Part shown: positions 1-64,000 of the stretch, in pieces
Layout of the letters: every line of letters begins with the position of its first letter
How positions within the stretch are numbered: position 1 is the stretch's first letter
Assembly (NCBI RefSeq): GCF_024298825.1
Contig: NZ_CP101153.1
Coordinates: 124,001-188,000 of the forward strand
Source of the DNA: Haloglomus salinum
GTDB lineage: Archaea; Halobacteriota; Halobacteria; Halobacteriales; Haloarculaceae
Direction: 5' to 3'
DNA length: 64,000 nucleotides
Program-made: the position numbers and the translations under genes
Notes under the pieces: generated by a model
Told to the model about the DNA's origin: nothing
What the model saw: only the letters and a program-made list of their open reading frames with translations
The model's database searches: none

Positions 1-969
1 AACGCCGCCTTCGGCCATCGGACGAACGAGACGCTGGGGCGCGTGCTGTCGGCACTCCTTGGCCAGCAGTCCGGCTCCAGCGTGGCGATGGAGGTGGACC
101 CGTACCGCATCGAGATGGAGGTCCCGGGTGGCATCCGCGCCAGCGACGTGGTGGAGAAACTGGAGACGACGGACCCGGACCACCTCCGGCCGCTGGTCGA
201 ACTCTCGCTGAAGAACGCGGACTCGCTGAAGTTCAAGCTCGCACAGGTCGCCGCGAAGTTCGGCGCGCTCAAGCGGTATCGCGGCACGGGCGCTGCCAGC
301 TTCGGCCGCGACCGCCTGCTCGCGGCGCTGAAGGACTCGCCCGTCTACGACGAGGCCGTCCGAGAAACCCTCCACGAGGACCTCGCGGTCGGGCGGGCCG
401 CCGATGTCCTCCAGCGTATCCAGACGGACGCGGATGCTGACGCAGGGTTCGTCCCCATCGACATCGAGGTGGTCGGCAACCGTACACCCATCGGGCTGGG
501 CGGGCACTCTTCCGGTCGCGAACTGCTCGCTCCGGAGAACGCCGACGCGAGCGTCATCGCGACGGTGAAGGAACGCCTCCAGAACGACCGTGTCATCCTG
601 CTGTGCTGTCACTGCCACGAGTGGGACCGACGCCAGCAGGTGAAGCGGGTACCCGACCAGCCCGAGTGCCCCGAGTGTGGCTCGACCCGTGTCGCGGCGC
701 TCAACCCGTGGGCCGACGAGGTGGTGCAGGCCGTCCGCGCGGACGAGAAGGACGAGGAGCAGGAGAAGCAGACCGAGCGCGCCTACCGGGCGGCGAGTCT
801 GGTCCAGAGCCACGGCAAGCAGGCGGTCATCGCGCTCGCCGCGCGGGGCGTCGGCCCGCACAACGCCGCGCGGGTCATCAACAAACTCCGGGAGAACGAG
901 GACGACTTCTACCGGGACATCCTCACGAAGGAGCGCCAGTACGCCCGGACGAAGTCGTTCTGGGACTGA
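1..969 (+). CDS. Lhr-type ATP-dependent helicase, C-terminal part (5' truncated)
   Basis: The reading frame is open from base 1, so only the last 322 residues of a longer gene are present; a GTG at 43 is internal. The visible part begins with an FGHRTNETLGRVLSALL segment that I recognise from the region after the helicase core of archaeal Lhr-family superfamily 2 helicases. It is followed by an alpha-helical region and a probable zinc site made of a CxxC-type pair near residues 201-204 (CCHCH) and CPEC about 20 residues later. The helicase motifs lie outside the window. Lhr proteins are 3'-5' DNA translocases linked to repair. The gene ends in KSFWD and a TGA, and converges on the lipoprotein gene. 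Identification rests on remembered family resemblance. Confidence 0.8.
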   Translation, partial: NAAFGHRTNETLGRVLSALLGQQSGSSVAMEVDPYRIEMEVPGGIRASDVVEKLETTDPDHLRPLVELSLKNADSLKFKLAQVAAKFGALKRYRGTGAASFGRDRLLAALKDSPVYDEAVRETLHEDLAVGRAADVLQRIQTDADADAGFVPIDIEVVGNRTPIGLGGHSSGRELLAPENADASVIATVKERLQNDRVILLCCHCHEWDRRQQVKRVPDQPECPECGSTRVAALNPWADEVVQAVRADEKDEEQEKQTERAYRAASLVQSHGKQAVIALAARGVGPHNAARVINKLRENEDDFYRDILTKERQYARTKSFWD

Positions 970-997
970 CCGCGTGTCGGTCGCCAGCCTGCGGGCG

Positions 998-1522
998 TCA
1001 GCAGACGCTGTACGTCGCGTCCGCGCCGCCGTCGTCGGTCGGCCAGACGATGGCGTCGCCGTAGCACTCGCTGGTCTCGATGGTGACCGACGCACGGTCG
1101 CCGCCGCGCTCGGCGACGACGCGGAACGACTCGATGCCGTCCGGGTCGGCCGCGGCGGTGTTGTAGACGACGCGCTCGCCGGGCGGAAGCGTCACGGACT
1201 CGTCGTAGACGGTCTCGCTCGTCGCCTCACGGAGCACCTGCACGTGGATGGTGACCTCGCCGTCGAGTCGGTTCTCGACCACGACCTCGTGGTCCGGCTC
1301 GGGCCCGTAGTGTGGCGTCCCGGGCGTCGGGTCGGCTGTCGGCGTGGCGGAGGAGCCCGGTGTGTCGGTCGGTGTGTCGGTCGGTGTGTCGGTCGGTGTG
1401 TCGGTCGGGGATACTGTCGGCGACCTCTCGGTCGGGGACGGGGCGCCATCGGTCGGGACGAATCCGGTACAGCCCGCGAGCAGGAGGCTCGCGACCAGGA
1501 GGAGGGCGTACGGGCGGGGCAT
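998..1522 (-). CDS. Small secreted lipoprotein with Thr/Pro-rich spacer
   Basis: A 174-residue protein with an N-terminal hydrophobic signal (ALLLVASLLLAGC) ending in a lipobox, so Cys18 should be lipidated and the protein anchored outside the membrane. After the Cys comes a Ser/Thr/Pro/Asp-rich linker containing four DTPT units encoded by a near-perfect 12-bp tandem repeat. The C-terminal 100 residues look like a small beta-rich domain (VVVENRLDGEVTIHVQVL) with two cysteines (SECYG, YSVC) that could form a disulfide. I do not recognise the domain. There is no Tat motif, so Sec export is likely. It is convergent with the helicase gene. Confidence 0.75.
   Translation of the reverse strand: MPRPYALLLVASLLLAGCTGFVPTDGAPSPTERSPTVSPTDTPTDTPTDTPTDTPGSSATPTADPTPGTPHYGPEPDHEVVVENRLDGEVTIHVQVLREATSETVYDESVTLPPGERVVYNTAAADPDGIESFRVVAERGGDRASVTIETSECYGDAIVWPTDDGGADATYSVC
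1365..1412 (+). repeat. 12-bp tandem repeat inside the lipoprotein gene
   Basis: The plus strand shows about four copies of the unit ggtcggtgtgtc in a row. Read on the coding (minus) strand it gives repeated Asp-Thr-Pro-Thr. Because the unit is a multiple of three, changes in copy number would lengthen or shorten the spacer without breaking the frame. Confidence 0.85.
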
Positions 1523-1712
1523 CGACCGGGAATGGCCACTCCCCCGGCATAGGTCTTCCTCGTGTCGTCACCGCAGGACAGGGTGCGGATGAGCCACACG
1601 GTCGGGAACCGCTCGATACCACGGTACTTCGGGCACCATCCATGTCCGACCCGGTCTGTTACGCCAGCGTGGTATCACGGCTCGGTGTTCGGAAACAGTA
1701 CCGTCTGCTCAC

Positions 1713-3911
1713 TCACTCCCGGAGCGACGGCTCCACGGCCTCCAGCGCCTGCTCGAAGTGCGCCCGTGTGATGCGGACCTCGTCGGCCCGCTCGGTCGCG
1801 GCCTCGGGTCCCAGGTCGGCCGCGAACTCGCGGATGGCACGCATCGAGGCCGTCCGGACCAGTGCCTCCAGGTCAGCCCCCGAGTAGCCCTCCGTGACGG
1901 CGACGAACTCGTCGAGGTCCACATCGTCGGCGAACGGCTTGCCCCGGCCGTGGACCTGGAGGATGGCCCGGCGACCGTCGGCGTCGGGGGCCGGCACCTC
2001 GACGTGCTCCTCCAGCCGACCCGGGCGCAGGAGCGCCGGGTCCAGCGCGTCCCGGCGGTTCGTCGCCGCCAGCACCACCACGTTCGGGTTGTCCTCGAGT
2101 CCGTCGAGTTCCGTCAGGAGCTGGGAGACGACCCGCTCGGTCACCTCGTGCTGGCCCGAGCCCCGGGCACCGGCGACGGCGTCGATCTCGTCGAAAAAGA
2201 GGATCGAGGGCGCGGCCTGTCGCGCGCGGTCGAACACCTCCCGGACGGCCCGCTCCGACTCGCCGACGTAGCGGTCCAGCAGCTCCGGCCCGTCGACGGC
2301 GATGAAGTTGACCTCGGACTCGCCAGCGAGCGCACGGGCGAGCAACGTCTTCCCGGTTCCGGGGGGGCCATACAGCAACACCCCTGACGGCGGGTCCGTC
2401 CGGGTCGCCTCGAACAGGGCACCGTACTGGAGCGGCCACTCCACGGCCTCCCGGAGGGTCTGCTTGGCCCCGTCCAGCCCACCCACGTCGGCGAACGTCG
2501 TATCCGGCGCCTCGGCGACGTACTCGCGCATCGCGCTGGGCTCGACCGCGTTCATCGCGGCCTCGAAATCCGCCTTCGTCACCGTGAGCGGGTCCCGGTT
2601 CGCGCGGTCGCGCAAGGCGACCATCCCGGCCTCCTTCACCAGCGACGCGAGGTCCGCCCCGACGAACCCGTGGGTCCGGTCCGCGTACGTATCGAGGTCG
2701 ACATCGTCCGCCAGTCGCACGCCGCGCGTGTGGACATCGAGTATCTCCCGGCGGCCCTCGGCGCGCGGCGCCCCGATCTCGATCTCGCGGTCGAACCGCC
2801 CGCCCCGGCGGAGCGCCGGGTCGATGGTATCGACGCGGTTGGTCGCCCCGATGACGACGACCTCACCGCGGTCGTCGAGGCCATCCATCAGTGTCAGGAG
2901 CTGCGCGACCAGACGGTTCTCCATATCCGCGTCCTCGTCGCGCGCGCCGGCGATGGAGTCGATCTCGTCGATGAAGACGATGGCAGGGGCGCTGGCCTCC
3001 GCACGGTCGAACGTCTCGCGGAGCCGTTCCTCGCTGTCGCCCTTGTACTTCGAGACGATCTCCGGCCCCGAGATGGTCTCGAAGTGTGCATCGACCTCGC
3101 TGGCCACTGCCTTCGCAATGAGGGTCTTCCCGGTCCCCGGCGGGCCGTGCAGGAGCACCCCCTTCGGCGGGTCGATGCCGAGCTGGCGGAACAGCTCCGG
3201 CTCGGAGAGCGGCAGCTCTATCATCTCCTTGACGAGGTCGAGTTCCTCGTCGAGCCCACCGATGTCCTCGTAGGTGACGTTCAGCCCGCTGCCGGCGTCC
3301 GCGTCGGTCGGGCTGCCGGTCTCGACGGTCGTCCGGCCGGTCTCGTCGGGCTCGCCCTCCGCGTCGGACGGCGGGCTCCTCCCATCACCCGACGGCGCGT
3401 CCGATGCCCCGGGCGCGCTTGCCCCGGGCTGTGGGTGTGAGATGACACGTACGTCGGTCCGTCCGGTAACCCGAACGGTCCCGTCCGGGTCGGTCGACCG
3501 AATCTCGGCGCGGGTGTCGAGCCGTTCCAGTCGGACGGTTTCACCGACCCGGAGGGGCCGGTCGAGGAGGTCCCGCCGGACGACCTCCAGCGTGTCCTCG
3601 TCGAGGCCCACGGGCACGTCCAGTGTCACCTCGTCGGCGTCGGCCACGGAGACCGGTCGGACGGTCACCTCGTCGCCGATGGTGACCCCGGCGTTGGCCC
3701 GCGTGTCGGCATCGATACGGATGCCTTCCCCGTCGCCGCCGGGCCACACCTTCGCCACGGTCGGGCGTTCGCCCTCCACGACGACCGTGTCGCCGCTGAG
3801 CACGCCGAGCGCCCGGCGCGCGTGTTCGGGCAGACGCGCGACCCCGCGGCCGGCATCGCGCTTCTCCGCGCCGTGGACGACGAGCGTCACGCTCCGACCG
3901 TCCTCAATCAT
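1713..3911 (-). CDS. CDC48/VAT-family AAA+ ATPase
   Basis: 732 residues with an N-terminal double-psi-barrel-like N domain (about 1-155) and two AAA modules. D1 has Walker A GPPGTGKT (256-263) and Walker B FIDEID (313-318). D2 has Walker A GPPGTGKT (515-522) and FFDEID (572-577). CDC48/p97 relatives are hexameric unfoldases that extract or unfold proteins, often ahead of the proteasome. An acidic, Pro/Ser-rich linker of about 50 residues (160-208) joins N and D1, longer than usual. The D1 Arg-finger region reads RRGGRFDR where RRPGRFDR is usual. Haloarchaea commonly carry several CDC48 paralogues, and this shorter one is probably an accessory copy. The ATG at 3911 precedes a sequence that fits an N domain. 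Confidence 0.93.
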
Positions 3912-3950
3912 GCACGGGGGAACGACGGGACGACGGATTACCGTTCCGGG

Positions 3951-5360
3951 CTAGTACTTCGGCTCGGCGCCGGTCGTCTCGTAGATGTCCTCCATGATCT
4001 CGTCACGCTGGTCGCGCCAGGCCTCGAACGCGTCGGGGCCCGACGGGTACTCCTCGTAGTGCTCCGTCAGCCGGTCGGCCAGCTGCTTCGTCTGGTAGAA
4101 GTCGTACAGCGTCCCCCAGTGGCCGAACGACTTGATGGCGGTCTGGACCTTCAGCTTCAGGCCGATCTCGGCCTTCCCGTCGTAGAGCTGCTCGGAGAGC
4201 TTGTCCGCCGGCAGCGACGCGAGCAGCGCCATCAGGTCGTCGAGGTCGTAGGCGGTGGTGAAGATGTTGTAGACGTCGAGCGCGGCGTAGCGCCCGCCGA
4301 AGTGCTCCATCACCCGCTCGTTGTACGACCAGAGCACGTCCTCGGAGACATCTCCCTGTTCGAGCGCGTCGATGGCGGCGTCACCTGCGTACGTGCCGGC
4401 GTAGGCGGCGCCGGCGATACCGCCGCCGGTCGTGGGGTTGACGTGGCCCGCGGCGTCGCCGACGGACATGAACCCCGGCGCGGTCGCCGAGTCGTACGGG
4501 CGGCGGGTCGGGACCGCGGCGCCCAGCTTGTCCTTCACCTCGGCGTTCTCGAACTCCGGCCGCGTGCGCATATCGTCGCGGAGGTCGTCGACCAGCTTCA
4601 TCGGCTCCTCGTTCATCTGGAAGCCCAGCCCCGCGTTGATCTCGGTCTCGGTCCGGGGGAAGTACCAGAGGTACCCCGCCGACCGCTTCGTCGGCTTGAA
4701 CACGAGCGCGTCGTGGTAGTCGACCGGCTCCTCGACCTCGATGATCTCCCGGTACGCCGAGGAGAACTGCGAGAACCGGACGTTCGTATCGAACGTCGCG
4801 TCCGAGAGGTCGGCCTCGTCCTGCAGGATGGAGAGCGCGCCCGCGCCGTCGATGACGAGGTCGGCGTCGTATCGCACGGGGTCACCCTTCCGGATGCCGG
4901 TGACCCCCGTCGCGCGGCCGTCCTCGTCCTGGAGGACGTCCTGGACGACCGTGTCGTAGTGGAACTCGACGCCGGCCTCCTCGGCGCCCTCGATGAGCAG
5001 TTCACCGTACAGCTTGCGGTCGATGACCGCCAGCTCCCCGGGCACGGGGATGTCGAGGACGGCGTCCTCGGCGGGAATCTCGAACTGGCCGTGGTCGACG
5101 ACCGTGTTCGTCAGCGCGGGCTCGATCTTCGACTTGGGGATGACCTCGGGGAACTTGTCGGCTCCCTTCAGTGCGTCCCCGCAAGCGATGTGGCCCGCCT
5201 CCTCGGCGGTCTTGCGCTCGACGATGGTCACATCGTAGCCCGCCTCCGCGATGGTCGCCGCCGCGTAACAGCCCGACGTCCCGGCGCCAACGACGACGAC
5301 GTCGACCTCGTGCGTGTGCCGGGTCCCCGCCGCCGCCGTCCCGGCCTCGTCGGTACTCAT
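3951..5360 (-). CDS. Geranylgeranyl reductase family protein (archaeal lipid saturase)
   Basis: A 469-residue FAD flavoprotein. The N-terminus has the dinucleotide-binding motif VVVVGAGTSGCYAA (about residues 21-34), an ERK acidic strand end, and a later SVGDAAGHVNPTTGGGI motif typical of digeranylgeranylglycerophospholipid reductases. This family hydrogenates the geranylgeranyl chains of archaeal ether lipids to give saturated membranes. The start is fixed by a T-rich promoter element 29 nt upstream. It is divergent from a 2Fe-2S ferredoxin gene with an almost identical promoter element, so the ferredoxin is a plausible electron donor; that pairing is inference. Confidence 0.9.
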   Translation of the reverse strand: MSTDEAGTAAAGTRHTHEVDVVVVGAGTSGCYAAATIAEAGYDVTIVERKTAEEAGHIACGDALKGADKFPEVIPKSKIEPALTNTVVDHGQFEIPAEDAVLDIPVPGELAVIDRKLYGELLIEGAEEAGVEFHYDTVVQDVLQDEDGRATGVTGIRKGDPVRYDADLVIDGAGALSILQDEADLSDATFDTNVRFSQFSSAYREIIEVEEPVDYHDALVFKPTKRSAGYLWYFPRTETEINAGLGFQMNEEPMKLVDDLRDDMRTRPEFENAEVKDKLGAAVPTRRPYDSATAPGFMSVGDAAGHVNPTTGGGIAGAAYAGTYAGDAAIDALEQGDVSEDVLWSYNERVMEHFGGRYAALDVYNIFTTAYDLDDLMALLASLPADKLSEQLYDGKAEIGLKLKVQTAIKSFGHWGTLYDFYQTKQLADRLTEHYEEYPSGPDAFEAWRDQRDEIMEDIYETTGAEPKY

Positions 5361-5380
5361 ACCCGCCTCTGGTCACCGGA

Positions 5381-5394
5381 CCGGCAAAACTCTT
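5381..5394 (-). promoter_or_regulatory. Core promoter element of the lipid reductase gene
   Basis: On the minus strand this reads AAGAGTTTTGCCGG. The first T of TTTT (5389) is 29 nt before the ATG at 5360, the distance expected for a leaderless transcript. It is an inverted near-copy of the element at 5448-5461. Confidence 0.6.
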
Positions 5395-5447
5395 TATTAC
5401 CGGCCCCCGCGCTCCGCGCGCACGCCGCTTTCCCCGGTCCGTTCGAC

Positions 5448-5461
5448 AAGAGTTTTGTCGG
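5448..5461 (+). promoter_or_regulatory. Core promoter element of the ferredoxin gene
   Basis: AAGAGTTTTGTCGG, with the first T of TTTT (5453) 29 nt before the ATG at 5482. It matches the divergent gene's element at 13 of 14 positions. Confidence 0.6.
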
Positions 5462-5481
5462 CCGTTGTCGAACGACCCGGC

Positions 5482-5817
5482 ATGACCGAGTACACCGTCG
5501 AGTTCGTCGGGACGGGCGAGACCATCACCTGTTCCGACAAGGAGACCATCCTGAAGCGGTGCATCGAGGAGGGCATCGCGCAGGAGTACTCCTGCCGCGT
5601 CGGGATGTGCCTGGCCTGCTCAGCCGAGATACTCGAGGGCGAGGTCGAGCAGACTGTCGCCGTCCGCCGTGGCCTCACCGAGGAGGAAGCCGAGGACTAC
5701 GCGCTCACCTGCATGGCGCGCCCGCTGTCGGACCTGAAGCTGGAGCGCGGGAAGTACCCGCCGAGTATCGAGAACGATATGCAGGCCGGGAGCGGCGAGG
5801 CGGCTGCCGACGACTGA
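5482..5817 (+). CDS. 2Fe-2S ferredoxin (plant type)
   Basis: 111 residues. The cluster-binding pattern Cys-x4-Cys-x2-Cys followed by a fourth Cys is visible (YSCRVGMCLACSAE, then ALTCMA), as in plant-type and halophilic ferredoxins. The protein is strongly acidic, as expected for a soluble electron carrier in a high-salt cytoplasm. It lacks the long N-terminal acidic insertion of the main haloarchaeal ferredoxin, so it is a short-form ferredoxin. The ATG at 5482 was chosen over upstream in-frame starts because the protein begins directly with the first beta strand (MTEYTVEFVGTGE) and the promoter element lies 29 nt before it. Confidence 0.93.
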   Translation: MTEYTVEFVGTGETITCSDKETILKRCIEEGIAQEYSCRVGMCLACSAEILEGEVEQTVAVRRGLTEEEAEDYALTCMARPLSDLKLERGKYPPSIENDMQAGSGEAAADD

Positions 5818-5922
5818 TTCTGACGGCCGGAGATGGAAGCTAGGACTCGGCCAGGAGTGTCGAGTGGGGCTGGAGAGACAGGAGTGGGAACGGGAACAGG
5901 GCGAGCGAGGCGCCGACGACGG

Positions 5923-6579
5923 TCACCCGGTGACCAGCGTCGACAGCACCCGCGACTCGGCCTTCCGCAGGTGCTCGTCGACGGTAGAGGGCGCACAGCC
6001 GAGGTCGTCCGCGATATCCTCGTGGGTCGCGCGTCGGGGAATCTCGTAGTAGCCCAGGTCGACTGCGGTCCGGAACACTTCGAGCTGGCGGTCGGTGAGC
6101 ATCGAGAGCATGTCGCCGCGCTCGGGGGTGTACTGCCCGACCTGCTCGACGGTGACCTGGACATCGTCGGGGACCTGGTCGAGCGCCTGCCGGAGCATCT
6201 CGTGGGTACCCACCAGCGTCGTGCGGAGGCCGCCACGGTCGGTGAACTCGAGCGGCGTGTCTATCATGAGCGCGTAGCGCTGGGCCAGCGTCATCAGCGA
6301 ACCCGCGGGCTCGCCCGGCGGGACGTGGACGTAGCAGTGGAAGCGCTCGCCGCGGACGTTCATTATGTCGTACGCGAGGACATCGTCGGACTCCTCCAGG
6401 GCCGGCGTGAGGTCGTCGGGCTCGCCACGCAGCCGGTAGAGCATCACGCCTGTCCCGTCACCCAGCGCGTTCACGTGCATGAGAGCCTCGCGCTGGACGC
6501 CCGGCGTCTCCGCGATAATCGCATCCACGGGGTGGATGGTCCCGTCTTCCGGGGTCAGAGTGAAGTCGAAGTATCTCAT
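5923..6579 (-). CDS. HTH_10 (Bat-like) transcriptional regulator
   Basis: 218 residues. The C-terminal 55 residues (LTDRQLEVFRTAVDLGYYEIP, then ATHEDIADDLGCAPSTVDEHLRKAE) are a classic HTH_10 DNA-binding domain as in bacterioopsin activator. The N-terminal 150 residues form an unassigned sensor-like domain starting MRYFDFTLTPEDG. I chose the internal ATG at 6579 over one at 6606 because this N-terminus resembles those of related regulators. It stands alone between convergent and divergent neighbours, so its target cannot be read from context. Confidence 0.88.
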   Translation of the reverse strand: MRYFDFTLTPEDGTIHPVDAIIAETPGVQREALMHVNALGDGTGVMLYRLRGEPDDLTPALEESDDVLAYDIMNVRGERFHCYVHVPPGEPAGSLMTLAQRYALMIDTPLEFTDRGGLRTTLVGTHEMLRQALDQVPDDVQVTVEQVGQYTPERGDMLSMLTDRQLEVFRTAVDLGYYEIPRRATHEDIADDLGCAPSTVDEHLRKAESRVLSTLVTG

Positions 6580-6842
6580 GGGCCCTCCGCTGTCGCGGGT
6601 TGCCACTGCGTTCGACGCCGCCCGGTTAGGCGTTTTGGCCTTGCGAGCACGGGCGACCCACTCGACGCAGGCTCACGCCAGCCCGGCCACCAGTCCGTGC
6701 GTCCCGTTGCCGTTCCCCGAGGCATAACAATTACCGGAGATAAGCGGGCGGGCAAGTATAAGTGTACCGTCAGGGGGTGTCACGGTCGATGGGCACACGG
6801 CCGCTCTACGCGTGCCGAAGCGCCGGAACGCGGGCTCGGCGG

Positions 6843-8294
6843 TCACAGTTTCCGGAAGCGCTCCGCCACGTCGAACGGCGGCTCCGGGTAGTCTCGCCCG
6901 AGGACCACGCCGTGGCGTTCCTGCCCGGCCGCGGAGAGGCGCCACGGTCGGTGGGCGTACTCCGCGGGGAGCCCGTCGAGTTCGGGGAGCCAGTGAGTGA
7001 CGTACTCGGCGCCGGGGTCGTAGTGCTCGGCCTGCGCGAGCACGTCGAAGTAGTTGTCCCGGGAGTCGTTGCCGACGCCGGCCTGATAGGCCCAGTTCCC
7101 CCAGTTCGAGGCCACGTCGTAGTCGACGAGCCGCGACTCGAAGTAGGCCGCCCCCAGCCGCCAGTCCACCCCCATCGCGTCCGCGAGGAAGGAGGCGACG
7201 TTCTGACGACCACGGTTGGACATGTATCCGGTCGCGTTCAGTTCGCGCATGTTGGCGTCGACGAACGGGACACCCGTCTCGCCCGCGGCCCACCGCTCGA
7301 ACGCCTCGCGTGCCTCCGGGCCGCGGCGCCACTCTTTCTCCACGTCGCGGATGCCGTTCGGCCGGAAGAAGTCGGCGCCGTGTTTGACGAACTGGAACTG
7401 GAAGAAATCCCGCCACAGCAGCTCGAAGACGAGCCAGTAGGTGTCCTCGTTGGCGACGCGCTCGTCCTCGTAGCGCTCGACCGCGGCGTGGACGCGCCGG
7501 GGCGAGAGACAGCCGTGTGCCAGCCACGCCGAGAACTTCGAGGAGTAATCGGCACCCAGCAGGCCGTTGCGTGTCTCCTTGTACTTCCGGAGGTGGTCAC
7601 CATCCCAGATGTAGTCGTCGAGCCGCTCCAGCGCGGCGGTCTCCCCACCCTCGAAGGCGAGGACACCGCGGTCGTCGTACGAGGCATCGGCCGGGTCGTG
7701 GCCCAGCTCCTCGAGGCTCGGCACGTCGGCGTCACCCGCCGCGCCGAGCGGCGGCGTCGTTACCGCAGCAGGCGTCGATAGCGGCGCACGGACCGTCGCC
7801 TCACGCTCGACCTCCTCGCGCCACGGCGTGAACGTATCGTGGATGTCGTGGGACGGTGTCGGCAGGTCGTCGACGTGATACAGCGTGTGCGTCCAGTGGC
7901 GCTCGGTGTCGATGCCGCGGTCGGCGAGCAACGACTGCACCGCGTGTTCGTCCGCGAGTTCCTCCGTCGCCGGCTTCGTCTGCAGGTGGACGGTGTCGGC
8001 ATCGACCGTCTCCGCGACCGCGGGCACCACGGCTCGCGGGTCGCCGTGCCGGACGAGGAGGTCGCCACCGAGGTCACGCAATGACGCCCGGAGGTCGACC
8101 ACCGCCTCCCGGCGGAACCGGCCCCACCGTGCCCCCTTCTTCGACAGGTCGAACATCCCCGTCCCCGCGTGTTCGCGCTCGTCGAACACGTACAGCGGAA
8201 CGACCCGCTCCGCACCAGCGACGGCCGCGTTCAGGGTCTCGTTGTCGTGGACCCGCAGGTCGTCACGGAACCAGACCACTGCAGTCTCGGACAT
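6843..8294 (-). CDS. DASH-type cryptochrome/photolyase
   Basis: 483 residues. The N-terminus (VVWFRDDLRVHDNETL) is the photolyase alpha/beta antenna domain. The FAD-binding domain carries DANMRELNATGYMSNRGRQN, then WRLGAAYFESRLVDYDVASN with NWGNWAYQAGVGND, which is the DASH-cryptochrome signature. These flavoproteins repair cyclobutane pyrimidine dimers, mainly in single-stranded or looped DNA, and may also sense light. The start at 8294 gives a complete antenna domain. A 150-bp upstream region is AT-rich and contains a small inverted repeat, so expression may be controlled. Confidence 0.92.
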   Translation of the reverse strand: MSETAVVWFRDDLRVHDNETLNAAVAGAERVVPLYVFDEREHAGTGMFDLSKKGARWGRFRREAVVDLRASLRDLGGDLLVRHGDPRAVVPAVAETVDADTVHLQTKPATEELADEHAVQSLLADRGIDTERHWTHTLYHVDDLPTPSHDIHDTFTPWREEVEREATVRAPLSTPAAVTTPPLGAAGDADVPSLEELGHDPADASYDDRGVLAFEGGETAALERLDDYIWDGDHLRKYKETRNGLLGADYSSKFSAWLAHGCLSPRRVHAAVERYEDERVANEDTYWLVFELLWRDFFQFQFVKHGADFFRPNGIRDVEKEWRRGPEAREAFERWAAGETGVPFVDANMRELNATGYMSNRGRQNVASFLADAMGVDWRLGAAYFESRLVDYDVASNWGNWAYQAGVGNDSRDNYFDVLAQAEHYDPGAEYVTHWLPELDGLPAEYAHRPWRLSAAGQERHGVVLGRDYPEPPFDVAERFRKL

Positions 8295-8354
8295 GAGAAC
8301 GTGCCTATCGATTCGGTCCGGACGACCCTGAACCTACGGGCGCCGGCAGGGGGC

Positions 8355-8372
8355 GCGGGAGACATTTCCCGC
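8355..8372. repeat. Inverted repeat in the cryptochrome leader
   Basis: GCGGGA and TCCCGC separated by 6 nt, about 60 nt upstream of the cryptochrome start. It could be a small hairpin or an operator half-site pair. The AT-rich stretch 8396-8440, with TAATAAAA on the minus strand, probably holds the TATA box. Confidence 0.4.
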
Positions 8373-8447
8373 CAGAACAGCAGATACGCCGATAATTCGT
8401 TTGATTGAGATTTTATTATGCAATTCTGGTTGTTATCGCCCAGACAG

Positions 8448-8831
8448 TCACCCGAACACCTCGACCGTCCGGGTCCGGGGGCCGTCGCACTCGACGAGCA
8501 GGACGGACTGCCACGTCCCGAGGTCGAGGGTCCCATCGCGAACGGGAAGCGTCTCCGAACTCCCACAGAGGAGCGCCCGGAGATGCGAGTCCGCGTTGTC
8601 GTCGATCTCGTCGTGGCGCCACCCCTCGTCCGGGACGAGGTCCCCGAGGAACGTCTCGATGTCGGTCAGGAGTCGTCGTTCGGCCTCGTTCACCACCACA
8701 CCCGCCGTCGTGTGGCGCGAGCGGACCGTCACCGTTCCGTCGCGGTCGGCTGGAAGCGCGGCCTCGACACGGTCGGTGATGTCGATGGCCTGCAGGCGCT
8801 CGTCGGTCCCGACCTCGAATCGCTCGTGCAT
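8448..8831 (-). CDS. YjbQ/UPF0047 family protein
   Basis: 127 residues with the family landmarks HTTAGVVVNE (conserved His-Thr-Thr) and DDNADSHLRALLCGSS near the C-terminus. The family is compact and widespread; some members have weak thiamine-phosphate synthase activity but the true role is unclear. The start at 8831 was chosen rather than 8858 because a T-rich element (GGCGTTTTGCGG) lies with its first T 29 nt upstream and the protein then starts MHERFEVGTDERL. Confidence 0.88.
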   Translation of the reverse strand: MHERFEVGTDERLQAIDITDRVEAALPADRDGTVTVRSRHTTAGVVVNEAERRLLTDIETFLGDLVPDEGWRHDEIDDNADSHLRALLCGSSETLPVRDGTLDLGTWQSVLLVECDGPRTRTVEVFG

Positions 8832-8868
8832 GTGGCCCGCCACGCGGGCGGGCCGCAAAACGCCTGCT

Positions 8869-9432
8869 CTACTCCTTCCGGAAGCGCTGGAACAGGATGC
8901 GGTCCTGCTGTGCGTAGACGTGGTACGTCGAGGACAGCATCAGGATGATGAAGAAGACGGTGGCGGTGACCGTCACGCCGAGCGCCTCGACGCCCGGGAC
9001 GCCGAGCAGGACCGCGATGGTGGTGAGCGTGCCGAGCAGCCCCAGGCCGAAGTAGAACTCGCCCCACGAGAGCCCGTATCGGGGGACGACCTCCATGTAC
9101 ACCTCCACCTCGCGAACGCGGTCCTCCAGACAGACCCGTTTCTCGTCGGAGTCGTAGGAGACGATGCCGAACTCCTCGAGTTTCGGCAGATGGGTCTGGT
9201 GGAGCGAGACGTAGACGGACTGGCGCTTGTCGCTCGGCGGCGGGTCCTCGCCGGTCTCCAGCGAGGCGATGGCCTCCGAGAGCTCGCGGACACCCATCGT
9301 CCCATCCGGCTGCTCCTGCAGGTTCTTGATAGTGAGCCGGCGACGGTCGTTCCGGAGGATATCGTGGATATCGCTCGGTTCCATCTCCGTCGGCGTGTTC
9401 GCCTCCGGAGTGACTGCACTACCCTCTGACAC
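8869..9432 (-). CDS. Winged-helix membrane protein (DUF7344-like)
   Basis: 187 residues beginning at a GTG. Residues about 18-105 form a winged-helix-like domain (IHDILRNDRRRLTIKNL, VSLHQTHLPKLEEFGIVSYD) of the kind common in haloarchaeal DUF7344 proteins. Two hydrophobic segments follow (about 128-148 and 150-170), then a short charged tail (DRILFQRFRKE). The arrangement suggests a membrane-tethered DNA-binding or sensing protein. A TTCTTGACC element lies about 29 nt upstream of the GTG, supporting that start. The family number is from memory. Confidence 0.75.
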   Translation of the reverse strand: MSEGSAVTPEANTPTEMEPSDIHDILRNDRRRLTIKNLQEQPDGTMGVRELSEAIASLETGEDPPPSDKRQSVYVSLHQTHLPKLEEFGIVSYDSDEKRVCLEDRVREVEVYMEVVPRYGLSWGEFYFGLGLLGTLTTIAVLLGVPGVEALGVTVTATVFFIILMLSSTYHVYAQQDRILFQRFRKE

Positions 9433-9522
9433 TACACCCGGATTGCGCCCGGGGGGTCAAGAACCTATCCACAGGGCCGTCCAGCCCGCCGTCATCCGGA
9501 CCGGAGCGGGGAGACCGGCGCG

Positions 9523-11511
9523 TCACGCCAGCCACTCGTCGGGTTTGGTGTCGTAGTCGACATCCGTCGCGGCGATGCCCTCGACGGCCTCCCACGGGAG
9601 GTCCTCGACGGTGAACGTCTCGCCGTCGTAGCGCAGCAGTTTGCCCACCTCCTCGGGTTCAGGCTCGCGGTCGCGCCGGCGTGCCACCTCCACGTCGTGC
9701 TCGTCGACCTCCTTCACGATGGTCTTGAGGTTGACCGGCCGGCCCCAGAGCTGGAAGACGCGTTCGAGCGTCTGCCGGGCCTGCTGGATGTCCAGCATCA
9801 CGCCGTTATACTGGTGAGCGAGCAGGAGCTCGTTCCGGTTCTCGTAGTTGCCGTCCTCGACCGCGATGGTCGGCTTCCCGAAGTTGGTGAACCGGAGCAT
9901 CAGCTTCTTCTTCACGTCGCGGTAGTCCGTCGAGGTGACCCGGTAGTCCCGCGTCGTGTGCGTGTACTCGTAGGTGAAGTAGTCGTTGTCGTCGACGAAC
10001 TCCTGCGTGAGGAATTCGTCCAGGAAGGTGACGTCGTTGTGGGACTCGCGGATCTCGCGCATCCGGTCCCAGCCCGCCGCGCGGTCGACATCGGCGACCG
10101 CGTCTTCGACGCTGTCGTACCGGTCGGTGTCGAACAGATAGCGCGCGATACGTTCCAGGTCCGACTGGCTGATGCGCTTGAGGAAGCCGCGGAACGCCGG
10201 TTTCACGAGCGAATAGTGGCGTTCCGCGAGGCCCGCGTAGGTGAGCACCTTCCAGGGGTACTTCTGTACGTCGACCTCGCCATCGTGGGCCGCCGCCAGC
10301 GCCTCGGCGTCGACGCGCTCGTCGTCTGGGTCGAGGTCGTCCAGGTGCCCGACAACGTCGACCAGCCACGGCTCGGGTTCGAGCAGGTCCCGCACCTCGT
10401 CGAGGTCGATCACGTCCTCGAAGTTGCGCCAGGTGACGCCCTCGACGCGGAGCAGCTTCTCGACGACCTCGCGGCGATTGGTGGTGTTCTCGACGTAGTT
10501 CCAGAGCTGCAGGCCGAGCTTGTACGGGTTCAGCCCGGGCGAGCCCAGGACGGCGGCCATGTGGTCGGCGTACGAGAGGAACTCGTCGTCGCCGGCGAAC
10601 GCCTCGTCGGTCATCATCTTCGACTCCCAGTAGGCGGCGTGCCCCTCGTTCATCACCTTCGTCATCTTCTGGGGGGCGAAGTAGTACGCCTCCTTGCGAA
10701 GGATCTCCAGCACGTCGCGCTGCCACTCGGTCATCTCCACCGCCTTCTCGGCCTCCTCGTCGTAGGCCTTCCCGTGGCTCCAGAGGAACGCGAGGAGGTC
10801 CTTCTCGGGTTCGGCCGGGAACCGGACCTCCTCGTCGTCCTCCTGGGCCTCGAGCCACTCCTCGTCGAACACCTGGTCCCGGACCTCGTCGGAGAGCTCC
10901 AGCTCGTCGAGCTTCTCGGCCACGACCTCCGTCTCGACATCCTCGCCATCACCGCCGCGCGTCTCGGCCGGGACGAACGCCCGGTGCTGGTCGACGTTGT
11001 CCTCAAGGCAGAGGACGTGGTCGATCCAGGCCTCGACGGCCTCGCGGTCGATGTCGGGGTCCTCCATGTACTCCCGGATGGTCTCGGCGTGGCGCTCCAG
11101 CATCGCCGCCGCGTCGGGGTCGTTGGCGAACAGGCCGAACCACTCGTTGTTCCTGAAGAAGTCCGAGTGGGCCTCGACGTGCGTGATGACCGCCTTCTGG
11201 TTCGCCAGCGAGTTGGACTCCTGGAGGAACGCGTGGGCGGGGTTGTCGTTGTTGACGATCTCGAACGCCTTGCCACCCATGAACTGGCCCTGCTTCTGCT
11301 GGCGGTCGTACTGCATCCCCCAGCGCCAGTGCGGGTAGCGGGTCTGGAACCCGCCGTAGGCGATGAGCTCGTTCATGTCGTCGTAGTCGACGATCCAGTA
11401 GTTGACCGGGAACGGCTCCAGCCCCAGCTTCTCCGCGAGGTTGGCGGCCTCGCGCACCGGCTCCTCCAGTCCCTCGGCGATACGCTGCTGTTCGATGCGG
11501 TCGGGGTTCAT
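9523..11511 (-). CDS. SpoVR-family protein
   Basis: 662 residues that match the SpoVR/YcgB family throughout, for example [21 protein letters not shown] and [16 protein letters not shown] near the N-terminus. Members are cytoplasmic, of unknown biochemistry, and almost always linked to PrkA kinases and DUF444 proteins. Its ATG overlaps the stop of the DUF444 gene by 4 nt (ATGA), so the two are translationally coupled. The gene is last in the cluster. Confidence 0.93.
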
Positions 11512-12848
11512 GATGCGGTCACCTCCTCGCGCTGCTCCGTGCTGAGGATGGTGTAGATGGCGTCGACCACGTCCTCCGGGCTGGAGACGTAGGCGACGGC
11601 GACGTTGGAGTCGCCGCCGAAGTGCTCCTCGACCTCCTCGGCGTGGGTCGCGTTGATGGCGTTGCCGGAGGGCTGGGTCTCCACGTACGCGTGCAGGTTC
11701 GCGGGAATCTCCTCCATCGCCGGGATGACCCGCTCCTCGGTGTCGTTCGAGGAGTTCTCGCTATCGCCCGCGGCGAACACGTACCGGTTCCACTCGTTCC
11801 ACGGGTAGCGCTCCTCGAGGAGCTCGGCCGCGAGGTCGTACGCACTGGAGATGCGCGTGCCGCCGCCGCTGCGGATGCCGAAGAACTCCTCGCGCTCGAC
11901 CTCCCACGCGTCGGCGTCGTGGGCGATGTAGACGAACTCGGCGTTGTCGTACTTGCCCGTGAGATACCAGTCCAGCGGCGTGAACGTCCGCTCGACGAGT
12001 TCCCGCTTCTTCTCGCGCATCGACCCGCTCACGTCGCGGATGTTGACCACGACGACGTTCTTCTCGCGCTCCTCGACGATCTCGGGGTAGCGGTACCGCT
12101 CGTCGTCGCGGCGGAACGGCACCTCGTCGATGCCGTCGCGTCGGATGCGCGTCGCGGTGGACTCGCGCTCGACGTTGGCCTCCATCTCCTCGATGCTGGT
12201 CCAGCGGTCCCGTTCCTCGCGGGGGATGTCCTCGTACGCCGTCTCGATCCACGGCCGGGAGACGGGGATGTGCTGCTCGCGGGCCCACTCGAACACCTTC
12301 GCCGGCCCCCAGCCCTCGACGCGGAGCGCCTCCTGCAGGTAGTTCTCGTCGAAGTCCATCGCGAGCTTCCGCTTCAGCCCCTTCTTGAACAGGCGCTCGA
12401 AGTCCAGCGTGGACGCGGGCCCCGTGCGGGTGATGTCGGTGAAGTCGCCCTCCTTCTCCTCGATGACCTTCTTGCCCTTCGGGTCGAGGTCGAAGCCGAG
12501 TTCCTCGTCCAGTTCCTGGGCGAACTCCTCGGGGTCCATCTCGTAGTACTCGTGTTCGCCACCCTCCTCGCCGGGCTCGCCGTCCTCGTCACCGTCGCCG
12601 TCGCCCGGCTGGGGCTGTGGCTCGCCGACCGGCTGGCCGACGTCGGGCGTGTCGCCGTCGCCCTGCCCCACGCCGCCCATGTCGCGCTGGTCGTAGGCGA
12701 ACTCCGGCAGGTCGACGATCTTGATGGGGATCTTCACCTCGTCCGGCAACGATTGGCCCATGTCGCCGTACTGGATGAACTCGGAGAGGTCCTGCCGCTT
12801 TTCTTCTCCTACTTCGCGGTATCGTTCGAGGTCGTCTTTCAGTCCCAT
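11508..12848 (-). CDS. DUF444 (YeaH/YhbH) family protein with a vWA-like domain
   Basis: 446 residues. The N-terminus is charged ([20 protein letters not shown]), followed by a Gly/Asp/Glu-rich linker around residues 60-95. The C-terminal half carries [10 protein letters not shown], a von Willebrand A-like MIDAS pattern. The family is the partner of PrkA kinase and SpoVR in bacteria (yeaG-yeaH-ycgB) and haloarchaea. A longer in-frame ORF extends to 13139, but that extension is Arg/Ala-rich and lies in repeat DNA, and an AATAAG box lies about 25 nt before the ATG at 12848. The gene therefore probably has its own promoter. Confidence 0.92.
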
Positions 12849-12931
12849 TACGTTGTTACCTCGCTTCTTATTCCGCCATTCTGTTCGATATTCTCTGATT
12901 TCTCCCGTAATCTGGGTGTGTGCGAAGCCGG

Positions 12932-13077
12932 CGGAGACGCTACCGAAGCCCTCGGGCGCTCGGGGCGCCGGGACTCGCTGCGCGCTTCCCTCGCGGCTCG
13001 CAGAGCTCGCCGCTCGGTCGGGTGCTTGCGTCGTCCGGGCACCACCGAGCGCCCTCGCCCTTCGGGAGTCCGCCAGG
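12932..13077 (-). repeat. GC-rich repeat type 2, copy 1
   Basis: Read on the minus strand the unit begins GGCGGACTCCCGAAGGGCGA and ends CCGAGGGCTTCGGTAGCG. It aligns in order with the plus-strand copy at 13458-13624, with shared blocks GAAGGGCGAGG, GCAAGCACC, GTCCCGGC and GAGGGCTTCGG. Confidence 0.6.
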
Positions 13078-13145
13078 GTTCGGGGGGCAACCGGAGCATT
13101 CGCGCGTGGAGGTTCCATTGGGGCGCAGAGTCCCCACACCTCCCC

Positions 13146-13212
13146 GCGCGGGCGCCGGAGTGTTCCGGCACGCTCGCTTCGCTCGCGGCCTCCACGGAAA
13201 GGGCGCCCGCGC
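13146..13212. repeat. 11-bp inverted repeat bounding a 45-bp loop
   Basis: GCGCGGGCGCC at 13146-13156 is the exact reverse complement of GGCGCCCGCGC at 13202-13212. It lies between repeat units and could form a strong stem. Confidence 0.6.
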
Positions 13213-13261
13213 GCTTCCTGTCCGTGGAACCGGCCGGTCGACCCGTCGCTCGGCTAGTGCG

Positions 13262-13457
13262 TGCCAGCCCCGTCAGTCCAACCGGCGCGCGCTGGCACCC
13301 GGCGGCCGGCTCACCGCGGGCGACCTCGTGTCGCCCGCTCACCTGCCGGCCGCCGGAAGCCCCTGTGCGCGCGAGGGCTGAAGCGCGCAGCGCAGCGAGC
13401 ACTGCAAGCGGCTGGGGAGGCACGAGGCCCACGGTCCCGACTGACCCACACGCGGTC
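13262..13457 (-). repeat. GC-rich repeat type 1, copy 1
   Basis: On the minus strand it runs from GTGTGGGTCAGTCGGG through CCTCCCCAGCCGCTTGCAGT and CTGCGCGCTTCAGCCCTCGC to CCGGTTGGACTGACGGGG. The same blocks occur in the same order in the unit at 31450-31632, 18 kb away. Its two ends carry complementary GTCAGTC and GACTGAC. Confidence 0.75.
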
Positions 13458-13624
13458 CTGGTGGACTCGAAGGGCGAGGCCGCTCGTCGTGGCCCGGGCC
13501 CGGCAAGCACCGCAGCGAGCGGAGCGAGCGAGGAGCGCAGCCGTCGCCGCAGGCGACGCGACCCGAGCGGAGCGGAGGGAGCGGGTCCCGGCCGCACGAG
13601 CGGCCGAGGGCTTCGGAGCCGTTC
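13458..13624 (+). repeat. GC-rich repeat type 2, copy 2
   Basis: Starts CTGGTGGACTCGAAGGGCGA and ends CGAGGGCTTCGGAGCCG. It is the inverted partner of 12932-13077 and directly abuts the type 1 unit, so the two point away from each other. Confidence 0.6.
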
Positions 13625-13680
13625 CTGCCGTCGCTGTGGCCGTCCGAGCATGAACCGGACACGACCAGCACAGCGGCCCA

Positions 13681-16056
13681 TCACTCCCATCGGTAGCTCA
13701 CCTGGTCCATGACGTGGCGACTGGTCAGCTCGGCCGACGCTTCGGAGTAGTCGAACAGCTCCTGCATGTTCCGGATGGTATCCGCTTTCACGGAGGCCGT
13801 CTCCGTCCCGGACGGCGGGTCGTCCCACTGGTCGGGGTCGAAGTCCGGGAACGTCCGGCGGACGTCGTCCCAGTCGTGGCTGCCCAGCACCGTCTTGATG
13901 ACCGGAATCTCCTTGACGTTCACATCTGCCACCCGGAAGTCCTCGTCGCGGTGACGCCAGGCGTGGCGATTCAGCGCCGTCACCACCTTCTCGGCGCGGA
14001 ACTCCGCGACCGCGCTCTCGGGGTCGGTCCCGTCGTAGTCGTCTTCGTCGAACCGGCCCAGGTGCTCGGTCTCGAACACCTTCATCTTCAGCGGGTCCGG
14101 CTCCTCCAGCTCCCCGCGCTCGTTCTCGATGCCCTCGTCCTCGACCCAGGCGTAGACGTGCTCGATGTACTCCTCGACGGTGGCCTCGTCGACGCGCTTC
14201 TCGCGCATGATGGCCTCGAGCACGTCGTCCTCCTGCTCGGTGAACACGTGGTTCTTGATGGGGACGAGCCGGTTCTCGAACTCCGTCTTCTCGTTGGGGC
14301 CGAAGACGGGCGTGTCGCTCAGCTCCTCGGCCATCCGGTTGAGCACGTCCCGGGGCATCACCACGTCCTCGACCGGGAGGTCGGGGTGGTGGCGGTCCTG
14401 CACCTCGTGGAGCAGGTCCGCGATGATGTCGCGCGTGTACGTGACCGGGATGCCCGTCTCCCCGTCCTCGGCGTCGGGGTCGAAGTCGAACTCCCCCTTC
14501 TCCCGGCGCTCGTCACCGTCCTGCAGGTAGCCCCGGTCGAACACCAGGGCCTTGTCCACGAGGTCGAGGCCGGGCGGGACGTCCTCGCCGTCGAGCCGCG
14601 TGACGACCGCGTACAGCGCGGCCGCCTCGATGGTGTGCGGGGCGAGTTCCTTCTCCCGGACGACACCCTCACCGTCCCGGACGCGGATGGTCACCGGCTG
14701 TCGGATGCGCGCCGCCAGCTCGTCGTACGAGTCGGCGGTCCAGACGGTCGTCTCGTTGGTGAGCTCGCGCTGGATGAGTTCGGCCTCCAGCGAGAGGTTC
14801 GTCAGGTAGGTGAACTCGTGCTTGTCGAGCCGGCGCTTCAGCGCTTTCAGCGGGTCGGACCCGGAGCGGTCGGCGTGCTGGTTCAGCCGCGCTTCGAGGT
14901 CCGGGTTCGAGATGATGACCAGTTGCGTATCGATGTCCATCCCGATGCCCTTGTCCAGCTTCACGCTCCCCTCGTCGGGGACGTTCAGCAGTTTCTGGAG
15001 CAGGTCGGCGTGCTGGGCGGCGTCCTCGACGATGGTCAGCAGACCGTTCCCCTGCGAGAGCACGCCGTCGTAGCTGAACGCCTGCGGGTTCTTGCGCCCG
15101 CGCGAGTCGAGTTCCCGGAGCATCCCGGCCATCCACGAGCCGACGAGGCGCTCCTTCGGCGAGCCGTCGTCCTCGGAGTGGAGGACGCCGATGCCCTGGC
15201 CCACGTCGGCGACGTAGTTCTTCACCCGGAGGTGCTTCGGGTCGGTGACCGCCGAGAACAGGTCCTCGACACCCTGCCGGCGGTACTGCTCCTCCAGGTA
15301 GTCGTACGCCTCGCGCGAGAACGGGTCGAGGCGGCCCTCCACGCGGACGGGGATGTGGTCGTCCAGCCGCGCGTTCAGCTCCGCGAGCAGGTCCTCGCGG
15401 ACGTCCTCGGGGAACACGGTCAGCGGGTGAGCCTGGACGGGCGAGGCGTACCAGTCGTCCTCGTCGGGTTCCGGCGGCCCGCCGCCGTAGGTCATCGCGC
15501 TCGCGCCGTCGTCGGCACCCGCGACGTTCCACTCGACGGTGTAGCGCCGGCCCTCGGGCGTCTTGCTGAACTCCCGGAGCCCGTTGATGAGACACCGCTT
15601 CAGCTCGGACTTGCCGGTCGCGGTCGGTCCCTCGAGCCAGACGATCTTCTCGTCCTTCCCGCGGCCCGCCGCGATGGAGCGCAGGTCGTCGACGAACGCG
15701 TTCAGTACCTCCGTGTTCCCGAGGATGGCGTGCTCGCCGTCGTTGTGCGGGTCGTCGAAGAAGCGGTAGCGCTGCTTCTCCTCGCCCTCCTCGACGACCG
15801 TGCGGCGTCCGGCAGCCTCGATGGCCTGCAGCAGGTACTTCGAGGCGTGGCTCGCTGTCCCCGGGTTCTCGAACAGCGCCTCGACGTACTCCGAGAGCGA
15901 CATCGGCGGCTCGTAGGTCGCCTGCAGGCTCTCGTCGGCCGCGGCGATGAACGAGGCCGCATCTCGGACACCGCCATCCGAGCGTTGCTCGGACGAGGCG
16001 CGACTCGCCTCGCCTCGGTCCTTGGCCGGTTCCTCGCCCCGGTTGTCGTCTGTCAT
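13681..16056 (-). CDS. PrkA-type serine protein kinase (second paralogue)
   Basis: 791 residues from the ATG at 16056. PrkA proteins pair an N-terminal AAA+ ATPase region with a C-terminal segment with distant kinase similarity and phosphorylate partners under stress or starvation. The P-loop here is GPTATGKS (143-150). An acidic, Ser/Arg-rich N-terminal tail of about 35 residues precedes the first conserved helix (FIAAADESLQATYEPPMSLS). Only one base separates its start from the stop of the upstream kinase gene, so they form one operon. The C-terminus (MDQVSYRWE) is followed by the repeat cluster instead of directly by DUF444. Confidence 0.9.
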   Translation of the reverse strand: MTDDNRGEEPAKDRGEASRASSEQRSDGGVRDAASFIAAADESLQATYEPPMSLSEYVEALFENPGTASHASKYLLQAIEAAGRRTVVEEGEEKQRYRFFDDPHNDGEHAILGNTEVLNAFVDDLRSIAAGRGKDEKIVWLEGPTATGKSELKRCLINGLREFSKTPEGRRYTVEWNVAGADDGASAMTYGGGPPEPDEDDWYASPVQAHPLTVFPEDVREDLLAELNARLDDHIPVRVEGRLDPFSREAYDYLEEQYRRQGVEDLFSAVTDPKHLRVKNYVADVGQGIGVLHSEDDGSPKERLVGSWMAGMLRELDSRGRKNPQAFSYDGVLSQGNGLLTIVEDAAQHADLLQKLLNVPDEGSVKLDKGIGMDIDTQLVIISNPDLEARLNQHADRSGSDPLKALKRRLDKHEFTYLTNLSLEAELIQRELTNETTVWTADSYDELAARIRQPVTIRVRDGEGVVREKELAPHTIEAAALYAVVTRLDGEDVPPGLDLVDKALVFDRGYLQDGDERREKGEFDFDPDAEDGETGIPVTYTRDIIADLLHEVQDRHHPDLPVEDVVMPRDVLNRMAEELSDTPVFGPNEKTEFENRLVPIKNHVFTEQEDDVLEAIMREKRVDEATVEEYIEHVYAWVEDEGIENERGELEEPDPLKMKVFETEHLGRFDEDDYDGTDPESAVAEFRAEKVVTALNRHAWRHRDEDFRVADVNVKEIPVIKTVLGSHDWDDVRRTFPDFDPDQWDDPPSGTETASVKADTIRNMQELFDYSEASAELTSRHVMDQVSYRWE

Positions 16057-16057
16057 G

Positions 16058-18127
16058 TCAGTCTTCCATCTCCGTCTTGGCGACCTCGGCACCGGCGAAC
16101 TCGAGCACCTCTCTGGCCCCGTCCTCGGAGTAACCCTGGTCGGTCAGAGCCTGCACCCAGGCGGACCGCTCGTCGTCGTCCATCTCCCCGCTCGACACGA
16201 GTGCCGAGAAGTTGATGTTGTGCTTCTTGTCCTCCCAGAGCTTGCGCTCCAGGGCCCGGCGCAGCCGGTCGTTGTCCTGCGGGTCGAACGTCTCCCCCTC
16301 GCGCGCTCTGCGGCTGACCCAGTTGGCGACCTCCTGGCGGAAATCGTTCTTCCGGTCCTCCGGGATGTCGAGTTTCTCCTCGACGTCGCGCAGGAACTTC
16401 TCGTCGGGCTCCTGCTCCCGACCCGTGATCTCGTCCTCGACGGTGTCGTCGTCGATGTAGGCCATGACGTGGTCCATGTACTTCTCGCCCTGGCGCTGGA
16501 TCTCGTCCAGGTCGTAGGCCAGCGCGTGGCGCACGTCCTCGATGGCGCGCTCCTTGTACTCCTCACGGACGAGTTCGAGGTAGCGGTAGTACGTCTCGAA
16601 GTTCTCCTGGGGGATGGAGCCGTGGTTCTCGAGGTTCTCCTCGAGGTGGTTGAACGTCGTGAGCGGGGAGAGGAAGCCCCGCCCCCGGTGCATCGAGTCC
16701 ATGATGGCCTCGGCGATCTCGTCGCCGATGAACCGCGGCGAGACGCCGTCCATCCCCTCACCGAGGTCGGTGGTCTCCTCGGCCTCGTCGCGGAGCTTCT
16801 TCACGTCGATGTCCTCACCCTCGTCGATCTCGCCGTTGTACGCCTTCGCCTTCTGGACGACGCCGACCTGCCCGCCGTCGGGCTCGGCGATGCGCGTGAG
16901 GACGCCGAACAGCCCGGCCATCTGGAGGGTGTGGGGCTCGACGTGGATGTCGGGCACGTCGGCGTTGTGGAGCATCTTCTCGTAGATGCGGGCCTCCTCG
17001 GCGTACTGGAGAACGTACGGGAAGTCGATGCGCTTCGTGCGGTCGTTGAACGCCTCCATCTTCTCGTCGCCCTTCTTGTCCCGGTACTCGGGCATGTTCG
17101 TCCGGCCGACGATGACCTGGTCGATGTCGATGCGCGGGTTGTTCTTCGGCTTGATAGTCTGCTCCTGCGTGGCGTGCAGGAAATCGTAGAGGAACTCGCG
17201 CTGGAGCTTCAGCAGCTCCTCGCCGGAGAAGATACCGCGGTTCGCGTTACAGAACGCCCCGCTGTAGTCGAACGCCCGTGGGTCGGACTCCCCGTAGACC
17301 GCGATCTTCGAGTAGTTGACGTCCCCCGTCAGCTCCGTCTCGTCCTGGTTCTTCTTGTCCTTGGGCTCGAACGTCTCGATACCCTGGCGCTTGTTCTCGT
17401 CGGCGATGAACCGGACGATCTCGACGTGGTTGGACAGCACCCGCTCGAGGTCGTCGTCGTACTCCTCGAGCAGCCGGTCCATGTAGAACTCGCTGGCCGG
17501 GTCCAGCGACTGCTCGTTGCGGATGGTGTACGGGGCGTCCAGCGCCTCGTTCACCCGCTCGAGGACCCGGTCGCGCTGCTTCTGGGGGAGCAACACGAGC
17601 GGGTCCTGGTTCATCGGCGACCGGACCGTGTCGTCGGCCGGGTCCTGGTCGCGGATGACATCGCCCAGGTTGGTCCAGCGGAAGGTGTACATCCGGCCCT
17701 CGTCGGTGGCGGTGTAGTCCTCGTAGTAGGTCCGGACCTGCCGGTCGAACTCGGATTTCCCCGAGCCGACCGGACCGAGCAGCAGTTTGATACGCTTCTC
17801 GGGGCCCAGTCCGCGGGCACCGGATTTCACCTTGTTGACGAACTCGTGGATGGACTCGTGGACGGCCCGGCCGTAGAACGTGTTCTCGCCGTCGTTCAGC
17901 GGGTCCTCGCTGGCGAGCAGGTACTCGACGACGCCGGCGTCCTCGTCGTACTCGGTCCCGTAGTAGTCGAACATGTCCGCCACGCGCTGGTGGGCGTTGC
18001 GGGCGACGCGCGGGTGGTCGTAGACCTCGTCGAGGTACCACTCGAAGGAGTGGGTCTCCCGGAGGTCCTCGGGGATGGTATCACGGTACTCCTGGCTGAG
18101 TGCTTCGAGGCTCTCTCGTTCGCTCAT
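16058..18127 (-). CDS. PrkA-type serine protein kinase (first paralogue)
   Basis: 689 residues, first gene of the kinase operon. The P-loop GPVGSGKS lies at 118-125, with the PrkA-typical DPLNDGENTFYGRAVHESI segment before it (75-93), and SSGEMDDDERSAWVQALTDQ near the C-terminus. Together with PrkA2, DUF444 and SpoVR it forms the archaeal version of the bacterial yeaG-yeaH-ycgB stress module; bacteria usually have a single kinase, so the two archaeal paralogues may act as a heteromer (inference). The nearest upstream TATA box is about 290 nt away, implying a long leader. Confidence 0.92.
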   Translation of the reverse strand: MSERESLEALSQEYRDTIPEDLRETHSFEWYLDEVYDHPRVARNAHQRVADMFDYYGTEYDEDAGVVEYLLASEDPLNDGENTFYGRAVHESIHEFVNKVKSGARGLGPEKRIKLLLGPVGSGKSEFDRQVRTYYEDYTATDEGRMYTFRWTNLGDVIRDQDPADDTVRSPMNQDPLVLLPQKQRDRVLERVNEALDAPYTIRNEQSLDPASEFYMDRLLEEYDDDLERVLSNHVEIVRFIADENKRQGIETFEPKDKKNQDETELTGDVNYSKIAVYGESDPRAFDYSGAFCNANRGIFSGEELLKLQREFLYDFLHATQEQTIKPKNNPRIDIDQVIVGRTNMPEYRDKKGDEKMEAFNDRTKRIDFPYVLQYAEEARIYEKMLHNADVPDIHVEPHTLQMAGLFGVLTRIAEPDGGQVGVVQKAKAYNGEIDEGEDIDVKKLRDEAEETTDLGEGMDGVSPRFIGDEIAEAIMDSMHRGRGFLSPLTTFNHLEENLENHGSIPQENFETYYRYLELVREEYKERAIEDVRHALAYDLDEIQRQGEKYMDHVMAYIDDDTVEDEITGREQEPDEKFLRDVEEKLDIPEDRKNDFRQEVANWVSRRAREGETFDPQDNDRLRRALERKLWEDKKHNINFSALVSSGEMDDDERSAWVQALTDQGYSEDGAREVLEFAGAEVAKTEMED

Positions 18128-18410
18128 GTGTTGGTCTGGGTGGTCGTCATCTCGGGGGATGGGTCACAGCCGTCGGCCCGCCGTCACGGCGGCCGCGGTC
18201 GGGGTCGACACGGAGCTGGCGCCCGCCCCCGATGCATCGACGGGGGAACCGCGGGCACGGGGGTCCGGCCCGAGGAGCGCTCGCACGGAACCGGGGATGA
18301 GTGCATCGTGGCATGAGTGGGCGTACCACACTCCGGTGCCGGCACCGACGTCACGGGGCGACGTAACGGGAAGCACGGCCGGGGCGTTCGGTGGCTCGGC
18401 GCCACCGCAC

Positions 18411-18418
18411 TATATTAA
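18411..18418 (-). promoter_or_regulatory. TATA box for the PrkA operon
   Basis: TTAATATA on the minus strand (GGTTAATATAGTG in context). Transcription would begin near 18389, about 260 nt before the first start codon. Confidence 0.55.
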
Positions 18419-18543
18419 CCATGAGAGTCCTTCACTCATAAGTTTTGCCGCAATCACCCCGAGAGAACACGACCGTCCACCGCCGAAACCACACGCCGAC
18501 GCGCTGGTGTGACTGACTACCAAGCCTCCAGGTGGAGTGGCCC

Positions 18544-18550
18544 TTATATA
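18544..18550 (+). promoter_or_regulatory. TATA box for the gene at 18614
   Basis: CCCTTATATACC is a strong match to the haloarchaeal TATA consensus. The expected transcription start is near 18573. Confidence 0.6.
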
Positions 18551-18613
18551 CCTTCCGGCCCGCCGGTGTCGGAACCGCCGGACTCAGGGACACCGACGAC
18601 GTACCGGCAGGCG

Positions 18614-19030
18614 ATGACCGACGACGCGCGAGACCCCGGGACCTCGCTCGACCCGGCGACGCTCCCCGACGGCTGGCGGCTCTGGAGCGACGACGACCAG
18701 CGGACGGTCCTCGTCTATCGACCGGATATCTTCGACGGCGGGGCGTTCCCCGCACCGTGTCTGCCCACGCTGTACGTCACCCACGGACGGCGCGACCGCC
18801 GGCCCGGCGTCGAGCGCGAGGCTCCGCCGGGTGCGTCGTGGGTCGTGACGCTCTACCTCGAACCCGACGTGTCGGCCCCGGAGGAACGGTACGATACGCG
18901 GGAGGCCGCAGTGGAGGGTGCCCGCGAACTGGCCGCGCGTTTCGCACGCGGGGACGTGGACTACCGCGACCTCTATCAGGTCCCTCGCGGGGACTACTTC
19001 GACGAACTGGACCGGCTGACCGGCGAGTGA
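18614..19030 (+). CDS. Conserved haloarchaeal protein of unknown function (DUF5820-like)
   Basis: 138 residues with no signal peptide or membrane segment. Distinct segments are LPDGWRLWSDDDQRTVLVYRPD, then FPAPCLPTLYVTHGRRDRRPG and WVVTLYLEPDV, followed by an acidic helix. I recall a haloarchaeal DUF5820 family of this look but cannot confirm it. The ATG at 18614 was chosen because the upstream 35 in-frame codons give Pro/Ser/Thr-rich sequence; a GTG at 18566 is an alternative. It converges with the Tat lipoprotein gene, with 6 bp between stops. Confidence 0.7.
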   Translation: MTDDARDPGTSLDPATLPDGWRLWSDDDQRTVLVYRPDIFDGGAFPAPCLPTLYVTHGRRDRRPGVEREAPPGASWVVTLYLEPDVSAPEERYDTREAAVEGARELAARFARGDVDYRDLYQVPRGDYFDELDRLTGE

Positions 19031-19036
19031 CGGCCG

Positions 19037-20296
19037 TTACGCGAGACTGCTCCGTGCCACCGCCAGCGAGCCGTCGGCCTCGACCATCACCTGCAGGTCG
19101 TCGTCGGACTCGTCGACCTGCCAGTCCACCCGTTCCTCGCGCCCGTCCAGCACGAGTCGCGTGTCGTAGACGCCGCGCTTCGCCACGAGAGCTTCGGTCC
19201 GCCCCTTCCCGCCGGCGGCCAGCGCCACGTCGCGCTCGACGACCGTGCGGTCCCCGTCGTGGACGGCCAGGTCCAGCTGCCGGTCGGCACCGCTCCGGTT
19301 GACCCACTCGAGTCGGGCGGGCTCGGCCACGTTCTCCGACGGGTCGCTCGACTCGTACGGAAGCGAGGCCGCCTCGCACTCCCCTCTCGCCCGGTCCGGG
19401 AGGTCCTCGACGGGCCGTGTCTCGACGGAGAGCGTTCCGTCACCGGAGATGTCGACGAGTACCCCCTGCGGGTCGTCGGCGCCGGTCGCCGTTGCGAGCG
19501 TCGTCTCCGCACTCGCGTCCCGGCCCAGCGACGCCCGCACCGTGTGGGTCGCGGCCTCGCGGAGGAACGCGCCGTACCGGACGACCGAAGCCGGCGGCGA
19601 GGGCTCCCACCGTGGCGTCTCGGCCACCAGTTCCTTGTCGACCGTCGCTGTGACGCGGACCGGGTGGGACTCGCAATCCCGGTTGCGGACGACGAGCGGC
19701 CGGGGCTCGTCCAGCAGTTCCCGGCCGTACCGGCCGACGGTGCTGAACCGCGTGGTATCGCCGCGCTGGGGCGTAATACCGACGGTCGCGTGCCGGACGG
19801 TCGGGTGCGCCACGCGGACGAGCAGCAGGTCCGTCGTGATGTCGTCCGTGCCGGCGGTACCGGGGTAGCGCGCCGCGAGCGTCACCGCCTCGCCCGAGAC
19901 CCGCGCCGAGACGAGTTCCAGGTCCGGCACGGAGGACGACCCGGTCTCCTGCACGCAGACGACGCTGGCGGCGTCGTAGTCGGTCTCCCGGAGGAAGGCG
20001 GGCGCCTCGCTCCCGGCCTCGCCGTCCTCCAGCGCGGTCGCGATTCGCTCACCGTGGCTCGCCTCCGTCGCTACCGCGAGGTAGAACCCACCGACCGTGC
20101 GCTGGGCGAAGGGGGCGTCCAGCCGGACGAGTTCCGGCGTGCCGTTGGCCGTGAGCGTCCCGGTGACGGTCGCCCCGGTGCCGGTCGGCGTCGACCCGGA
20201 GCCGGGCGTCGTGCCGCCGTCTCCCGGCCCGTCCGTACAGCCCGCCAGCCCGACGAGGGCGCCACCCGTGAGGGCGAGATACTGCCGTCGTTGCAT
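19037..20296 (-). CDS. Tat-exported lipoprotein of unknown function
   Basis: 419 residues. The N-terminus MQRRQYLALTGGALVGLAGC has a twin-arginine motif and a lipobox, so it should leave the cell folded by Tat and be anchored by a lipid on Cys20. A Gly/Thr/Pro-rich spacer follows, then beta-rich sequence (VTGTLTANGTPELVRLDAPFAQRTVGGFYL) without a known domain. The ATG at 20296 places the Tat motif at the very start; the earlier ATG at 20323 is less likely. A CATATG box lies 25-30 nt upstream. Confidence 0.78.
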   Translation of the reverse strand: MQRRQYLALTGGALVGLAGCTDGPGDGGTTPGSGSTPTGTGATVTGTLTANGTPELVRLDAPFAQRTVGGFYLAVATEASHGERIATALEDGEAGSEAPAFLRETDYDAASVVCVQETGSSSVPDLELVSARVSGEAVTLAARYPGTAGTDDITTDLLLVRVAHPTVRHATVGITPQRGDTTRFSTVGRYGRELLDEPRPLVVRNRDCESHPVRVTATVDKELVAETPRWEPSPPASVVRYGAFLREAATHTVRASLGRDASAETTLATATGADDPQGVLVDISGDGTLSVETRPVEDLPDRARGECEAASLPYESSDPSENVAEPARLEWVNRSGADRQLDLAVHDGDRTVVERDVALAAGGKGRTEALVAKRGVYDTRLVLDGREERVDWQVDESDDDLQVMVEADGSLAVARSSLA

Positions 20297-20369
20297 GGGT
20301 GTCGGGGGGTCGCCAGCGGGCATATGCCTTCCAGAGAGTCAAGCCGCCGTTTGACCGGGTGGCGCCCGG

Positions 20370-20380
20370 GTGCTTTTCAC
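20370..20380 (+). promoter_or_regulatory. T-rich promoter element of the UPF0179 gene
   Basis: GTGCTTTTCAC, with the first T of TTTT at 20374, 29 nt before the ATG at 20403. Confidence 0.5.
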
Positions 20381-20402
20381 CCGTCGCGGCGAACCGTCGG
20401 CC

Positions 20403-20852
20403 ATGTCGAAGGTCACCCTCATCGGGACCCGGCTGGCCGAACCGGGGACCGAGTTCGTCTACGGCGGCGAGGCGAGCGGCTGTGCGGGCTGTCCCTACCG
20501 GAACCAGTGTCTCAACCTGACCAAGGGGCGCAAGTACCGCGTCACCGAGGTCCGCGACGGCGGGCAGACCCTGGAGTGTGCGCTGCACGATACCGGCGTC
20601 CGCGCGGTGGAGGTGGAGCCGGCCCCCATCACGGCGAACGTCGCCGCCACCTCCGCGTACGCCGGCAGCCGCGTCACGCTGGAGGGGCCCTGCCCGCACA
20701 CGGAGTGCCCGAGCCACGAGTTCTGCGACCCCGACGGCGCCGAGTTCGACGAGGAGTACCGCATCGACGAGGTGCTGGGCGACCCACCACACGACCACTG
20801 TGCGCTGGGGCGGGACCTCGAACTGGTCGAGTTCGAGGCGCCCGGCGAGTGA
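20403..20852 (+). CDS. UPF0179 family cysteine-rich protein
   Basis: 149 residues from the ATG at 20403. It contains conserved Cys clusters (SGCAGCPYRNQCLNL, LECAL, GPCPHTECPSHEFC and HDHCAL) typical of archaeal UPF0179 proteins. The pattern suggests zinc or iron-sulfur binding; no biochemical role is established. The start is supported by a T-rich element 29 nt upstream and by the family N-terminus KVTLIGTRLAEPGTEF. Confidence 0.88.
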   Translation: MSKVTLIGTRLAEPGTEFVYGGEASGCAGCPYRNQCLNLTKGRKYRVTEVRDGGQTLECALHDTGVRAVEVEPAPITANVAATSAYAGSRVTLEGPCPHTECPSHEFCDPDGAEFDEEYRIDEVLGDPPHDHCALGRDLELVEFEAPGE

Positions 20853-20954
20853 CGTGACCCGGGAGCGCCCCACCGAGTTCCCGTCCGGCACGACGGAGCC
20901 ACTGGTCGGGAGGCAGGAACGGAAACGGGAGCGGGAAGACGTGGGACGACGGCA

Positions 20955-21782
20955 TCACGCCGTCGTCTCGGTGTCGGCCTCCGCCTCGGCCTCGGGCTCG
21001 GCGTCCAGTTTCCCGACGAGTTCGCCGGTGTAGCCGAACACGTCCTCGTAGCCGTAGGCGGACATCAGAATCGGGTAGAACGGCTCGTCGGCGACGAGCT
21101 GGTCGCCGTCGACGGCCGCGAACGGCGCGTCCGCGTCCACGCGCTGGAAGTTCTCGACGAGAACCTCGTAGCGGTCGCCCCGCTGTTTGGGGATACGCCG
21201 GTGCATCCGGAAGACGGGGACCTCGCGGTTCTCGTGGGGTTCGCCCGGGAGCGCACCGACGGCGGCGAGGAACTCCCGGACCAGCCGCTCGGCGTTCTCG
21301 GCGGCCTGGTCGCTCCCCTGGAGCCCACACTCCACCTCCAGTACCTCGTCACGCTCGATGAGCCGGCCCTCGGAGAACTGCGAGGTCTCGACCAGCGCGT
21401 CGACCGAGAGGTACGGACACGCCGAGCGCGCGAGCGCGTCCACCGTGTCACAGAGCGCGAACGGCTGCGCGTAGGACTGGGTCGAGTGCATCGAGAAGAC
21501 GACACAGTCGCGAAGCTCCGCCAGCAGTTCGTGGGCCAGCCGTGCCTCGTGGGTGTCGGCGTCCGGCGCACCCGGGAAGGCACGGTTGAGGTCCTCCTCG
21601 ACGTAGCGGAGGTTCCGCGCCATCGCCTCCTCGTTGGCGACGATGAACTTGACCGGGCGCGCGAGGTCAGGGTCGTCCTGCAACACCGCGTCGATGGCGC
21701 GAGGGCCGCACGGCTCGTCGCCATGGATGCCACCGACCACGGCGATCTCCGGCTCACCATCGCCCAACTGCTCGACCCGCAT
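20955..21782 (-). CDS. Succinylglutamate desuccinylase/aspartoacylase-like metal hydrolase
   Basis: 275 residues of the M14-like aspartoacylase family. Zinc-binding residues are visible: His and Glu in GGIHGDEPCGP near residue 20, and His in FSMHSTQSYAQPF near residue 96. NRAFPGAP matches the usual arginine-containing substrate motif NRxFPG. Family members remove acyl groups from amino acids or related small molecules; the substrate here is unknown. The C-terminal 15 residues are a low-complexity acidic tail (DAEPEAEAEADTETTA). Confidence 0.88.
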   Translation of the reverse strand: MRVEQLGDGEPEIAVVGGIHGDEPCGPRAIDAVLQDDPDLARPVKFIVANEEAMARNLRYVEEDLNRAFPGAPDADTHEARLAHELLAELRDCVVFSMHSTQSYAQPFALCDTVDALARSACPYLSVDALVETSQFSEGRLIERDEVLEVECGLQGSDQAAENAERLVREFLAAVGALPGEPHENREVPVFRMHRRIPKQRGDRYEVLVENFQRVDADAPFAAVDGDQLVADEPFYPILMSAYGYEDVFGYTGELVGKLDAEPEAEAEADTETTA

Positions 21783-21917
21783 TACACCGAGGTATCGACC
21801 CGAGCCCTATCAACGGCGCGCTTTCCGGGCGGTGTCGAGCATCGGTGGCCGTCGAGACGGAGTGGTTTCCCAGGGACTCCGGCGGGTAGTGCCGAGCCCC
21901 GTGTGTTCGCGCCCGAA

Positions 21918-22115
21918 TCACTCCGGCTGCACGGAGAGTGTCAGTTCGAGGGCGGCGTCGCAGCTCCGACACCGCCCGGTGTCGATGACGTCCTTCAGGA
22001 GCTGCTGGCTGAAGCAGGACGGACACGAGACCGCCTTCATCGTTCCGGGGAGCCCGGCGAACGTGTTGTCCCCGTCCAGTACGAACTCCATCGACCTGCC
22101 GTCCTCCGTCGACAT
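21918..22115 (-). CDS. Small zinc-ribbon protein
   Basis: 65 residues starting MSTEDGRSMEFVLDGDNTF. It has two Cys pairs (CPSC and CRSC) separated by about 17 residues, a likely zinc ribbon. Its partner is unknown. The start at 22115 is the best guess; an upstream in-frame ATG at 22184 would add Arg/Ser-rich residues. The region 21783-21917 between it and the hydrolase gene has a probable promoter (GATAGG, minus strand) near 21808. Confidence 0.65.
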   Translation of the reverse strand: MSTEDGRSMEFVLDGDNTFAGLPGTMKAVSCPSCFSQQLLKDVIDTGRCRSCDAALELTLSVQPE

Positions 22116-22241
22116 GTGGAACGTTGACTCACACCACGACAATGAAGCTTCGGCAGACGGACGGCGGACACGGCCGAGCGTCATACGCCGGCCGATCGCG
22201 TGAGTGTCACGCCACGTCGCGGGGCGGCTGGTCCGACCGCC

Positions 22242-23597
22242 TCACGCCACGTCGCGGGCCGCCTCGGCCAGCAGGTCCACGCCCAGCCGCATCTCCCGTT
22301 CGGTCGCGTCCAGCGGCGGGAGCAGCCGGAGCGTCCTGTGACCACAGCCCAGCGTCAGCAGGCCGTGCTGCATCGCGGCCGCCTGTACGTCGTCACGTCG
22401 CTGCTTGCTGTCGAACTCGACCGCGAGCAACAGGCCGAGACCGCGGATGTCGGTCACCCCCGGCAGGTCGGCGTCGGCCAGCAACTCGCGGGCCTGTCGG
22501 CCCCGCTCGGTCGCGTTGGCGAGCAGGTCGTGCTCGTGGATGGCATCCAGCGTGAGTGCGCCCTGCAGCGAGGCTGCGATGTCGCCGGCGCCCCACGTCG
22601 AGGAGAGCCGACTCCGCTCCTCGGGGAACACGTCCTCGCTGGCGACCGTCGCGCCCACGCGCAGCGCCTTCGCCGCCGTGATGACGTCCGGCTCGATGGG
22701 GTAGTGGTCGCTGGCCCACAGTTCGCCCGAACGACCCACGCCGGTCTGGATCTCGTCGGCGACGATGTGGATGTCGTGCTCGTCACAGACCGCGGCCACC
22801 TCGTCCATGAACGCGTCACTGGGGACGTGGTAGCCGCCCTCGCCCTGCACCGGTTCGAGGATGAGGAAGGCGAGTTCGTCGGCGTTGACGTGGCCCCGCT
22901 CCGGGTCGAGCATCCGGCGGAGGGTCGAGGGGTCCTCGCCGTCGGGGTCGGGGAAGAACCCGCACCCGCAGGTGGCCGGGTCACAGGAGCGGTCCCGGCA
23001 GAACGGCGCGTCGTGGACCGGGCCGACCTCGGGGAACTCGCGGCGGTACACCTCCTTCGAGCGGTTGAGCGAGAGCGTCCCCAGCGTCCGGCCGTGGAAG
23101 GCACCCTCGAAGGTGATGGCGTACTTCCCGCCGGTGTCGTCGTAGCAGATCTTCATCGCGTTCTCGACCGCCTCCGCCCCCGAGTTCGAGAGGAACACGG
23201 TGTCCATCCCGTAGTGGCTCGTCGCGTCGACGAGGCGGTCCATCAGCTCCGCCGGCCCCGGGAACTGCGGGTCGTCCGGGTCGCCAGCGGAGAGGTAGAA
23301 GTCCTGGCCGGCAATCTTGCCCGGCTCGGGCAGGTCGAACTCGGCCATCGGCTCCGTTATCTTCGGGTTCTGGTAGCCCAGCGGCGCCGCACCGACGTGG
23401 CTGGTGAAGTCCATGAGGACGTTCCCGTCGACGTCCGTGCAGAACGGGCCGTCGGCGGGGGCGGTGTGGTCCCAGACGAAGTCGTAGACGTACGTGGCTG
23501 GCGCGGCGAACGAGCGGTGGTAGTCGACCCGTGCCCTGGCCTTCTCGCCGGGCAGTTCGGCCACCTGTGGCTCCGCCCGGTCGCGGTCGAGACCCAT
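22242..23597 (-). CDS. Class III (PLP) aminotransferase
   Basis: 451 residues with the class III layout: FLSNSGAEAVENAMK, AFHGRTLGTLSLN, EPVQGEGGYHVPS, IVADEIQTGVGRSG and the PLP-binding lysine in ITAAKALRVGAT. These enzymes move amino groups from omega-amino acids such as GABA, acetylornithine or lysine to a 2-oxo acid. A Cys-rich insertion (RDRSCDPATCGCGFF, near residue 205) is unusual and may bind metal. Substrate cannot be read from context. A T-rich element sits 30 nt before the ATG. Confidence 0.88.
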   Translation of the reverse strand: MGLDRDRAEPQVAELPGEKARARVDYHRSFAAPATYVYDFVWDHTAPADGPFCTDVDGNVLMDFTSHVGAAPLGYQNPKITEPMAEFDLPEPGKIAGQDFYLSAGDPDDPQFPGPAELMDRLVDATSHYGMDTVFLSNSGAEAVENAMKICYDDTGGKYAITFEGAFHGRTLGTLSLNRSKEVYRREFPEVGPVHDAPFCRDRSCDPATCGCGFFPDPDGEDPSTLRRMLDPERGHVNADELAFLILEPVQGEGGYHVPSDAFMDEVAAVCDEHDIHIVADEIQTGVGRSGELWASDHYPIEPDVITAAKALRVGATVASEDVFPEERSRLSSTWGAGDIAASLQGALTLDAIHEHDLLANATERGRQARELLADADLPGVTDIRGLGLLLAVEFDSKQRRDDVQAAAMQHGLLTLGCGHRTLRLLPPLDATEREMRLGVDLLAEAARDVA

Positions 23598-23617
23598 ACC
23601 CCGCGGCTACGCGAACC

Positions 23618-23630
23618 CGGAGCAAAAGGC
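23618..23630 (-). promoter_or_regulatory. T-rich promoter element of the aminotransferase gene
   Basis: On the minus strand GCCTTTTGCTCCG, with the first T of TTTT (23627) 30 nt before the ATG at 23597. Confidence 0.5.
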
Positions 23631-23695
23631 TGTGGGGGCGACGGGACAGAGCCACGGTGACGGAGGTTTATGGTCGTTCCTGTGGACCGGCCGGT

Positions 23696-24919
23696 ATGGA
23701 GGTCCCCGTATCGAAGTCCCGCGCCGCGTGGTGGGGGGGCGGTGCCGCCGTAGCGTTCCTGCTCGCCTTCGTCGCGTACTCGTTCGTCGGGACGTTCGTG
23801 CTCGCCCTCTTCGTCTACTACGGGACCCGGCCGTTCTACACCCGGTTGCGCCGGCGGTTGCGGTCGAAATCCCTCGCCGCGGCCCTGGCGCTCCTGGCGC
23901 TGGCCCTGCCGGTCCTCGTGCTCGTGACCTACGCGCTCGCCATCGGCCTGCAGGAGTTCCAGCGCTTCCGCAACACTGCCGACCTCGGCCCGCTGGAGGA
24001 GGCCGTCGCACCCTATCTGGAGCTCTCGGACGCCGTCGGCGACCCGGCCACGCTGCTGTCGGACCCGAACGCCCGTGCCGCCATCGAGAGCGCACTCGGG
24101 CCGGCGCTCGACTCGCTCGGCTTCGTCGGCAACGGCCTGCTCCACCTGTTCGTCGTCTTCGCGGCCGCCTTCTACATGCTCCGTGACGGCCCCCAGCTCA
24201 CCCGCTGGGCCATCCGGCGTTTCGGGACCGAGACGGGCGTTCTCGCCGCGTTCGTCGACCACGTCGACACGGACCTCCACAGCGTCTACACGGGGAACCT
24301 GCTGAACGCCGTCTTCACGGCCGGCATCGGTGCCGTCGTCTACTCGCTGCTCAACTTCGTCGCCCCACCCGGCATCTTCATCCCCTACCCGGCGCTCATC
24401 GGGCTGCTGGCCGGTGCTGCCAGCCTCGTCCCCGTCGTCGGCATGAAACTGGTCTACGTCCCGGTGGCGATCTACCTGTTCGTCGTCGCCGGAGCCAACG
24501 ACGCGCCGGTCTGGTTCCCCACCGCGTTCACCCTCCTCTCCTTGATTATCGTCGACACCATCCCGGACCTGCTGCTCCGGCCGTACGTCTCCGGGCGTAA
24601 CCTCCACGTCGGCCTCGTGATGTTCGCCTACATCTTCGGCCCACTCCTCTTTGGCTGGTACGGCATCTTCCTCGGCCCGCTCCTGCTGGTCCTGACGTAC
24701 CACTTCGCCGACCTCGTCCTCCCGGAACTGGTCGCCGGGAGCGCCATCCGGCCGGCCGCGGTCGACCCCGGCACCGTCCCGGACGACGACGTGACCACGG
24801 GGGCAGGCGATGGGCCCGCCGAACCGAGGGCCGATGCGGGCGAGAACGGGGAGGAGAACGGAGACGGAAGCGGAGACGGAAACGGAGACGGAGACGAAGG
24901 CGAAGGCGAAAACCGGTAG
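23696..24919 (+). CDS. AI-2E family (PerM-like) membrane transporter
   Basis: 407 residues with about seven hydrophobic segments, starting GGGAAVAFLLAFVAYSFVGTFVLALFVYYGTRPFY, which is the typical opening of the AI-2E/PerM family, and with ALIGLLAGAASLVPVVGM matching the conserved late region. Family members are proposed permeases of small molecules or Na+/H+ antiporters; the archaeal substrate is unknown. The C-terminal 60 residues are cytoplasmic, acidic and end in Gly-Asp/Asn-Glu repeats from a 6-bp-like iteration. The ATG at 23696 has GGTTTATGG with its first T 29 nt upstream. Confidence 0.85.
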   Translation: MEVPVSKSRAAWWGGGAAVAFLLAFVAYSFVGTFVLALFVYYGTRPFYTRLRRRLRSKSLAAALALLALALPVLVLVTYALAIGLQEFQRFRNTADLGPLEEAVAPYLELSDAVGDPATLLSDPNARAAIESALGPALDSLGFVGNGLLHLFVVFAAAFYMLRDGPQLTRWAIRRFGTETGVLAAFVDHVDTDLHSVYTGNLLNAVFTAGIGAVVYSLLNFVAPPGIFIPYPALIGLLAGAASLVPVVGMKLVYVPVAIYLFVVAGANDAPVWFPTAFTLLSLIIVDTIPDLLLRPYVSGRNLHVGLVMFAYIFGPLLFGWYGIFLGPLLLVLTYHFADLVLPELVAGSAIRPAAVDPGTVPDDDVTTGAGDGPAEPRADAGENGEENGDGSGDGNGDGDEGEGENR

Positions 24920-24929
24920 CGGGACCGTC

Positions 24930-25187
24930 TCACTCCAGCCGGGTCCCGTCCCGGGGACAGTACTCGTGGTCGGTCGCCCGGGTCCGGTAGCCACACTCGG
25001 GACAGGTCCGGACCGGCGGCTCCCCCCGCTCGCTCTCCGCCTCATCGCCGCCGCGGAACAGGAACGGCACGAACGGGAGGAAGAGGAACAGGAGCAGCGT
25101 GTCGAAGTAGACGTACGCGGCGACACTCACCAGCAGGCTCACCAGCAGTCCGGCGGCCGCAGTGAGGAGGCGCGAACGGCTGGGCAC
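24930..25187 (-). CDS. Small membrane protein with C-terminal zinc ribbon
   Basis: 85 residues. Two hydrophobic segments (about 8-27 and 30-45) are followed by a charged linker and a zinc ribbon CPECGYRTRATDHEYC ending in DGTRLE. Membrane-anchored zinc ribbons of this kind are common in haloarchaea, and the function is unknown. It converges with the AI-2E gene. Confidence 0.75.
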   Translation of the reverse strand: MPSRSRLLTAAAGLLVSLLVSVAAYVYFDTLLLFLFLPFVPFLFRGGDEAESERGEPPVRTCPECGYRTRATDHEYCPRDGTRLE

Positions 25188-25255
25188 GCCCGGAGGGAGG
25201 GACCCCGGCCCGGAAACGGTTGCGGCTGCGACCGGGCGCCGGCGATCCGACTCGA

Positions 25256-25981
25256 CTACCGCATCCCGATGTCGTCCTCGTCCTTGATGACGCGGACGTC
25301 GGCCTCGCCGCTTGAGACCTCGTTACAGAGCTCGTAGAACTCGTTCTGCAGGCCGGCCGGGAACTTCAGCACGCCGACCCAGCTCCCGTCGGACTGCCAC
25401 TCCTCGCGCTGCAGGTCACCGAACTCCCGGACCTGCGCCTGGCCGGAGCCGGCGTGGTCCGCGGGCAACTGGACCGCCATCACGACCTCGTCGAAGCGGA
25501 TGGGGATGACCGGCCGGAGCGCCTCCAGCGCGTCGTCGACCTGGTTCTCGACGGGCTCCATCGGGTCGACCTTGAACCCGGCCTGCTCCAGTGCGCGCTC
25601 GATGCGCTCGGGCGGGTGGGGTGTGTCGTCCTGCTGGGGGTTGACCGCGTTCCGGACGATGGTGTTGACGAGCTGCTTGTGCTTCTGTTCCTGCATCTCC
25701 CGGCGCTGCTCGGCCGTGATCTGGATCTCCCCGCGCTTGATGACCTCCGGGATGATCTCCATCGGATCGGTCGTCCCGAACACCTCCTCCAGCGCGTTCT
25801 CGGGCGGCCGGTCGCCACGCGAAGCGTCCTCGAACACGTCTTCGGCGGCGATGACGTCCTCGAGGTCGCCCTCGAACTCGTCGCGCTTGATGGCCAGTGC
25901 CGCGTCCGGGTCGACCAGCACCTCGAACCGCTCGCCGTGGGATTCGAGCCGGGCCGTCACGGCCTCGTCGAGTGATATCAT
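25256..25981 (-). CDS. SBDS ribosome-maturation protein
   Basis: 241 residues matching archaeal SBDS: N-terminal domain with FEVLVDPDAALAIKR and LEDVIAAEDVFEDASRGD (residues 18-57), the helical middle domain (TAEQRREMQEQKHKQLVNTIVRNAVNP is split across 90-115), and a C-terminal ferredoxin-like domain ending in DEDDIGMR. SBDS helps release the anti-association factor from the large ribosomal subunit. A minus-strand CCTTTTAACCG element has its first T 30 nt upstream of the ATG. Confidence 0.93.
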   Translation of the reverse strand: MISLDEAVTARLESHGERFEVLVDPDAALAIKRDEFEGDLEDVIAAEDVFEDASRGDRPPENALEEVFGTTDPMEIIPEVIKRGEIQITAEQRREMQEQKHKQLVNTIVRNAVNPQQDDTPHPPERIERALEQAGFKVDPMEPVENQVDDALEALRPVIPIRFDEVVMAVQLPADHAGSGQAQVREFGDLQREEWQSDGSWVGVLKFPAGLQNEFYELCNEVSSGEADVRVIKDEDDIGMR

Positions 25982-26003
25982 ACCGCCGGCTACGCAGGCG
26001 GAC

Positions 26004-26014
26004 GGTTAAAAGGT
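26004..26014 (-). promoter_or_regulatory. T-rich promoter element of the SBDS gene
   Basis: On the minus strand ACACCTTTTAA, with the first T of TTTT (26011) 30 nt before the ATG at 25981. Confidence 0.5.
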
Positions 26015-26095
26015 GTGTCCCTGACGGCGTGGCCGTCGCTGGAGGGTGTGAGAACGAGTGGAGGGCGAGTGGGGAACGGGCGGGGACGTGGGGGG

Positions 26096-29000
26096 TCAGA
26101 GCGTGTCCGAGACCGTGTCGGTCGTGCCGCTCACGGTGTCGGTCGTGTCACTCACGGTGTCGGTGATGGAGCCGCCGTCGCTGCCACCCGAGGAGCCACC
26201 GCCCGAGCCACCGGTCGCGTCCGAAATCGGGTCGGTCGCGGAGGTGGGGTCGCTGGCCGTCTCGGTGGTCGTCGAGGTCGCCGAACTCGCGCTCGGCGTG
26301 ACGGCGTTCTCGTTCGTCCCGCCGAAAGTGGCCCGGTCGTTCCGGACACCCTTCGACTCGGGAGCGTCGATCTCGACGGCAGCGGGCCCCAGCGTGGCCT
26401 GGCCGCCGCTCTCCTGGACCTCGACCTGGTAGTAGAACTCGCGGCTGTCGCCGTCGTCGTTGACGATATCCGCGTCGTACTCGCCGAGGTCGACGACGAC
26501 GCGACCGTTCTCGGTCGTGAAGTCCTCGGCGTCGCCGGGACCCTCGACGACCGGCGTCCAGCCCTCGGGCAGGCTGTCACGGACCGTGATGGTGTCACCG
26601 TCGGACAGCTCCGTGACGTCGTCGAGCGTGACCCGCATGTCGACAGTGGAGCCGCCGATGTAGGTCTGGGTCTCGTCGGCCCGGGAGCCCACCGCGCCGA
26701 AGGTGGGCAGCTTCTCCAGCGTGAAGTTCGGGGCGAACGAGACCGTCGTCCGGGCGTCGAACCCGTTGACCAGCCCGGGGACGTTGACGAGCTTCGCGAC
26801 GACCAGCAGCTTGCGCGTCTCGCCGTCACCCGACGCGGCGTCGAGCGTTCCGACGGCCGAGTCCGCCTGCTCCTGCGGGCTCTGGCTACGGCCGTCCGTG
26901 TAGACCGTGAGCTGGCTGGCACTCCCGTTCTGGATCTGGGTCTTCGCGACGACGTTCGGCTCGCCGTTGGCGGCGGGGTTCTCCGCGTCGTAGACGAACA
27001 CGTCGACGTGGGGGCCGCCGGCCGCCATGCCGGCATCGGAACCCTCTAGCTCGCCGGCACCGACACGGAGGTCGAGCGACCCGCGCGGTGCCTCGATGAA
27101 GCCCGCGACCGCTCGCGAGTCCTTCGGGACGTCGAGGCCGACTTCGCCGCTGTAATTCGTGGAGACCGTCTGTCCGGGCTCGAACGAGTCGTCCGTGAGC
27201 GACCGACCGCCGCCGTACATGTTCTGCGTGACGGCGTCGATGGCGGCGTCCGGGTTCACGCGACCGTACCCCTCGAAGGGGTCGCGGTCGCCGTACTGGT
27301 ACGAGGGCGCCTTGGCGCGGTGGTACGGGGCCGCGGTGAAGGCCGTCTCCGAGGCCGTCGCGAGGATGACCTGCTTCCACCGCATCACGTCCTCGAGCGT
27401 GGTGTTCTCGGGGGCCGGGAGGAGGCCGTCGTCTCCCTCGTCGAAGACATCGCCGTCCTCCATCGCGTCCGCGACGAGGCCCGCGACGCCGTTGACGAAC
27501 GGGGAGGCCATCGAGGTCCCGGCCTTGCCCGTGTAGTCGCGCGGCGTCTCGTCGTCGCTGAAGTCGTCGGTGTTGGCCTTCGCGGCCTGTGCGAGGTCGG
27601 TCAGCGAGCCACCGGGTGCGGTGACGTCCGGCTTCATGTACGCCCCCTCGCCGTCCTCGTCGTTGCCACCGATACCGCCGGAGGAGTACGCGACGATGCC
27701 GTCTCGCGGGCCGGTCGCGACCACGCTGACCGCCTCGTCGGCGACCGCGGGTGCACCGTTCCCGTTGGCCGGCGTCGCGGCGTTGCCCGCCGCAGCGACC
27801 GTCATGATACCCTGCTCGGCCATCCGCTTGATGTTCGCGACGACACCGCCGTCCAGGCCCTGCCCGAAGCCGCCGAGCGGCAGGCCACCCGTGTACCCCC
27901 ACGACATGTTGACCGAACGGAGGTTGAACTGCTGGGTGAACGTGTCACCGTGGTCGGCGAGCACCTGCACCGGCGCACCGAAGCCCTGCAGACCGACCAG
28001 TGACGCGTCCGGCGCGACACCGGAGTGGATGGCGACCTCTCCGTCCTCCGTACGGTCGCCGTCGCCGGCGTTGGCGACCGATTCGAGGGCGCCGACCGCG
28101 AACTCCTTGACGCGGCCGACCGTGGGGGAGGCGCCGCCGAGCTGGTCGTCGGGGTCGACCTCCACCGTCTGCTCGGGGAGGGTCTGGTTCCCGACGCTCT
28201 GCCCACCGACGCTGGCGGAGGTGCTCGGGGAGCCGGGCTGGATGCGAACCGTGTACGTCCCGGTCTTCTCGGCCGGATGCGTGACGACGTTGTTGTCGAA
28301 CGCGCTGGTGTCGGAGCCGACCGCCGACTCCGCGACGACCTCGCCCCGCGGGTTCTTGATCTTGATCTCCAGGTTGTCACCGTAGGCGGAGGCGAAGACG
28401 CCCTCGCCGCTCTGGACATCGACGTACTCGACCTTCGCCATCCCCGAGAGGAGCGCCTCGGCGCTCTCGTTCTCGACGTGCCTGGTGACATCCTTGACCG
28501 TACTCGCGCGGCCGGAGCCGCCCATGATGGAGCTGACGTGGCTCCCGTGGCCGTCGGGGTCGCGGGGTTCGCTCAGCTTCCCGAAGCGGCCGGTGGGGTC
28601 GACCCAGCCGACCGTCTTGGTGTCCCCGTCCCGGTAGTCCTCCATCACGTTCTCCGAGTCTCCGAGGACTCCCCTCACCCCTCCCTTCGTGTAGAAGCCG
28701 AGGGTCTCGTCGGGCTCGGCATCCTGTCCGGGGTTGCTGTTCGGCGACTTTGAGGAGCGCACGTAGACCGTTGCCGTCGACACCGTGTTGACGTACAGTT
28801 CCGCGACGAATCGGTACTCCGTCTCGGCCTTGACCTTCGCGTCGAGGATGCGCTCCGGAACGCTCCCTGTCGCGGTCGTCGTGACTGGCTTCCACGTCGG
28901 GTCGTCCGGCGTCCCGGTGTTCTTGTCCAGCCGGAACTCCAGGTCGTTGGCGTTCTGCTGGCTCGGACTCCAGTCGAGTTCGGCGTTGACGTACCGCGTC

Positions 29001-29476
29001 GAGCCTGGGTTCATCGTGAACCGGACCACTTCGACCTCCTGGCCGGTCGCGAACGTCCCCGGCGTCGCCTGCGCGGTGGCCGGGAACGTATCCGGGTTGC
29101 TGACCGCGTCCTGGAGGGGGGCGTCCGGCGTGTTGATGTTCCGGATAGTCTCGTCGACCAGCTGGAGTCCGTCGTCGCCGACGATACCCCGAACACCGTT
29201 CCACGGACCCAGGTCGGGGTGCCGGGCGTCGAGTCCGGAGTCGGTCAGGCCGATGGACCGGTTGGCGTTCCCGCGGTAGCCACGGTCCCAGACCTTGACG
29301 AGTTCCTGGACACGCGGGTTGGCGAGGTCGGACAGCGCGAGCTCCGAGTGACCGGCACTCGCGCTGTTGGCCGAGGCGCCGAGCAGCCCTGCACCGGCCG
29401 CAGCGCCCGCTGCTTTGGTGAACGTTCTGCGTGACAGTTCGATTCCGTTTTCGCTGCTTGAGTCGTCCCCACTCAT
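26096..29476 (-). CDS. Large Tat-exported S8 (subtilisin-like) serine protease
   Basis: 1126 residues. The Tat signal is SRRTFTKAAGAAAGAG followed by an ASA cleavage region near residue 41. The catalytic triad is Asp79 (LTDSGLD), His310 (DGHGSHV) and Ser655 (GTSMASPF), with oxyanion Asn565 (AAAGN). About 230 residues lie between Asp and His and about 130 extra between His and the next core strand; both insertions look like beta-sandwich domains. After the catalytic domain come beta-rich domains and a Ser/Thr/Gly-rich tail with repeats of DTVSDTT. No C-terminal membrane anchor or sorting signal is visible, so it is probably released. The gene is alone, with a TTTTTAGAT box near -30. Confidence 0.92.
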   Translation of the reverse strand: MSGDDSSSENGIELSRRTFTKAAGAAAGAGLLGASANSASAGHSELALSDLANPRVQELVKVWDRGYRGNANRSIGLTDSGLDARHPDLGPWNGVRGIVGDDGLQLVDETIRNINTPDAPLQDAVSNPDTFPATAQATPGTFATGQEVEVVRFTMNPGSTRYVNAELDWSPSQQNANDLEFRLDKNTGTPDDPTWKPVTTTATGSVPERILDAKVKAETEYRFVAELYVNTVSTATVYVRSSKSPNSNPGQDAEPDETLGFYTKGGVRGVLGDSENVMEDYRDGDTKTVGWVDPTGRFGKLSEPRDPDGHGSHVSSIMGGSGRASTVKDVTRHVENESAEALLSGMAKVEYVDVQSGEGVFASAYGDNLEIKIKNPRGEVVAESAVGSDTSAFDNNVVTHPAEKTGTYTVRIQPGSPSTSASVGGQSVGNQTLPEQTVEVDPDDQLGGASPTVGRVKEFAVGALESVANAGDGDRTEDGEVAIHSGVAPDASLVGLQGFGAPVQVLADHGDTFTQQFNLRSVNMSWGYTGGLPLGGFGQGLDGGVVANIKRMAEQGIMTVAAAGNAATPANGNGAPAVADEAVSVVATGPRDGIVAYSSGGIGGNDEDGEGAYMKPDVTAPGGSLTDLAQAAKANTDDFSDDETPRDYTGKAGTSMASPFVNGVAGLVADAMEDGDVFDEGDDGLLPAPENTTLEDVMRWKQVILATASETAFTAAPYHRAKAPSYQYGDRDPFEGYGRVNPDAAIDAVTQNMYGGGRSLTDDSFEPGQTVSTNYSGEVGLDVPKDSRAVAGFIEAPRGSLDLRVGAGELEGSDAGMAAGGPHVDVFVYDAENPAANGEPNVVAKTQIQNGSASQLTVYTDGRSQSPQEQADSAVGTLDAASGDGETRKLLVVAKLVNVPGLVNGFDARTTVSFAPNFTLEKLPTFGAVGSRADETQTYIGGSTVDMRVTLDDVTELSDGDTITVRDSLPEGWTPVVEGPGDAEDFTTENGRVVVDLGEYDADIVNDDGDSREFYYQVEVQESGGQATLGPAAVEIDAPESKGVRNDRATFGGTNENAVTPSASSATSTTTETASDPTSATDPISDATGGSGGGSSGGSDGGSITDTVSDTTDTVSGTTDTVSDTL

Positions 29477-29581
29477 GCTTCACCCCGACCTTTCTACAGT
29501 ATCTAAAAAGGGATTCTGACAAATCCATCCAATAATCACGCCGTCCGGTGGTTCTGCCGAAATCCATCATCCGGCTGAATC

Positions 29582-29615
29582 CGGCGTTATACAACAATAG
29601 AGCGTATTTAACGCC
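29582..29615. repeat. Inverted repeat, candidate operator
   Basis: CGGCGTTATAC and GTATTTAACGCCG face each other across 10 nt. The arms match except for one extra base pair. It lies about 110 bp upstream of the protease start. Confidence 0.5.
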
Positions 29616-29639
29616 GTCTCACTATGGTTCGGATTTCGT

Positions 29640-29790
29640 TTGGACGATTGGATTGGACCCCTGGATGGCTGGACGACTGGATGGACACTGGCACCGGCAG
29701 CGACGGACGCGTGTGGACGGACGGTGGACGGGAGACGGCGGACGGCGGACGGTGGACGGCCGACAGCGGACGGAGGACAGCGGACGACCC
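29640..29790. repeat. Degenerate tandem GGACGG/TGGAC repeat
   Basis: Short units such as ggatggac, ggacggtggac and ggcggacgg recur about 15 times without long interruption. Composition differs from both flanks, and every frame gives low-complexity peptide. Confidence 0.6.
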
Positions 29791-29984
29791 TGTACGGTTC
29801 CACCCACGGCCCCGAGACGTGACAGGTCACCGGTTGAACCACACGGCTACGAGGGCCCGTGCCACACCAGGGAACGGGGGAATACCCCTCGAAACCCGTG
29901 GCTGTCCGGGTCGTTCATGGTCGTTCGTGGCGTTGAGACGGCGAGAGCGGTACTAATTTGTCCCGACCCTTCGTTGCGCCGGCT

Positions 29985-31244
29985 ATGTCATACGACAAGG
30001 TGGAAGTTCCTGCCGACGGGTCGCGGATCGAGGTGGACGACAACGACGAGTTCGTCGTCCCCGACGACCCGGTCATCCCCATCATCTACGGGGACGGTAT
30101 CGGAGTAGACGTCGGCCCGGCAGCCCAGAAGGTACTGCAGGCCGCCGCGAACGCGACCGGCCGCGAGATCAACTGGATGCGTGTCTACGCTGGCGAGTCT
30201 GCCCGCGAGAAGTACGACGAGAACCTGCCCGAGGACACGCTGGAGGCGATGCGCGAGTTCAAGGTCTCCATCAAGGGGCCGCTGACGACGCCGGTCGGCG
30301 CCGGCTTCCGCTCGCTGAACGTCGCGCTCCGGAAGAAACTCGACCTCTACACCAACGTCCGACCGACCTACCACCTCGACGGCGTCCCCTCGCCGGTGAA
30401 GGCGCCCGAGCAGATGGACATGGTCACCTTCCGCGAGAACACGGAGGACGTCTACGCTGGCATCGAGTGGGAGGCCGGCACCGAGGAGGTCGAGCAGGTC
30501 CGCGAGTTCATCGAGGAGGAGATGGGCTACGACTCGACCATCCACGACGGCCCGGTCGGCATCGGCATCAAGCCCATCACGGAGTTCGGCACGAAGCGGC
30601 TGGTCCGCAACGCCATCGACTACGCCCTCGAGCGCGACCGCGATTCGGTCACGCTGGTCCACAAGGGGAACATCATGAAGTTCACCGAGGGCGCGTTCCG
30701 CGACTGGGGCTACGAGGTCGCCGAAGAGGAGTACGGCGAGGAGGTCATCACGGAGGACACGCTCTGGAACGAGCGCGACGGCGAGCCGCCCGAGGACGCC
30801 ATCGTCGTCAACGACCGCATCGCGGACAACATGCTCCAGCAGATTCTCACGCGCACGGACCAGTACGACGTGCTCGCGATGCCGAACCTGAACGGCGACT
30901 ACCTGAGCGACGCCTGTGGCGCCCAGATCGGCGGCCTCGGCATCGCGCCGGGTGCCAACCTCGGCGACGGCCGGATGCTGGCCGAACCCGTGCACGGGAG
31001 CGCCCCGAAGTACGCCGGGCAGGACAAGGTCAACCCCTCCGCGCTCATCCTCTCGGGCCGCATCATGCTCGAGCAGATGGGCTGGCTCGACGCCGCCGAC
31101 CTCGTGCGTGACGCGGTCGAGGCGACCATCTCGGCCGGCGAGGTCACCTACGACATCCACCGCCAGATCGACGGCGGCGAGAAGCTCGCCTGCAGCGAGT
31201 ACGCGGCGCGGGTGGCCGAGCGCATCCACGAGATGGCCGAGTAA
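29985..31244 (+). CDS. icd: Isocitrate dehydrogenase (NADP-type)
   Basis: 419 residues, colinear with the prokaryotic NADP-dependent isocitrate dehydrogenases: PVIPIIYGDGIGVD near the N-terminus, GAGFRSLNVALRKKLDLYTNVRP (substrate Ser and Arg residues), FRENTEDVYAGIEW, and LNGDYLSDACGAQIGGLG plus HGSAPKYAGQDKVNP in the C-terminal part. It oxidises isocitrate to 2-oxoglutarate and CO2 in the citric acid cycle. The ATG at 29985 has TAATTTG with its T-run 28-30 nt upstream. An AT-rich stretch after the stop (31268-31310) probably terminates transcription. Confidence 0.96.
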   Translation: MSYDKVEVPADGSRIEVDDNDEFVVPDDPVIPIIYGDGIGVDVGPAAQKVLQAAANATGREINWMRVYAGESAREKYDENLPEDTLEAMREFKVSIKGPLTTPVGAGFRSLNVALRKKLDLYTNVRPTYHLDGVPSPVKAPEQMDMVTFRENTEDVYAGIEWEAGTEEVEQVREFIEEEMGYDSTIHDGPVGIGIKPITEFGTKRLVRNAIDYALERDRDSVTLVHKGNIMKFTEGAFRDWGYEVAEEEYGEEVITEDTLWNERDGEPPEDAIVVNDRIADNMLQQILTRTDQYDVLAMPNLNGDYLSDACGAQIGGLGIAPGANLGDGRMLAEPVHGSAPKYAGQDKVNPSALILSGRIMLEQMGWLDAADLVRDAVEATISAGEVTYDIHRQIDGGEKLACSEYAARVAERIHEMAE

Positions 31245-31410
31245 GTCGCAGACAGAGGGAATTCGGACCTTTTATCGATTATTATCTGATTATTTCTGTC
31301 ATATCCGCAATATCTCTGGGAGAACCGTTGACCTCTCGCGGCCGCAGGGAACGGGGACGCAGGCTCACGAACGACGACCCACGGACACCACTCCCCGGAA
31401 ACCGACCTGA

Positions 31411-31775
31411 TGTGACCACGGCAGCGCCGGCACGGCGCTGCCGACGTAGCCGTGTTGGTCAGTCGGGCTCGTGAGCCTCACACCTCCCCAGCCGCCTGCA
31501 GTGCTCGCTGGCGCTGCGCGCTTCGGCCCTCGCGCGCTTAGAGCCGGCAGCCCCGCCACCTGTGCGAGCGAGCTGAACTCGCTCGCGGGCTCCGGGGCTG
31601 CCGCCAGCGCGCACCGGGTGGACTGACGGGGACGCGCGCCCCCGATAATCCACGGGCCGGGAGCGCGTGGTGAGCGCGAGCGAACCCGCGCGACGCGGGG
31701 AAGGGCAGGGCTGCCCGAGCCGCCACGGACCACGGGGAGCCGTCGCCAGCGCCCGCGGGCGCTGGCGTGGTCACA
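31411..31775. repeat. 365-bp element with perfect 10-bp terminal inverted repeats
   Basis: TGTGACCACG (31411-31420) is the exact reverse complement of CGTGGTCACA (31766-31775). Directly inside the left end is a perfect 11-bp hairpin, CGGCAGCGCCG-gca-CGGCGCTGCCG (31419-31443). Just inside the right end is a 24-bp perfect palindrome (31744-31767) containing GCGCCCGCGGGCGC. The middle holds the type 1 repeat. No target-site duplication is obvious, and there is no ORF of quality. Confidence 0.7.
31450..31632 (+). repeat. GC-rich repeat type 1, copy 2
   Basis: It runs GTGTTGGTCAGTCGGG, CCTCCCCAGCCGCCTGCAGT, GCTGCGCGCTTCGGCCCTCG, CCGGGTGGACTGACGGGG. The order and spacing match the copy at 13262-13457 (minus), so these two intergenic regions are homologous. 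Confidence 0.75.
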
Positions 31776-31961
31776 GCAGGCCGGCTGTCGTGGCCGGTGC
31801 TGTGCGGCGATATGGTTCACTACTGAATGACGCGAGACACCCCGCATCAGGTCGGCTTCGTCGTCGCAGGGGTGACGCGAGAGCGCGAGGATATGGGCGA
31901 AAGTCCCGTCACAACAGCGCGAGAACCCCACCGAAAAATCAGAACCGTCCGAACGCGGCCG

Positions 31962-32687
31962 TTACTCAAGCGTGAAGCTCTCGTCGCCCCCGAGGACGTG
32001 CACGTCAGCATCCGACCCCGTCGCCTTGACCTCCTTCACGAAGTCGTCCGTGTCGATCTCGATGGGCGGGAAGGTGTCGTAGTGCATCGGGAACGCGTGG
32101 TCGACGTCGAGCCAGTCGACGGCGATGGCGGCCTGCGTCGGGCCCATGGTGAAGTGGTCGCCGACCGGGACGGCGGCGGCATCCGGCTCCAGGTACGGGC
32201 CGATGACGTCTTTCATCTCGCTCATCAGGCCCGTGTCGCCGGCGTGGTAGAACGCCGTGGAGTCGGGGTCGGCCTCCTGGGTCGGCTTCGTGTCGCTGAT
32301 GACGAAGCCCGTCGGCATGCCGAGGTCGTACTCGTAGCCGGTCATCGCGCCGTTGGTGTGGTCGGCCCGATGCATCGTGACGAAGGCGTCGCCGCACTCG
32401 ACGGTGCCGCCGATGTTCATCCCCATCCCGCCGACAGCCTCGTCGATGCCGAGTTCGGCCTCGGCGTACGCCGCGAGTTCGGGCACCGCGACGAGCGTGC
32501 TGTCGGCGAACTCCCCGGCGTGGGCGATGTGGTCCTCGTGCGCGTGCGTGAGGAGGAGGTAGTCCGGGTCGTCCACGTCGCTCGGGTCGAGCGAGGTCTG
32601 CGGGTTCCCGAAGAACGGGTCGATGAGGAGGCTCGTGTCACCGACCTGTACGTGCCAGCAGGAGTGTCCGTGCCAGGTGAGTTCCAT
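31962..32687 (-). CDS. UPF0173-type metallo-beta-lactamase-fold hydrolase
   Basis: 241 residues. The metal-binding motif [14 protein letters not shown] lies at about 47-60, with further ligands in [18 protein letters not shown] and PMHYDTFPP. The short N-terminus ([17 protein letters not shown]) is typical of UPF0173 hydrolases, which probably bind two zinc ions; the natural substrate is not known. It faces the repeat element at its 3' end. A CGTTAAGAC box lies about 30 nt before the ATG. Confidence 0.9.
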
Positions 32688-32759
32688 GACACGAGCGGTT
32701 ACTCGCGGCTCCGTCTTAACGGTTCAGGGAGAGGCCGTCACCGACCGACGGCGGGTCGC

Positions 32760-33284
32760 TCAGGCGAGGTCGGCCCCGCACGACGGACAGAAGTTCTCGG
32801 TCCCGTCGAGGCCGTTCCCGCAGTCCGGACATTCGGGCTCGGCGGGAGGTTCGGCCGCCTCGCGGACGCCCTCGGGCAGGTCCTCGGCGGGCGGTAGCGC
32901 GACCGCCTCGGCGCCCGTCTCCGGCACCGCGTCGGGGTCGACGAGGTCCGTCTCCACCAGCCGCGCGGCGACGGTCGCGACGGCGACCTCGGCGTCCGCG
33001 CGCGAGTCGGCGTCCGCGACGACCAGCTGCCCGGTGCCGAAGACGAACACCGTCGCGGGGTCGCCCTGGTAGACGACGCCGGGGAAGGCGTCGGGCTGGT
33101 AGGTCGTGGCCTCGATGCCGAGTTCCAGCGTCGCCATGTTCGTGTCGACCGCGGCGTCGAGCGCGAGCGCGTAGACCGGGTCCGTGACCTCGACCTCGGG
33201 GACGTCCGCGAGGTCGATGCTGGCCAGCCCCTGCACGTCGAGGCCGTCGAGGGCGACGAGCAGGCACGCGCGGTCGGCAGTCAT
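32760..33284 (-). CDS. Single-repeat TBP-like protein with C-terminal zinc ribbon
   Basis: 174 residues. Residues about 30-105 (ALDAAVDTNMATLELGIEATTYQPD, then FPGVVYQGDPATVFVFGTGQL) follow one half of TATA-binding protein, where the consensus is xxPxxFPGLVYRxxxPxxxxLIFxSGKxV. TBP has two such repeats; here only one is present. A Pro/Ala/Glu linker leads to a zinc ribbon CPDCGNGLDGTENFCPSCG. It may homodimerise to rebuild a TBP-like saddle or bind something else; DNA-contact residues are not well kept (LVVADAD replaces KIVCTGA). The ATG at 33284 has GCCTTTTGCCC with its first T 28 nt upstream. It is divergent from a GNAT gene. Confidence 0.75.
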   Translation of the reverse strand: MTADRACLLVALDGLDVQGLASIDLADVPEVEVTDPVYALALDAAVDTNMATLELGIEATTYQPDAFPGVVYQGDPATVFVFGTGQLVVADADSRADAEVAVATVAARLVETDLVDPDAVPETGAEAVALPPAEDLPEGVREAAEPPAEPECPDCGNGLDGTENFCPSCGADLA

Positions 33285-33302
33285 ACGCGTGGCTGGGAGC
33301 GG

Positions 33303-33315
33303 CCGGGCAAAAGGC
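33303..33315 (-). promoter_or_regulatory. T-rich promoter element of the TBP-like gene
   Basis: On the minus strand GCACGCCTTTTGC, with the first T of TTTT (33312) 28 nt before the ATG at 33284. Confidence 0.5.
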
Positions 33316-33348
33316 GTGCCGCTTACTACCGACCACGCCGGGGCGAGA

Positions 33349-33360
33349 GGGTTTTGTCCG
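33349..33360 (+). promoter_or_regulatory. T-rich promoter element of the GNAT gene
   Basis: GGGTTTTGTCCG, with the first T of TTTT (33352) 29 nt before the ATG at 33381. It is one of three divergent pairs in the window whose two promoters look alike. Confidence 0.5.
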
Positions 33361-33380
33361 CCCCCATCCTGCGTGACCCC

Positions 33381-33833
33381 ATGAGCGACCCACGCGTCGA
33401 ACTGGTCACCGACGAGGACGCTCCCGACGCCGCCATCGCGGTCCGACGCGATGTGTTCGTCGAGGGGCAGGGCGTCCCCGAGGACCGCGAACTCGACGGG
33501 CGTGACGACGAGGCCACACACTTCCTCGCCCGCGACGGCGACGCCGTGGTCGGGACCGCACGCCTCCGCGAGTACGACGACAGCGAGGGGGACGGGCCAC
33601 GGACCGCGAAGGTCGAGCGCGTCGCCGTCCGCGACGCCCGCCGCGGCGAGGGGTGGGGTGCCCGCATCATGGCCGCCGTCGAGGACCACGCCCGCGAACA
33701 GGGCTACGAGCGCGTCTACCTCCACGCGCAGGTCCCCGTCGTCGCGTTCTACGAGCGACTCGGCTACGAGGCCCACGGCGAGGAGTTCGAGGACGCCGGG
33801 ATTCCCCACCGCGAGATGACGAAGGGATTGTAG
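33381..33833 (+). CDS. GNAT family N-acetyltransferase
   Basis: 150 residues with the GNAT fold landmarks: RRDVFVEGQGVPEDRELDGRDD (an ElaA-like start), VERVAVRDARRGEGWGARIM (motif A, acetyl-CoA pyrophosphate loop as RRGEGWG where RGxGxG is usual), and VVAFYERLGYEAHGEEFEDAGIPH (motif B). It transfers an acetyl group from acetyl-CoA to an unknown amine. The ATG at 33381 is supported by its promoter spacing. Confidence 0.9.
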   Translation: MSDPRVELVTDEDAPDAAIAVRRDVFVEGQGVPEDRELDGRDDEATHFLARDGDAVVGTARLREYDDSEGDGPRTAKVERVAVRDARRGEGWGARIMAAVEDHAREQGYERVYLHAQVPVVAFYERLGYEAHGEEFEDAGIPHREMTKGL

Positions 33834-33902
33834 AGACATCGCCGGGCCGACCTCCGGTCGTTCGGCGGAACGGCCATGCACCCCGTGGCCCTACCGGGCG
33901 GT

Positions 33903-34622
33903 ATGCAGGAGTACGTCCCGGCCGACATCCACGTCCCGCCGGGTGAGGAGGGCCGGACCGACAGGTTCCGTGTCTACCGGAACCTCGGGGCGATTCCCCA
34001 CGTGAACCTCTACGGGACGACGAACGAGCGGCTGTTCAGCGTCTACCGGGACGGGTACGGCGAGGAGTTGCAAGCCACCGTCGACGGCCTCAGCACGGGC
34101 GATTGCGTCGTCGCGACGATACTGGGCGACCCGGACGACCCCGACGAGGCGTGGCGACTCGTCCGGGCGATACGCGACGACACGCTCAGCACGTCGGTGG
34201 CGTTCGCACCGGGCGTCGACCCCGAGCGCCTGCCGGCGCCGGTCACCGAGGCCCCGGACCTGCGCGAGCGAGCCGCGGTGGAACCAGTCGGTCGCGTGCT
34301 GGAGCACGAGGGCCAGCCCGTGGGAGAGGTGTGGTGTCAGCCACGCGACCCGCTGCCCCACGACGCCTTCCTGCTGAACGTCCTCGTCGGGCAGGTCCCG
34401 ATGGAGTCACACCTCGACGGGCTCCCGAAGATCGAGGCACTCCCGGCGGAGGTGCTGGTCCTCGACACCGCGACGCCGAGCGACACCTCCTACGACCTCC
34501 CCTTTGGCGTGTTCGTCTTCCTCACCGAGGCGGGCGAGGCGCTCGGCGACGAACTCCGCGAGCGCTACGGCCTCCCGCTGGACCGCGACGCCGACACCCG
34601 GCCGGACATCGACCCGTACTGA
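33903..34622 (+). CDS. Conserved protein of unknown function
   Basis: 239 residues from the ATG at 33903; an in-frame ATG at 33876 is also possible. Not recognised. It is soluble, acidic and without signal peptide. Visible segments are FRVYRNLGAIPHVNLYGTTN, then DGLSTGDCVVATILGDPDDPDEAW (like the DUF6663-type haloarchaeal proteins I vaguely recall) and LPFGVFVFLTEAGEALGDEL. Codon usage matches its neighbours, so it is a real gene. It follows the GNAT gene by 69 bp and may be cotranscribed. Confidence 0.65.
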   Translation: MQEYVPADIHVPPGEEGRTDRFRVYRNLGAIPHVNLYGTTNERLFSVYRDGYGEELQATVDGLSTGDCVVATILGDPDDPDEAWRLVRAIRDDTLSTSVAFAPGVDPERLPAPVTEAPDLRERAAVEPVGRVLEHEGQPVGEVWCQPRDPLPHDAFLLNVLVGQVPMESHLDGLPKIEALPAEVLVLDTATPSDTSYDLPFGVFVFLTEAGEALGDELRERYGLPLDRDADTRPDIDPY

Positions 34623-34649
34623 GGACTTGCAGGCGCACGTCGACCGTCA

Positions 34650-34865
34650 ACCGTGGCCAGGGGGTGCCCATGACACCAGCAACAGGACCGTGCCCATGAC
34701 ACCGATATCGACTGCATACCGCGCGAGCGCAGCGAGCGCGGTTTCACCGGCCGGAGCGAGCGTCGCGAGCGGAGGCCGGCCTTTTTTCTGAACGTTTTTT
34801 GCGCAAGTGGTTCCGCAGGCGGGCCGGCGGAGCCGGCCCGCCGAGGAAACCCGCAGCGGAAAAAA
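34650..34865. terminator. Bidirectional terminator region with direct repeats and hairpins
   Basis: Between convergent genes. A 14-bp direct repeat, gtgcccatgacacc, occurs twice around 34665 and 34692. A GGCCGG/CCGGCC hairpin is followed by T6 at 34782-34787 and again T6 at 34795-34800, which would stop plus-strand transcripts. A perfect 11-bp stem with loop gga (34818-34842) and A6 at 34860-34865 would stop minus-strand transcripts. Confidence 0.65.
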
Positions 34866-34874
34866 GCTCGCGTT

Positions 34875-35234
34875 CTAGTACTCCTCGTACGCCAGCGTCA
34901 TGATGTACTGCGAGAACTGGTCGCTGGTGGCGTCGATTTCCTCGTCACCGATGAAGGGGCTCAGCATGTCGCCGGCCATCAGCAGCGAGAAGTCCAGGTC
35001 ACGGGGGTCGTGGACCGGCTCGATGTAGTAGGTGTTGTGCCCCTCGTAGACGGTCTTCTCGCGCTCGATGAGGCCCTTCTCCTCGAGCGACTCCAGGATG
35101 CGACTCCCCTTGCGCGAATCGACATCGAGTTCCTTCCAGAAGTCGCTCTGGTGGATGCCGCCGATCTGCCGGATCAGCTCCAGTCCGGCCTGCTCGTCTT
35201 CGGAGAGGTCCGCCTCTTCGTCGGCCGTACTCAT
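34875..35234 (-). CDS. Winged-helix transcriptional regulator (Lrp/MarR-like)
   Basis: 119 residues. Residues 16-75 are a winged helix (AGLELIRQIGGIHQSDFWKE, SRKGSRILESLEEKGLIEREKTV) with the wing at YEGHNTYYIEPV. The C-terminal 45 residues include a conserved-looking stretch, FSLLMAGDMLSPFIGDEEID, of unknown role. The N-terminus is acidic (MSTADEEADLSEDEQ). A CTTATG box sits about 30 nt before the ATG. The protein is widely present in haloarchaea as far as I recall; target unknown. Confidence 0.82.
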   Translation of the reverse strand: MSTADEEADLSEDEQAGLELIRQIGGIHQSDFWKELDVDSRKGSRILESLEEKGLIEREKTVYEGHNTYYIEPVHDPRDLDFSLLMAGDMLSPFIGDEEIDATSDQFSQYIMTLAYEEY

Positions 35235-35321
35235 CGTACGAGGCGAGGAGACGACCCCCCATAAGACTGTTCCACCGCGCGTGCGGGCCGAGCGGTCGCG
35301 TCCCTGTCCGAGGGTGTGCCC

Positions 35322-36278
35322 TCAGACGGACTCGTCGAGGCCGTAGACGCCCTCGTCGAGCAGTTCCCGGGTCGCCCGGCGAACCGCGTCGTCGCTGGAG
35401 CCGGGCGCCTCCCAGCCGAGGCCAGCCAGTTTCTCGACCGAGAGTCGCATCCGGGGCACGTCGCCGGTCCAGCCGCGGTCGCCGCCCGTGAACTCGTAGT
35501 CGGGGTCGAGCCCCATCTCGTCGGCCACGATGTCCGCGATGGTCTTGACCGAGGTGGTCGTGCGTGTCCCGAGGTTGTAGGTGTTGACGGGCTGGTCGGC
35601 GTGCTGGACGACGTGACACATCGCGTCCACGCAGTCGGCGACGTGGAGGTAGGACTTCTCCTGCCGGCCGTCGCCGAGAATCTCCAGCGTCGAGGGGTCG
35701 TCACGGAGTTTGCCGATGAAGTCCGGGACGACGGCACCGAGCTGGAGCCGCGGCCCCACGATGTTGGCAAAGCGGAACGACCAGACCTGGAAGTCGTGAC
35801 TGTGGGCGTAGACCGAGAGGAGCGACTCCTCGGCCAGTTTCGAGGCGCCGTAGACACTGATGGGTTCCAGCGGCGCGTAGTCCTCGGGCGTCGGCCGCGG
35901 AGCCTCGCCGTACACCGTCGACGAGGAGGTGAAGGCGACGTTCCGGACGTCGACCTCGTCCATCCGCTCGATGACGCGCTGGGTCAGCGTCGTGTTGACC
36001 CGGAACTGCTCGGTGTCGTCGCGGGAGGCGTCCTTGTCGGCCGCGAAGTGGAAGACCACATCCACGTCCGGAGTGATGGCCTCGGCCACCACGTCGGGCT
36101 CGGTGAGGTCGCCCTCGACCAGTTCGGCCCCCGCCGGAACCCAGTCGGGCGAGGAGTTCGAGAAGCGGTCCGCGATACGGACATCGGCGTCGTACTCGTC
36201 GATGAGGTGTTCGGCCAGATGCGAGCCGACGAAGCCCGCGCCGCCGGTGATGCAGACCCGCGCGTTCTGGAGGTCCAT
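35322..36278 (-). CDS. NAD-dependent epimerase/dehydratase (UDP-sugar epimerase-like)
   Basis: 318 residues of the extended short-chain dehydrogenase family. It has the NAD-binding CITGGAGFVGSHLAEHL at 8-24, the catalytic Ser/Thr region TSSSTVYGE and the YGASK catalytic Tyr/Lys motif near residue 144. Such enzymes act on nucleotide-activated sugars, for example UDP-glucose 4-epimerase. No sugar gene neighbours are present except a distant glycosyltransferase. A CTTGCCGG element precedes the ATG by about 29 nt. Confidence 0.88.
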   Translation of the reverse strand: MDLQNARVCITGGAGFVGSHLAEHLIDEYDADVRIADRFSNSSPDWVPAGAELVEGDLTEPDVVAEAITPDVDVVFHFAADKDASRDDTEQFRVNTTLTQRVIERMDEVDVRNVAFTSSSTVYGEAPRPTPEDYAPLEPISVYGASKLAEESLLSVYAHSHDFQVWSFRFANIVGPRLQLGAVVPDFIGKLRDDPSTLEILGDGRQEKSYLHVADCVDAMCHVVQHADQPVNTYNLGTRTTTSVKTIADIVADEMGLDPDYEFTGGDRGWTGDVPRMRLSVEKLAGLGWEAPGSSDDAVRRATRELLDEGVYGLDESV

Positions 36279-36345
36279 TACCGGAGGCGTGGCGGTGTCC
36301 CGGCAAGTGGCTTCTGGTCGCTGGGGGCCGGCGCCCGACCCCCGT

Positions 36346-37878
36346 CTAGTCGTCCTCGGTCTTGATGTCCGCCGAGAGCCCCTGCGCCATCTCGATGTCC
36401 GTCGAGTTGTTCACCGTGAAGGCGGTGCGCTCGGTGACGGCCTCGATGACCTCCCGGGCGGAGGGGTAGCCGTTGCCGGACTTCTTGACGCCGCCGAACG
36501 GGAGCTGGACCTCGGCCCCGATGCACGGCAGGTTCGCGTACGCCAGCCCGAGTTCGGCGTGGTCGCGGTAGTGGTTGATCTCGCGGTAGTCCTCGGAGAT
36601 GACGGCGCCGGCCAGCCCGTAGTTCGAGTCGTTCTGGATGTCGACGGCGTCGGCGATATCGCCGTCGTACTCGACCAGCGCGACGTGCGGGCCGAACACC
36701 TCCTCCTGCAGCACCCGTTTGGGGTTCTGGGGGTCGTACTCCATCTCGTAGACGAACGGGCCGACCCAGTACCCCTCGTCGGCGCCGTCCGGAATCTCCT
36801 CGCTGTCGAGGGCCTCGCGGTCGACGAGGACGGTCGCGCCCTCCTCGCGGGCGAGGTCGTTGTAGCGGCCGAACTTCTCGACCTGACTCTCGTCGACGAG
36901 CGGTCCCATGAAGGTGTCCTCCTCGAGCGGGTCGCCGACGGCCACGGACTCGGCGAGGTCGACGAACCGGCGCTTGAACTCGTCGTACACGTCCGTGTGG
37001 ACGATAAGGCGCTCGCTGGAGACACAGCGCTGCCCGGTCGTCTTGAACGAACTCATCACCGCGGAGTGGACCGCGATGTCGAGGTCGGCCTCGGCGGTGA
37101 CGACGATGGCGTTCTTCCCGCCCATCTCGCAGGCCGCGAGCTTCCCGGGTTCGCCGCCGACCCGGGAGGCGATCTCGTGGCCGACCTGTGCGCTCCCCGT
37201 GAACAGGACCGTGTCGACGCGGGGGTCGTCGACTATCTCGCCGCCGGCTTCGCCGAACCCCTGGACCATGTTGAACACGCCGTCCGGGGCGCCCGCGTCG
37301 GCCAGCATCTCGGCCACGACCTCGCCACACCACGGCGTCTGCTCGGCGGGTTTCCAGACGACGGTGTTGCCCTCGACCAGCGTGACCGCCATGTGCCAGA
37401 AGGGGATGGCGACCGGGAAGTTCCACGGCGTGATGCAGCCGACGACACCGCGGGGCTTGCGCCGCATCGAGGCGTCCTTGCTGGCAATCTCGCTCGGAAC
37501 GACGTCGCCGTGCGGGTGCCGGGCGTTGCCCGCGGCCCACTCGACCATGTGCGCGGCCTCGACCACGTCCGCGCGGCCCTCGGATATCTCCTTGCCGCAT
37601 TCGCGCGTGACAATCTCACCCAGTTCGTCCGTGCGGTCGCGCAGCTCGTGGTAGACGTCCCACAGGACCTCCGCCCGGTCGATGTAGGACATCCCGCGCC
37701 ACGCCTCGGACGCCTCGTCCGCGGCCGCGAGCGCGCGGTCGACATCCGCCGGGGTGGCGACCGGGTACTCGCCGAGTGACTCGCCGGTCGCCGGGTCGAT
37801 GCTCTCGAACGTCTCGTCACCCTCGCCGGCGACCCACTCGCCGTCGATGTAATGGCCGGAGGAGCTATCGTTGGCCAT
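36346..37878 (-). CDS. Aldehyde dehydrogenase
   Basis: 510 residues with the full ALDH layout: PWNFPVAIPFWHMAVTLVEGN, KPAEQTP, FTGSAQVGHEIA (coenzyme binding), EMGGKNAIVV (general-base Glu) and GQRCVSSERL (catalytic Cys). It oxidises an aldehyde to the acid using NAD(P)+; the LPFGGVKKSGNGYPSA tail is close to succinate-semialdehyde or glutarate-semialdehyde type enzymes, but the substrate is uncertain. The ATG at 37878 is preferred over TTG at 37887, since the TATA box ATTATATA lies 26-30 nt upstream. Confidence 0.9.
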   Translation of the reverse strand: MANDSSSGHYIDGEWVAGEGDETFESIDPATGESLGEYPVATPADVDRALAAADEASEAWRGMSYIDRAEVLWDVYHELRDRTDELGEIVTRECGKEISEGRADVVEAAHMVEWAAGNARHPHGDVVPSEIASKDASMRRKPRGVVGCITPWNFPVAIPFWHMAVTLVEGNTVVWKPAEQTPWCGEVVAEMLADAGAPDGVFNMVQGFGEAGGEIVDDPRVDTVLFTGSAQVGHEIASRVGGEPGKLAACEMGGKNAIVVTAEADLDIAVHSAVMSSFKTTGQRCVSSERLIVHTDVYDEFKRRFVDLAESVAVGDPLEEDTFMGPLVDESQVEKFGRYNDLAREEGATVLVDREALDSEEIPDGADEGYWVGPFVYEMEYDPQNPKRVLQEEVFGPHVALVEYDGDIADAVDIQNDSNYGLAGAVISEDYREINHYRDHAELGLAYANLPCIGAEVQLPFGGVKKSGNGYPSAREVIEAVTERTAFTVNNSTDIEMAQGLSADIKTEDD

Positions 37879-37900
37879 ATCCGGCAATATCTGCGGCCAC

Positions 37901-37908
37901 TATATAAT
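37901..37908 (-). promoter_or_regulatory. TATA box of the aldehyde dehydrogenase gene
   Basis: ATTATATA on the minus strand, centred about 27 nt before the ATG, so the transcript should be leaderless. Confidence 0.6.
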
Positions 37909-38113
37909 GTTGGGCCTCGAGTGGGGGTCAGTTGGCCAGGGGGAGATGAAGACGGACTCACGTTGTCGGTTGGTTCGGCGTGGCTCCGGCTAGAACGAGG
38001 GGGTGGGAGCTCCTGGCCGTCGCTGTCCTCTACACGACCGACCAGAACGGTACACCCGCAGCACGCTGGCAGTCGGACACGGCCGTCCGACGGCCGGCGG
38101 CGCCCCGCCCGGC

Positions 38114-38127
38114 GGCCTTTTGTCCGG
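38114..38127 (+). promoter_or_regulatory. T-rich promoter element of the aminopeptidase gene
   Basis: GGCCTTTTGTCCGG, with the first T of TTTT (38118) 28 nt before the ATG at 38146. Confidence 0.55.
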
Positions 38128-38145
38128 GCGCGCCGACCCCCCGGC

Positions 38146-39243
38146 ATGGACGAGCGCGTACGCGAACACGCGAGGACGCTGGTGGACTGGAGCGCCCGCA
38201 TCGAGGCGGGCGACGACGTGGTCGTGCAGGTCGGTGAGGGGGCCCACGACCTCGCGGTCGCCGTGGCCGCCGAACTCGGCGGCCGGGGGGCGAACCTGGT
38301 CACCCTCTACCGGTCCGGCGAGGTGTCCCGGGCCTACCTCCGGGCACACGACGGCGAGTTCGAGAGCGACCCCAAGTACGAGCGCTCGCTGTACGAGAAC
38401 GCGGACTCGGTCCTCTCGTTGCGAGCCGACCACAACGCGACCGCGATGGCCGACGTGCCGAGCGAGCGGTCACAGGCCAGCAACCGGGCTCGCCGGGGCA
38501 TCCGCGAGGCCCGGCTCGCGACCGACTGGGTGGCGACGGTCCACCCGACGCGAGCGATGGCCCAGTCGGCCGGGATGAGCTACGAGGCGTATCGCGACTT
38601 CGTCTACGACGCGATGCTTCGGGACTGGGAGGCCCTGGCCGACGAGATGGCTCAGCTGAAGACGATTCTCGACGAGGGCGACACCGTGCGGTTGCGGAAG
38701 GCCGGCGGCCCGGTCGAGACCGACCTGACGATGTCCATCGCGGGGCGGACGGCCGTCAACTCCGCCGCCTCGGTCGCGTACGACTCCCACAACCTCCCGT
38801 CGGGCGAGGTGTTCACCGCCCCCTACGACACGGCGGGCGAGGTTTTCTTCGACGTGCCACTGACGGTCGAGGGCCAGCGGGTGCGCGACGTACAGCTCTC
38901 GTTCGAGGGTGGCGAGGTGGTCGACTGGAGTGCCGAGCAGGGCGCGGGCGCCCTCGAATCGGTCCTCACCACTGACGCGGGGTCACGCCGCCTGGGCGAA
39001 CTCGGCATCGGGATGAACCGCGGCATCGATCGGTTCACGGACAGCATCCTCTTCGACGAGAAGATGGCCGAGACGGTCCACCTCGCGGTCGGCCGGGCGT
39101 ACGACGACTGTCTCCCGGAGGGGAAGTCGGGCAACGACTCGGCGGTCCACCTCGACCTCATCACGGACATGAGCGGGGAGTCCTCGCTCACGGTGGACGG
39201 CGAGGTGGTCCAGCGGAACGGCCGCTTCCGCTGGGAGGAGTGA
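38146..39243 (+). CDS. M29 family aminopeptidase (aminopeptidase T-like)
   Basis: 365 residues of the M29 metallo-aminopeptidase family. It has VQVGEGAHDLAVAVAAELGGRGAN at the start, the family hallmark YDSHNLPSGEVFTAPY near residue 210, NRGIDRFTDSILFDEKMAETVHLAVGRAY with the metal-binding Glu and His, and a C-terminal HLDLITD. The family uses a two-metal centre to remove N-terminal residues. The ATG at 38146 is supported by a promoter element 28 nt upstream; longer in-frame starts would begin in Arg/Pro-rich sequence. Confidence 0.9.
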   Translation: MDERVREHARTLVDWSARIEAGDDVVVQVGEGAHDLAVAVAAELGGRGANLVTLYRSGEVSRAYLRAHDGEFESDPKYERSLYENADSVLSLRADHNATAMADVPSERSQASNRARRGIREARLATDWVATVHPTRAMAQSAGMSYEAYRDFVYDAMLRDWEALADEMAQLKTILDEGDTVRLRKAGGPVETDLTMSIAGRTAVNSAASVAYDSHNLPSGEVFTAPYDTAGEVFFDVPLTVEGQRVRDVQLSFEGGEVVDWSAEQGAGALESVLTTDAGSRRLGELGIGMNRGIDRFTDSILFDEKMAETVHLAVGRAYDDCLPEGKSGNDSAVHLDLITDMSGESSLTVDGEVVQRNGRFRWEE

Positions 39244-39313
39244 CGCGGGTCGCGTTCCGGGTTACGACCGCCGGCGGCCAGTGCCCTGTCACCTGATAAC
39301 AACAAAGAAACAG

Positions 39314-39320
39314 TTTTCAG
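39314..39320 (+). promoter_or_regulatory. T-rich promoter element of the first paralogue
   Basis: TTTTCAG, with the first T 29 nt before the ATG at 39343. AAC/AAAG-rich sequence lies just upstream. Confidence 0.4.
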
Positions 39321-39342
39321 TTGTCACGGACTCCGCTCGTGT

Positions 39343-39732
39343 ATGTCGACGAGCGATGAGGGTGGTGCCGGTGGGCCGCTCGGCCCGGTCTGTGCGTTGC
39401 GACGGACGGTCACCCGCGAGGGGGTTGCGCTCCAGCGTGACGTGGAGCAGTCGCTGCTCGAGGAGATCGAGCGAGCCGAGAACCGCTGCCGTCGTGTGCG
39501 CCTCTCCTCGCACTACGCGGCCGTCCGCGGCGTCGACCAGGTGGAGACGCTCCACCCGGACGAGGAACCGCCGACGGACCCGCTGTACGACAGTGTGGGC
39601 CGCACGTTCGAGATCCTCACCGACCTCGACGACCGCGCCCGGGAGTCGGCCATCACGACGGTCGAGACGGCTGCGACCCTCTCCGAGCGGCTGACGCGCC
39701 AGCTGTTGTCGCCTGGGCTGGACCCGAACTGA
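39343..39732 (+). CDS. Unknown helical protein, paralogue A of a tandem pair
   Basis: 129 residues, not recognised. It is predicted to be mostly alpha-helical, with no signal or membrane segment. The blocks GPVCALRRTVTREGVALQRDVEQ, RVRLSSHYAAVRGVDQVE and LYDSVGRTFEILTDLDDRA all recur in the next gene. The amphipathic helices and the short Q/E/R-rich coiled-coil feel resemble phasin-like granule-coating proteins, but this is only a guess. A run of gacccgaacc repeats follows the stop (39722-39770). Confidence 0.7.
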   Translation: MSTSDEGGAGGPLGPVCALRRTVTREGVALQRDVEQSLLEEIERAENRCRRVRLSSHYAAVRGVDQVETLHPDEEPPTDPLYDSVGRTFEILTDLDDRARESAITTVETAATLSERLTRQLLSPGLDPN

Positions 39733-39770
39733 CCCGACCCGAACCGACCCGAACCGAACCGAACTGGACC
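39733..39770. repeat. Short tandem gacccgaacc repeat
   Basis: Right after the stop of paralogue A the sequence iterates gaccc/gaacc units about eight times. It is non-coding and too short to judge function. Confidence 0.5.
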
Positions 39771-39904
39771 GGGGGTCGGGAACGCGCCGTCCTGTCTCGG
39801 CCCGCCCGGTCCTGTCGACCGATGTCGCTTTCCGTTCGTTGAATACCGATAGCATCACGTTAACAACGTTCTTCTGTCGGCTCGCTGTCCGACACGGTGG
39901 AAAG

Positions 39905-39916
39905 CCTTATACAATA
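39905..39916 (+). promoter_or_regulatory. TATA box of the second paralogue
   Basis: CCTTATACAATA, first T of TTATA 32 nt before the ATG at 39939. A Shine-Dalgarno-like GGAGG also sits at 39930-39934, which the short leader may or may not include. Confidence 0.5.
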
Positions 39917-39938
39917 CCGTCCTGTTTTAGGAGGCTGT

Positions 39939-40406
39939 ATGGTATCGGATGACGTGGACCGGGGTGGCCTGTTCGGGCCGGTCCTCTCGATGCAGCGCTC
40001 CCTCGTTCGTGGTGGGCTCGGCGTGCAGCGCCAGCTCGCCGAGGATGTCCTCGACGGTATCGAGAACCTCGGAGACCTCAGCCGCCGGACGCGGCTCTCC
40101 TCGCACTACGCGGCCGTTCGTGCCGTCGACCAGATCGAGGAGGCCCACCCCGACGACGACGCCGCGCTGGACACCCTCTACGACGGAGTCGGGCGGACGT
40201 TCGAGCGGCTCGCCGAGGCGGACGACCGGGCGACGAACGCCATGAGCGACGCCGTGGAGACGAGCGCCGACGTGACCGAGGAACTGGGCGAGCGCTACCT
40301 CGAGGTGAGCGAGACGACCTGCGGGCCGCTGGCCGACCAGCTCGGCGCCACGGAGTCCGGCGCCGCCCACGGCTACGGCTACGAGGGCGCCGCGGCCGAC
40401 GACTGA
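39939..40406 (+). CDS. Unknown helical protein, paralogue B of a tandem pair
   Basis: 155 residues, starting MVSDDVDRGGLFGPVL. It shares with paralogue A the order FGPVLSMQRSLVRGGLGVQR, RTRLSSHYAAVRAVDQIEEA, and LYDGVGRTFERLAEADDRA, at roughly half the residues. It has 25 extra C-terminal residues rich in Gly and Ala (AAHGYGYEGAAADD). The ATG at 39939 is preferred over an upstream ATG at 39897 because the TATA box lies between them. Tandem duplication is clear; function is not. Confidence 0.7.
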   Translation: MVSDDVDRGGLFGPVLSMQRSLVRGGLGVQRQLAEDVLDGIENLGDLSRRTRLSSHYAAVRAVDQIEEAHPDDDAALDTLYDGVGRTFERLAEADDRATNAMSDAVETSADVTEELGERYLEVSETTCGPLADQLGATESGAAHGYGYEGAAADD

Positions 40407-40493
40407 CGACCCCGCAGCCGCCGGGACGGGGCGGACCAGCCGACGGATTCTCGCAGCCACTCTCGAGCCACACGGTCCCGGAACTGGGAACGG

Positions 40494-41312
40494 CTACAGA
40501 TCGGCCGCATCGAACCGGCGGTAGCCCAGCACGAGCGGGACCGCGAACCAGGCGACCAGGAGCAGGACACCCATCCACCAGTCCACGTAGACCGGCGTCC
40601 CGTCGCCCACGTACAGCGTCGCGAGGTCCACATCGAACCCGGCCCTGACGAGCCGTCGGTACGACTCCCCCGGCCCGAGCAGCCGGAACAGCAGCGCCCA
40701 GTCCGGCAGGTTCGACAGCACGCTGCCGTCGAACCGGTGGAGGAGCAGCATCGTCAGCGAGTGGACGCCGTCCCAGAACGTCACGAACGCGACGTAGGCA
40801 CCGAACGCGCCGAGCGTGATCCGCCGGTCGATGGTCGTCGACATCGAGAGCCCGACGGCCACGCCGACGAACGCCAGCCCGTAGAGGGCGGTCGCGAGCA
40901 TGAACCACGGGTACAGCGCCGCGCCCTCGGTCCCGTACCGGAACGCACCGACGACACCGGCAGCTGCGAGCGCCACGAGCGTCGGGGCCAGCAGCACGAC
41001 CGAGCGGCCGACAGCCTTCCCCAGGAGGTAGTCCCACCGCGAGTGCGGGAAGGACATGGTGAGAAACAGGCTGCCGCCGGTCCGCTCGTGGATGACGGAC
41101 TTGTAGCCGACGAGAATCGCGAGCACCGGCAGCGCGACGGCGAACAGCCCGGTGAGGCCGCCGAGGAACGCGGGGAACGTCCGCTCGCCGAGGTAGGAGT
41201 GGCCGACCGCGTAGCCGACCGACAGCACGGCCAGCAGGGCGAACAACACCCAGAGGCCGCGCGACCGGACCGCGTCGCGGACGTCCTTGCGGGCGATGGC
41301 CTGCCAGCTCAT
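40494..41312 (-). CDS. ABC-2 type permease, second subunit
   Basis: 272 residues with six hydrophobic segments, following the NosY-like ABC-2 layout (AIARKDVRDAVRSRGLWVLF, AVLSVGYAVGHSYLGERTF). It is last in a three-gene exporter operon; its ATG overlaps the stop of the preceding permease by 4 nt. It should pair with the other permease and the ATPase to form an exporter or a copper/nitrous-oxide type transporter. The two permeases are similar in their first 150 residues. Confidence 0.87.
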   Translation of the reverse strand: MSWQAIARKDVRDAVRSRGLWVLFALLAVLSVGYAVGHSYLGERTFPAFLGGLTGLFAVALPVLAILVGYKSVIHERTGGSLFLTMSFPHSRWDYLLGKAVGRSVVLLAPTLVALAAAGVVGAFRYGTEGAALYPWFMLATALYGLAFVGVAVGLSMSTTIDRRITLGAFGAYVAFVTFWDGVHSLTMLLLHRFDGSVLSNLPDWALLFRLLGPGESYRRLVRAGFDVDLATLYVGDGTPVYVDWWMGVLLLVAWFAVPLVLGYRRFDAADL

Positions 41313-42118
41313 GCCAGATCACTCCCCTCGAACCGGCGGTAGGCGAGCCCCAGTGGCACGACCGCCCAGAGGACCAGCAGGCCCAGGGCGACCCAGCCGC
41401 CGAGGTACCACGGGCCCTCGACGGCGGTGCCGGGCGTGATGAGGCCAGTCGTGGCCCGTTCGAAGACCCGCCCCGGGGTGAGCCCGAGGACGAACTGGAG
41501 CGTACCGGGGAGCTGGCTGTCGATGATTCCGGCAGCCTCCAGGCCGAGTGCGAGGGCCTCGCTCGCCGAGCCCCACACGATCACGAACAGGAAGACCAGA
41601 CCCATCCCGAGGACGAGTGCGCGGCGTCTGGTCGCCGCGGCCAGCGAGACCGCGATTCCCAGCCCGCTCCAGGCCATGCCGAACAGCGCCGCCAGGGCGA
41701 GGAAGCCGAGGAACGGCAGCGGGGCGAGTTCGCCGAACGGGTAGACGACGAGCGCCCCGGCCACCAGCAGCGAGCCGAGCAGTGCCCCGACGACGAGGCT
41801 GGCCCGGCCGACGGTCTTCCCGACCACGAGCCCCCGCCGACTGAGTGGGAGCGACAGCGACAGCCGTATCGCCCCCGACTCCCGGTCACCGACGATCGCG
41901 CCGTAACTGGTCAGCACGCCCACGAACGGGACCAGGGTGGTGAGCGCACTGACGACGAATCCGGGGAACCGGGCGGTCGTGAACGGCTCGGTCCCCGCGA
42001 TGGGGTAGATGTAGCCCGCCAGCAGCACGACGGTGACCAGCGTTCCGAGCAGGAGCTTGACCGACCGTGCCCCGAGCGTCAGCGTGCCGTCCCGGCGGGC
42101 GATGTGCCGCCAGGTCAT
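41309..42118 (-). CDS. ABC-2 type permease, first subunit
   Basis: 269 residues with six hydrophobic segments and the same opening (MTWRHIARRDGTLTLGARSVKLLLG) and loop (GDRESGAIRLSLSLPLSRRG) as other ABC-2 permeases. It overlaps the ATPase stop and the next permease start by 4 nt on each side, so the three are coupled. The ATG at 42118 was chosen over one at 42244 because the upstream extension is Arg/Gly-rich and overlaps the ATPase gene. Confidence 0.88.
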   Translation of the reverse strand: MTWRHIARRDGTLTLGARSVKLLLGTLVTVVLLAGYIYPIAGTEPFTTARFPGFVVSALTTLVPFVGVLTSYGAIVGDRESGAIRLSLSLPLSRRGLVVGKTVGRASLVVGALLGSLLVAGALVVYPFGELAPLPFLGFLALAALFGMAWSGLGIAVSLAAATRRRALVLGMGLVFLFVIVWGSASEALALGLEAAGIIDSQLPGTLQFVLGLTPGRVFERATTGLITPGTAVEGPWYLGGWVALGLLVLWAVVPLGLAYRRFEGSDLA

Positions 42119-43026
42119 GCGCCCGCCCCCGTGTACTCGATGAACATGTCCTCGAGCGAGGCCTCCTCCGTCCGGAAGTTCACCACGTCGACGCCGGCGT
42201 CGGTGAGTTCGACGAGGATGTCCATCTTCGCGTCGTTCGTACACGTCACCTCGATGGTCGTCTCGTCGTTGGCGACCGCGGTCTCGACGCCCTCGACGGT
42301 CCGGAGCCGGCCGACCGTGCTGTCGTCGAACTCGTCGACCGTGATGATGAGCTTCGTGCCGCCGCCGATGGACTCGCGGAGCCCCTCGATGGTGTCGACC
42401 GCCACGAGCTCGCCGTCCTGCAGGATGCCGACGCGGTCACAGACCGCCTCGACCTGCTCGAGGATGTGGCTGGAGAAGAACACCGTCGCGCCGCGTTCGT
42501 TCTCCTCGCGCAGGATGCGGCGCATCTCGGCGGCGCCGTTGGGGTCCAGTCCCGTGGAGGGCTCGTCGAGGACGAGCAGGTCCGGCTCGCCGACGAGCGC
42601 CATCCCGAGGACGAGCCGCTGGGCCATCCCCTTCGAGTAGTCGCTGGCCTGCCGGTCGGCGTCCCCCAGGATGCCGACGCGGTCGAGCACCTCACCGGGG
42701 TCGCCGTCGACCCCTTTCGACTCGATGGCGTACTCGATATGCTGCCGGCCCGTGAGCCGCTCGAACACGGCGTACCCCTCCGGGAGGACGCCGACCCGGT
42801 CGCGGGCCATGACACCCTCGGTCTGGCAGTCGTGCCCGAAGATCTCGACCTGCCCCTCGGTCGGGGCGGCGAAATCGAGCAGGAGGTTGATGAACGTCGA
42901 CTTCCCGGCCCCGTTGGGCCCGAGGAAGCCGAACGTCTCCCCCTCCTCGACGGTGAGGTCGACGCGGTCCAGCGCCGTCTCGGTCCCGTAGCGTTTCGAC
43001 ACGGCCTCCGCATCGATCGCGACCAT
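42115..43026 (-). CDS. ABC transporter ATP-binding protein
   Basis: 303 residues. Walker A GPNGAGKST lies near residue 39, the signature motif reads DYSKGMAQRLVLG where LSGGQ is usual, Walker B is LLVLDEPSTGLDPNG, and the switch His is in FFSSHIL. The C-terminal 80 residues are the extra domain common in drug or polymer exporters. The start at 43026 has CCTTATCAC with its first T 29 nt upstream. Substrate is unknown. Confidence 0.93.
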   Translation of the reverse strand: MVAIDAEAVSKRYGTETALDRVDLTVEEGETFGFLGPNGAGKSTFINLLLDFAAPTEGQVEIFGHDCQTEGVMARDRVGVLPEGYAVFERLTGRQHIEYAIESKGVDGDPGEVLDRVGILGDADRQASDYSKGMAQRLVLGMALVGEPDLLVLDEPSTGLDPNGAAEMRRILREENERGATVFFSSHILEQVEAVCDRVGILQDGELVAVDTIEGLRESIGGGTKLIITVDEFDDSTVGRLRTVEGVETAVANDETTIEVTCTNDAKMDILVELTDAGVDVVNFRTEEASLEDMFIEYTGAGA

Positions 43027-43048
43027 GGACGGGGGGATGCGGAGCAGA

Positions 43049-43058
43049 GTGATAAGGG
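43049..43058 (-). promoter_or_regulatory. Promoter element of the ABC operon
   Basis: On the minus strand CCCTTATCAC, with the first T (43055) 29 nt before the ATG. Confidence 0.5.
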
Positions 43059-43231
43059 TCGAACCACCGTCTCCGAGACGGAGACACCCGCCACGCGTGC
43101 TGGACGGCCGGCACAACTCGCCCGTCGGGCGTCCGGGGGCGTCGGCGGTCCGGTAAATACCTTCGCTCGCGTCTCGTGGTGAGCGACCCTGGCCCCCGGT
43201 ACAACACGGTCACCGTCGAACCCCCGGCTGC

Positions 43232-44377
43232 ATGGTCCCTGACAATCCCCGTGCGACCCTGACAGCGGTCGCGGTCGGCATGCTGGTCCTCCTCTCCAGT
43301 ATCGGTGCTGGAGGCGCGGCCGTCACCCAGCAGCCGCCCGCTGTCGACCGACCCGCACACGATGTACAGCTGACGCCCTCCGGCGTGAACGACTCGACGG
43401 CCACCGACGGCGACGAGGTCGTCGAGCAGCTCGAGGACCGCCTCGCGTCGCTCGACACCGCCGTGGTGACGTACGAGACCACGATGCGGTCCGACGACCG
43501 GACGACCACCAGCGAACGGAGACTGTGGATCGACCGCGAGAACAACCGCGTTCGGACCGAGGTCGAGACCAACCGGACGAACCGGATCACGGTCCGCAAC
43601 GAGAGCGCGATCGTGACCTACGATGTCGAGAACAACCGAGTCAGCCGGGTCGACCGCTCCGGCGAGGCCACCCCGCAGACGTTGATCGAAACCCTCGTCA
43701 ACAGCAGTGAGTTGACCTACGAGGGTCGCGATCGGATCGACGGCGAGCCGACCTACCGGCTGGACGTGGAGCCGACGGACGGGGCCGGCTCGGGTTCGTT
43801 CGACATGACGCTCTGGCTCGATCCGGAGACCTACTTCCCGACGCGGATCACCACCGTCTCGGGGAGCGGCGACAGCGAGTTCACCTCGACCATCCGGGTC
43901 CGGAACGTCACGCTGAACGAGCCGATTCCCGACGACCGGTTCACCATCGATACCCCGGAGGACGCCGACAGGCGCGACCACTCGACCCCGGACCGGACGA
44001 CGTACGACTCGCTGTCGACCCTCCAGGCGGAGACCAACGGTCCGGGACCCGACCCGGACCTCCCCGACGCCTACACGTTCGAGGAGGGCGTCGTCACGGC
44101 GGGTGCGGACCACGATTCGGTCTCGCTCCGGTACGCCGCCGGTGACGAGAACCTCCACGTCGTGAAGCGGCCCGCGAGCGGGTACGACCTCGGCCAGATC
44201 GATGCCTTCCAGGAGGTCGATGTCGGGAACGACACCGCCTACTACACCGAGTACGAGTTCGACGGAGACACCACCGCGGTGGTCATGCTCCCCTGCGGGG
44301 ATGTGACCTACAGCGTCTCCGGCCCCCTCTCGAAGGGCGAGAGTCTCGGGGTCGCCGAGTCGCTTGGCTGCGAGTGA
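43232..44377 (+). CDS. LolA-like secreted protein with DUF4367-like C-terminus
   Basis: 381 residues with a Sec signal (TLTAVAVGMLVLLSSIGAGGAA). The central part (VVTYETTMRSDD, RLWIDRENNRVRTEVETN, MTLWLDPETYFPTRITTVSG, DDRFTIDTPED) follows the LolA/MucB-like half-barrel seen in archaeal outer-surface lipoprotein-like proteins. The last 100 residues resemble a DUF4367-type domain. No lipobox is seen, so it is likely soluble or loosely bound outside. It is divergent from the ABC operon. Confidence 0.75.
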   Translation: MVPDNPRATLTAVAVGMLVLLSSIGAGGAAVTQQPPAVDRPAHDVQLTPSGVNDSTATDGDEVVEQLEDRLASLDTAVVTYETTMRSDDRTTTSERRLWIDRENNRVRTEVETNRTNRITVRNESAIVTYDVENNRVSRVDRSGEATPQTLIETLVNSSELTYEGRDRIDGEPTYRLDVEPTDGAGSGSFDMTLWLDPETYFPTRITTVSGSGDSEFTSTIRVRNVTLNEPIPDDRFTIDTPEDADRRDHSTPDRTTYDSLSTLQAETNGPGPDPDLPDAYTFEEGVVTAGADHDSVSLRYAAGDENLHVVKRPASGYDLGQIDAFQEVDVGNDTAYYTEYEFDGDTTAVVMLPCGDVTYSVSGPLSKGESLGVAESLGCE

Positions 44378-45089
44378 GCCCCGACTGACGCCCTGCCCTG
44401 ACGACCGGCCCGTGCGATGGGGCCAGACTCGTTCTTCGGAGCCGCGGCCGCTCGCCGCCTCGCTGGCCCCTGGCTGTCCAGACACCACGCTGTTCCGGAC
44501 GCCGGCCGGCTACCCTCCTCTCGAACCTGGCGTCCGGCCACTCCCTCCGGTCCTCGTGTCGGCCACCGGACCGGGGTGCCGTCGCGTGAACCCGCGACCG
44601 GACGCGGGCGGCGAGTCGTCGCCGGTATGGCCGGCCGAGTGTTTCGGGCCCGGAGACACGGGCGGGGGGACTTTTCCCACCCGGCTCCAAGCAGCTATCG
44701 CCCGCGTTGCCCCTGCGGGCACCGATGGCGCCCCGTCATCGGACGGCTCCCGCCACCATCTACCCGCCCCTGCCCCCGTCCCCCCGCTTTGGCCCTCCGC
44801 CGCCCCCACCACGGCGGGCGGGCCGTGCCCTCCCCCCCTTTCGGACGTGTGCCCGACCAGTTCCGTGCCGCAGAGCGTCAGGTGTCCGCTGGTCACCGCC
44901 CACGGCTGAAGCCGTGGGTTCTCGCCTCGAGCGGTCGAGACCGGTCGAGACGGTCGGGGGAAAGCGGTCCCGACGGCTTGCTCGTCCGGAGACAGACGTC
45001 CTCCGAGAACACGGCCGTTCGGTGACCGATTCCCGTTCGCGAAGATGGTCGCTACCTCCCCCGAAGTCGGAATCGACTGGTGACCGGGC
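44378..45089. other. 712-bp region without a credible gene; contains an IS200/IS605-like hairpin
   Basis: ORFs here are Pro/Arg/Ser-rich shadows. A pyrimidine-rich tract lies at 44760-44850. At 44897-44920 a hairpin CCCACGGCTGAAGCCGTGGG occurs, followed by TTCTCGCCTCG. I know near-identical hairpins from the right ends of IS200/IS605 TnpB elements, so this may be a decayed element. Confidence 0.5.
44899..44918 (+). mobile_element. Possible remnant of an IS200/IS605-type right end
   Basis: CCCACGGCTGAAGCCGTGGG is a perfect 8-bp stem (CCCACGGC/GCCGTGGG) around a TGAA loop. No tnpB or tnpA reading frame remains nearby. Confidence 0.4.
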
Positions 45090-45539
45090 TCAGTTCCCGG
45101 CGACGGCTGTCGGGCGGTGCCCCAGCTTCGCCGCGAGCCAGCCCCCCACCTTCGCGCCGAGCACGCCGATGACGATCGAGACCAGGACGGCGAACACGAT
45201 GAACGAGACCACGAGCATGCCGGTCCCGAGCATCTGGAACCACGCGGGGCCGCCGACCGAGCCGCCGAACAGGAACGTGTCGAGGGCGAGCCAGACGCCG
45301 GGCAGGCAGCCGACCAGTCCGGTACGGACGCCCACGGGCGCCGCTCGGACCTGCTCTGCCCCGACGGCGGCGAGGTAGCCAGCGACGAGTCCGCCGACGA
45401 ACACCATGTTGAGCGACAGTTCGTTCGCCGTCTCCGACAGCCAGTGAACCGCCGTGAGCGGAATCGATGCGAGGCCCCCGACGAGGCCGTACCGCCACGC
45501 CGGCGTGAGCCGGGGGGCCCCAGGGTCGGTCGAGCGCAT
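45090..45539 (-). CDS. DUF5518-like membrane protein
   Basis: 149 residues with four hydrophobic segments (LVGGLASIPLTAVHWL, LNMVFVGGLVAGYLAAVGA, TGLVGCLPGVWLALDTFLFGG, MLVVSFIVFAVLVSIVIGVLG) and a Gly-rich arrangement typical of haloarchaeal DUF5518 proteins, whose function is unknown. The start at 45539 is supported by GGGCTTTTCTCCC, first T 29 nt upstream. Confidence 0.78.
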   Translation of the reverse strand: MRSTDPGAPRLTPAWRYGLVGGLASIPLTAVHWLSETANELSLNMVFVGGLVAGYLAAVGAEQVRAAPVGVRTGLVGCLPGVWLALDTFLFGGSVGGPAWFQMLGTGMLVVSFIVFAVLVSIVIGVLGAKVGGWLAAKLGHRPTAVAGN

Positions 45540-45562
45540 ACGAGGTGGTCGACCGCGGTGGG

Positions 45563-45571
45563 AGAAAAGCC
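45563..45571 (-). promoter_or_regulatory. T-rich promoter element of the DUF5518-like gene
   Basis: On the minus strand GGGCTTTTC, with the first T of TTTT (45568) 29 nt before the ATG at 45539. Confidence 0.45.
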
Positions 45572-45665
45572 CGGGCGGCGTGTCTCGGAGCCCGAGACGG
45601 GGCTCGAACGTCCCGTTCAGGGCAGTTACGGGGATTTTTACCGATCGAATCGGAACACGGGACCG

Positions 45666-47336
45666 ATGGGTCCCTCCGCCGATGCCCTCCTCCTCGCCGG
45701 CATACTCGCCGGTGCCGTCGTCTACTGGGTCGGATATCGCGTCTCCCGGCTGCCGGCACAGCCGGGACGCCGGTCGTTCATCGCGTTCACGGCGATTCTG
45801 GGTGGCGGCTGTCTCACCACCGGGCTCCTCGCCGTCGCCCCGTCGCTCCTCGGGCAGGACCCGGCACAGTCACCGTGGACGCGGTGGACGGACCTCCCAC
45901 TCCTGTTCTGGTTGCTCTCGACGCTCCCGTGGTTCGTCTTCGGAATCCAGTACACGGGGACGCGGACGAGGGTGAGTCGACGGGCCATCCTCCTGATGGG
46001 CCTCCCGTACCCTCTCCTGTTCCTGCAGATCGTCGTGAGCGAGCTCTATGGGTTCGACACTACCAGTACCCTGCTCAACAGCCTCGGGTCGGCTGCGTTC
46101 GTCTACGTCATCCTGCTCGCCGCGGGCGGCGCCTACCTGCTGTTGCAGAAGAGCTACGCGTACGAGCACCTCCCGCTCGGGCAGGGGGCCGGGCTGGCCG
46201 TCACCATGATCGGAACGCTGATCGTCTGGAACGTGATCGGCATGGCCCCCGAGACGGCGACCACGACACAGGCTGCCGCGTATGCCGGCGGGAGTGGGGT
46301 CGCAGCGCTGGGCCTGGGCGCCGCACTGCTGCGGTACGACCTGTTCGAGGCGACGCCCTCCATCGGCACCCTGGGCAACCGGGCACTCACGCGGGAGACG
46401 GACGACCTGATGTTCGTCGTCGACGACGAGGGGCGCATCGTCAGGATCAACGAGACCGCCGTCGCGACCCTCGATACGGCGCGTTCGGACGCCATCGGGC
46501 GCCAGCTCTCCGAGGTGCTCGATCACGACCGTGAGACGCTGCAGCGGTCGGAGACGGTGGCCGTCCAGACGACCGATGGAACGCGCCGGTACGACCCACA
46601 GGTGACGACGGTCCGTGACCACCGTGACACCCGGCTGGGGACGATGTTGAGTCTCCGCGACGTGACCGACCGGGAACTGCGCGAACAGCGGCTCGCAGTG
46701 CTGAACCGGGTTCTCAGACACAACCTCCGCAACGAGACCGATATCCTGAAGAGCCACGCCGAGGCCCTGGAGTCGACCGGGGGCGACCACGTGGACGCAA
46801 TCGTCGACTCGGCCGACGCGATCGCGGCGCTCGGGGAGCGGGCCAACCGGATCGACCGGTACGTCTCCGAGTCGCCCGACGACGCGACCGTCGATCTCGT
46901 GGCGCTCGTCGATGCCGCGCTCGAGACGGTCGACGTGGAGGACACGACCGTGTCGGTCTCGACGGACCTGCCCGCGTCGGCGACGCTCGTGACGAACCGA
47001 CTGGCCCTGATGAGCGCTCTCGAGAGCACGCTCGACAACGCGGTCGCGTACGCCGACAGCACGGTCGAGGTGGCCGTCGAGCCGCGGCCGGGCGGGTACA
47101 TGGTCCGGGTCACCGACGACGGGCGGGGGATTCCGGAGTGGGAGCTCGACTCCCTCGAGACCGGGACGGAGTCACCGCTCCAGCACAGCACCGGGCTCGG
47201 ACTCTGGCAGCTCAAGTGGGCCGTCATGACGCTGAACGGCGCGCTCTCGTTCGATACCGGCGACGGCACGACCGTCGAGGTCGTCGTTCCGGACCGTGGG
47301 GACGACACTTCGAAGTCGGTCGCCGCCGGGAGCTGA
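45666..47336 (+). CDS. Sensor histidine kinase, seven-TM N-terminus with PAS domain (HK1)
   Basis: 556 residues. The N-terminal 220 residues hold about seven hydrophobic segments (an N-terminal 7TM histidine-kinase sensor). A PAS domain follows (MFVVDDEGRIVRINETAVATL), then the archaeal H-box RVLRHNLRNETDIL, an N-box region (TLDNAVAYA), G1 (DDGRGIPE) and G2 (GLGLWQLKW). The conserved His in HNLRN is the likely phosphoacceptor. A TTTTTA box lies 31 nt before the ATG at 45666. No receiver domain is present in the protein. Confidence 0.88.
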   Translation: MGPSADALLLAGILAGAVVYWVGYRVSRLPAQPGRRSFIAFTAILGGGCLTTGLLAVAPSLLGQDPAQSPWTRWTDLPLLFWLLSTLPWFVFGIQYTGTRTRVSRRAILLMGLPYPLLFLQIVVSELYGFDTTSTLLNSLGSAAFVYVILLAAGGAYLLLQKSYAYEHLPLGQGAGLAVTMIGTLIVWNVIGMAPETATTTQAAAYAGGSGVAALGLGAALLRYDLFEATPSIGTLGNRALTRETDDLMFVVDDEGRIVRINETAVATLDTARSDAIGRQLSEVLDHDRETLQRSETVAVQTTDGTRRYDPQVTTVRDHRDTRLGTMLSLRDVTDRELREQRLAVLNRVLRHNLRNETDILKSHAEALESTGGDHVDAIVDSADAIAALGERANRIDRYVSESPDDATVDLVALVDAALETVDVEDTTVSVSTDLPASATLVTNRLALMSALESTLDNAVAYADSTVEVAVEPRPGGYMVRVTDDGRGIPEWELDSLETGTESPLQHSTGLGLWQLKWAVMTLNGALSFDTGDGTTVEVVVPDRGDDTSKSVAAGS

Positions 47337-47368
47337 ACGGGGGCAGGTCCGGCCGCGGACACGGTGTC

Positions 47369-48736
47369 TCAGGCCCCCTTGGTGACGCTGTACCACTCAC
47401 CGTTCCAGCTGAAGAGATACTCGACGACGGCCTTGATACCGGCCAGGCTGTACAGCGGAAGCACGGCCGGCGTCACGACGTAGCCGACGCCGAACCCGCC
47501 GAGGCGCCCCCCGCGGGTGTCGTAGGCTCGCATCGCCATCGCCGTGCCGACCAGCGTCAGGGCCGGGAGCAGCACCCAGTTCGCGACACCGTTGACGACC
47601 AGGACTGCCATCTTGGGGACCAGCGACAGCATGAACAGGTTGCCCAGGACGGAGCCGGCACAGATGACCGGTGAGACCAGCGTCCGGTAGTTCCGCGGTG
47701 CGGTACAGTCGGCCACCAGCGCGTGGAGGACCTGGGCGTAGCCGGTCATCCACCGTTTCCGCTGGCCCCACCAGTCGGTGAGGCTGTGGGCGGCCTCGAT
47801 CGTGGAGGCGCAGGCGAACTGCTCGGTGACGTCGAGACCGCCCTCGTAGCACGCGAACGCGAAGGCGTAGTCCTCGGTGAGCATCTCCGGGTCGTAGCCG
47901 CCGACGGCCTCGAAGGCGGTCCGTCGCATGACGACCGTGCGGCTCGCGGCCACGGTGAAGTCCGTAACGGCCGTGAGGAGCCGCTGGCTGAGGTCGCCCA
48001 GCACCACCGACTCGTAGTAGGCGACCGTCTCGACCAGCCCGCCGGGCTCGGGAATCGTCCGCCCCTGGACGACATCACAGTCGTCCAGTTCCGCGACCGC
48101 CCGCGGCACGAACCGGGAATCGACGCGCTCGTCGGCATCGAAGACAGCCAGGTACTCACTGTCGGTCTCCTCGGCGGCGTAGTTCACGGCGCCGGCCTTG
48201 CTCCCGGGGTAGCGGGTGTTGACGAGCAGCTCGACGCGGTCGTCGGCCGCGAACTCCCGGGCCCGCCCGATGGAGGCCTCGTCGCCCGGCTCGGCGACGA
48301 TGACGACCCGGAGGTCCTCGTACCGGCTCTCGAGGAGGCTCTCGACGCTCCGGTGGAGCGCCGCCGCGTCCCGGTGGACCGGGACGACCGCCGTGACGGT
48401 CGAGCCCGCGGTCCGGAGCCGGCCGACGCCGCCGGAGACGACCTGTCCGAACAGAACGACGGCCGAGAGGGCGAACAGTCCGGAGAGGCTGAGGCACGCG
48501 ATGACCGCCTGCAGCACGACGACGCTGTGTCCGCCGAGCACGGCCGGCAGGGCGACGACCATCGACAGTGTGCCCTGGAGATAGCCGGTGACGAGCACGG
48601 CGACGACCACGAGGCCGAAGACCGGCACCTCGACCGCATCCCGAGGCGAGACCGGGAGCGACCGGCGGGCGAGACGTGAGACCTGCTGCAATCGGTCCCG
48701 GATACTGTGCGTGGGGTGGAGGGCAGATGGGGGCAT
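47369..48736 (-). CDS. Membrane glycosyltransferase family 2
   Basis: 455 residues. Two N-terminal hydrophobic segments precede a GT2 domain (TAVVPVHRDAAALHRSVESLL, LAVFDADERVD as the DxD site, and QRKRWMTGY as the QxxRW motif). Two or three more segments follow near the C-terminus. The QxxRW motif points to a processive enzyme such as cellulose- or hyaluronan-synthase type, which moves sugar polymer across the membrane. The ATG at 48736 was chosen over a GTG at 48778. It lies between two kinase genes, convergent with HK1. Confidence 0.85.
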   Translation of the reverse strand: MPPSALHPTHSIRDRLQQVSRLARRSLPVSPRDAVEVPVFGLVVVAVLVTGYLQGTLSMVVALPAVLGGHSVVVLQAVIACLSLSGLFALSAVVLFGQVVSGGVGRLRTAGSTVTAVVPVHRDAAALHRSVESLLESRYEDLRVVIVAEPGDEASIGRAREFAADDRVELLVNTRYPGSKAGAVNYAAEETDSEYLAVFDADERVDSRFVPRAVAELDDCDVVQGRTIPEPGGLVETVAYYESVVLGDLSQRLLTAVTDFTVAASRTVVMRRTAFEAVGGYDPEMLTEDYAFAFACYEGGLDVTEQFACASTIEAAHSLTDWWGQRKRWMTGYAQVLHALVADCTAPRNYRTLVSPVICAGSVLGNLFMLSLVPKMAVLVVNGVANWVLLPALTLVGTAMAMRAYDTRGGRLGGFGVGYVVTPAVLPLYSLAGIKAVVEYLFSWNGEWYSVTKGA

Positions 48737-48805
48737 CGCTCGTTCCGGTGGTCCCCCCGTACGCCCCTTTATCGACACGCTATCAATCGGAGACGGTGAC
48801 TGGAA

Positions 48806-48821
48806 GCACTCTAGCTATACC
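48806..48821 (-). promoter_or_regulatory. TAGAGTG motif upstream of the glycosyltransferase gene
   Basis: GGTATAGCTAGAGTGC on the minus strand, 70-85 nt before the start. The TAGAGTG core recurs at 52223-52240 and 55864-55879. Confidence 0.35.
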
Positions 48822-49003
48822 GAGACCCACCGTGGCGTCCGGGGGCCGACCGCCGGAATCGCCCGATACGGCGGCTGCGGGGCCGTCGGTCCGGACGAAG
48901 GGATAGCCGCCGGGCTGTCGGCGTGGCTGGACGGTCCGGTCCCGACCAGCGTGCTGGATGTGCCCGCGGGCTCACGACCGGATTGGTCAGCGGAGCAGCC
49001 GCA

Positions 49004-50668
49004 TCACGGATCGACCGCCGTCCCGTAGAGGCGGACGGTCACGCGGCTCCCGCGGGGGTCGTTCTCGGCGAACTCGAGCTCCCAGCCCAGCTGGGTGACC
49101 GCCCAGTTGACGAACCAGAGGCCGATGCCCTGCCCGTGTTCGAGCGGCGTCTCGTCGCCGGCGGCCAGGAGTCGCCGTTCCCGCTCCGGAATCCCCGGCC
49201 CGTCGTCTGCGACCGTCAGCTCGGCGGCCGCCTCCGTGCCCTCCCTGACGATGACCTCGACGTGAGGCGAGGGCTTGTCGGCGTGTGTGAGCGCGTTGTC
49301 GACGAGTTCGGACAGGACCTGCTGGACGACCTGCCGGTGCGACCGGAGCACCAGCTCGTCCGGGCGGTCGACCGAGATATCGCCGTCGTGGTCGCCGCCG
49401 CGGTACTGCTCGGCGACGGTCGTCGCCACAGCCGCGAGGTCCACACGCTCCGGTGACGCCATGCTGGCCGTCATGAGCTCCTCGGCCTCCCTGGCCCTGT
49501 CGCTGAGTGCGACCAGGTCGGTGGCACCCTCCCGGATCGCGTTCCGGGTGTCGGGGTCGTCGATCCGGTCCGCGTGGGCGAGGACGATATCCAGCTCGTT
49601 CCGCACGTTGTGCCGGAGGGCGCGGTTGAGCACCGTGAGGCGTTGCTCCCGTGTTCGTCGCTCGGTCACGTCACGGAACAGCACCGCCCTGGCGACGGGG
49701 TCGCTGTCGCGGTCCTCGTCGGCGTTCCGGCTGCCGACCGCCGACACGCTGAACCGGAACTGTCGGCGCCCCCGCGTCGTCCGGAGCCCGACCGTTCCGG
49801 TGGCACCGGCCGAGAGGTCCCGCTCCGCGATGCCGTCCGCGACCGACTCGATAGACGCGCCGATCAGTGCCGCGGGGTCGCGGTCGAACAGCCGTGCCGT
49901 CGTCGCGTTCGCGTCGATGATTCGGTTCTCCCAGTCGACGACCACGACCGCCTCCTGCAGGTCCTCGACGACGCGTGAGCGGGCGACGTAGTCCGCCTTC
50001 GGGAAGCCGGTCAGCACCGGATACCGCCACACCGCGACGCCGAGGAGTCCGCCGGCCAGGAGGAGCCCGAGCGTCACGCCGTCGGCCGCTGTCTCGGGGC
50101 GCCCCATCGAGCCGAGCAGATACGGCGCGCCCACGCCGAGGAGCAGGACGGCAACCTGCAGCGCCGAGACCCGGTCGTGACGCCGGCCGAGCCCGACCAG
50201 GAGGTACGTCCCGTACAGCCACACCGCCAGCAGGTAGAGGAGTTCCGTCCCCACGAGCGACGCGAAGGCCGGCTCGACGGCCGACTGCGACGGGGCGAGC
50301 GCGATGACGACACCGGCGAGGACCACGGGGAGGCCGATGCCGGCCAGCATCGCGACACGCCACACCGTCAGCCCGGTGCCCCGGCCGGTGTAGCCCAGCG
50401 TGTACAGCGTCCACAGCCCGGGGGCGAACAGCGCACATCCGATCTGTCCGAACTGCAGGAGCGACGCGACGTGGGAGTCCGCTGGGACGACGGGGAGCTC
50501 GGCGACGAGCGAGAACGCCGCCCAGAGAGCCAACGTGGCGGCCAGGGCGGTGAACGGGCCCGCACTCGGTCGCTCACGCGAGCGGAACGCGGTCCAGGTC
50601 ACCCAGCCGAGGAGCGCGACCGCTGCGGCGTCGAGGGCGACGGCGGCGAGCGTGGCTACGACCGCCAC
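49004..50668 (-). CDS. Sensor histidine kinase, seven-TM N-terminus with PAS domain (HK2)
   Basis: 554 residues from a GTG. Seven hydrophobic segments (1-215), a PAS domain (EAVVVVDWENRIIDANATTARL), H-box RALRHNVRNELDIV, N-box LSELVDNALTHA, G1 DDGPGIPE and G2 GIGLWFVNW. It differs from HK1 in sequence but has the same layout. It follows an RDD-family gene by 58 bp on the same strand and is probably cotranscribed with it. Confidence 0.87.
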   Translation of the reverse strand: MAVVATLAAVALDAAAVALLGWVTWTAFRSRERPSAGPFTALAATLALWAAFSLVAELPVVPADSHVASLLQFGQIGCALFAPGLWTLYTLGYTGRGTGLTVWRVAMLAGIGLPVVLAGVVIALAPSQSAVEPAFASLVGTELLYLLAVWLYGTYLLVGLGRRHDRVSALQVAVLLLGVGAPYLLGSMGRPETAADGVTLGLLLAGGLLGVAVWRYPVLTGFPKADYVARSRVVEDLQEAVVVVDWENRIIDANATTARLFDRDPAALIGASIESVADGIAERDLSAGATGTVGLRTTRGRRQFRFSVSAVGSRNADEDRDSDPVARAVLFRDVTERRTREQRLTVLNRALRHNVRNELDIVLAHADRIDDPDTRNAIREGATDLVALSDRAREAEELMTASMASPERVDLAAVATTVAEQYRGGDHDGDISVDRPDELVLRSHRQVVQQVLSELVDNALTHADKPSPHVEVIVREGTEAAAELTVADDGPGIPERERRLLAAGDETPLEHGQGIGLWFVNWAVTQLGWELEFAENDPRGSRVTVRLYGTAVDP

Positions 50669-50726
50669 GGCACATCACCTCCCGGAGGCGCTCGCCCCGC
50701 GTGCGCGAGGCGAGATGCGACGGTGG

Positions 50727-51182
50727 TCACCGCCTGACGACGACCGTGCCGCCGAGTCGGTCGCCGAGCCGGCGCGGCTGGCCCGAGACGAGAACGGAGA
50801 GGATTCCGATGCCGTAGCCGAACGGGAGCCAGTCGACGAGCCGGACGAGGTTGCGGACGAGCGAGGAGCGCAGCGAGAGGGGCGTGCCGTCCTCGCGCTC
50901 GACACGGATACGCACGAGTGCCTTCCCGACGGTCCGCCCGAACCGCCACTCGCTCAGCGTGTGATAGCCGACGCCGAGGCAGAGCCACAGCGCGAGCGCC
51001 GCGCTGGCCGGCCCGCCGTCGAGATCGGCATCGGTTCCGTTCGCCACGGTCTCGATCTGTCCGGTCGCGGCCGCGACCGCGTACACGGCCACGAACAGGA
51101 GTCCGAACCAGATCACCGAGTCGATCGCCATCGCGACGCCCCGGATTCCGAGGCCGCACTGGTCGGAACTGTCGTGTTGCAT
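50727..51182 (-). CDS. RDD family membrane protein
   Basis: 151 residues with three hydrophobic segments and the typical RDD pattern (RDD itself not strict here: MAIDSVIWFGLL, GRTVGKALVRIRV). The family has no firm function; some members act as ion or amino-acid transport partners. The start at 51182 is supported by GGTCTTTGTCCG with its first T 28 nt upstream. The longer ORF upstream is Arg-rich and rejected. Confidence 0.8.
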   Translation of the reverse strand: MQHDSSDQCGLGIRGVAMAIDSVIWFGLLFVAVYAVAAATGQIETVANGTDADLDGGPASAALALWLCLGVGYHTLSEWRFGRTVGKALVRIRVEREDGTPLSLRSSLVRNLVRLVDWLPFGYGIGILSVLVSGQPRRLGDRLGGTVVVRR

Positions 51183-51411
51183 GAACGACGAACGGGTCGG
51201 GACGGACAAAGACCCGGAGGCGGTGTTTCCGGCCGTGAGACGATGCCGGAGTCCGTGGCGCGGGCGCGAGACGACGTTCGCGGTCGAACGGCTCGGCCGG
51301 AGTCGAGGCCCCGGAAGTACGGCCGCCGTCCGTCTCGCATCCGGAGACACCGCCTCCGGGTTCTTGTCCCGCTGGGCCCACGGACCGATAGAGCCGCCCT
51401 GGCTCTGTGAG

Positions 51412-52068
51412 ATGATGGATATCGATCAGTTCAAGTCCCAACACCTCCCGACGGAATCGGACCGGACCTTCCAGTGCGAGAACAGCTACACCCTCGACGC
51501 CGCCGTCGACGGCGCCGTGATGGCGAAGGCGGGGTCGATGGTCGCCTACACCGGCGACCTGTCGTTCACCGGCCAGGCCTCCGCCGAGGGCGGCATCACC
51601 GGCTTCCTCAAGGAGGCCGCCACGGGCGAGGGAACGCCGGTGATGGAGGTGGAGGGCGAGGGACACGTCTACCTCGCCGACAACGAGAAGAAGGTACAGA
51701 TCCTCCAGCTCGGCGCCGACGACGCCATCACGGTCAACGGCGAGGACGTGCTGGCGTTCGAGTCCGGGCTCTCCTACGAGATCAGCACCATCGACAGCCT
51801 GGCCGGCTCGTTCGCCGGCGGGTTCACCAACGTCTACCTCGAGGGCCCCGGCCACGTCGCCATCACCACCCACGGCGATCCGATCGTGTTCGAGCCACCG
51901 GTCGCGACCGATCCGAGCGCGACCGTCGCGTGGAGCGGCGTCTCCCCCGAGGTGGAGGTCAACTCCAGCCTCTCGGACATGGTCGGCCAGGAGTCCGGCG
52001 AACGCTTCCAGATGGACTTCGCGGGCGACGCGGGGTTCGTCGTCGTCCAGCCCTACGAGGAGCTCTGA
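51412..52068 (+). CDS. AIM24 family protein
   Basis: 218 residues starting MMDIDQFKSQHLP (or Met at 51415). It has the AIM24/TerD-like beta-helix pattern: DGAVMAKAGSMVAYTGDLSF, LEGPGHVAITTHGDPI, GSFAGGFTNVYL. Members are soluble and of unknown role; the bacterial ones are often stress or envelope related. It is divergent from the RDD gene. Confidence 0.85.
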   Translation: MMDIDQFKSQHLPTESDRTFQCENSYTLDAAVDGAVMAKAGSMVAYTGDLSFTGQASAEGGITGFLKEAATGEGTPVMEVEGEGHVYLADNEKKVQILQLGADDAITVNGEDVLAFESGLSYEISTIDSLAGSFAGGFTNVYLEGPGHVAITTHGDPIVFEPPVATDPSATVAWSGVSPEVEVNSSLSDMVGQESGERFQMDFAGDAGFVVVQPYEEL

Positions 52069-52372
52069 GGCCGACGGAACGCCGCATCCACGTCGGGACC
52101 CGCATCGCTCGCTGTCGAGCCACTTCCGTTTCCCGGATGGGATTGCCCCCGACACCTCGTCGCAGGTCCGCTCCCGGCGGCGACTGCACACTTTGATACG
52201 CCGTCGCATACACCCTTTCGGCACTACTAGAGTGAGGGGCTATGGGTTTCCCACACCAACCGACGACACATGATGCCGAGCACAGCCCGACGCGACCCCC
52301 GCCGGTCGGGGGCTATCCGCCCGATTGCCCGGTGCGGGACCGCCGGTCGCCGACGGGAGCCCGGTGGTCGTT
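52069..52372. other. 304-bp spacer before the kinase gene
   Basis: No gene supported. It holds CTTTGATACGCC near 52192 and the ACTACTAGAGTGAGGGG motif at 52223-52239. The last 130 nt are GC-rich. A 77-codon ORF here has no recognisable feature. Confidence 0.4.
52223..52240 (+). promoter_or_regulatory. TAGAGTG motif upstream of HK3
   Basis: ACTACTAGAGTGAGGGGC. It matches the motif before the winged-helix gene (TTACTAGAGTGGG) and lies about 140 nt before the HK3 start. Confidence 0.35.
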
Positions 52373-53458
52373 ATGGATGACGACCGTTCTTCGCCCGGGA
52401 GCGGCGCCCCCTCGGTCCCCATCGAATCGATTCCGGAGCCCGTCGTCGGCTACGACGTGGAGGGAGAGCCGGTGATAACGGAGACGAACAGTGCCTTCGA
52501 GACCTCGTTCGACGCGGGGGCGCCCGGAACGGCCGTCCGGGAGTGGCTCCGGACCGTCGGTACCGCCGAGACATCGATGGACGAGGTGTGTGCGCGGCTC
52601 GCCGACGCCGCGCCCCTCGACACCGAACTGCGGCTCCGCGGCGATGCCGGGGACGAGCGCTGGTACCGGCTCCGGACACTCGATACGGCCGATGGGGACG
52701 GTGGCTACCTTCTGGTGACTGAGGAGTCGACGTGTCCCGACGGGATAGAGGCCGACCGGCTCGCCAGCGTCATCAGCCACGACCTCCGGAACCCGCTGGA
52801 CGTGGCGAGCGCACACCTCCGTGCGGCCCGCGAGACGGGGAAGGACGAGCACTTCGACCAGCTCGAACGGTCACACGACCGGATGGAGCGGATCATCAAG
52901 GACGTGCTCACGCTGGCCCAGGGGGAGCGCACCCTCAACGTCGTCGCAGCGGTCGACATCGAGCGCGTCGCCGCCGAGGCGTGGGCGACCGTCGACACCG
53001 GGGCGGCATCCCTCGCGCTCGCGGCCGACCTGCCGGCAATCGATGCGGACCCGGACCGGCTCCAGCGGCTGTTCGAGAACCTGTTCCGGAACAGTGTCGA
53101 ACACGGTTCGACGAGCCCTGCTTCGCGCACTCAGCAGGACAGTGTCGAACACGGTTCGACGGGCAGTCGGACGGAGTCCGGCGACGGGACGGACGACGGC
53201 GGCGTACAGGTCCGTGTCGGACGTACGGGCGACGGCTTCTTCGTGGCCGACGACGGCCCCGGCGTCCCGGCCGAGGAACGTTCGCGCGTGTTCGACCCGG
53301 GGTACAGTTCGGACGGGTCGGGCGACGGCACCGGGCTCGGACTGACGATCGTCGAGCGGATCGCGACGGCCCACGACTGGACCGTCTCGCTCACGCGGGG
53401 ACCGCTCGGCGGCGCACGGTTCGAGTTCCAGCCGATCGAGGCGACGCGATCGACGTGA
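52373..53458 (+). CDS. Cytosolic sensor histidine kinase with PAS-like sensor (HK3)
   Basis: 361 residues without membrane segments. The N-terminal 120 residues look like a PAS domain (SIPEPVVGYDVEGEPVITETNSAF). The H-box is the classical SHDLRNPLDVASAH. The ATP-binding domain has N-box ENLFRNSVEHGS, G1 DDGPGVPAEE and G2 GDGTGLGLT. A 48-bp in-frame duplication in the N-box region repeats SVEHGST. The ATG at 52373 follows poor upstream alternatives. The next gene starts 28 bp after the stop and is probably in the same operon. Confidence 0.88.
   Translation: MDDDRSSPGSGAPSVPIESIPEPVVGYDVEGEPVITETNSAFETSFDAGAPGTAVREWLRTVGTAETSMDEVCARLADAAPLDTELRLRGDAGDERWYRLRTLDTADGDGGYLLVTEESTCPDGIEADRLASVISHDLRNPLDVASAHLRAARETGKDEHFDQLERSHDRMERIIKDVLTLAQGERTLNVVAAVDIERVAAEAWATVDTGAASLALAADLPAIDADPDRLQRLFENLFRNSVEHGSTSPASRTQQDSVEHGSTGSRTESGDGTDDGGVQVRVGRTGDGFFVADDGPGVPAEERSRVFDPGYSSDGSGDGTGLGLTIVERIATAHDWTVSLTRGPLGGARFEFQPIEATRST
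53091..53161. repeat. 48-bp in-frame duplication inside HK3
   Basis: A 23-bp sequence (its core is gtgtcgaacacggttcga) occurs at 53091-53113 and again at 53139-53161. The start-to-start distance is 48 bp, exactly 16 codons, so the repeat codes VEHGST twice. Confidence 0.9.
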
Positions 53459-53486
53459 CGACGGCGACGACCGAACACGACCACCA

Positions 53487-55103
53487 ATGGACAACCGACT
53501 GGAACAGGCCCCGATAGGGGTCATCGAGACGACGACCGCGGGAGCGGTCGTGGCGGTCAACGGGACCGCCGCGAGGATGATCGAGAGCGACCCCGAGGCG
53601 CTGCGGGGGGCCGACCTCCGGGACCGGTTCCCCCGGTCGGCAGCCGGGACCCTCCGGGAGGTGTTCGACGACGGGCCGACCTCGCGGTCGTTCGAGGAGT
53701 ACTACCCGCAGCTGGACCGGTGGCTGGCGGTCGATATCCAGGTGGAGGAGACGGTACTGGTGTACGTCCGCGACCGCACCGAGGCCCACGAGGAGGCCAG
53801 GCAGGTCGAGCGACTGGAGCGGCGACTGGACCGGATCGAACGGATCAACACGCTCGTCGTGACGGTGCTGCAGCGGGTCATCGGCGCGTCGGACCGAGGG
53901 GATATCGGCCGGACGGTCTGTGAGGGCCTGGGCGGGACCGACCTGTACCGGTTCGTCTGGGTCGGCGAGCGCGAGTTCCCCGACGAGCGACTCCGGTCGC
54001 TCGCCGCCGCGGGGGACGCGCCCGACCTGCGCAACCGGATCGACGACGCACTGACGGACGGGCGGGCACTCCCCGAACAGGAGGCCGTCACGGAGGGGGA
54101 AACACGCATCGTCGACGCCATCGCCGAGGACGATGCCGTCCCGCGGGCGGTCCGCCAGGCGGCGTTCGGCCACGGCCTCCGGTCGTGCCTCGCGGTCCCG
54201 CTGGCGTACGAGGGGACCGTGTACGGCGTCGTGTCGGTGTACTCCGGCCGGGAGGAGGGGTTCAGCGAACAGGAGCGGGTCGGCCTCGAGACGCTCGGGC
54301 GCATCGCCGGGTTCGCCATCAGGGCGCTCCGCCAGGAGGACCTGCTGGTGGCCGACACCGTCACCGAGGTGACCCTCGCGGTCCGCGAGGAGACGGTCCC
54401 GTTCGTCCGGGTCGCCCGTGAGGCGGGCTGCCGGCTGTCGCTGGACGGGGCCGTCCCACGGGGTGACGGTGCCGTCGTCTGCTATCTCGGGGCCGACGAC
54501 GACGAGGCGGCCATCGCGGAGCTGCTCCGCGACCACGCGGCTGTCACCGATGTCAGGTGGGTCCGGTCGGAGGGGGACCCGCTCCTGCAGGTCACGGTCA
54601 CCGGCGAGACGCCGGTCACCACGCTGGTCGCCTGGGGAGCGACGGTCCGGACGGCCGAGTACACCGCGGACGCGGTTCGGCTGGTCGCCGAGGCGCCGCC
54701 CGACGGCGATGTCCGCCGGATGGTCGAGACCGTCGACGACACGGCCGGCGAGACCACCCTCGTGTCGAAGGAAGAGCGCACCCGGACCGCCGACACGGCC
54801 GAGGCATTCCACGACGCACTCGACGAGCGGCTGACCGACCGACAGCGGACGGTCCTGCGAACCGCTCACCTGTCGGATTACTTCACCTCGCCGCGGGGGA
54901 GCACGTCCGAGGAGGTGGCAGAGACGCTGGACATCGCGGGGTCGACGATGCTGTACCACCTCCGACGGGCGCAGCAGGAGCTGGTCGATGCCTTCTTCGA
55001 GGCCGCCAGGGATGCAGCCGCGACCGACGGTGCGCCCACCACGGCGGACGGTGACCACGCCACGGCCGAGGGGAACCACTCCACCAGCGACGACGACCGC
55101 TGA
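53487..55103 (+). CDS. Bat-like regulator: PAS, GAF and HTH_10
   Basis: 538 residues. An N-terminal PAS-like domain (APIGVIETTTAGAVVAVNG), a coiled stretch, a GAF domain (LNTLVVTVLQRVIGAS is at its start, ending GFAIRAL near 285), a bacterioopsin-activator-type middle domain (about 290-430), and a C-terminal HTH_10 (LTDRQRTVLRTAHLSDYFTSP, SEEVAETLDIAGSTMLYHLRRAQ). It has the layout of Bat, which senses light or redox and activates target genes. A low-complexity Asp/Thr/His tail ends the protein. It probably receives input from HK3 in the operon. Confidence 0.9.
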   Translation: MDNRLEQAPIGVIETTTAGAVVAVNGTAARMIESDPEALRGADLRDRFPRSAAGTLREVFDDGPTSRSFEEYYPQLDRWLAVDIQVEETVLVYVRDRTEAHEEARQVERLERRLDRIERINTLVVTVLQRVIGASDRGDIGRTVCEGLGGTDLYRFVWVGEREFPDERLRSLAAAGDAPDLRNRIDDALTDGRALPEQEAVTEGETRIVDAIAEDDAVPRAVRQAAFGHGLRSCLAVPLAYEGTVYGVVSVYSGREEGFSEQERVGLETLGRIAGFAIRALRQEDLLVADTVTEVTLAVREETVPFVRVAREAGCRLSLDGAVPRGDGAVVCYLGADDDEAAIAELLRDHAAVTDVRWVRSEGDPLLQVTVTGETPVTTLVAWGATVRTAEYTADAVRLVAEAPPDGDVRRMVETVDDTAGETTLVSKEERTRTADTAEAFHDALDERLTDRQRTVLRTAHLSDYFTSPRGSTSEEVAETLDIAGSTMLYHLRRAQQELVDAFFEAARDAAATDGAPTTADGDHATAEGNHSTSDDDR

Positions 55104-55114
55104 CCGGTCGCCGG

Positions 55115-55690
55115 CTACCTATCGATTCCAGAGAACGACGAGAGCAGTTCCTCCGCCTCGGGCAGCAGGCTCCGGACCCGGGTCTCGATCTCCGCGAGGT
55201 GCTCCTCGATGTCGGCGAGCCGCTCGTTGTTCGCGGTCTCCTCGGGCAGGAGCTCCGCGGCGACGACCGCCCGCTTCGACTCGAGCTGGAAGTACTCCCC
55301 GAGCAGCTCGTACGCGAGCACCCGGCACTGCTGATCTACGGCGGCGTAGAGGTCCTCGCGCTCGACGGGTTTCGAGAGGTAATCGTCGAACGGCATGTCC
55401 AGCACGCCCAGGTCGGGGTCGATCGCCGTCACCATTATCACCCGGGTCCGGAGCTCCCGTTCCCGGAGCCGGTCGAGCACCTCGTCGCCCGACAGGCCCG
55501 GCATGTGTCGGTCGAGCAGCACCACGTCCGGTTGGTGTCCGCCATCGACGGTGTCGAGTGCCTCCTCCCCCCCGTACGCGACGGTCACGTCGGCGACGTC
55601 CTCGAGCCGGAGTGCGTAGGCGTCCGCGACGCGCTTCTCGTCGTCGACCATAAGCACCGACGGCTCCCTCACCCGCATCTCCTCACCCAT
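55115..55690 (-). CDS. HalX-domain response regulator
   Basis: 191 residues. A receiver domain (VLMVDDEKRVADAYALRL; phosphoacceptor Asp in VVLLDRHMPGLSG; Lys in YLSKPVERED) is followed by a HalX-type helical domain of about 70 residues (VLAYELLGEYFQLESKRAVVA), seen mainly in haloarchaea. It has no DNA-binding domain, so it probably passes a signal by protein contact. The ATG at 55690 was preferred to 55858 because the extension is low-complexity; a TATTA box sits about 30 nt upstream. Confidence 0.9.
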   Translation of the reverse strand: MGEEMRVREPSVLMVDDEKRVADAYALRLEDVADVTVAYGGEEALDTVDGGHQPDVVLLDRHMPGLSGDEVLDRLRERELRTRVIMVTAIDPDLGVLDMPFDDYLSKPVEREDLYAAVDQQCRVLAYELLGEYFQLESKRAVVAAELLPEETANNERLADIEEHLAEIETRVRSLLPEAEELLSSFSGIDR

Positions 55691-55863
55691 TCTATCGTCC
55701 GGTACGACCTCATCGTAGTAATATCCCGGGTCCCGAGCCGGAGAGGCCTCCGCCGACCGCTCCGGGCCCGGAGCCCCCGTCGAGTGGCTGCCGTCGGGTG
55801 GCCGGTCGCGAGCCGGTGCCGCGGACGATGAGCGGCCCGGACGAGGGCTCGGGCCCATCTCTG

Positions 55864-55879
55864 CATTACTAGAGTGGGT
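55864..55879 (+). promoter_or_regulatory. TAGAGTG motif upstream of the winged-helix gene
   Basis: CATTACTAGAGTGGGT, 60-70 nt before the ATG at 55935. It resembles the motif at 52223-52240. Confidence 0.35.
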
Positions 55880-55934
55880 GGTCGGCAGGAGTTGCGCATG
55901 GTAGCACCGGACTACAGGGGGCTATCGTGGGTGG

Positions 55935-56354
55935 ATGGAGATGAAGATGCGAGACGATAGCCCTCCCCTCCGCCCGTCGGCCGATACCCCGAGTCAGCGT
56001 TCCGGCGGCTCCGAGCTGACGGTCGACGCCGACGAGTTCCTGTCGCTCCTCGGTGACGAGTACACCCGAGAGATACTGACCACGCTCGGTGAGCAGTCCC
56101 TGTCGGCTCGAGAGATCGTCGACCGTTCGACCGTGTCGCGCCCGACGGTGTACCGCCGCCTGGACCGCCTGGAGGAGGCGGGACTGGTCGAGACGACGAT
56201 GAGCCTCCACCCGGACGGCCACCACCGGAAGGAGTTCCGCATCGTCGTCGAACGGGTCGAGCTGCGGCCCGGGGACGATACCCTGGTCGCCGGGGCGGAT
56301 TACCGGACGGCCGACAGCTCGGACGAGCGCCTCCCCGTCCACGCCTCGGACTGA
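55935..56354 (+). CDS. Winged-helix (ArsR-like) transcriptional regulator
   Basis: 139 residues. Residues 35-90 are a winged helix (FLSLLGDEYTREILTTLGEQ, SAREIVDRSTVSRPTVYRRL, DRLEEAGLVETTMSL). It lies 6 bp before a small membrane protein gene that leads to HK4, so it may be part of the same transcription unit. Starts at 55941 or 55947 are also possible. Confidence 0.82.
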   Translation: MEMKMRDDSPPLRPSADTPSQRSGGSELTVDADEFLSLLGDEYTREILTTLGEQSLSAREIVDRSTVSRPTVYRRLDRLEEAGLVETTMSLHPDGHHRKEFRIVVERVELRPGDDTLVAGADYRTADSSDERLPVHASD

Positions 56355-56359
56355 CCCGC

Positions 56360-56581
56360 ATGAACGTCTCCAGAATCGCTGCCCCGCTCTACCCGCTCGG
56401 CCTGGTCCTCGCCAACCTCAGCGCCGGGGTGGGGCTCTACGAGACGGGAGCACTCGGGTTCTCGTTGCTCCTCTGGCTCAGTGGGGGGCTGGTGCTTCTG
56501 GGGCTCGCCCTCTCGGTCGGCCACAGCCTGACCGGCTCGCTGCAGGACCCGGTCGAGGACCGGCGGTGGATGCCCTTCTGA
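56360..56581 (+). CDS. Small two-TM membrane protein
   Basis: 73 residues with two hydrophobic segments (APLYPLGLVLANLSAGVGLY, FSLLLWLSGGLVLLGLALSVG) and a short charged tail. It resembles the DUF7521-type proteins that follow winged-helix regulators in haloarchaea, though I cannot confirm the family. Confidence 0.65.
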   Translation: MNVSRIAAPLYPLGLVLANLSAGVGLYETGALGFSLLLWLSGGLVLLGLALSVGHSLTGSLQDPVEDRRWMPF

Positions 56582-56725
56582 GGTCGGTCCCCTGCCGGGC
56601 CTGCGGACGAACCGCTGCGGGCGTCGGCGTGGCCCCCGTGACCGACCGTGGGCGAAGGGTTAACAATCTTGCCTCCCACCGCCGCATATGGCCGGGAGGA
56701 GCTACGACTCCCGTCGATTCAGGAC

Positions 56726-58573
56726 ATGAGCCGCGTCTCCCTCCTCCCGGACCCCGTCCGTTCACGATACGCGCTGAAGCTGCTCGGCGTCGCCCTGGTC
56801 ATCGTCCTCGTGATAACGGCGCTTACGACGATGACCGTGCTCCAGATCTCCGATCGTGTCCGGGACAACCAGCTCCAGTCGGTCGAGACGAACGCCGAAC
56901 TCGAGGCCCGTGCGCTCGGCCAGTGGATCGATGGCAAACAGCAGGTGGTGCGGACGCTCTCGAATCACGAGGGGGTGACACCGGTCTCGGAGAACCGCAC
57001 CCAGGCCACGCTCGTGAGCGAACTCGACACGCTCTCCGACGAAACGGCCTCGCTCTCGGTCGTCGAGCGACGCCCGGACGTGTACTCCAACGGGACGGAC
57101 GAACCCATCGTCGCCAGCACCGAGACACGGCTGGTCGGCCGGCCCCTGTCGGCGACCGATATCGACTGGAAGCCGACGGTCGGGTTCAACTTCGATGACA
57201 CCGACGACGTGACCCTCTCGTGGGTGTACACGGACGGCAACGACACCCTGGTGGCGCTGGCCTCGCCGACGCCGGACGGCGACCACGTGCTGGTCGCCGA
57301 GTACCGAACCAGCGCCCGGGCCGAGCGGTTCACCAGTGCCATCTCCGGGACCGAGACCCTCGTCCTCGGGGGGTTCACCGGCTACGTCCTGTTCGACGAG
57401 AACGAATCCAGTGGAATCACCCCCTACGAGGGTGACCGGGACAGCACGGCCATCGGGCGAACCATCCTCGCCTCCGAACCGGGCACCGAGATACGCGGGT
57501 CGGTGCTCACCGACACCGAGGTCAAAGGGTACGCCAGCGTTCCGGGGAACGAGGTCGACTGGGTGGTCATCAAGGAGGTACCGCGGGCGACGGCCCTGGC
57601 AGTGACCGATCGCGTCCAGCGTGACCTCTGGCTGCTGGTCGGGCTCGTCCTGCTCGGCTTCGGAGTCGTCGGAGTCGTCATCCAGCGGGGGCCGATCCGG
57701 TCGATACAGCGGTTAGCGGAGCAGGCGAACGCGATCGCCGAGGGTGACCTCACCGCCACCATCGACACCGGCGACCGGCGTGACGAGGTCGGCGAACTGC
57801 GGGCGGCATTCAGCAACACCAAGGAGTACATCCGGACGATCACCGAGCAGGCCGATGCCCTCTCCAGGCAGGAGTTCGACGACGACAGTCTGGACGCCGA
57901 CATCCCCGGTCGCGTCGGGGACTCGATGGCGACGATGCGGGACGACCTGCAGCAGTTCATCACGCGACTCGAGGTCTTCAACCGCATCCTCCGCCACAAC
58001 CTCCGGAACCAGCTCGATATCATCAACAGCCACGCGGAGGTACTCACCGACGACGAGCATCGGGAGGCGATCCTCGCGGCGACCGACACGCTGGCCACGA
58101 TAGGAAACCGCGCCCGCCGCATCGACCACATCATGTCCAAGGAGCTCCGGCCGACGAGGGTCGACCTCGCCGACCGGGTGGAGGCAGCACTGACCGATGT
58201 CGAGACCGAGGATGTGAGCGTCGAGGCATCCGTCCCCGACGGGGTCAGGGTCGTCACCGATGCGGAGATACTCGCCATCGTTCTCCGGAGCCCGCTGGAG
58301 AACGCGGTCGCCTACGGTGGCTCGAGCGTCACCGTGTCGGCCGCATCGACCGACACGGGCTGTCTCATCGAGATCTCCGACGACGGGCCGGGGATTCCCG
58401 CGGCCGAACTGGAATCGCTGGCCGCCGAGCAGGAGACGGCGCTGCAACACGGTCGAGGGCTCGGCCTCTGGGAACTGAAGTGGGGCGTCGACGGACTCGA
58501 CGGGACCCTCTCGTTCGAGACCGACGACGGGACGACGGTGACTATCGAACTGCCGGATCTCGACCGGGAGTGA
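56726..58573 (+). CDS. Membrane sensor histidine kinase with Cache-like and HAMP domains (HK4)
   Basis: 615 residues. Two membrane segments (about 16-38 and 290-312) bracket an extracytoplasmic domain that looks like a double Cache fold. HAMP follows (QRLAEQANAIAEGDLTATID), then a coil, H-box RILRHNLRNQLDII, N-box SPLENAVAYG, G1 DDGPGIPAAE and G2 GLGLWELKW. It is the only kinase here with a clear extracellular ligand domain. The ATG at 56726 precedes a positively charged N-terminus; ORF extension upstream is weak. Confidence 0.87.
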   Translation: MSRVSLLPDPVRSRYALKLLGVALVIVLVITALTTMTVLQISDRVRDNQLQSVETNAELEARALGQWIDGKQQVVRTLSNHEGVTPVSENRTQATLVSELDTLSDETASLSVVERRPDVYSNGTDEPIVASTETRLVGRPLSATDIDWKPTVGFNFDDTDDVTLSWVYTDGNDTLVALASPTPDGDHVLVAEYRTSARAERFTSAISGTETLVLGGFTGYVLFDENESSGITPYEGDRDSTAIGRTILASEPGTEIRGSVLTDTEVKGYASVPGNEVDWVVIKEVPRATALAVTDRVQRDLWLLVGLVLLGFGVVGVVIQRGPIRSIQRLAEQANAIAEGDLTATIDTGDRRDEVGELRAAFSNTKEYIRTITEQADALSRQEFDDDSLDADIPGRVGDSMATMRDDLQQFITRLEVFNRILRHNLRNQLDIINSHAEVLTDDEHREAILAATDTLATIGNRARRIDHIMSKELRPTRVDLADRVEAALTDVETEDVSVEASVPDGVRVVTDAEILAIVLRSPLENAVAYGGSSVTVSAASTDTGCLIEISDDGPGIPAAELESLAAEQETALQHGRGLGLWELKWGVDGLDGTLSFETDDGTTVTIELPDLDRE

Positions 58574-58785
58574 CGAGGGGCCCCGTTCCCCGCCGAGCGA
58601 CGGGTGAGGAACCCGTTGGATTCCGCCGGCCCTGTCCAGTGAGCCGCCCCACCGTGGGTTGTTCGTGGGGGTGAGACAGCGCGTCCAGGCGCGGCAGGGG
58701 CGTTCCCTCCATCGGTATTGGGAGCCTCCACGGGCCCGCCATCGGGTCATCGGACCCCCGGCAGGGTCGTCGACCGAGAGCGCCG

Positions 58786-60909
58786 CTACGCCAGGAAGAC
58801 GTGGCGCGGCCGGTCGGCCAGCACCTCGCGGCCCCACTCGACCGTGTCGCGGAACGCGTCCGAGCGGAAGAACGCCATCGCGTCGTCGCGCGAGCGCCAC
58901 TGGCTCGCGATGAACATGTCGTTCTCGTCCTCGCGGTTGACCATCAGGTCCGTATCGAAGTGGCCCTCCATGTCGGCGAGCATCCCGCCCACGTCACCGA
59001 AGGTGTCGACGAACTCGCCCCGGTAATCCGGTTTCACGGTGTAGAACATCCCCATCGTGCCGAAGCCGGACTCCTCGCCGGCCCGCTCGACGACGCCGGG
59101 CAGGTCTGCGAGGAAGCCACTCGCGGTATCGGCGGCATCGGCGGTGTCCCAGATGCTGACCACGGCGGTCCGGTCGCCGTTCCCGTGGCTGGCGTCGCCG
59201 TCCTCGCCGCCCTCGCCGGGCGCCCCACGCGCGTCGTACAGCGCCGTCTTGACGTGCGTGTCGTAGTGGTCGAACCGCTCGCGCATCCCGAACACCTCGT
59301 CGGCGAGTTCCCCGGCGTCGGCCTCGGAGTAGAGGACGACCGCGTACACGTCCTCGCCGTGGGGCTGCCCGGCGTAGACATCCAGGTCCTGGAGTTCCTC
59401 CCGGAGTGACTCCGTCTCCGCGTCGTCGGTGCCCGCGGTACCGTCCTCAGCGTCCGCGTCGCCGTGTTCGCCGTCGGCCTCGTCGGCCGCATCCTCGTCG
59501 GCGGCGTTGTCGCCGCCCGGGAGCGGGCCGCCGACGCCGCGCTCGACGTCGGTCAGGTCGCCGAGGAAGCCGCTGGCGGTGTCGGCTGCCCGCTGGTTCG
59601 CCCACAGACTGATGGCCACCGAGCGGCCCTGGTCGGCCCGCACCGTCGTCAGGACGTGCGTGTCGTAGTGGTCGAAGTTGCTCCGGAGCCCGTCGACCTC
59701 CTCCATCAGTGCCTCCGCGTCGGCGTTCGAGTAGAAGACGAGTCCGTAACCCGCCCCGGAGTGGTCGTCGGTGTCGACACCGAGGCTCTGTATCTCCCGC
59801 TGGATGGCCTCCTGCTGTATCTCCTCGTGCGGGGCCTCGTCGGGGGTCTGCGGCCGGCCGCCGCCACCGGTGTCGGGGTGGTCGCCGTCCGAGTCGTCGC
59901 TCGTCTCGGCTGCGTCACCGCTCTCGCCGGCGGCGTGGGGATGCCCGCCGTCGTCGCTCGCCTCGCCGTGTGCGTGGCTCCCGTCCTCGTCACCGTGCGC
60001 GTGGCTGACTGGTGTCGACTCGTCACCATGCGCGTGTTCGGCCTCGGCGCTGCGCTCGCTCGCGGGCGCGTGGCCGGTCGTGTCCGCACCCTCGCTCCCT
60101 CCGTCGCTGGGGACGGCCTCGCCCGCGAACAGCGCGGGCAGGTCCGCCGGCGGGAACCGCTGGCCGAAGTAGAACGTACCGAACTCGGCGTAGCGCGAGG
60201 ATGAGGGGTCGAACCGCATCTCGTACAGGAGCTTCTTGATCTGGGTCGGGTCGTCGGCGAACAGCGTGACGCCCCACTCGTGGTCGTCGAGGCCGACGCT
60301 CCCGCTGATGATCTGGGTCACCTTGCCGGCGTACTCGCGGCCGATATCGCCGTGGGCGCTCATCAGGTCCGCGCGCTCGTCGAACGGGAGGTCGTACCAG
60401 TTGTGGTCCGGGCCGCGGCGCTTGTCCATCGGGTAGAAGCAGACGTGCGCCATGTCCGGAATCTCGGGATAGATGCGCTGTTGCATGTAACGGCGCATCC
60501 CTGCATCCTCGACGTTCTCGAGGCCCGCGTCCAGGTCGTCGTGCATGTAGCCCGAGACCTCCGTCACGGAGAGGTAGGAGTCGGTCTGCTCGGTGTAGCC
60601 GGCCAGCGCCGTCCCCTCGAACGCGCGCTCGGCGCGGTCCAGCGCCGCCAGCGTCGGCCGGAGGTGCAGCACCATGAAGTCGGCCTTGTGGCCGACGACG
60701 GAGAAGACGGCCGTGCCGCCGTCCTCGCCCTCGACGTCGGCGAGTGCCGCGTGGCGTTCGAGGTAGTCGACACCCTCGTCCAGTGCACGCTGGCGCTCGC
60801 GGTCAGGCGCGTCGCGCCACGCGTCCCAGTCCACACTTCGCAGGTCGTGGAGCACGTACCAGCCCTCCTCCGTCGGCGGGGCCCGTCGACGTTCGGCGTC
60901 GTCGCTCAT
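58786..60909 (-). CDS. Chlorite dismutase-like/ABM fusion heme protein (PitA type) with extra domains
   Basis: 707 residues. Residues 1-250 are a chlorite-dismutase/HemQ-like domain, with likely heme-ligand His186 (LMSAHGDIGREYAG). Residues 270-360 are a His/Asp/Ser-rich linker (HAHGDE, SHAHGDE). Two homologous ferredoxin-like repeats follow (about 380-460 and 510-610), both with FDHYDTHV and AADTASGFL. A C-terminal ABM (antibiotic biosynthesis monooxygenase) domain (about 615-700) ends the protein. Haloferax PitA is a known Cld-ABM fusion. The middle repeats make this version longer. Function in heme or peroxide chemistry is inferred. Confidence 0.85.
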   Translation of the reverse strand: MSDDAERRRAPPTEEGWYVLHDLRSVDWDAWRDAPDRERQRALDEGVDYLERHAALADVEGEDGGTAVFSVVGHKADFMVLHLRPTLAALDRAERAFEGTALAGYTEQTDSYLSVTEVSGYMHDDLDAGLENVEDAGMRRYMQQRIYPEIPDMAHVCFYPMDKRRGPDHNWYDLPFDERADLMSAHGDIGREYAGKVTQIISGSVGLDDHEWGVTLFADDPTQIKKLLYEMRFDPSSSRYAEFGTFYFGQRFPPADLPALFAGEAVPSDGGSEGADTTGHAPASERSAEAEHAHGDESTPVSHAHGDEDGSHAHGEASDDGGHPHAAGESGDAAETSDDSDGDHPDTGGGGRPQTPDEAPHEEIQQEAIQREIQSLGVDTDDHSGAGYGLVFYSNADAEALMEEVDGLRSNFDHYDTHVLTTVRADQGRSVAISLWANQRAADTASGFLGDLTDVERGVGGPLPGGDNAADEDAADEADGEHGDADAEDGTAGTDDAETESLREELQDLDVYAGQPHGEDVYAVVLYSEADAGELADEVFGMRERFDHYDTHVKTALYDARGAPGEGGEDGDASHGNGDRTAVVSIWDTADAADTASGFLADLPGVVERAGEESGFGTMGMFYTVKPDYRGEFVDTFGDVGGMLADMEGHFDTDLMVNREDENDMFIASQWRSRDDAMAFFRSDAFRDTVEWGREVLADRPRHVFLA

Positions 60910-61158
60910 ACCCCACCCTTGTCCCCCGGTGGTCAGGGGTCTTGCGGTTCGGAGTTCGATGAGGGTGAATCACCGTTCCGCTCACGTTGGGGCAGTCGTC
61001 CGTTGTTGGGTCGGCCCCGTTGAAACCCTCAGCACCTGATAGGAACAGCTTGCTGACTATAGAGAGTGAGTTCAGCAGCGGTCAGTGTCCATCTCACCGG
61101 AAGACGGTGAGTCAAACTGGTAGAGTGGGCGGGCAATCCTTTTGCCTGATGGGCGGAC

Positions 61159-63267
61159 TCAGTGGCCGGACCGGCGAGAATAGATTCCCACCGCAACCAA
61201 TACCAAGAGCGCGGTGAGCAGCCCGAATCCGGCCCCCGTCTCGCTGGTCGCCGTGCTACCCGCGTCGGGAGACTGCTGTGACCGTTCGGTTGGTGTGTCC
61301 TGCCCCCGAGTGTACGTCACGGAGACGGTGGTCCGGTGGGTCATCTCGCCTGCGTGAATCTCGAGTGTGTGACTGCGCTTGCCGGCGTCCGATACAGCGG
61401 GATCGAAGACGGCAACGCCACTCTCGTTGGTCGATTGCCGTCGCTCACCAAGCCGGACAGTGGCGTCAGCAACCGGAGTACCACTCACCTCCGCGACCGA
61501 TATGGCGACCGACCCATTCTCGACCGATGCAGTGGCCGATAGCGAGTCATCAAGCCCACCGTAATGAGTGACGGTGGTCTTGCTATTGTTGCGCTTGAAT
61601 AGATAGAACTCACCGTCCCGAACCTGGACTGCACTCACACTTTCATCCGTTCGGAGGGAGGCCGGGAGCCGCCCCACAATCTCCTCGTGTTCGGGATCGT
61701 ACACCGTGTAGTTCCCCTTGACGCGGCCGAAAGACCGCTCGCCGGCAATACGCGTGTTGTTGCGGGGGAACTGTGGGACGAGGACGAGGCCATCTTGTGT
61801 CACCTTCATCTGCTGCACGCGGCCGGGCGCGTAGGGGAGTTCGTCGACGGTTTCGTTCGTCCGGAGGTCGATGACCTCCGCGGGCCCGGAACTTCCGTCC
61901 CTGGCATAGATGTCGGCGGGTGAGACGACTACCGCGTAGTCACCACCAGCGCCGACCCGATAATCTCGGTAGGAGGGTGCCCAGCGGTCTTCGTGGGTTC
62001 CCGTCGTAATTCGCTGGGCGGCGATTTGACCTGTTTCAATGTCGACAATCCGGACGCCTCGACTGCGGTATTTACCGGATTTCGATCTGCCGCTCATCTT
62101 CACGACAGCATACTCACCATTCTGAGTCAGGAACTGGAAGTCGCTGAAATCACCACCGATACGCTCCCCATCGAGTTCTGTGAGATGAAAGCTAGTTGCT
62201 GACTCATTGTAGAGGGACATCGTGGCTCCTGTCCGCAGGTTAATCGCCCCGTTATGCCCATAGAGGGTGTTGTTGTGTCGTACGGCTGTCTCGATGGCCG
62301 TCTGGTTCAGTCGCCACTCTGCCTTGCCAGTAGTGACGTTGTACGCGACGAGATCGCTCCCGGCGATAATGACTGTCCCGGAGCCAACCCCGTCGTAGAC
62401 GCTCGTCGGGCCGAAATCAGGGGGAGCAAAGGGAACGACATCGCTGTTTGCTGGGTTCCAGACGGGACGGCCCGTCTCTGCAGGCTGGTCGGTGAGCCCA
62501 ACGACAGACTGGAAGATGATTGGATACCCCGTCTTCGAAACGCGGGGTTCATACGCCGCGACCCGGGCTTCAGTAGAGACATACTCCTCGCCCCTGACGG
62601 CCGAGATATTCTCAGGAGGCTCGACGACGTGATTCGTCCAGTCCGGGATGGCGAAATAGAGGTTCTGATTCGCCGTCATAACGTAGTACCCGCCTGCCGT
62701 TACGACCGCACTCGGGTCCGTCGTAATCGTCGGGTAGCCGCCAATAGTGGCATTCGCACGGCTGTGCCACGTATCCGTCTCGAGGTCGTAGGCGAAGGGA
62801 CCGAACGTCGTCCCGACCGCTAGCGTCCCGCGGTCGGTGTATCGGACATGCTCGCTTCCTGGTTGAACGAAGTCACTAATATCCGATTCAGCCGTCGCCG
62901 CATATTGACCGACTAACAACTCTCGATTCAGAAACCGCTGGCCGTTCGGCCGAGAAACTGTATGGGCGGTACGCGTTGTTGCGTCGTAATAATAGAGGTG
63001 TGTCCCGTCGATCTGGTAGAACGCCGCGCGGTCGTCGGACGACTGCTTCAACCCGGTTTCGGTAGCAAACCCCCTCGTGGTGGCAGTCGTATGGCTGTCG
63101 TTGAGCGCAACCGTGTCTTCGACGGTCCCATTCACCGCAGCGACTGTGGATGACTGCTGTGTCGCATCAACGACTGCGTGCTGGTTAAGAGCAACAACAC
63201 CTGTGGCCGGCACGATGAGTGCTGTCACGGTCAACAACGCAATCAGCATTCCCCCCCGTCTCCTCAT
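61159..63267 (-). CDS. Secreted beta-propeller-like protein with variant C-terminal sorting tail
   Basis: 702 residues. It has a Sec signal (GGMLIALLTVTALIVPATGV) and a long region of repeated beta-strand units that suggest a PQQ-like propeller (TTDPSAVVTAGGYYVMTANQN, SDLVAYNVTTGKAEWRLNQT). After a Ser/Thr-rich stretch it ends ETGAGFGLLTALLVLVAVGI then RRSGH. That is close to the PGF-CTERM tail that archaeosortase processes, but GAGFG replaces PGFG. It is AT-richer than its neighbours and next to an IS, so it looks acquired. Confidence 0.78.
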   Translation of the reverse strand: MRRRGGMLIALLTVTALIVPATGVVALNQHAVVDATQQSSTVAAVNGTVEDTVALNDSHTTATTRGFATETGLKQSSDDRAAFYQIDGTHLYYYDATTRTAHTVSRPNGQRFLNRELLVGQYAATAESDISDFVQPGSEHVRYTDRGTLAVGTTFGPFAYDLETDTWHSRANATIGGYPTITTDPSAVVTAGGYYVMTANQNLYFAIPDWTNHVVEPPENISAVRGEEYVSTEARVAAYEPRVSKTGYPIIFQSVVGLTDQPAETGRPVWNPANSDVVPFAPPDFGPTSVYDGVGSGTVIIAGSDLVAYNVTTGKAEWRLNQTAIETAVRHNNTLYGHNGAINLRTGATMSLYNESATSFHLTELDGERIGGDFSDFQFLTQNGEYAVVKMSGRSKSGKYRSRGVRIVDIETGQIAAQRITTGTHEDRWAPSYRDYRVGAGGDYAVVVSPADIYARDGSSGPAEVIDLRTNETVDELPYAPGRVQQMKVTQDGLVLVPQFPRNNTRIAGERSFGRVKGNYTVYDPEHEEIVGRLPASLRTDESVSAVQVRDGEFYLFKRNNSKTTVTHYGGLDDSLSATASVENGSVAISVAEVSGTPVADATVRLGERRQSTNESGVAVFDPAVSDAGKRSHTLEIHAGEMTHRTTVSVTYTRGQDTPTERSQQSPDAGSTATSETGAGFGLLTALLVLVAVGIYSRRSGH

Positions 63268-63373
63268 GTGTGGGTACGTCCTCGGTGTGTCACATCATTC
63301 CATCGGAAGTTGAGATGAGATACGCGACCGACTCGTGCCCTCGGCCTTGTTTAGACGCTCGAAATCATCCGAT

Positions 63374-64000
63374 TTAGACGGTGAGAGACTGCACGATGTT
63401 TCTGACGGCGGACTTTAGGACGATCTCTCGAAACTGACCGAACCACGTTCTGGCTTTAACCGTCGAGCCGAATCGCTTGCGAAGCGCGAAAAATATCGAT
63501 TCGACGATAGACCGTCGATGGTACGTTTCATCATCTATCCGAGCATTGTGAGCGGCATCAAGCGAGTAGAACTCTCGATGCTTGATTACTGGTCTGATGC
63601 CTTCTCTACGCAATTTATGACGAAGTTTGTCCCAGTCGAAGCCTTTGTCGGCGACCACAGTACCCAAGCGGTCGAGATTTCTCGTAAGGACTTGCCACGC
63701 GATCTGTGTGTCGTGTGGAAGGTTCATCGAGCAGTGTACGTCGAGGATTGCTCTCGTCGAGCAATCCACGAGAAGCGTCGTTTTCACCGACTCAAACGTA
63801 CCTTTGACACGTTTCGCGTAGTTATGGCTGGACGAGCGATGGGCGAGGCTGGTAGAGTCGATCGCCTGAATCTCTCCAGTATCAAACAGATTCACCGACA
63901 GCCGCAACAGCACTCGCCACACCCGCATCTTCAGTGCCTGCTTCCTGGCACAGACCGTGCTGAAGTCCGGTAGTTCCTCGACCGTCAATCCGAGTTTCTC
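63374..64000 (-). CDS. IS5-family transposase, 5' end beyond the window
   Basis: The frame is open to the window edge, so only the last 208 residues are present. It carries IS5-type DDE motifs: Asp in AIDSTSLAHR, Asp in VVADKGFDWDKLRHKLRREG, and Glu in RSIVESIFFALRKRFG. Typical of haloarchaeal IS5/ISH1-like elements. It is AT-richer than the core genome. The inverted repeat of the element should be near 63340-63370, where a TTTAGACG sequence occurs twice (63353 and 63373), but I cannot define it. Confidence 0.88.
   Translation of the reverse strand, partial: EKLGLTVEELPDFSTVCARKQALKMRVWRVLLRLSVNLFDTGEIQAIDSTSLAHRSSSHNYAKRVKGTFESVKTTLLVDCSTRAILDVHCSMNLPHDTQIAWQVLTRNLDRLGTVVADKGFDWDKLRHKLRREGIRPVIKHREFYSLDAAHNARIDDETYHRRSIVESIFFALRKRFGSTVKARTWFGQFREIVLKSAVRNIVQSLTV

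Follow-up and report, generated by a model that had tools for sequence, protein, structure and literature searches.

The intergenic region between the convergent genes for NADP-isocitrate dehydrogenase (icd) and a metal-dependent hydrolase in Haloglomus salinum holds a short, GC-rich stretch with inverted ends. The question it raises is what this stretch is: a non-autonomous transposable element or a structured RNA, the two readings offered by a preliminary description made from the sequence alone. The window is the whole stretch of DNA analysed (64,000 nucleotides, contig NZ_CP101153.1, positions 124,001 to 188,000), and positions are counted within it. The location between two genes was confirmed, and the 10-bp terminal inverted repeats (TGTGACCACG at 31411-31420 and CGTGGTCACA at 31766-31775), the 11-bp hairpin, the 24-bp palindrome and the mid-element repeat all lie where they had been placed. 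The limits, given as 31411-31775, require revision, as the inverted ends run further out and the true symmetric unit spans 31402-31784 (383 bp), with 19-bp ends paired at 17 of 19 positions. The element was said to be without a credible ORF; a Pfam search of its ORFs returned no match, and no coding potential was found. Its parts, and a second family member in the window, are:

31402-31784, minus strand (the better-folding strand): whole element, forming an almost unbroken imperfect inverted repeat
31402-31420, plus strand: left end CCGACCTGATGTGACCACG, 17 of 19 positions pairing with the right end; exact CGACCTGnTGTGACCAC found only at element copies (94 genomes)
31766-31784, minus strand: right end, the left end in inverted copy
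31419-31443, unstranded: left terminal hairpin, stem of 11 bp, loop GCA
31744-31767, unstranded: right terminal hairpin, a perfect palindrome of 24 bp
31454-31716, minus strand: conserved core of ~263 nt, whose minus-strand consensus structure is supported by covariation
31646-31716, minus strand: core module C, the most frequent part, with at least 40 matches in its own genome
31545-31603, unstranded: variable apical hairpin of the core (11-bp inverted pair 31545-31555/31593-31603)
12945-13614, unstranded: second family member in the window, a related core between two inverted terminal hairpins of the type U (see below)

The 10-bp ends do not bear the weight that the preliminary description gave them. 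Perfect 10-bp inverted pairs 300-400 bp apart number 26 in the window versus ~30 in dinucleotide shuffles, and the ends are therefore no evidence in themselves. Hairpins of 11 bp number two in the window versus 0.3 in shuffles, and the 24-bp palindrome is the sole one in the window, with none in shuffles. Folding of the whole element against shuffles gave z scores of -5.0 on the plus strand and -10.1 on the minus strand. Stronger evidence for an element than these hairpin and fold statistics is the recurrence of its architecture elsewhere.

Used as a query, the element finds at least 52 matching pieces in its own genome (G000), mostly in separate places, and has matches in 25 of the 59 relatives searched as well as beyond the family. 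Alignment of the copies demonstrated that their common part is the core (31454-31716), while the outer parts differ. The core recurs at least ~40 times in G000, where model R2, which represents core module C, also found at least 40 (copy numbers in this genome are lower bounds), and pieces of it occur in other haloarchaeal families. The element is thus no singleton, as it had first appeared, and is complete at one further site. With zero mismatches allowed, exact CGACCTGnTGTGACCAC occurs in the 94 genomes only at the window element (G000:155403), its orthologue in G002, G000:486170 and G001:2068963. The copy at G000:486170, between radB and a CBS gene, has the whole architecture with both ends, and the 24-bp palindrome sequence of the window element also lies within the left end of this copy (G000:486178). 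It adjoins about eight 35-bp tandem repeats (G000:485900-486170), and the array and the element end share GATTGCCGACC. The copy at G001:2068963 is a shortened one, in which the left end is kept with its hairpin, the core is partial and the right end truncated. Absence of the boundaries from all other copies had been named as refuting the preliminary description; the element is complete at one of these two sites and shortened at the other, whereas most of the ~40 core copies bear another terminal unit. The ends of the window element, CCGACCTGnTGTGACCAC plus the perfect hairpin, are a genus-restricted unit. Identity among copies is ~73-83% (73% to the other complete copy), which indicates that most movement is old.

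Comparison with sister species demonstrated that presence of the element varies. The icd/hydrolase gap is ~92 bp without the element in G003, which belongs to the same genus, and is filled in G001 by ~1.1 kb of unrelated DNA. In G002 this site retains the left end and core, 91% identical, but has a full U as its right end; two different terminal units thus occur on one core at one orthologous site. The radB/CBS gap consists of 6 bp without the element in G001 and G003 and of an unrelated insert in G002, versus ~755 bp in G000, where it includes the element and the 35-bp tandem array. At the third site, that of the G001 copy, the other three species are without the element, but the neighbouring gene differs too, and the comparison falls short of a clean empty site. 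Where related copies occupy orthologous positions elsewhere, those of G000 and G002 are strongly remodelled relative to each other, and cores have been shortened or exchanged. Both copies and element-free sites, which the preliminary description had suggested looking for, were therefore found among haloarchaea. The extra DNA at radB and icd exceeds the element, so that both sites could also have arisen by ectopic recombination or by the transfer of a longer segment. The isocitrate dehydrogenase gene of G003 lies in two frames on contig C27, possibly an assembly error.

A target duplication in the flanks, also proposed earlier as a check, was seen at none of three sites, at which window-type junctions are not at base resolution. 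This result bears on the reading of the element as a MITE of an ordinary DDE transposon, moved through its inverted ends by a transposase encoded elsewhere. MITEs are short, non-coding, foldable, intergenic sequences with inverted ends (reviewed in PMC10969869) and are reported in Haloquadratum and Halobacterium. The window element is likewise short, multicopy, intergenic and without a transposase gene, and has terminal inverted repeats, but it is GC-rich rather than AT-rich, and a zero-mismatch search of 94 genomes located its exact ends at element copies alone. Because the ends are confined to element copies, the sampled genomes hold no full-length transposon bearing exactly these ends, and together with the target-site result this makes an ordinary MITE an improbable account.

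The unit that most core copies carry, inverted on either side of the core and in place of the ends seen in the window element, is designated U. Its ~118 nt form an outer stem and an apical hairpin, the latter closed as a rule by C-GNA-G, along with conserved internal loops. Of 97 haloarchaeal genomes, 70 have matches to U, most of them belonging to the same order, and the corresponding model (R1) found at least 103 units in G000 among 150 candidates scored. Neighbouring U units almost always face away from each other, with a spacer of ~72 bp or 270-470 bp. The shorter spacing characterizes a separate U-72 bp-U family (G000:707899 and 1385284) with inverted U units and asymmetric ends GTGCGTRRKTAC ... 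CCAACTACGTCCCCT. Two copies are 94% identical over 469 bp in unrelated flanks, from which we conclude that elements made of these units do move. A 48-bp tandem repeat adjoining one family copy contains CCACCTACGAAGCCCTC, which is the outer edge of a U unit. An attC-like reading of U was dropped, as U ends are unlike attC.

Covariation was scored for both structured parts. Across an alignment of 37 U units, 96.4% of cells are paired, and 180 cells carry double changes, versus 51.8 (sd 7.0) in shuffled and at most 25 in slid controls. The 11 core sequences yield a minus-strand consensus of 64 pairs, 15 of them with double changes, and 31 double-change cells, versus 10.1 (sd 2.5) shuffled and at most 7 slid. 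Relatedness among the sequences is lost in the shuffles, and the slid control is biased towards a structure that comes from the very alignment being scored; given these limits, the U covariation is the stronger result. At 31500-31522 the core has both conserved loop strands of U in much the same form, GAGGAGCGCAGCG and GCAAGCACCGCAG, but with their order exchanged, which gives the impression of a single internal-loop motif used three times in each element.

Strand was assessed with pairs that were chosen with G-U disallowed and that the consensus structures of the two strands share. G-U outnumbers A-C on one strand by 19:3 in U (13 and 3 columns) and by 9:4 in the core, where the bias is not significant on its own. 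The wobble bias favours one strand, whether as RNA or as single-stranded DNA. An earlier tally from self-alignments of whole rods gave 14:18 and no strand bias, so that the conclusion on strand, which appears only in the per-unit alignments, depends on the alignment. The rod tally is what would be expected of a palindrome whose symmetry is maintained solely by template switching or gene conversion between its arms, and which has neither function nor mobility. This explanation is nevertheless highly improbable, as the two U arms within an element differ from one another although each still pairs within itself, and as internal loops are conserved, U shows wobble bias and copies occupy differing genomic positions.

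The same structures could instead point primarily to a family of structured non-coding RNA genes, putatively transcribed from the minus strand, spread passively by duplication or recombination and kept for the role of the RNA. The conserved multi-helix core with its compensatory changes, the conserved U-G pairs of the core on the minus strand and the better folding of that strand are consistent with this reading, as is the context of U on plasmids. Among 12 haloarchaeal plasmid matches read, nine have a U hairpin in intergenic DNA upstream of a gene for an OB-fold protein; these genes are orthologous, come from three haloarchaeal families and encode a putative DNA-binding product of ~290 aa (48-97% identical to the first). 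This fixed context suggests that U may act in cis in those plasmids. An RNA gene as the primary identity is nonetheless doubtful: presence differs between sister species, the copies have no consistent gene orientation, and the two U arms of an element point opposite ways, so one transcript cannot hold both in folding orientation. The preliminary description had found no named relative, and this stood, as searches of Pfam and of Rfam 15 (at the gathering threshold and a relaxed E-value) gave no match. The element therefore shares a covariation-supported secondary structure in core and U with structured RNAs, but belongs to no described RNA family in Rfam 15. A role as a terminator between convergent genes was rejected, since copies show no such preference (22 tandem, 12 divergent and 10 convergent locations, from a rough ORF-based context).

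The arrangement of U also recalls the REP and BIME sequences of bacteria, intergenic palindromes that form inverted pairs around linkers and number more than 100 per genome. U shares all of these properties, but its units are ~118 nt long with conserved internal loops, and no link to a Y1/RAYT gene was found. A REP/BIME- or PATE-like element would be moved as a single strand by an IS200/IS605-type Y1 transposase, for which the inverted hairpin pairs around linkers, the usual C-GNA-G apical loop of U and the PATE-like asymmetric ends of the U-72 bp-U family all argue. Loops of the C-GNA-G type are very stable in DNA. The route is still very unlikely, as 11 Y1 loci show no similarity to the ends and G037 has at least 34 U units and no Y1 gene. 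No transposase with matching ends was found among the Y1 loci, which were the basis of comparison. PATEs have palindromes near their ends, are too short for a transposase, lack inverted ends and are related to IS605-type transposons (Dyall-Smith et al., 2011; PMC3119063). The window element has such palindromes and is likewise too short for a transposase, and the U-72 bp-U family resembles PATEs; the window element differs in its 19-bp inverted ends and in that no Y1 link was detected.

Transposase-free MITEs, PATEs and small mobile repeats (SMRs) are all known from Haloquadratum (Dyall-Smith et al., 2011; PMC3119063). The inverted ends of SMR-A and SMR-B of Haloquadratum walsbyi are not related to transposons, target duplications are absent, and how these repeats are mobilised is not known; they are 80-110 bp long, commonly more than 95% alike among copies of one type, and insert into other mobile elements (PMC3119063). 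The window element is likewise haloarchaeal and transposase-free, with inverted ends for which the 94 genomes yielded no transposon partner and with no target duplication seen. Its family differs in reaching 383 bp, in copies ~73-83% alike, in the structured core and in exchangeable ends, and on account of size and copy similarity we do not file it as an SMR. On the best reading, the small mobile repeats of Haloquadratum are the known elements whose behaviour it most resembles, without its being one of them. Among plasmids the window element has no match, and matches were obtained for U arms only; the related element has no match in phage records, and scanning viral contigs for a motif yielded 15 exact matches.

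We conclude that the element is probably a non-autonomous, transposase-free, structured and modular mobile repeat of haloarchaea. It recurs at different sites, its presence differs between sister species, core and U covary, and differing ends sit on one core. Both earlier readings, the transposable element and the structured RNA, thus have support, the former from recurrence at non-orthologous sites and the latter from covariation in the core, and they are not mutually exclusive; the best account of the folded parts is that they are parts of a mobile repeat under constraint. The ~263-nt core would fold as a single strand between inverted terminal hairpin units, of which it takes two kinds, the genus-specific short CCGACCTGnTGTGACCAC with its hairpin or the widespread U. 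An enzyme acting in trans may recognise the ends as folded hairpins and copy or move the element into intergenic DNA, and arms may be swapped by recombination between copies at the conserved core. It is conceivable, if rather unlikely, that the family represents a haloarchaea-wide mobile class in which a conserved single-strand fold (RNA or single-stranded DNA) would serve both mobility and a host role, with interchangeable terminal hairpins and a new enzyme, an archaeal counterpart of SINE-like or REP-like repeats.

Such hairpin repeats yield spurious small ORFs in annotation. Many haloarchaea carry tens to more than 100 copies of these hairpins between genes, for which Rfam and the literature, searched also with the literal U sequences, provided no description or name. 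With a consensus, covariance models and sites of presence and absence in hand, it becomes testable what moves transposase-free haloarchaeal repeats, and whether the hairpin repeats of haloarchaea are RNAs.
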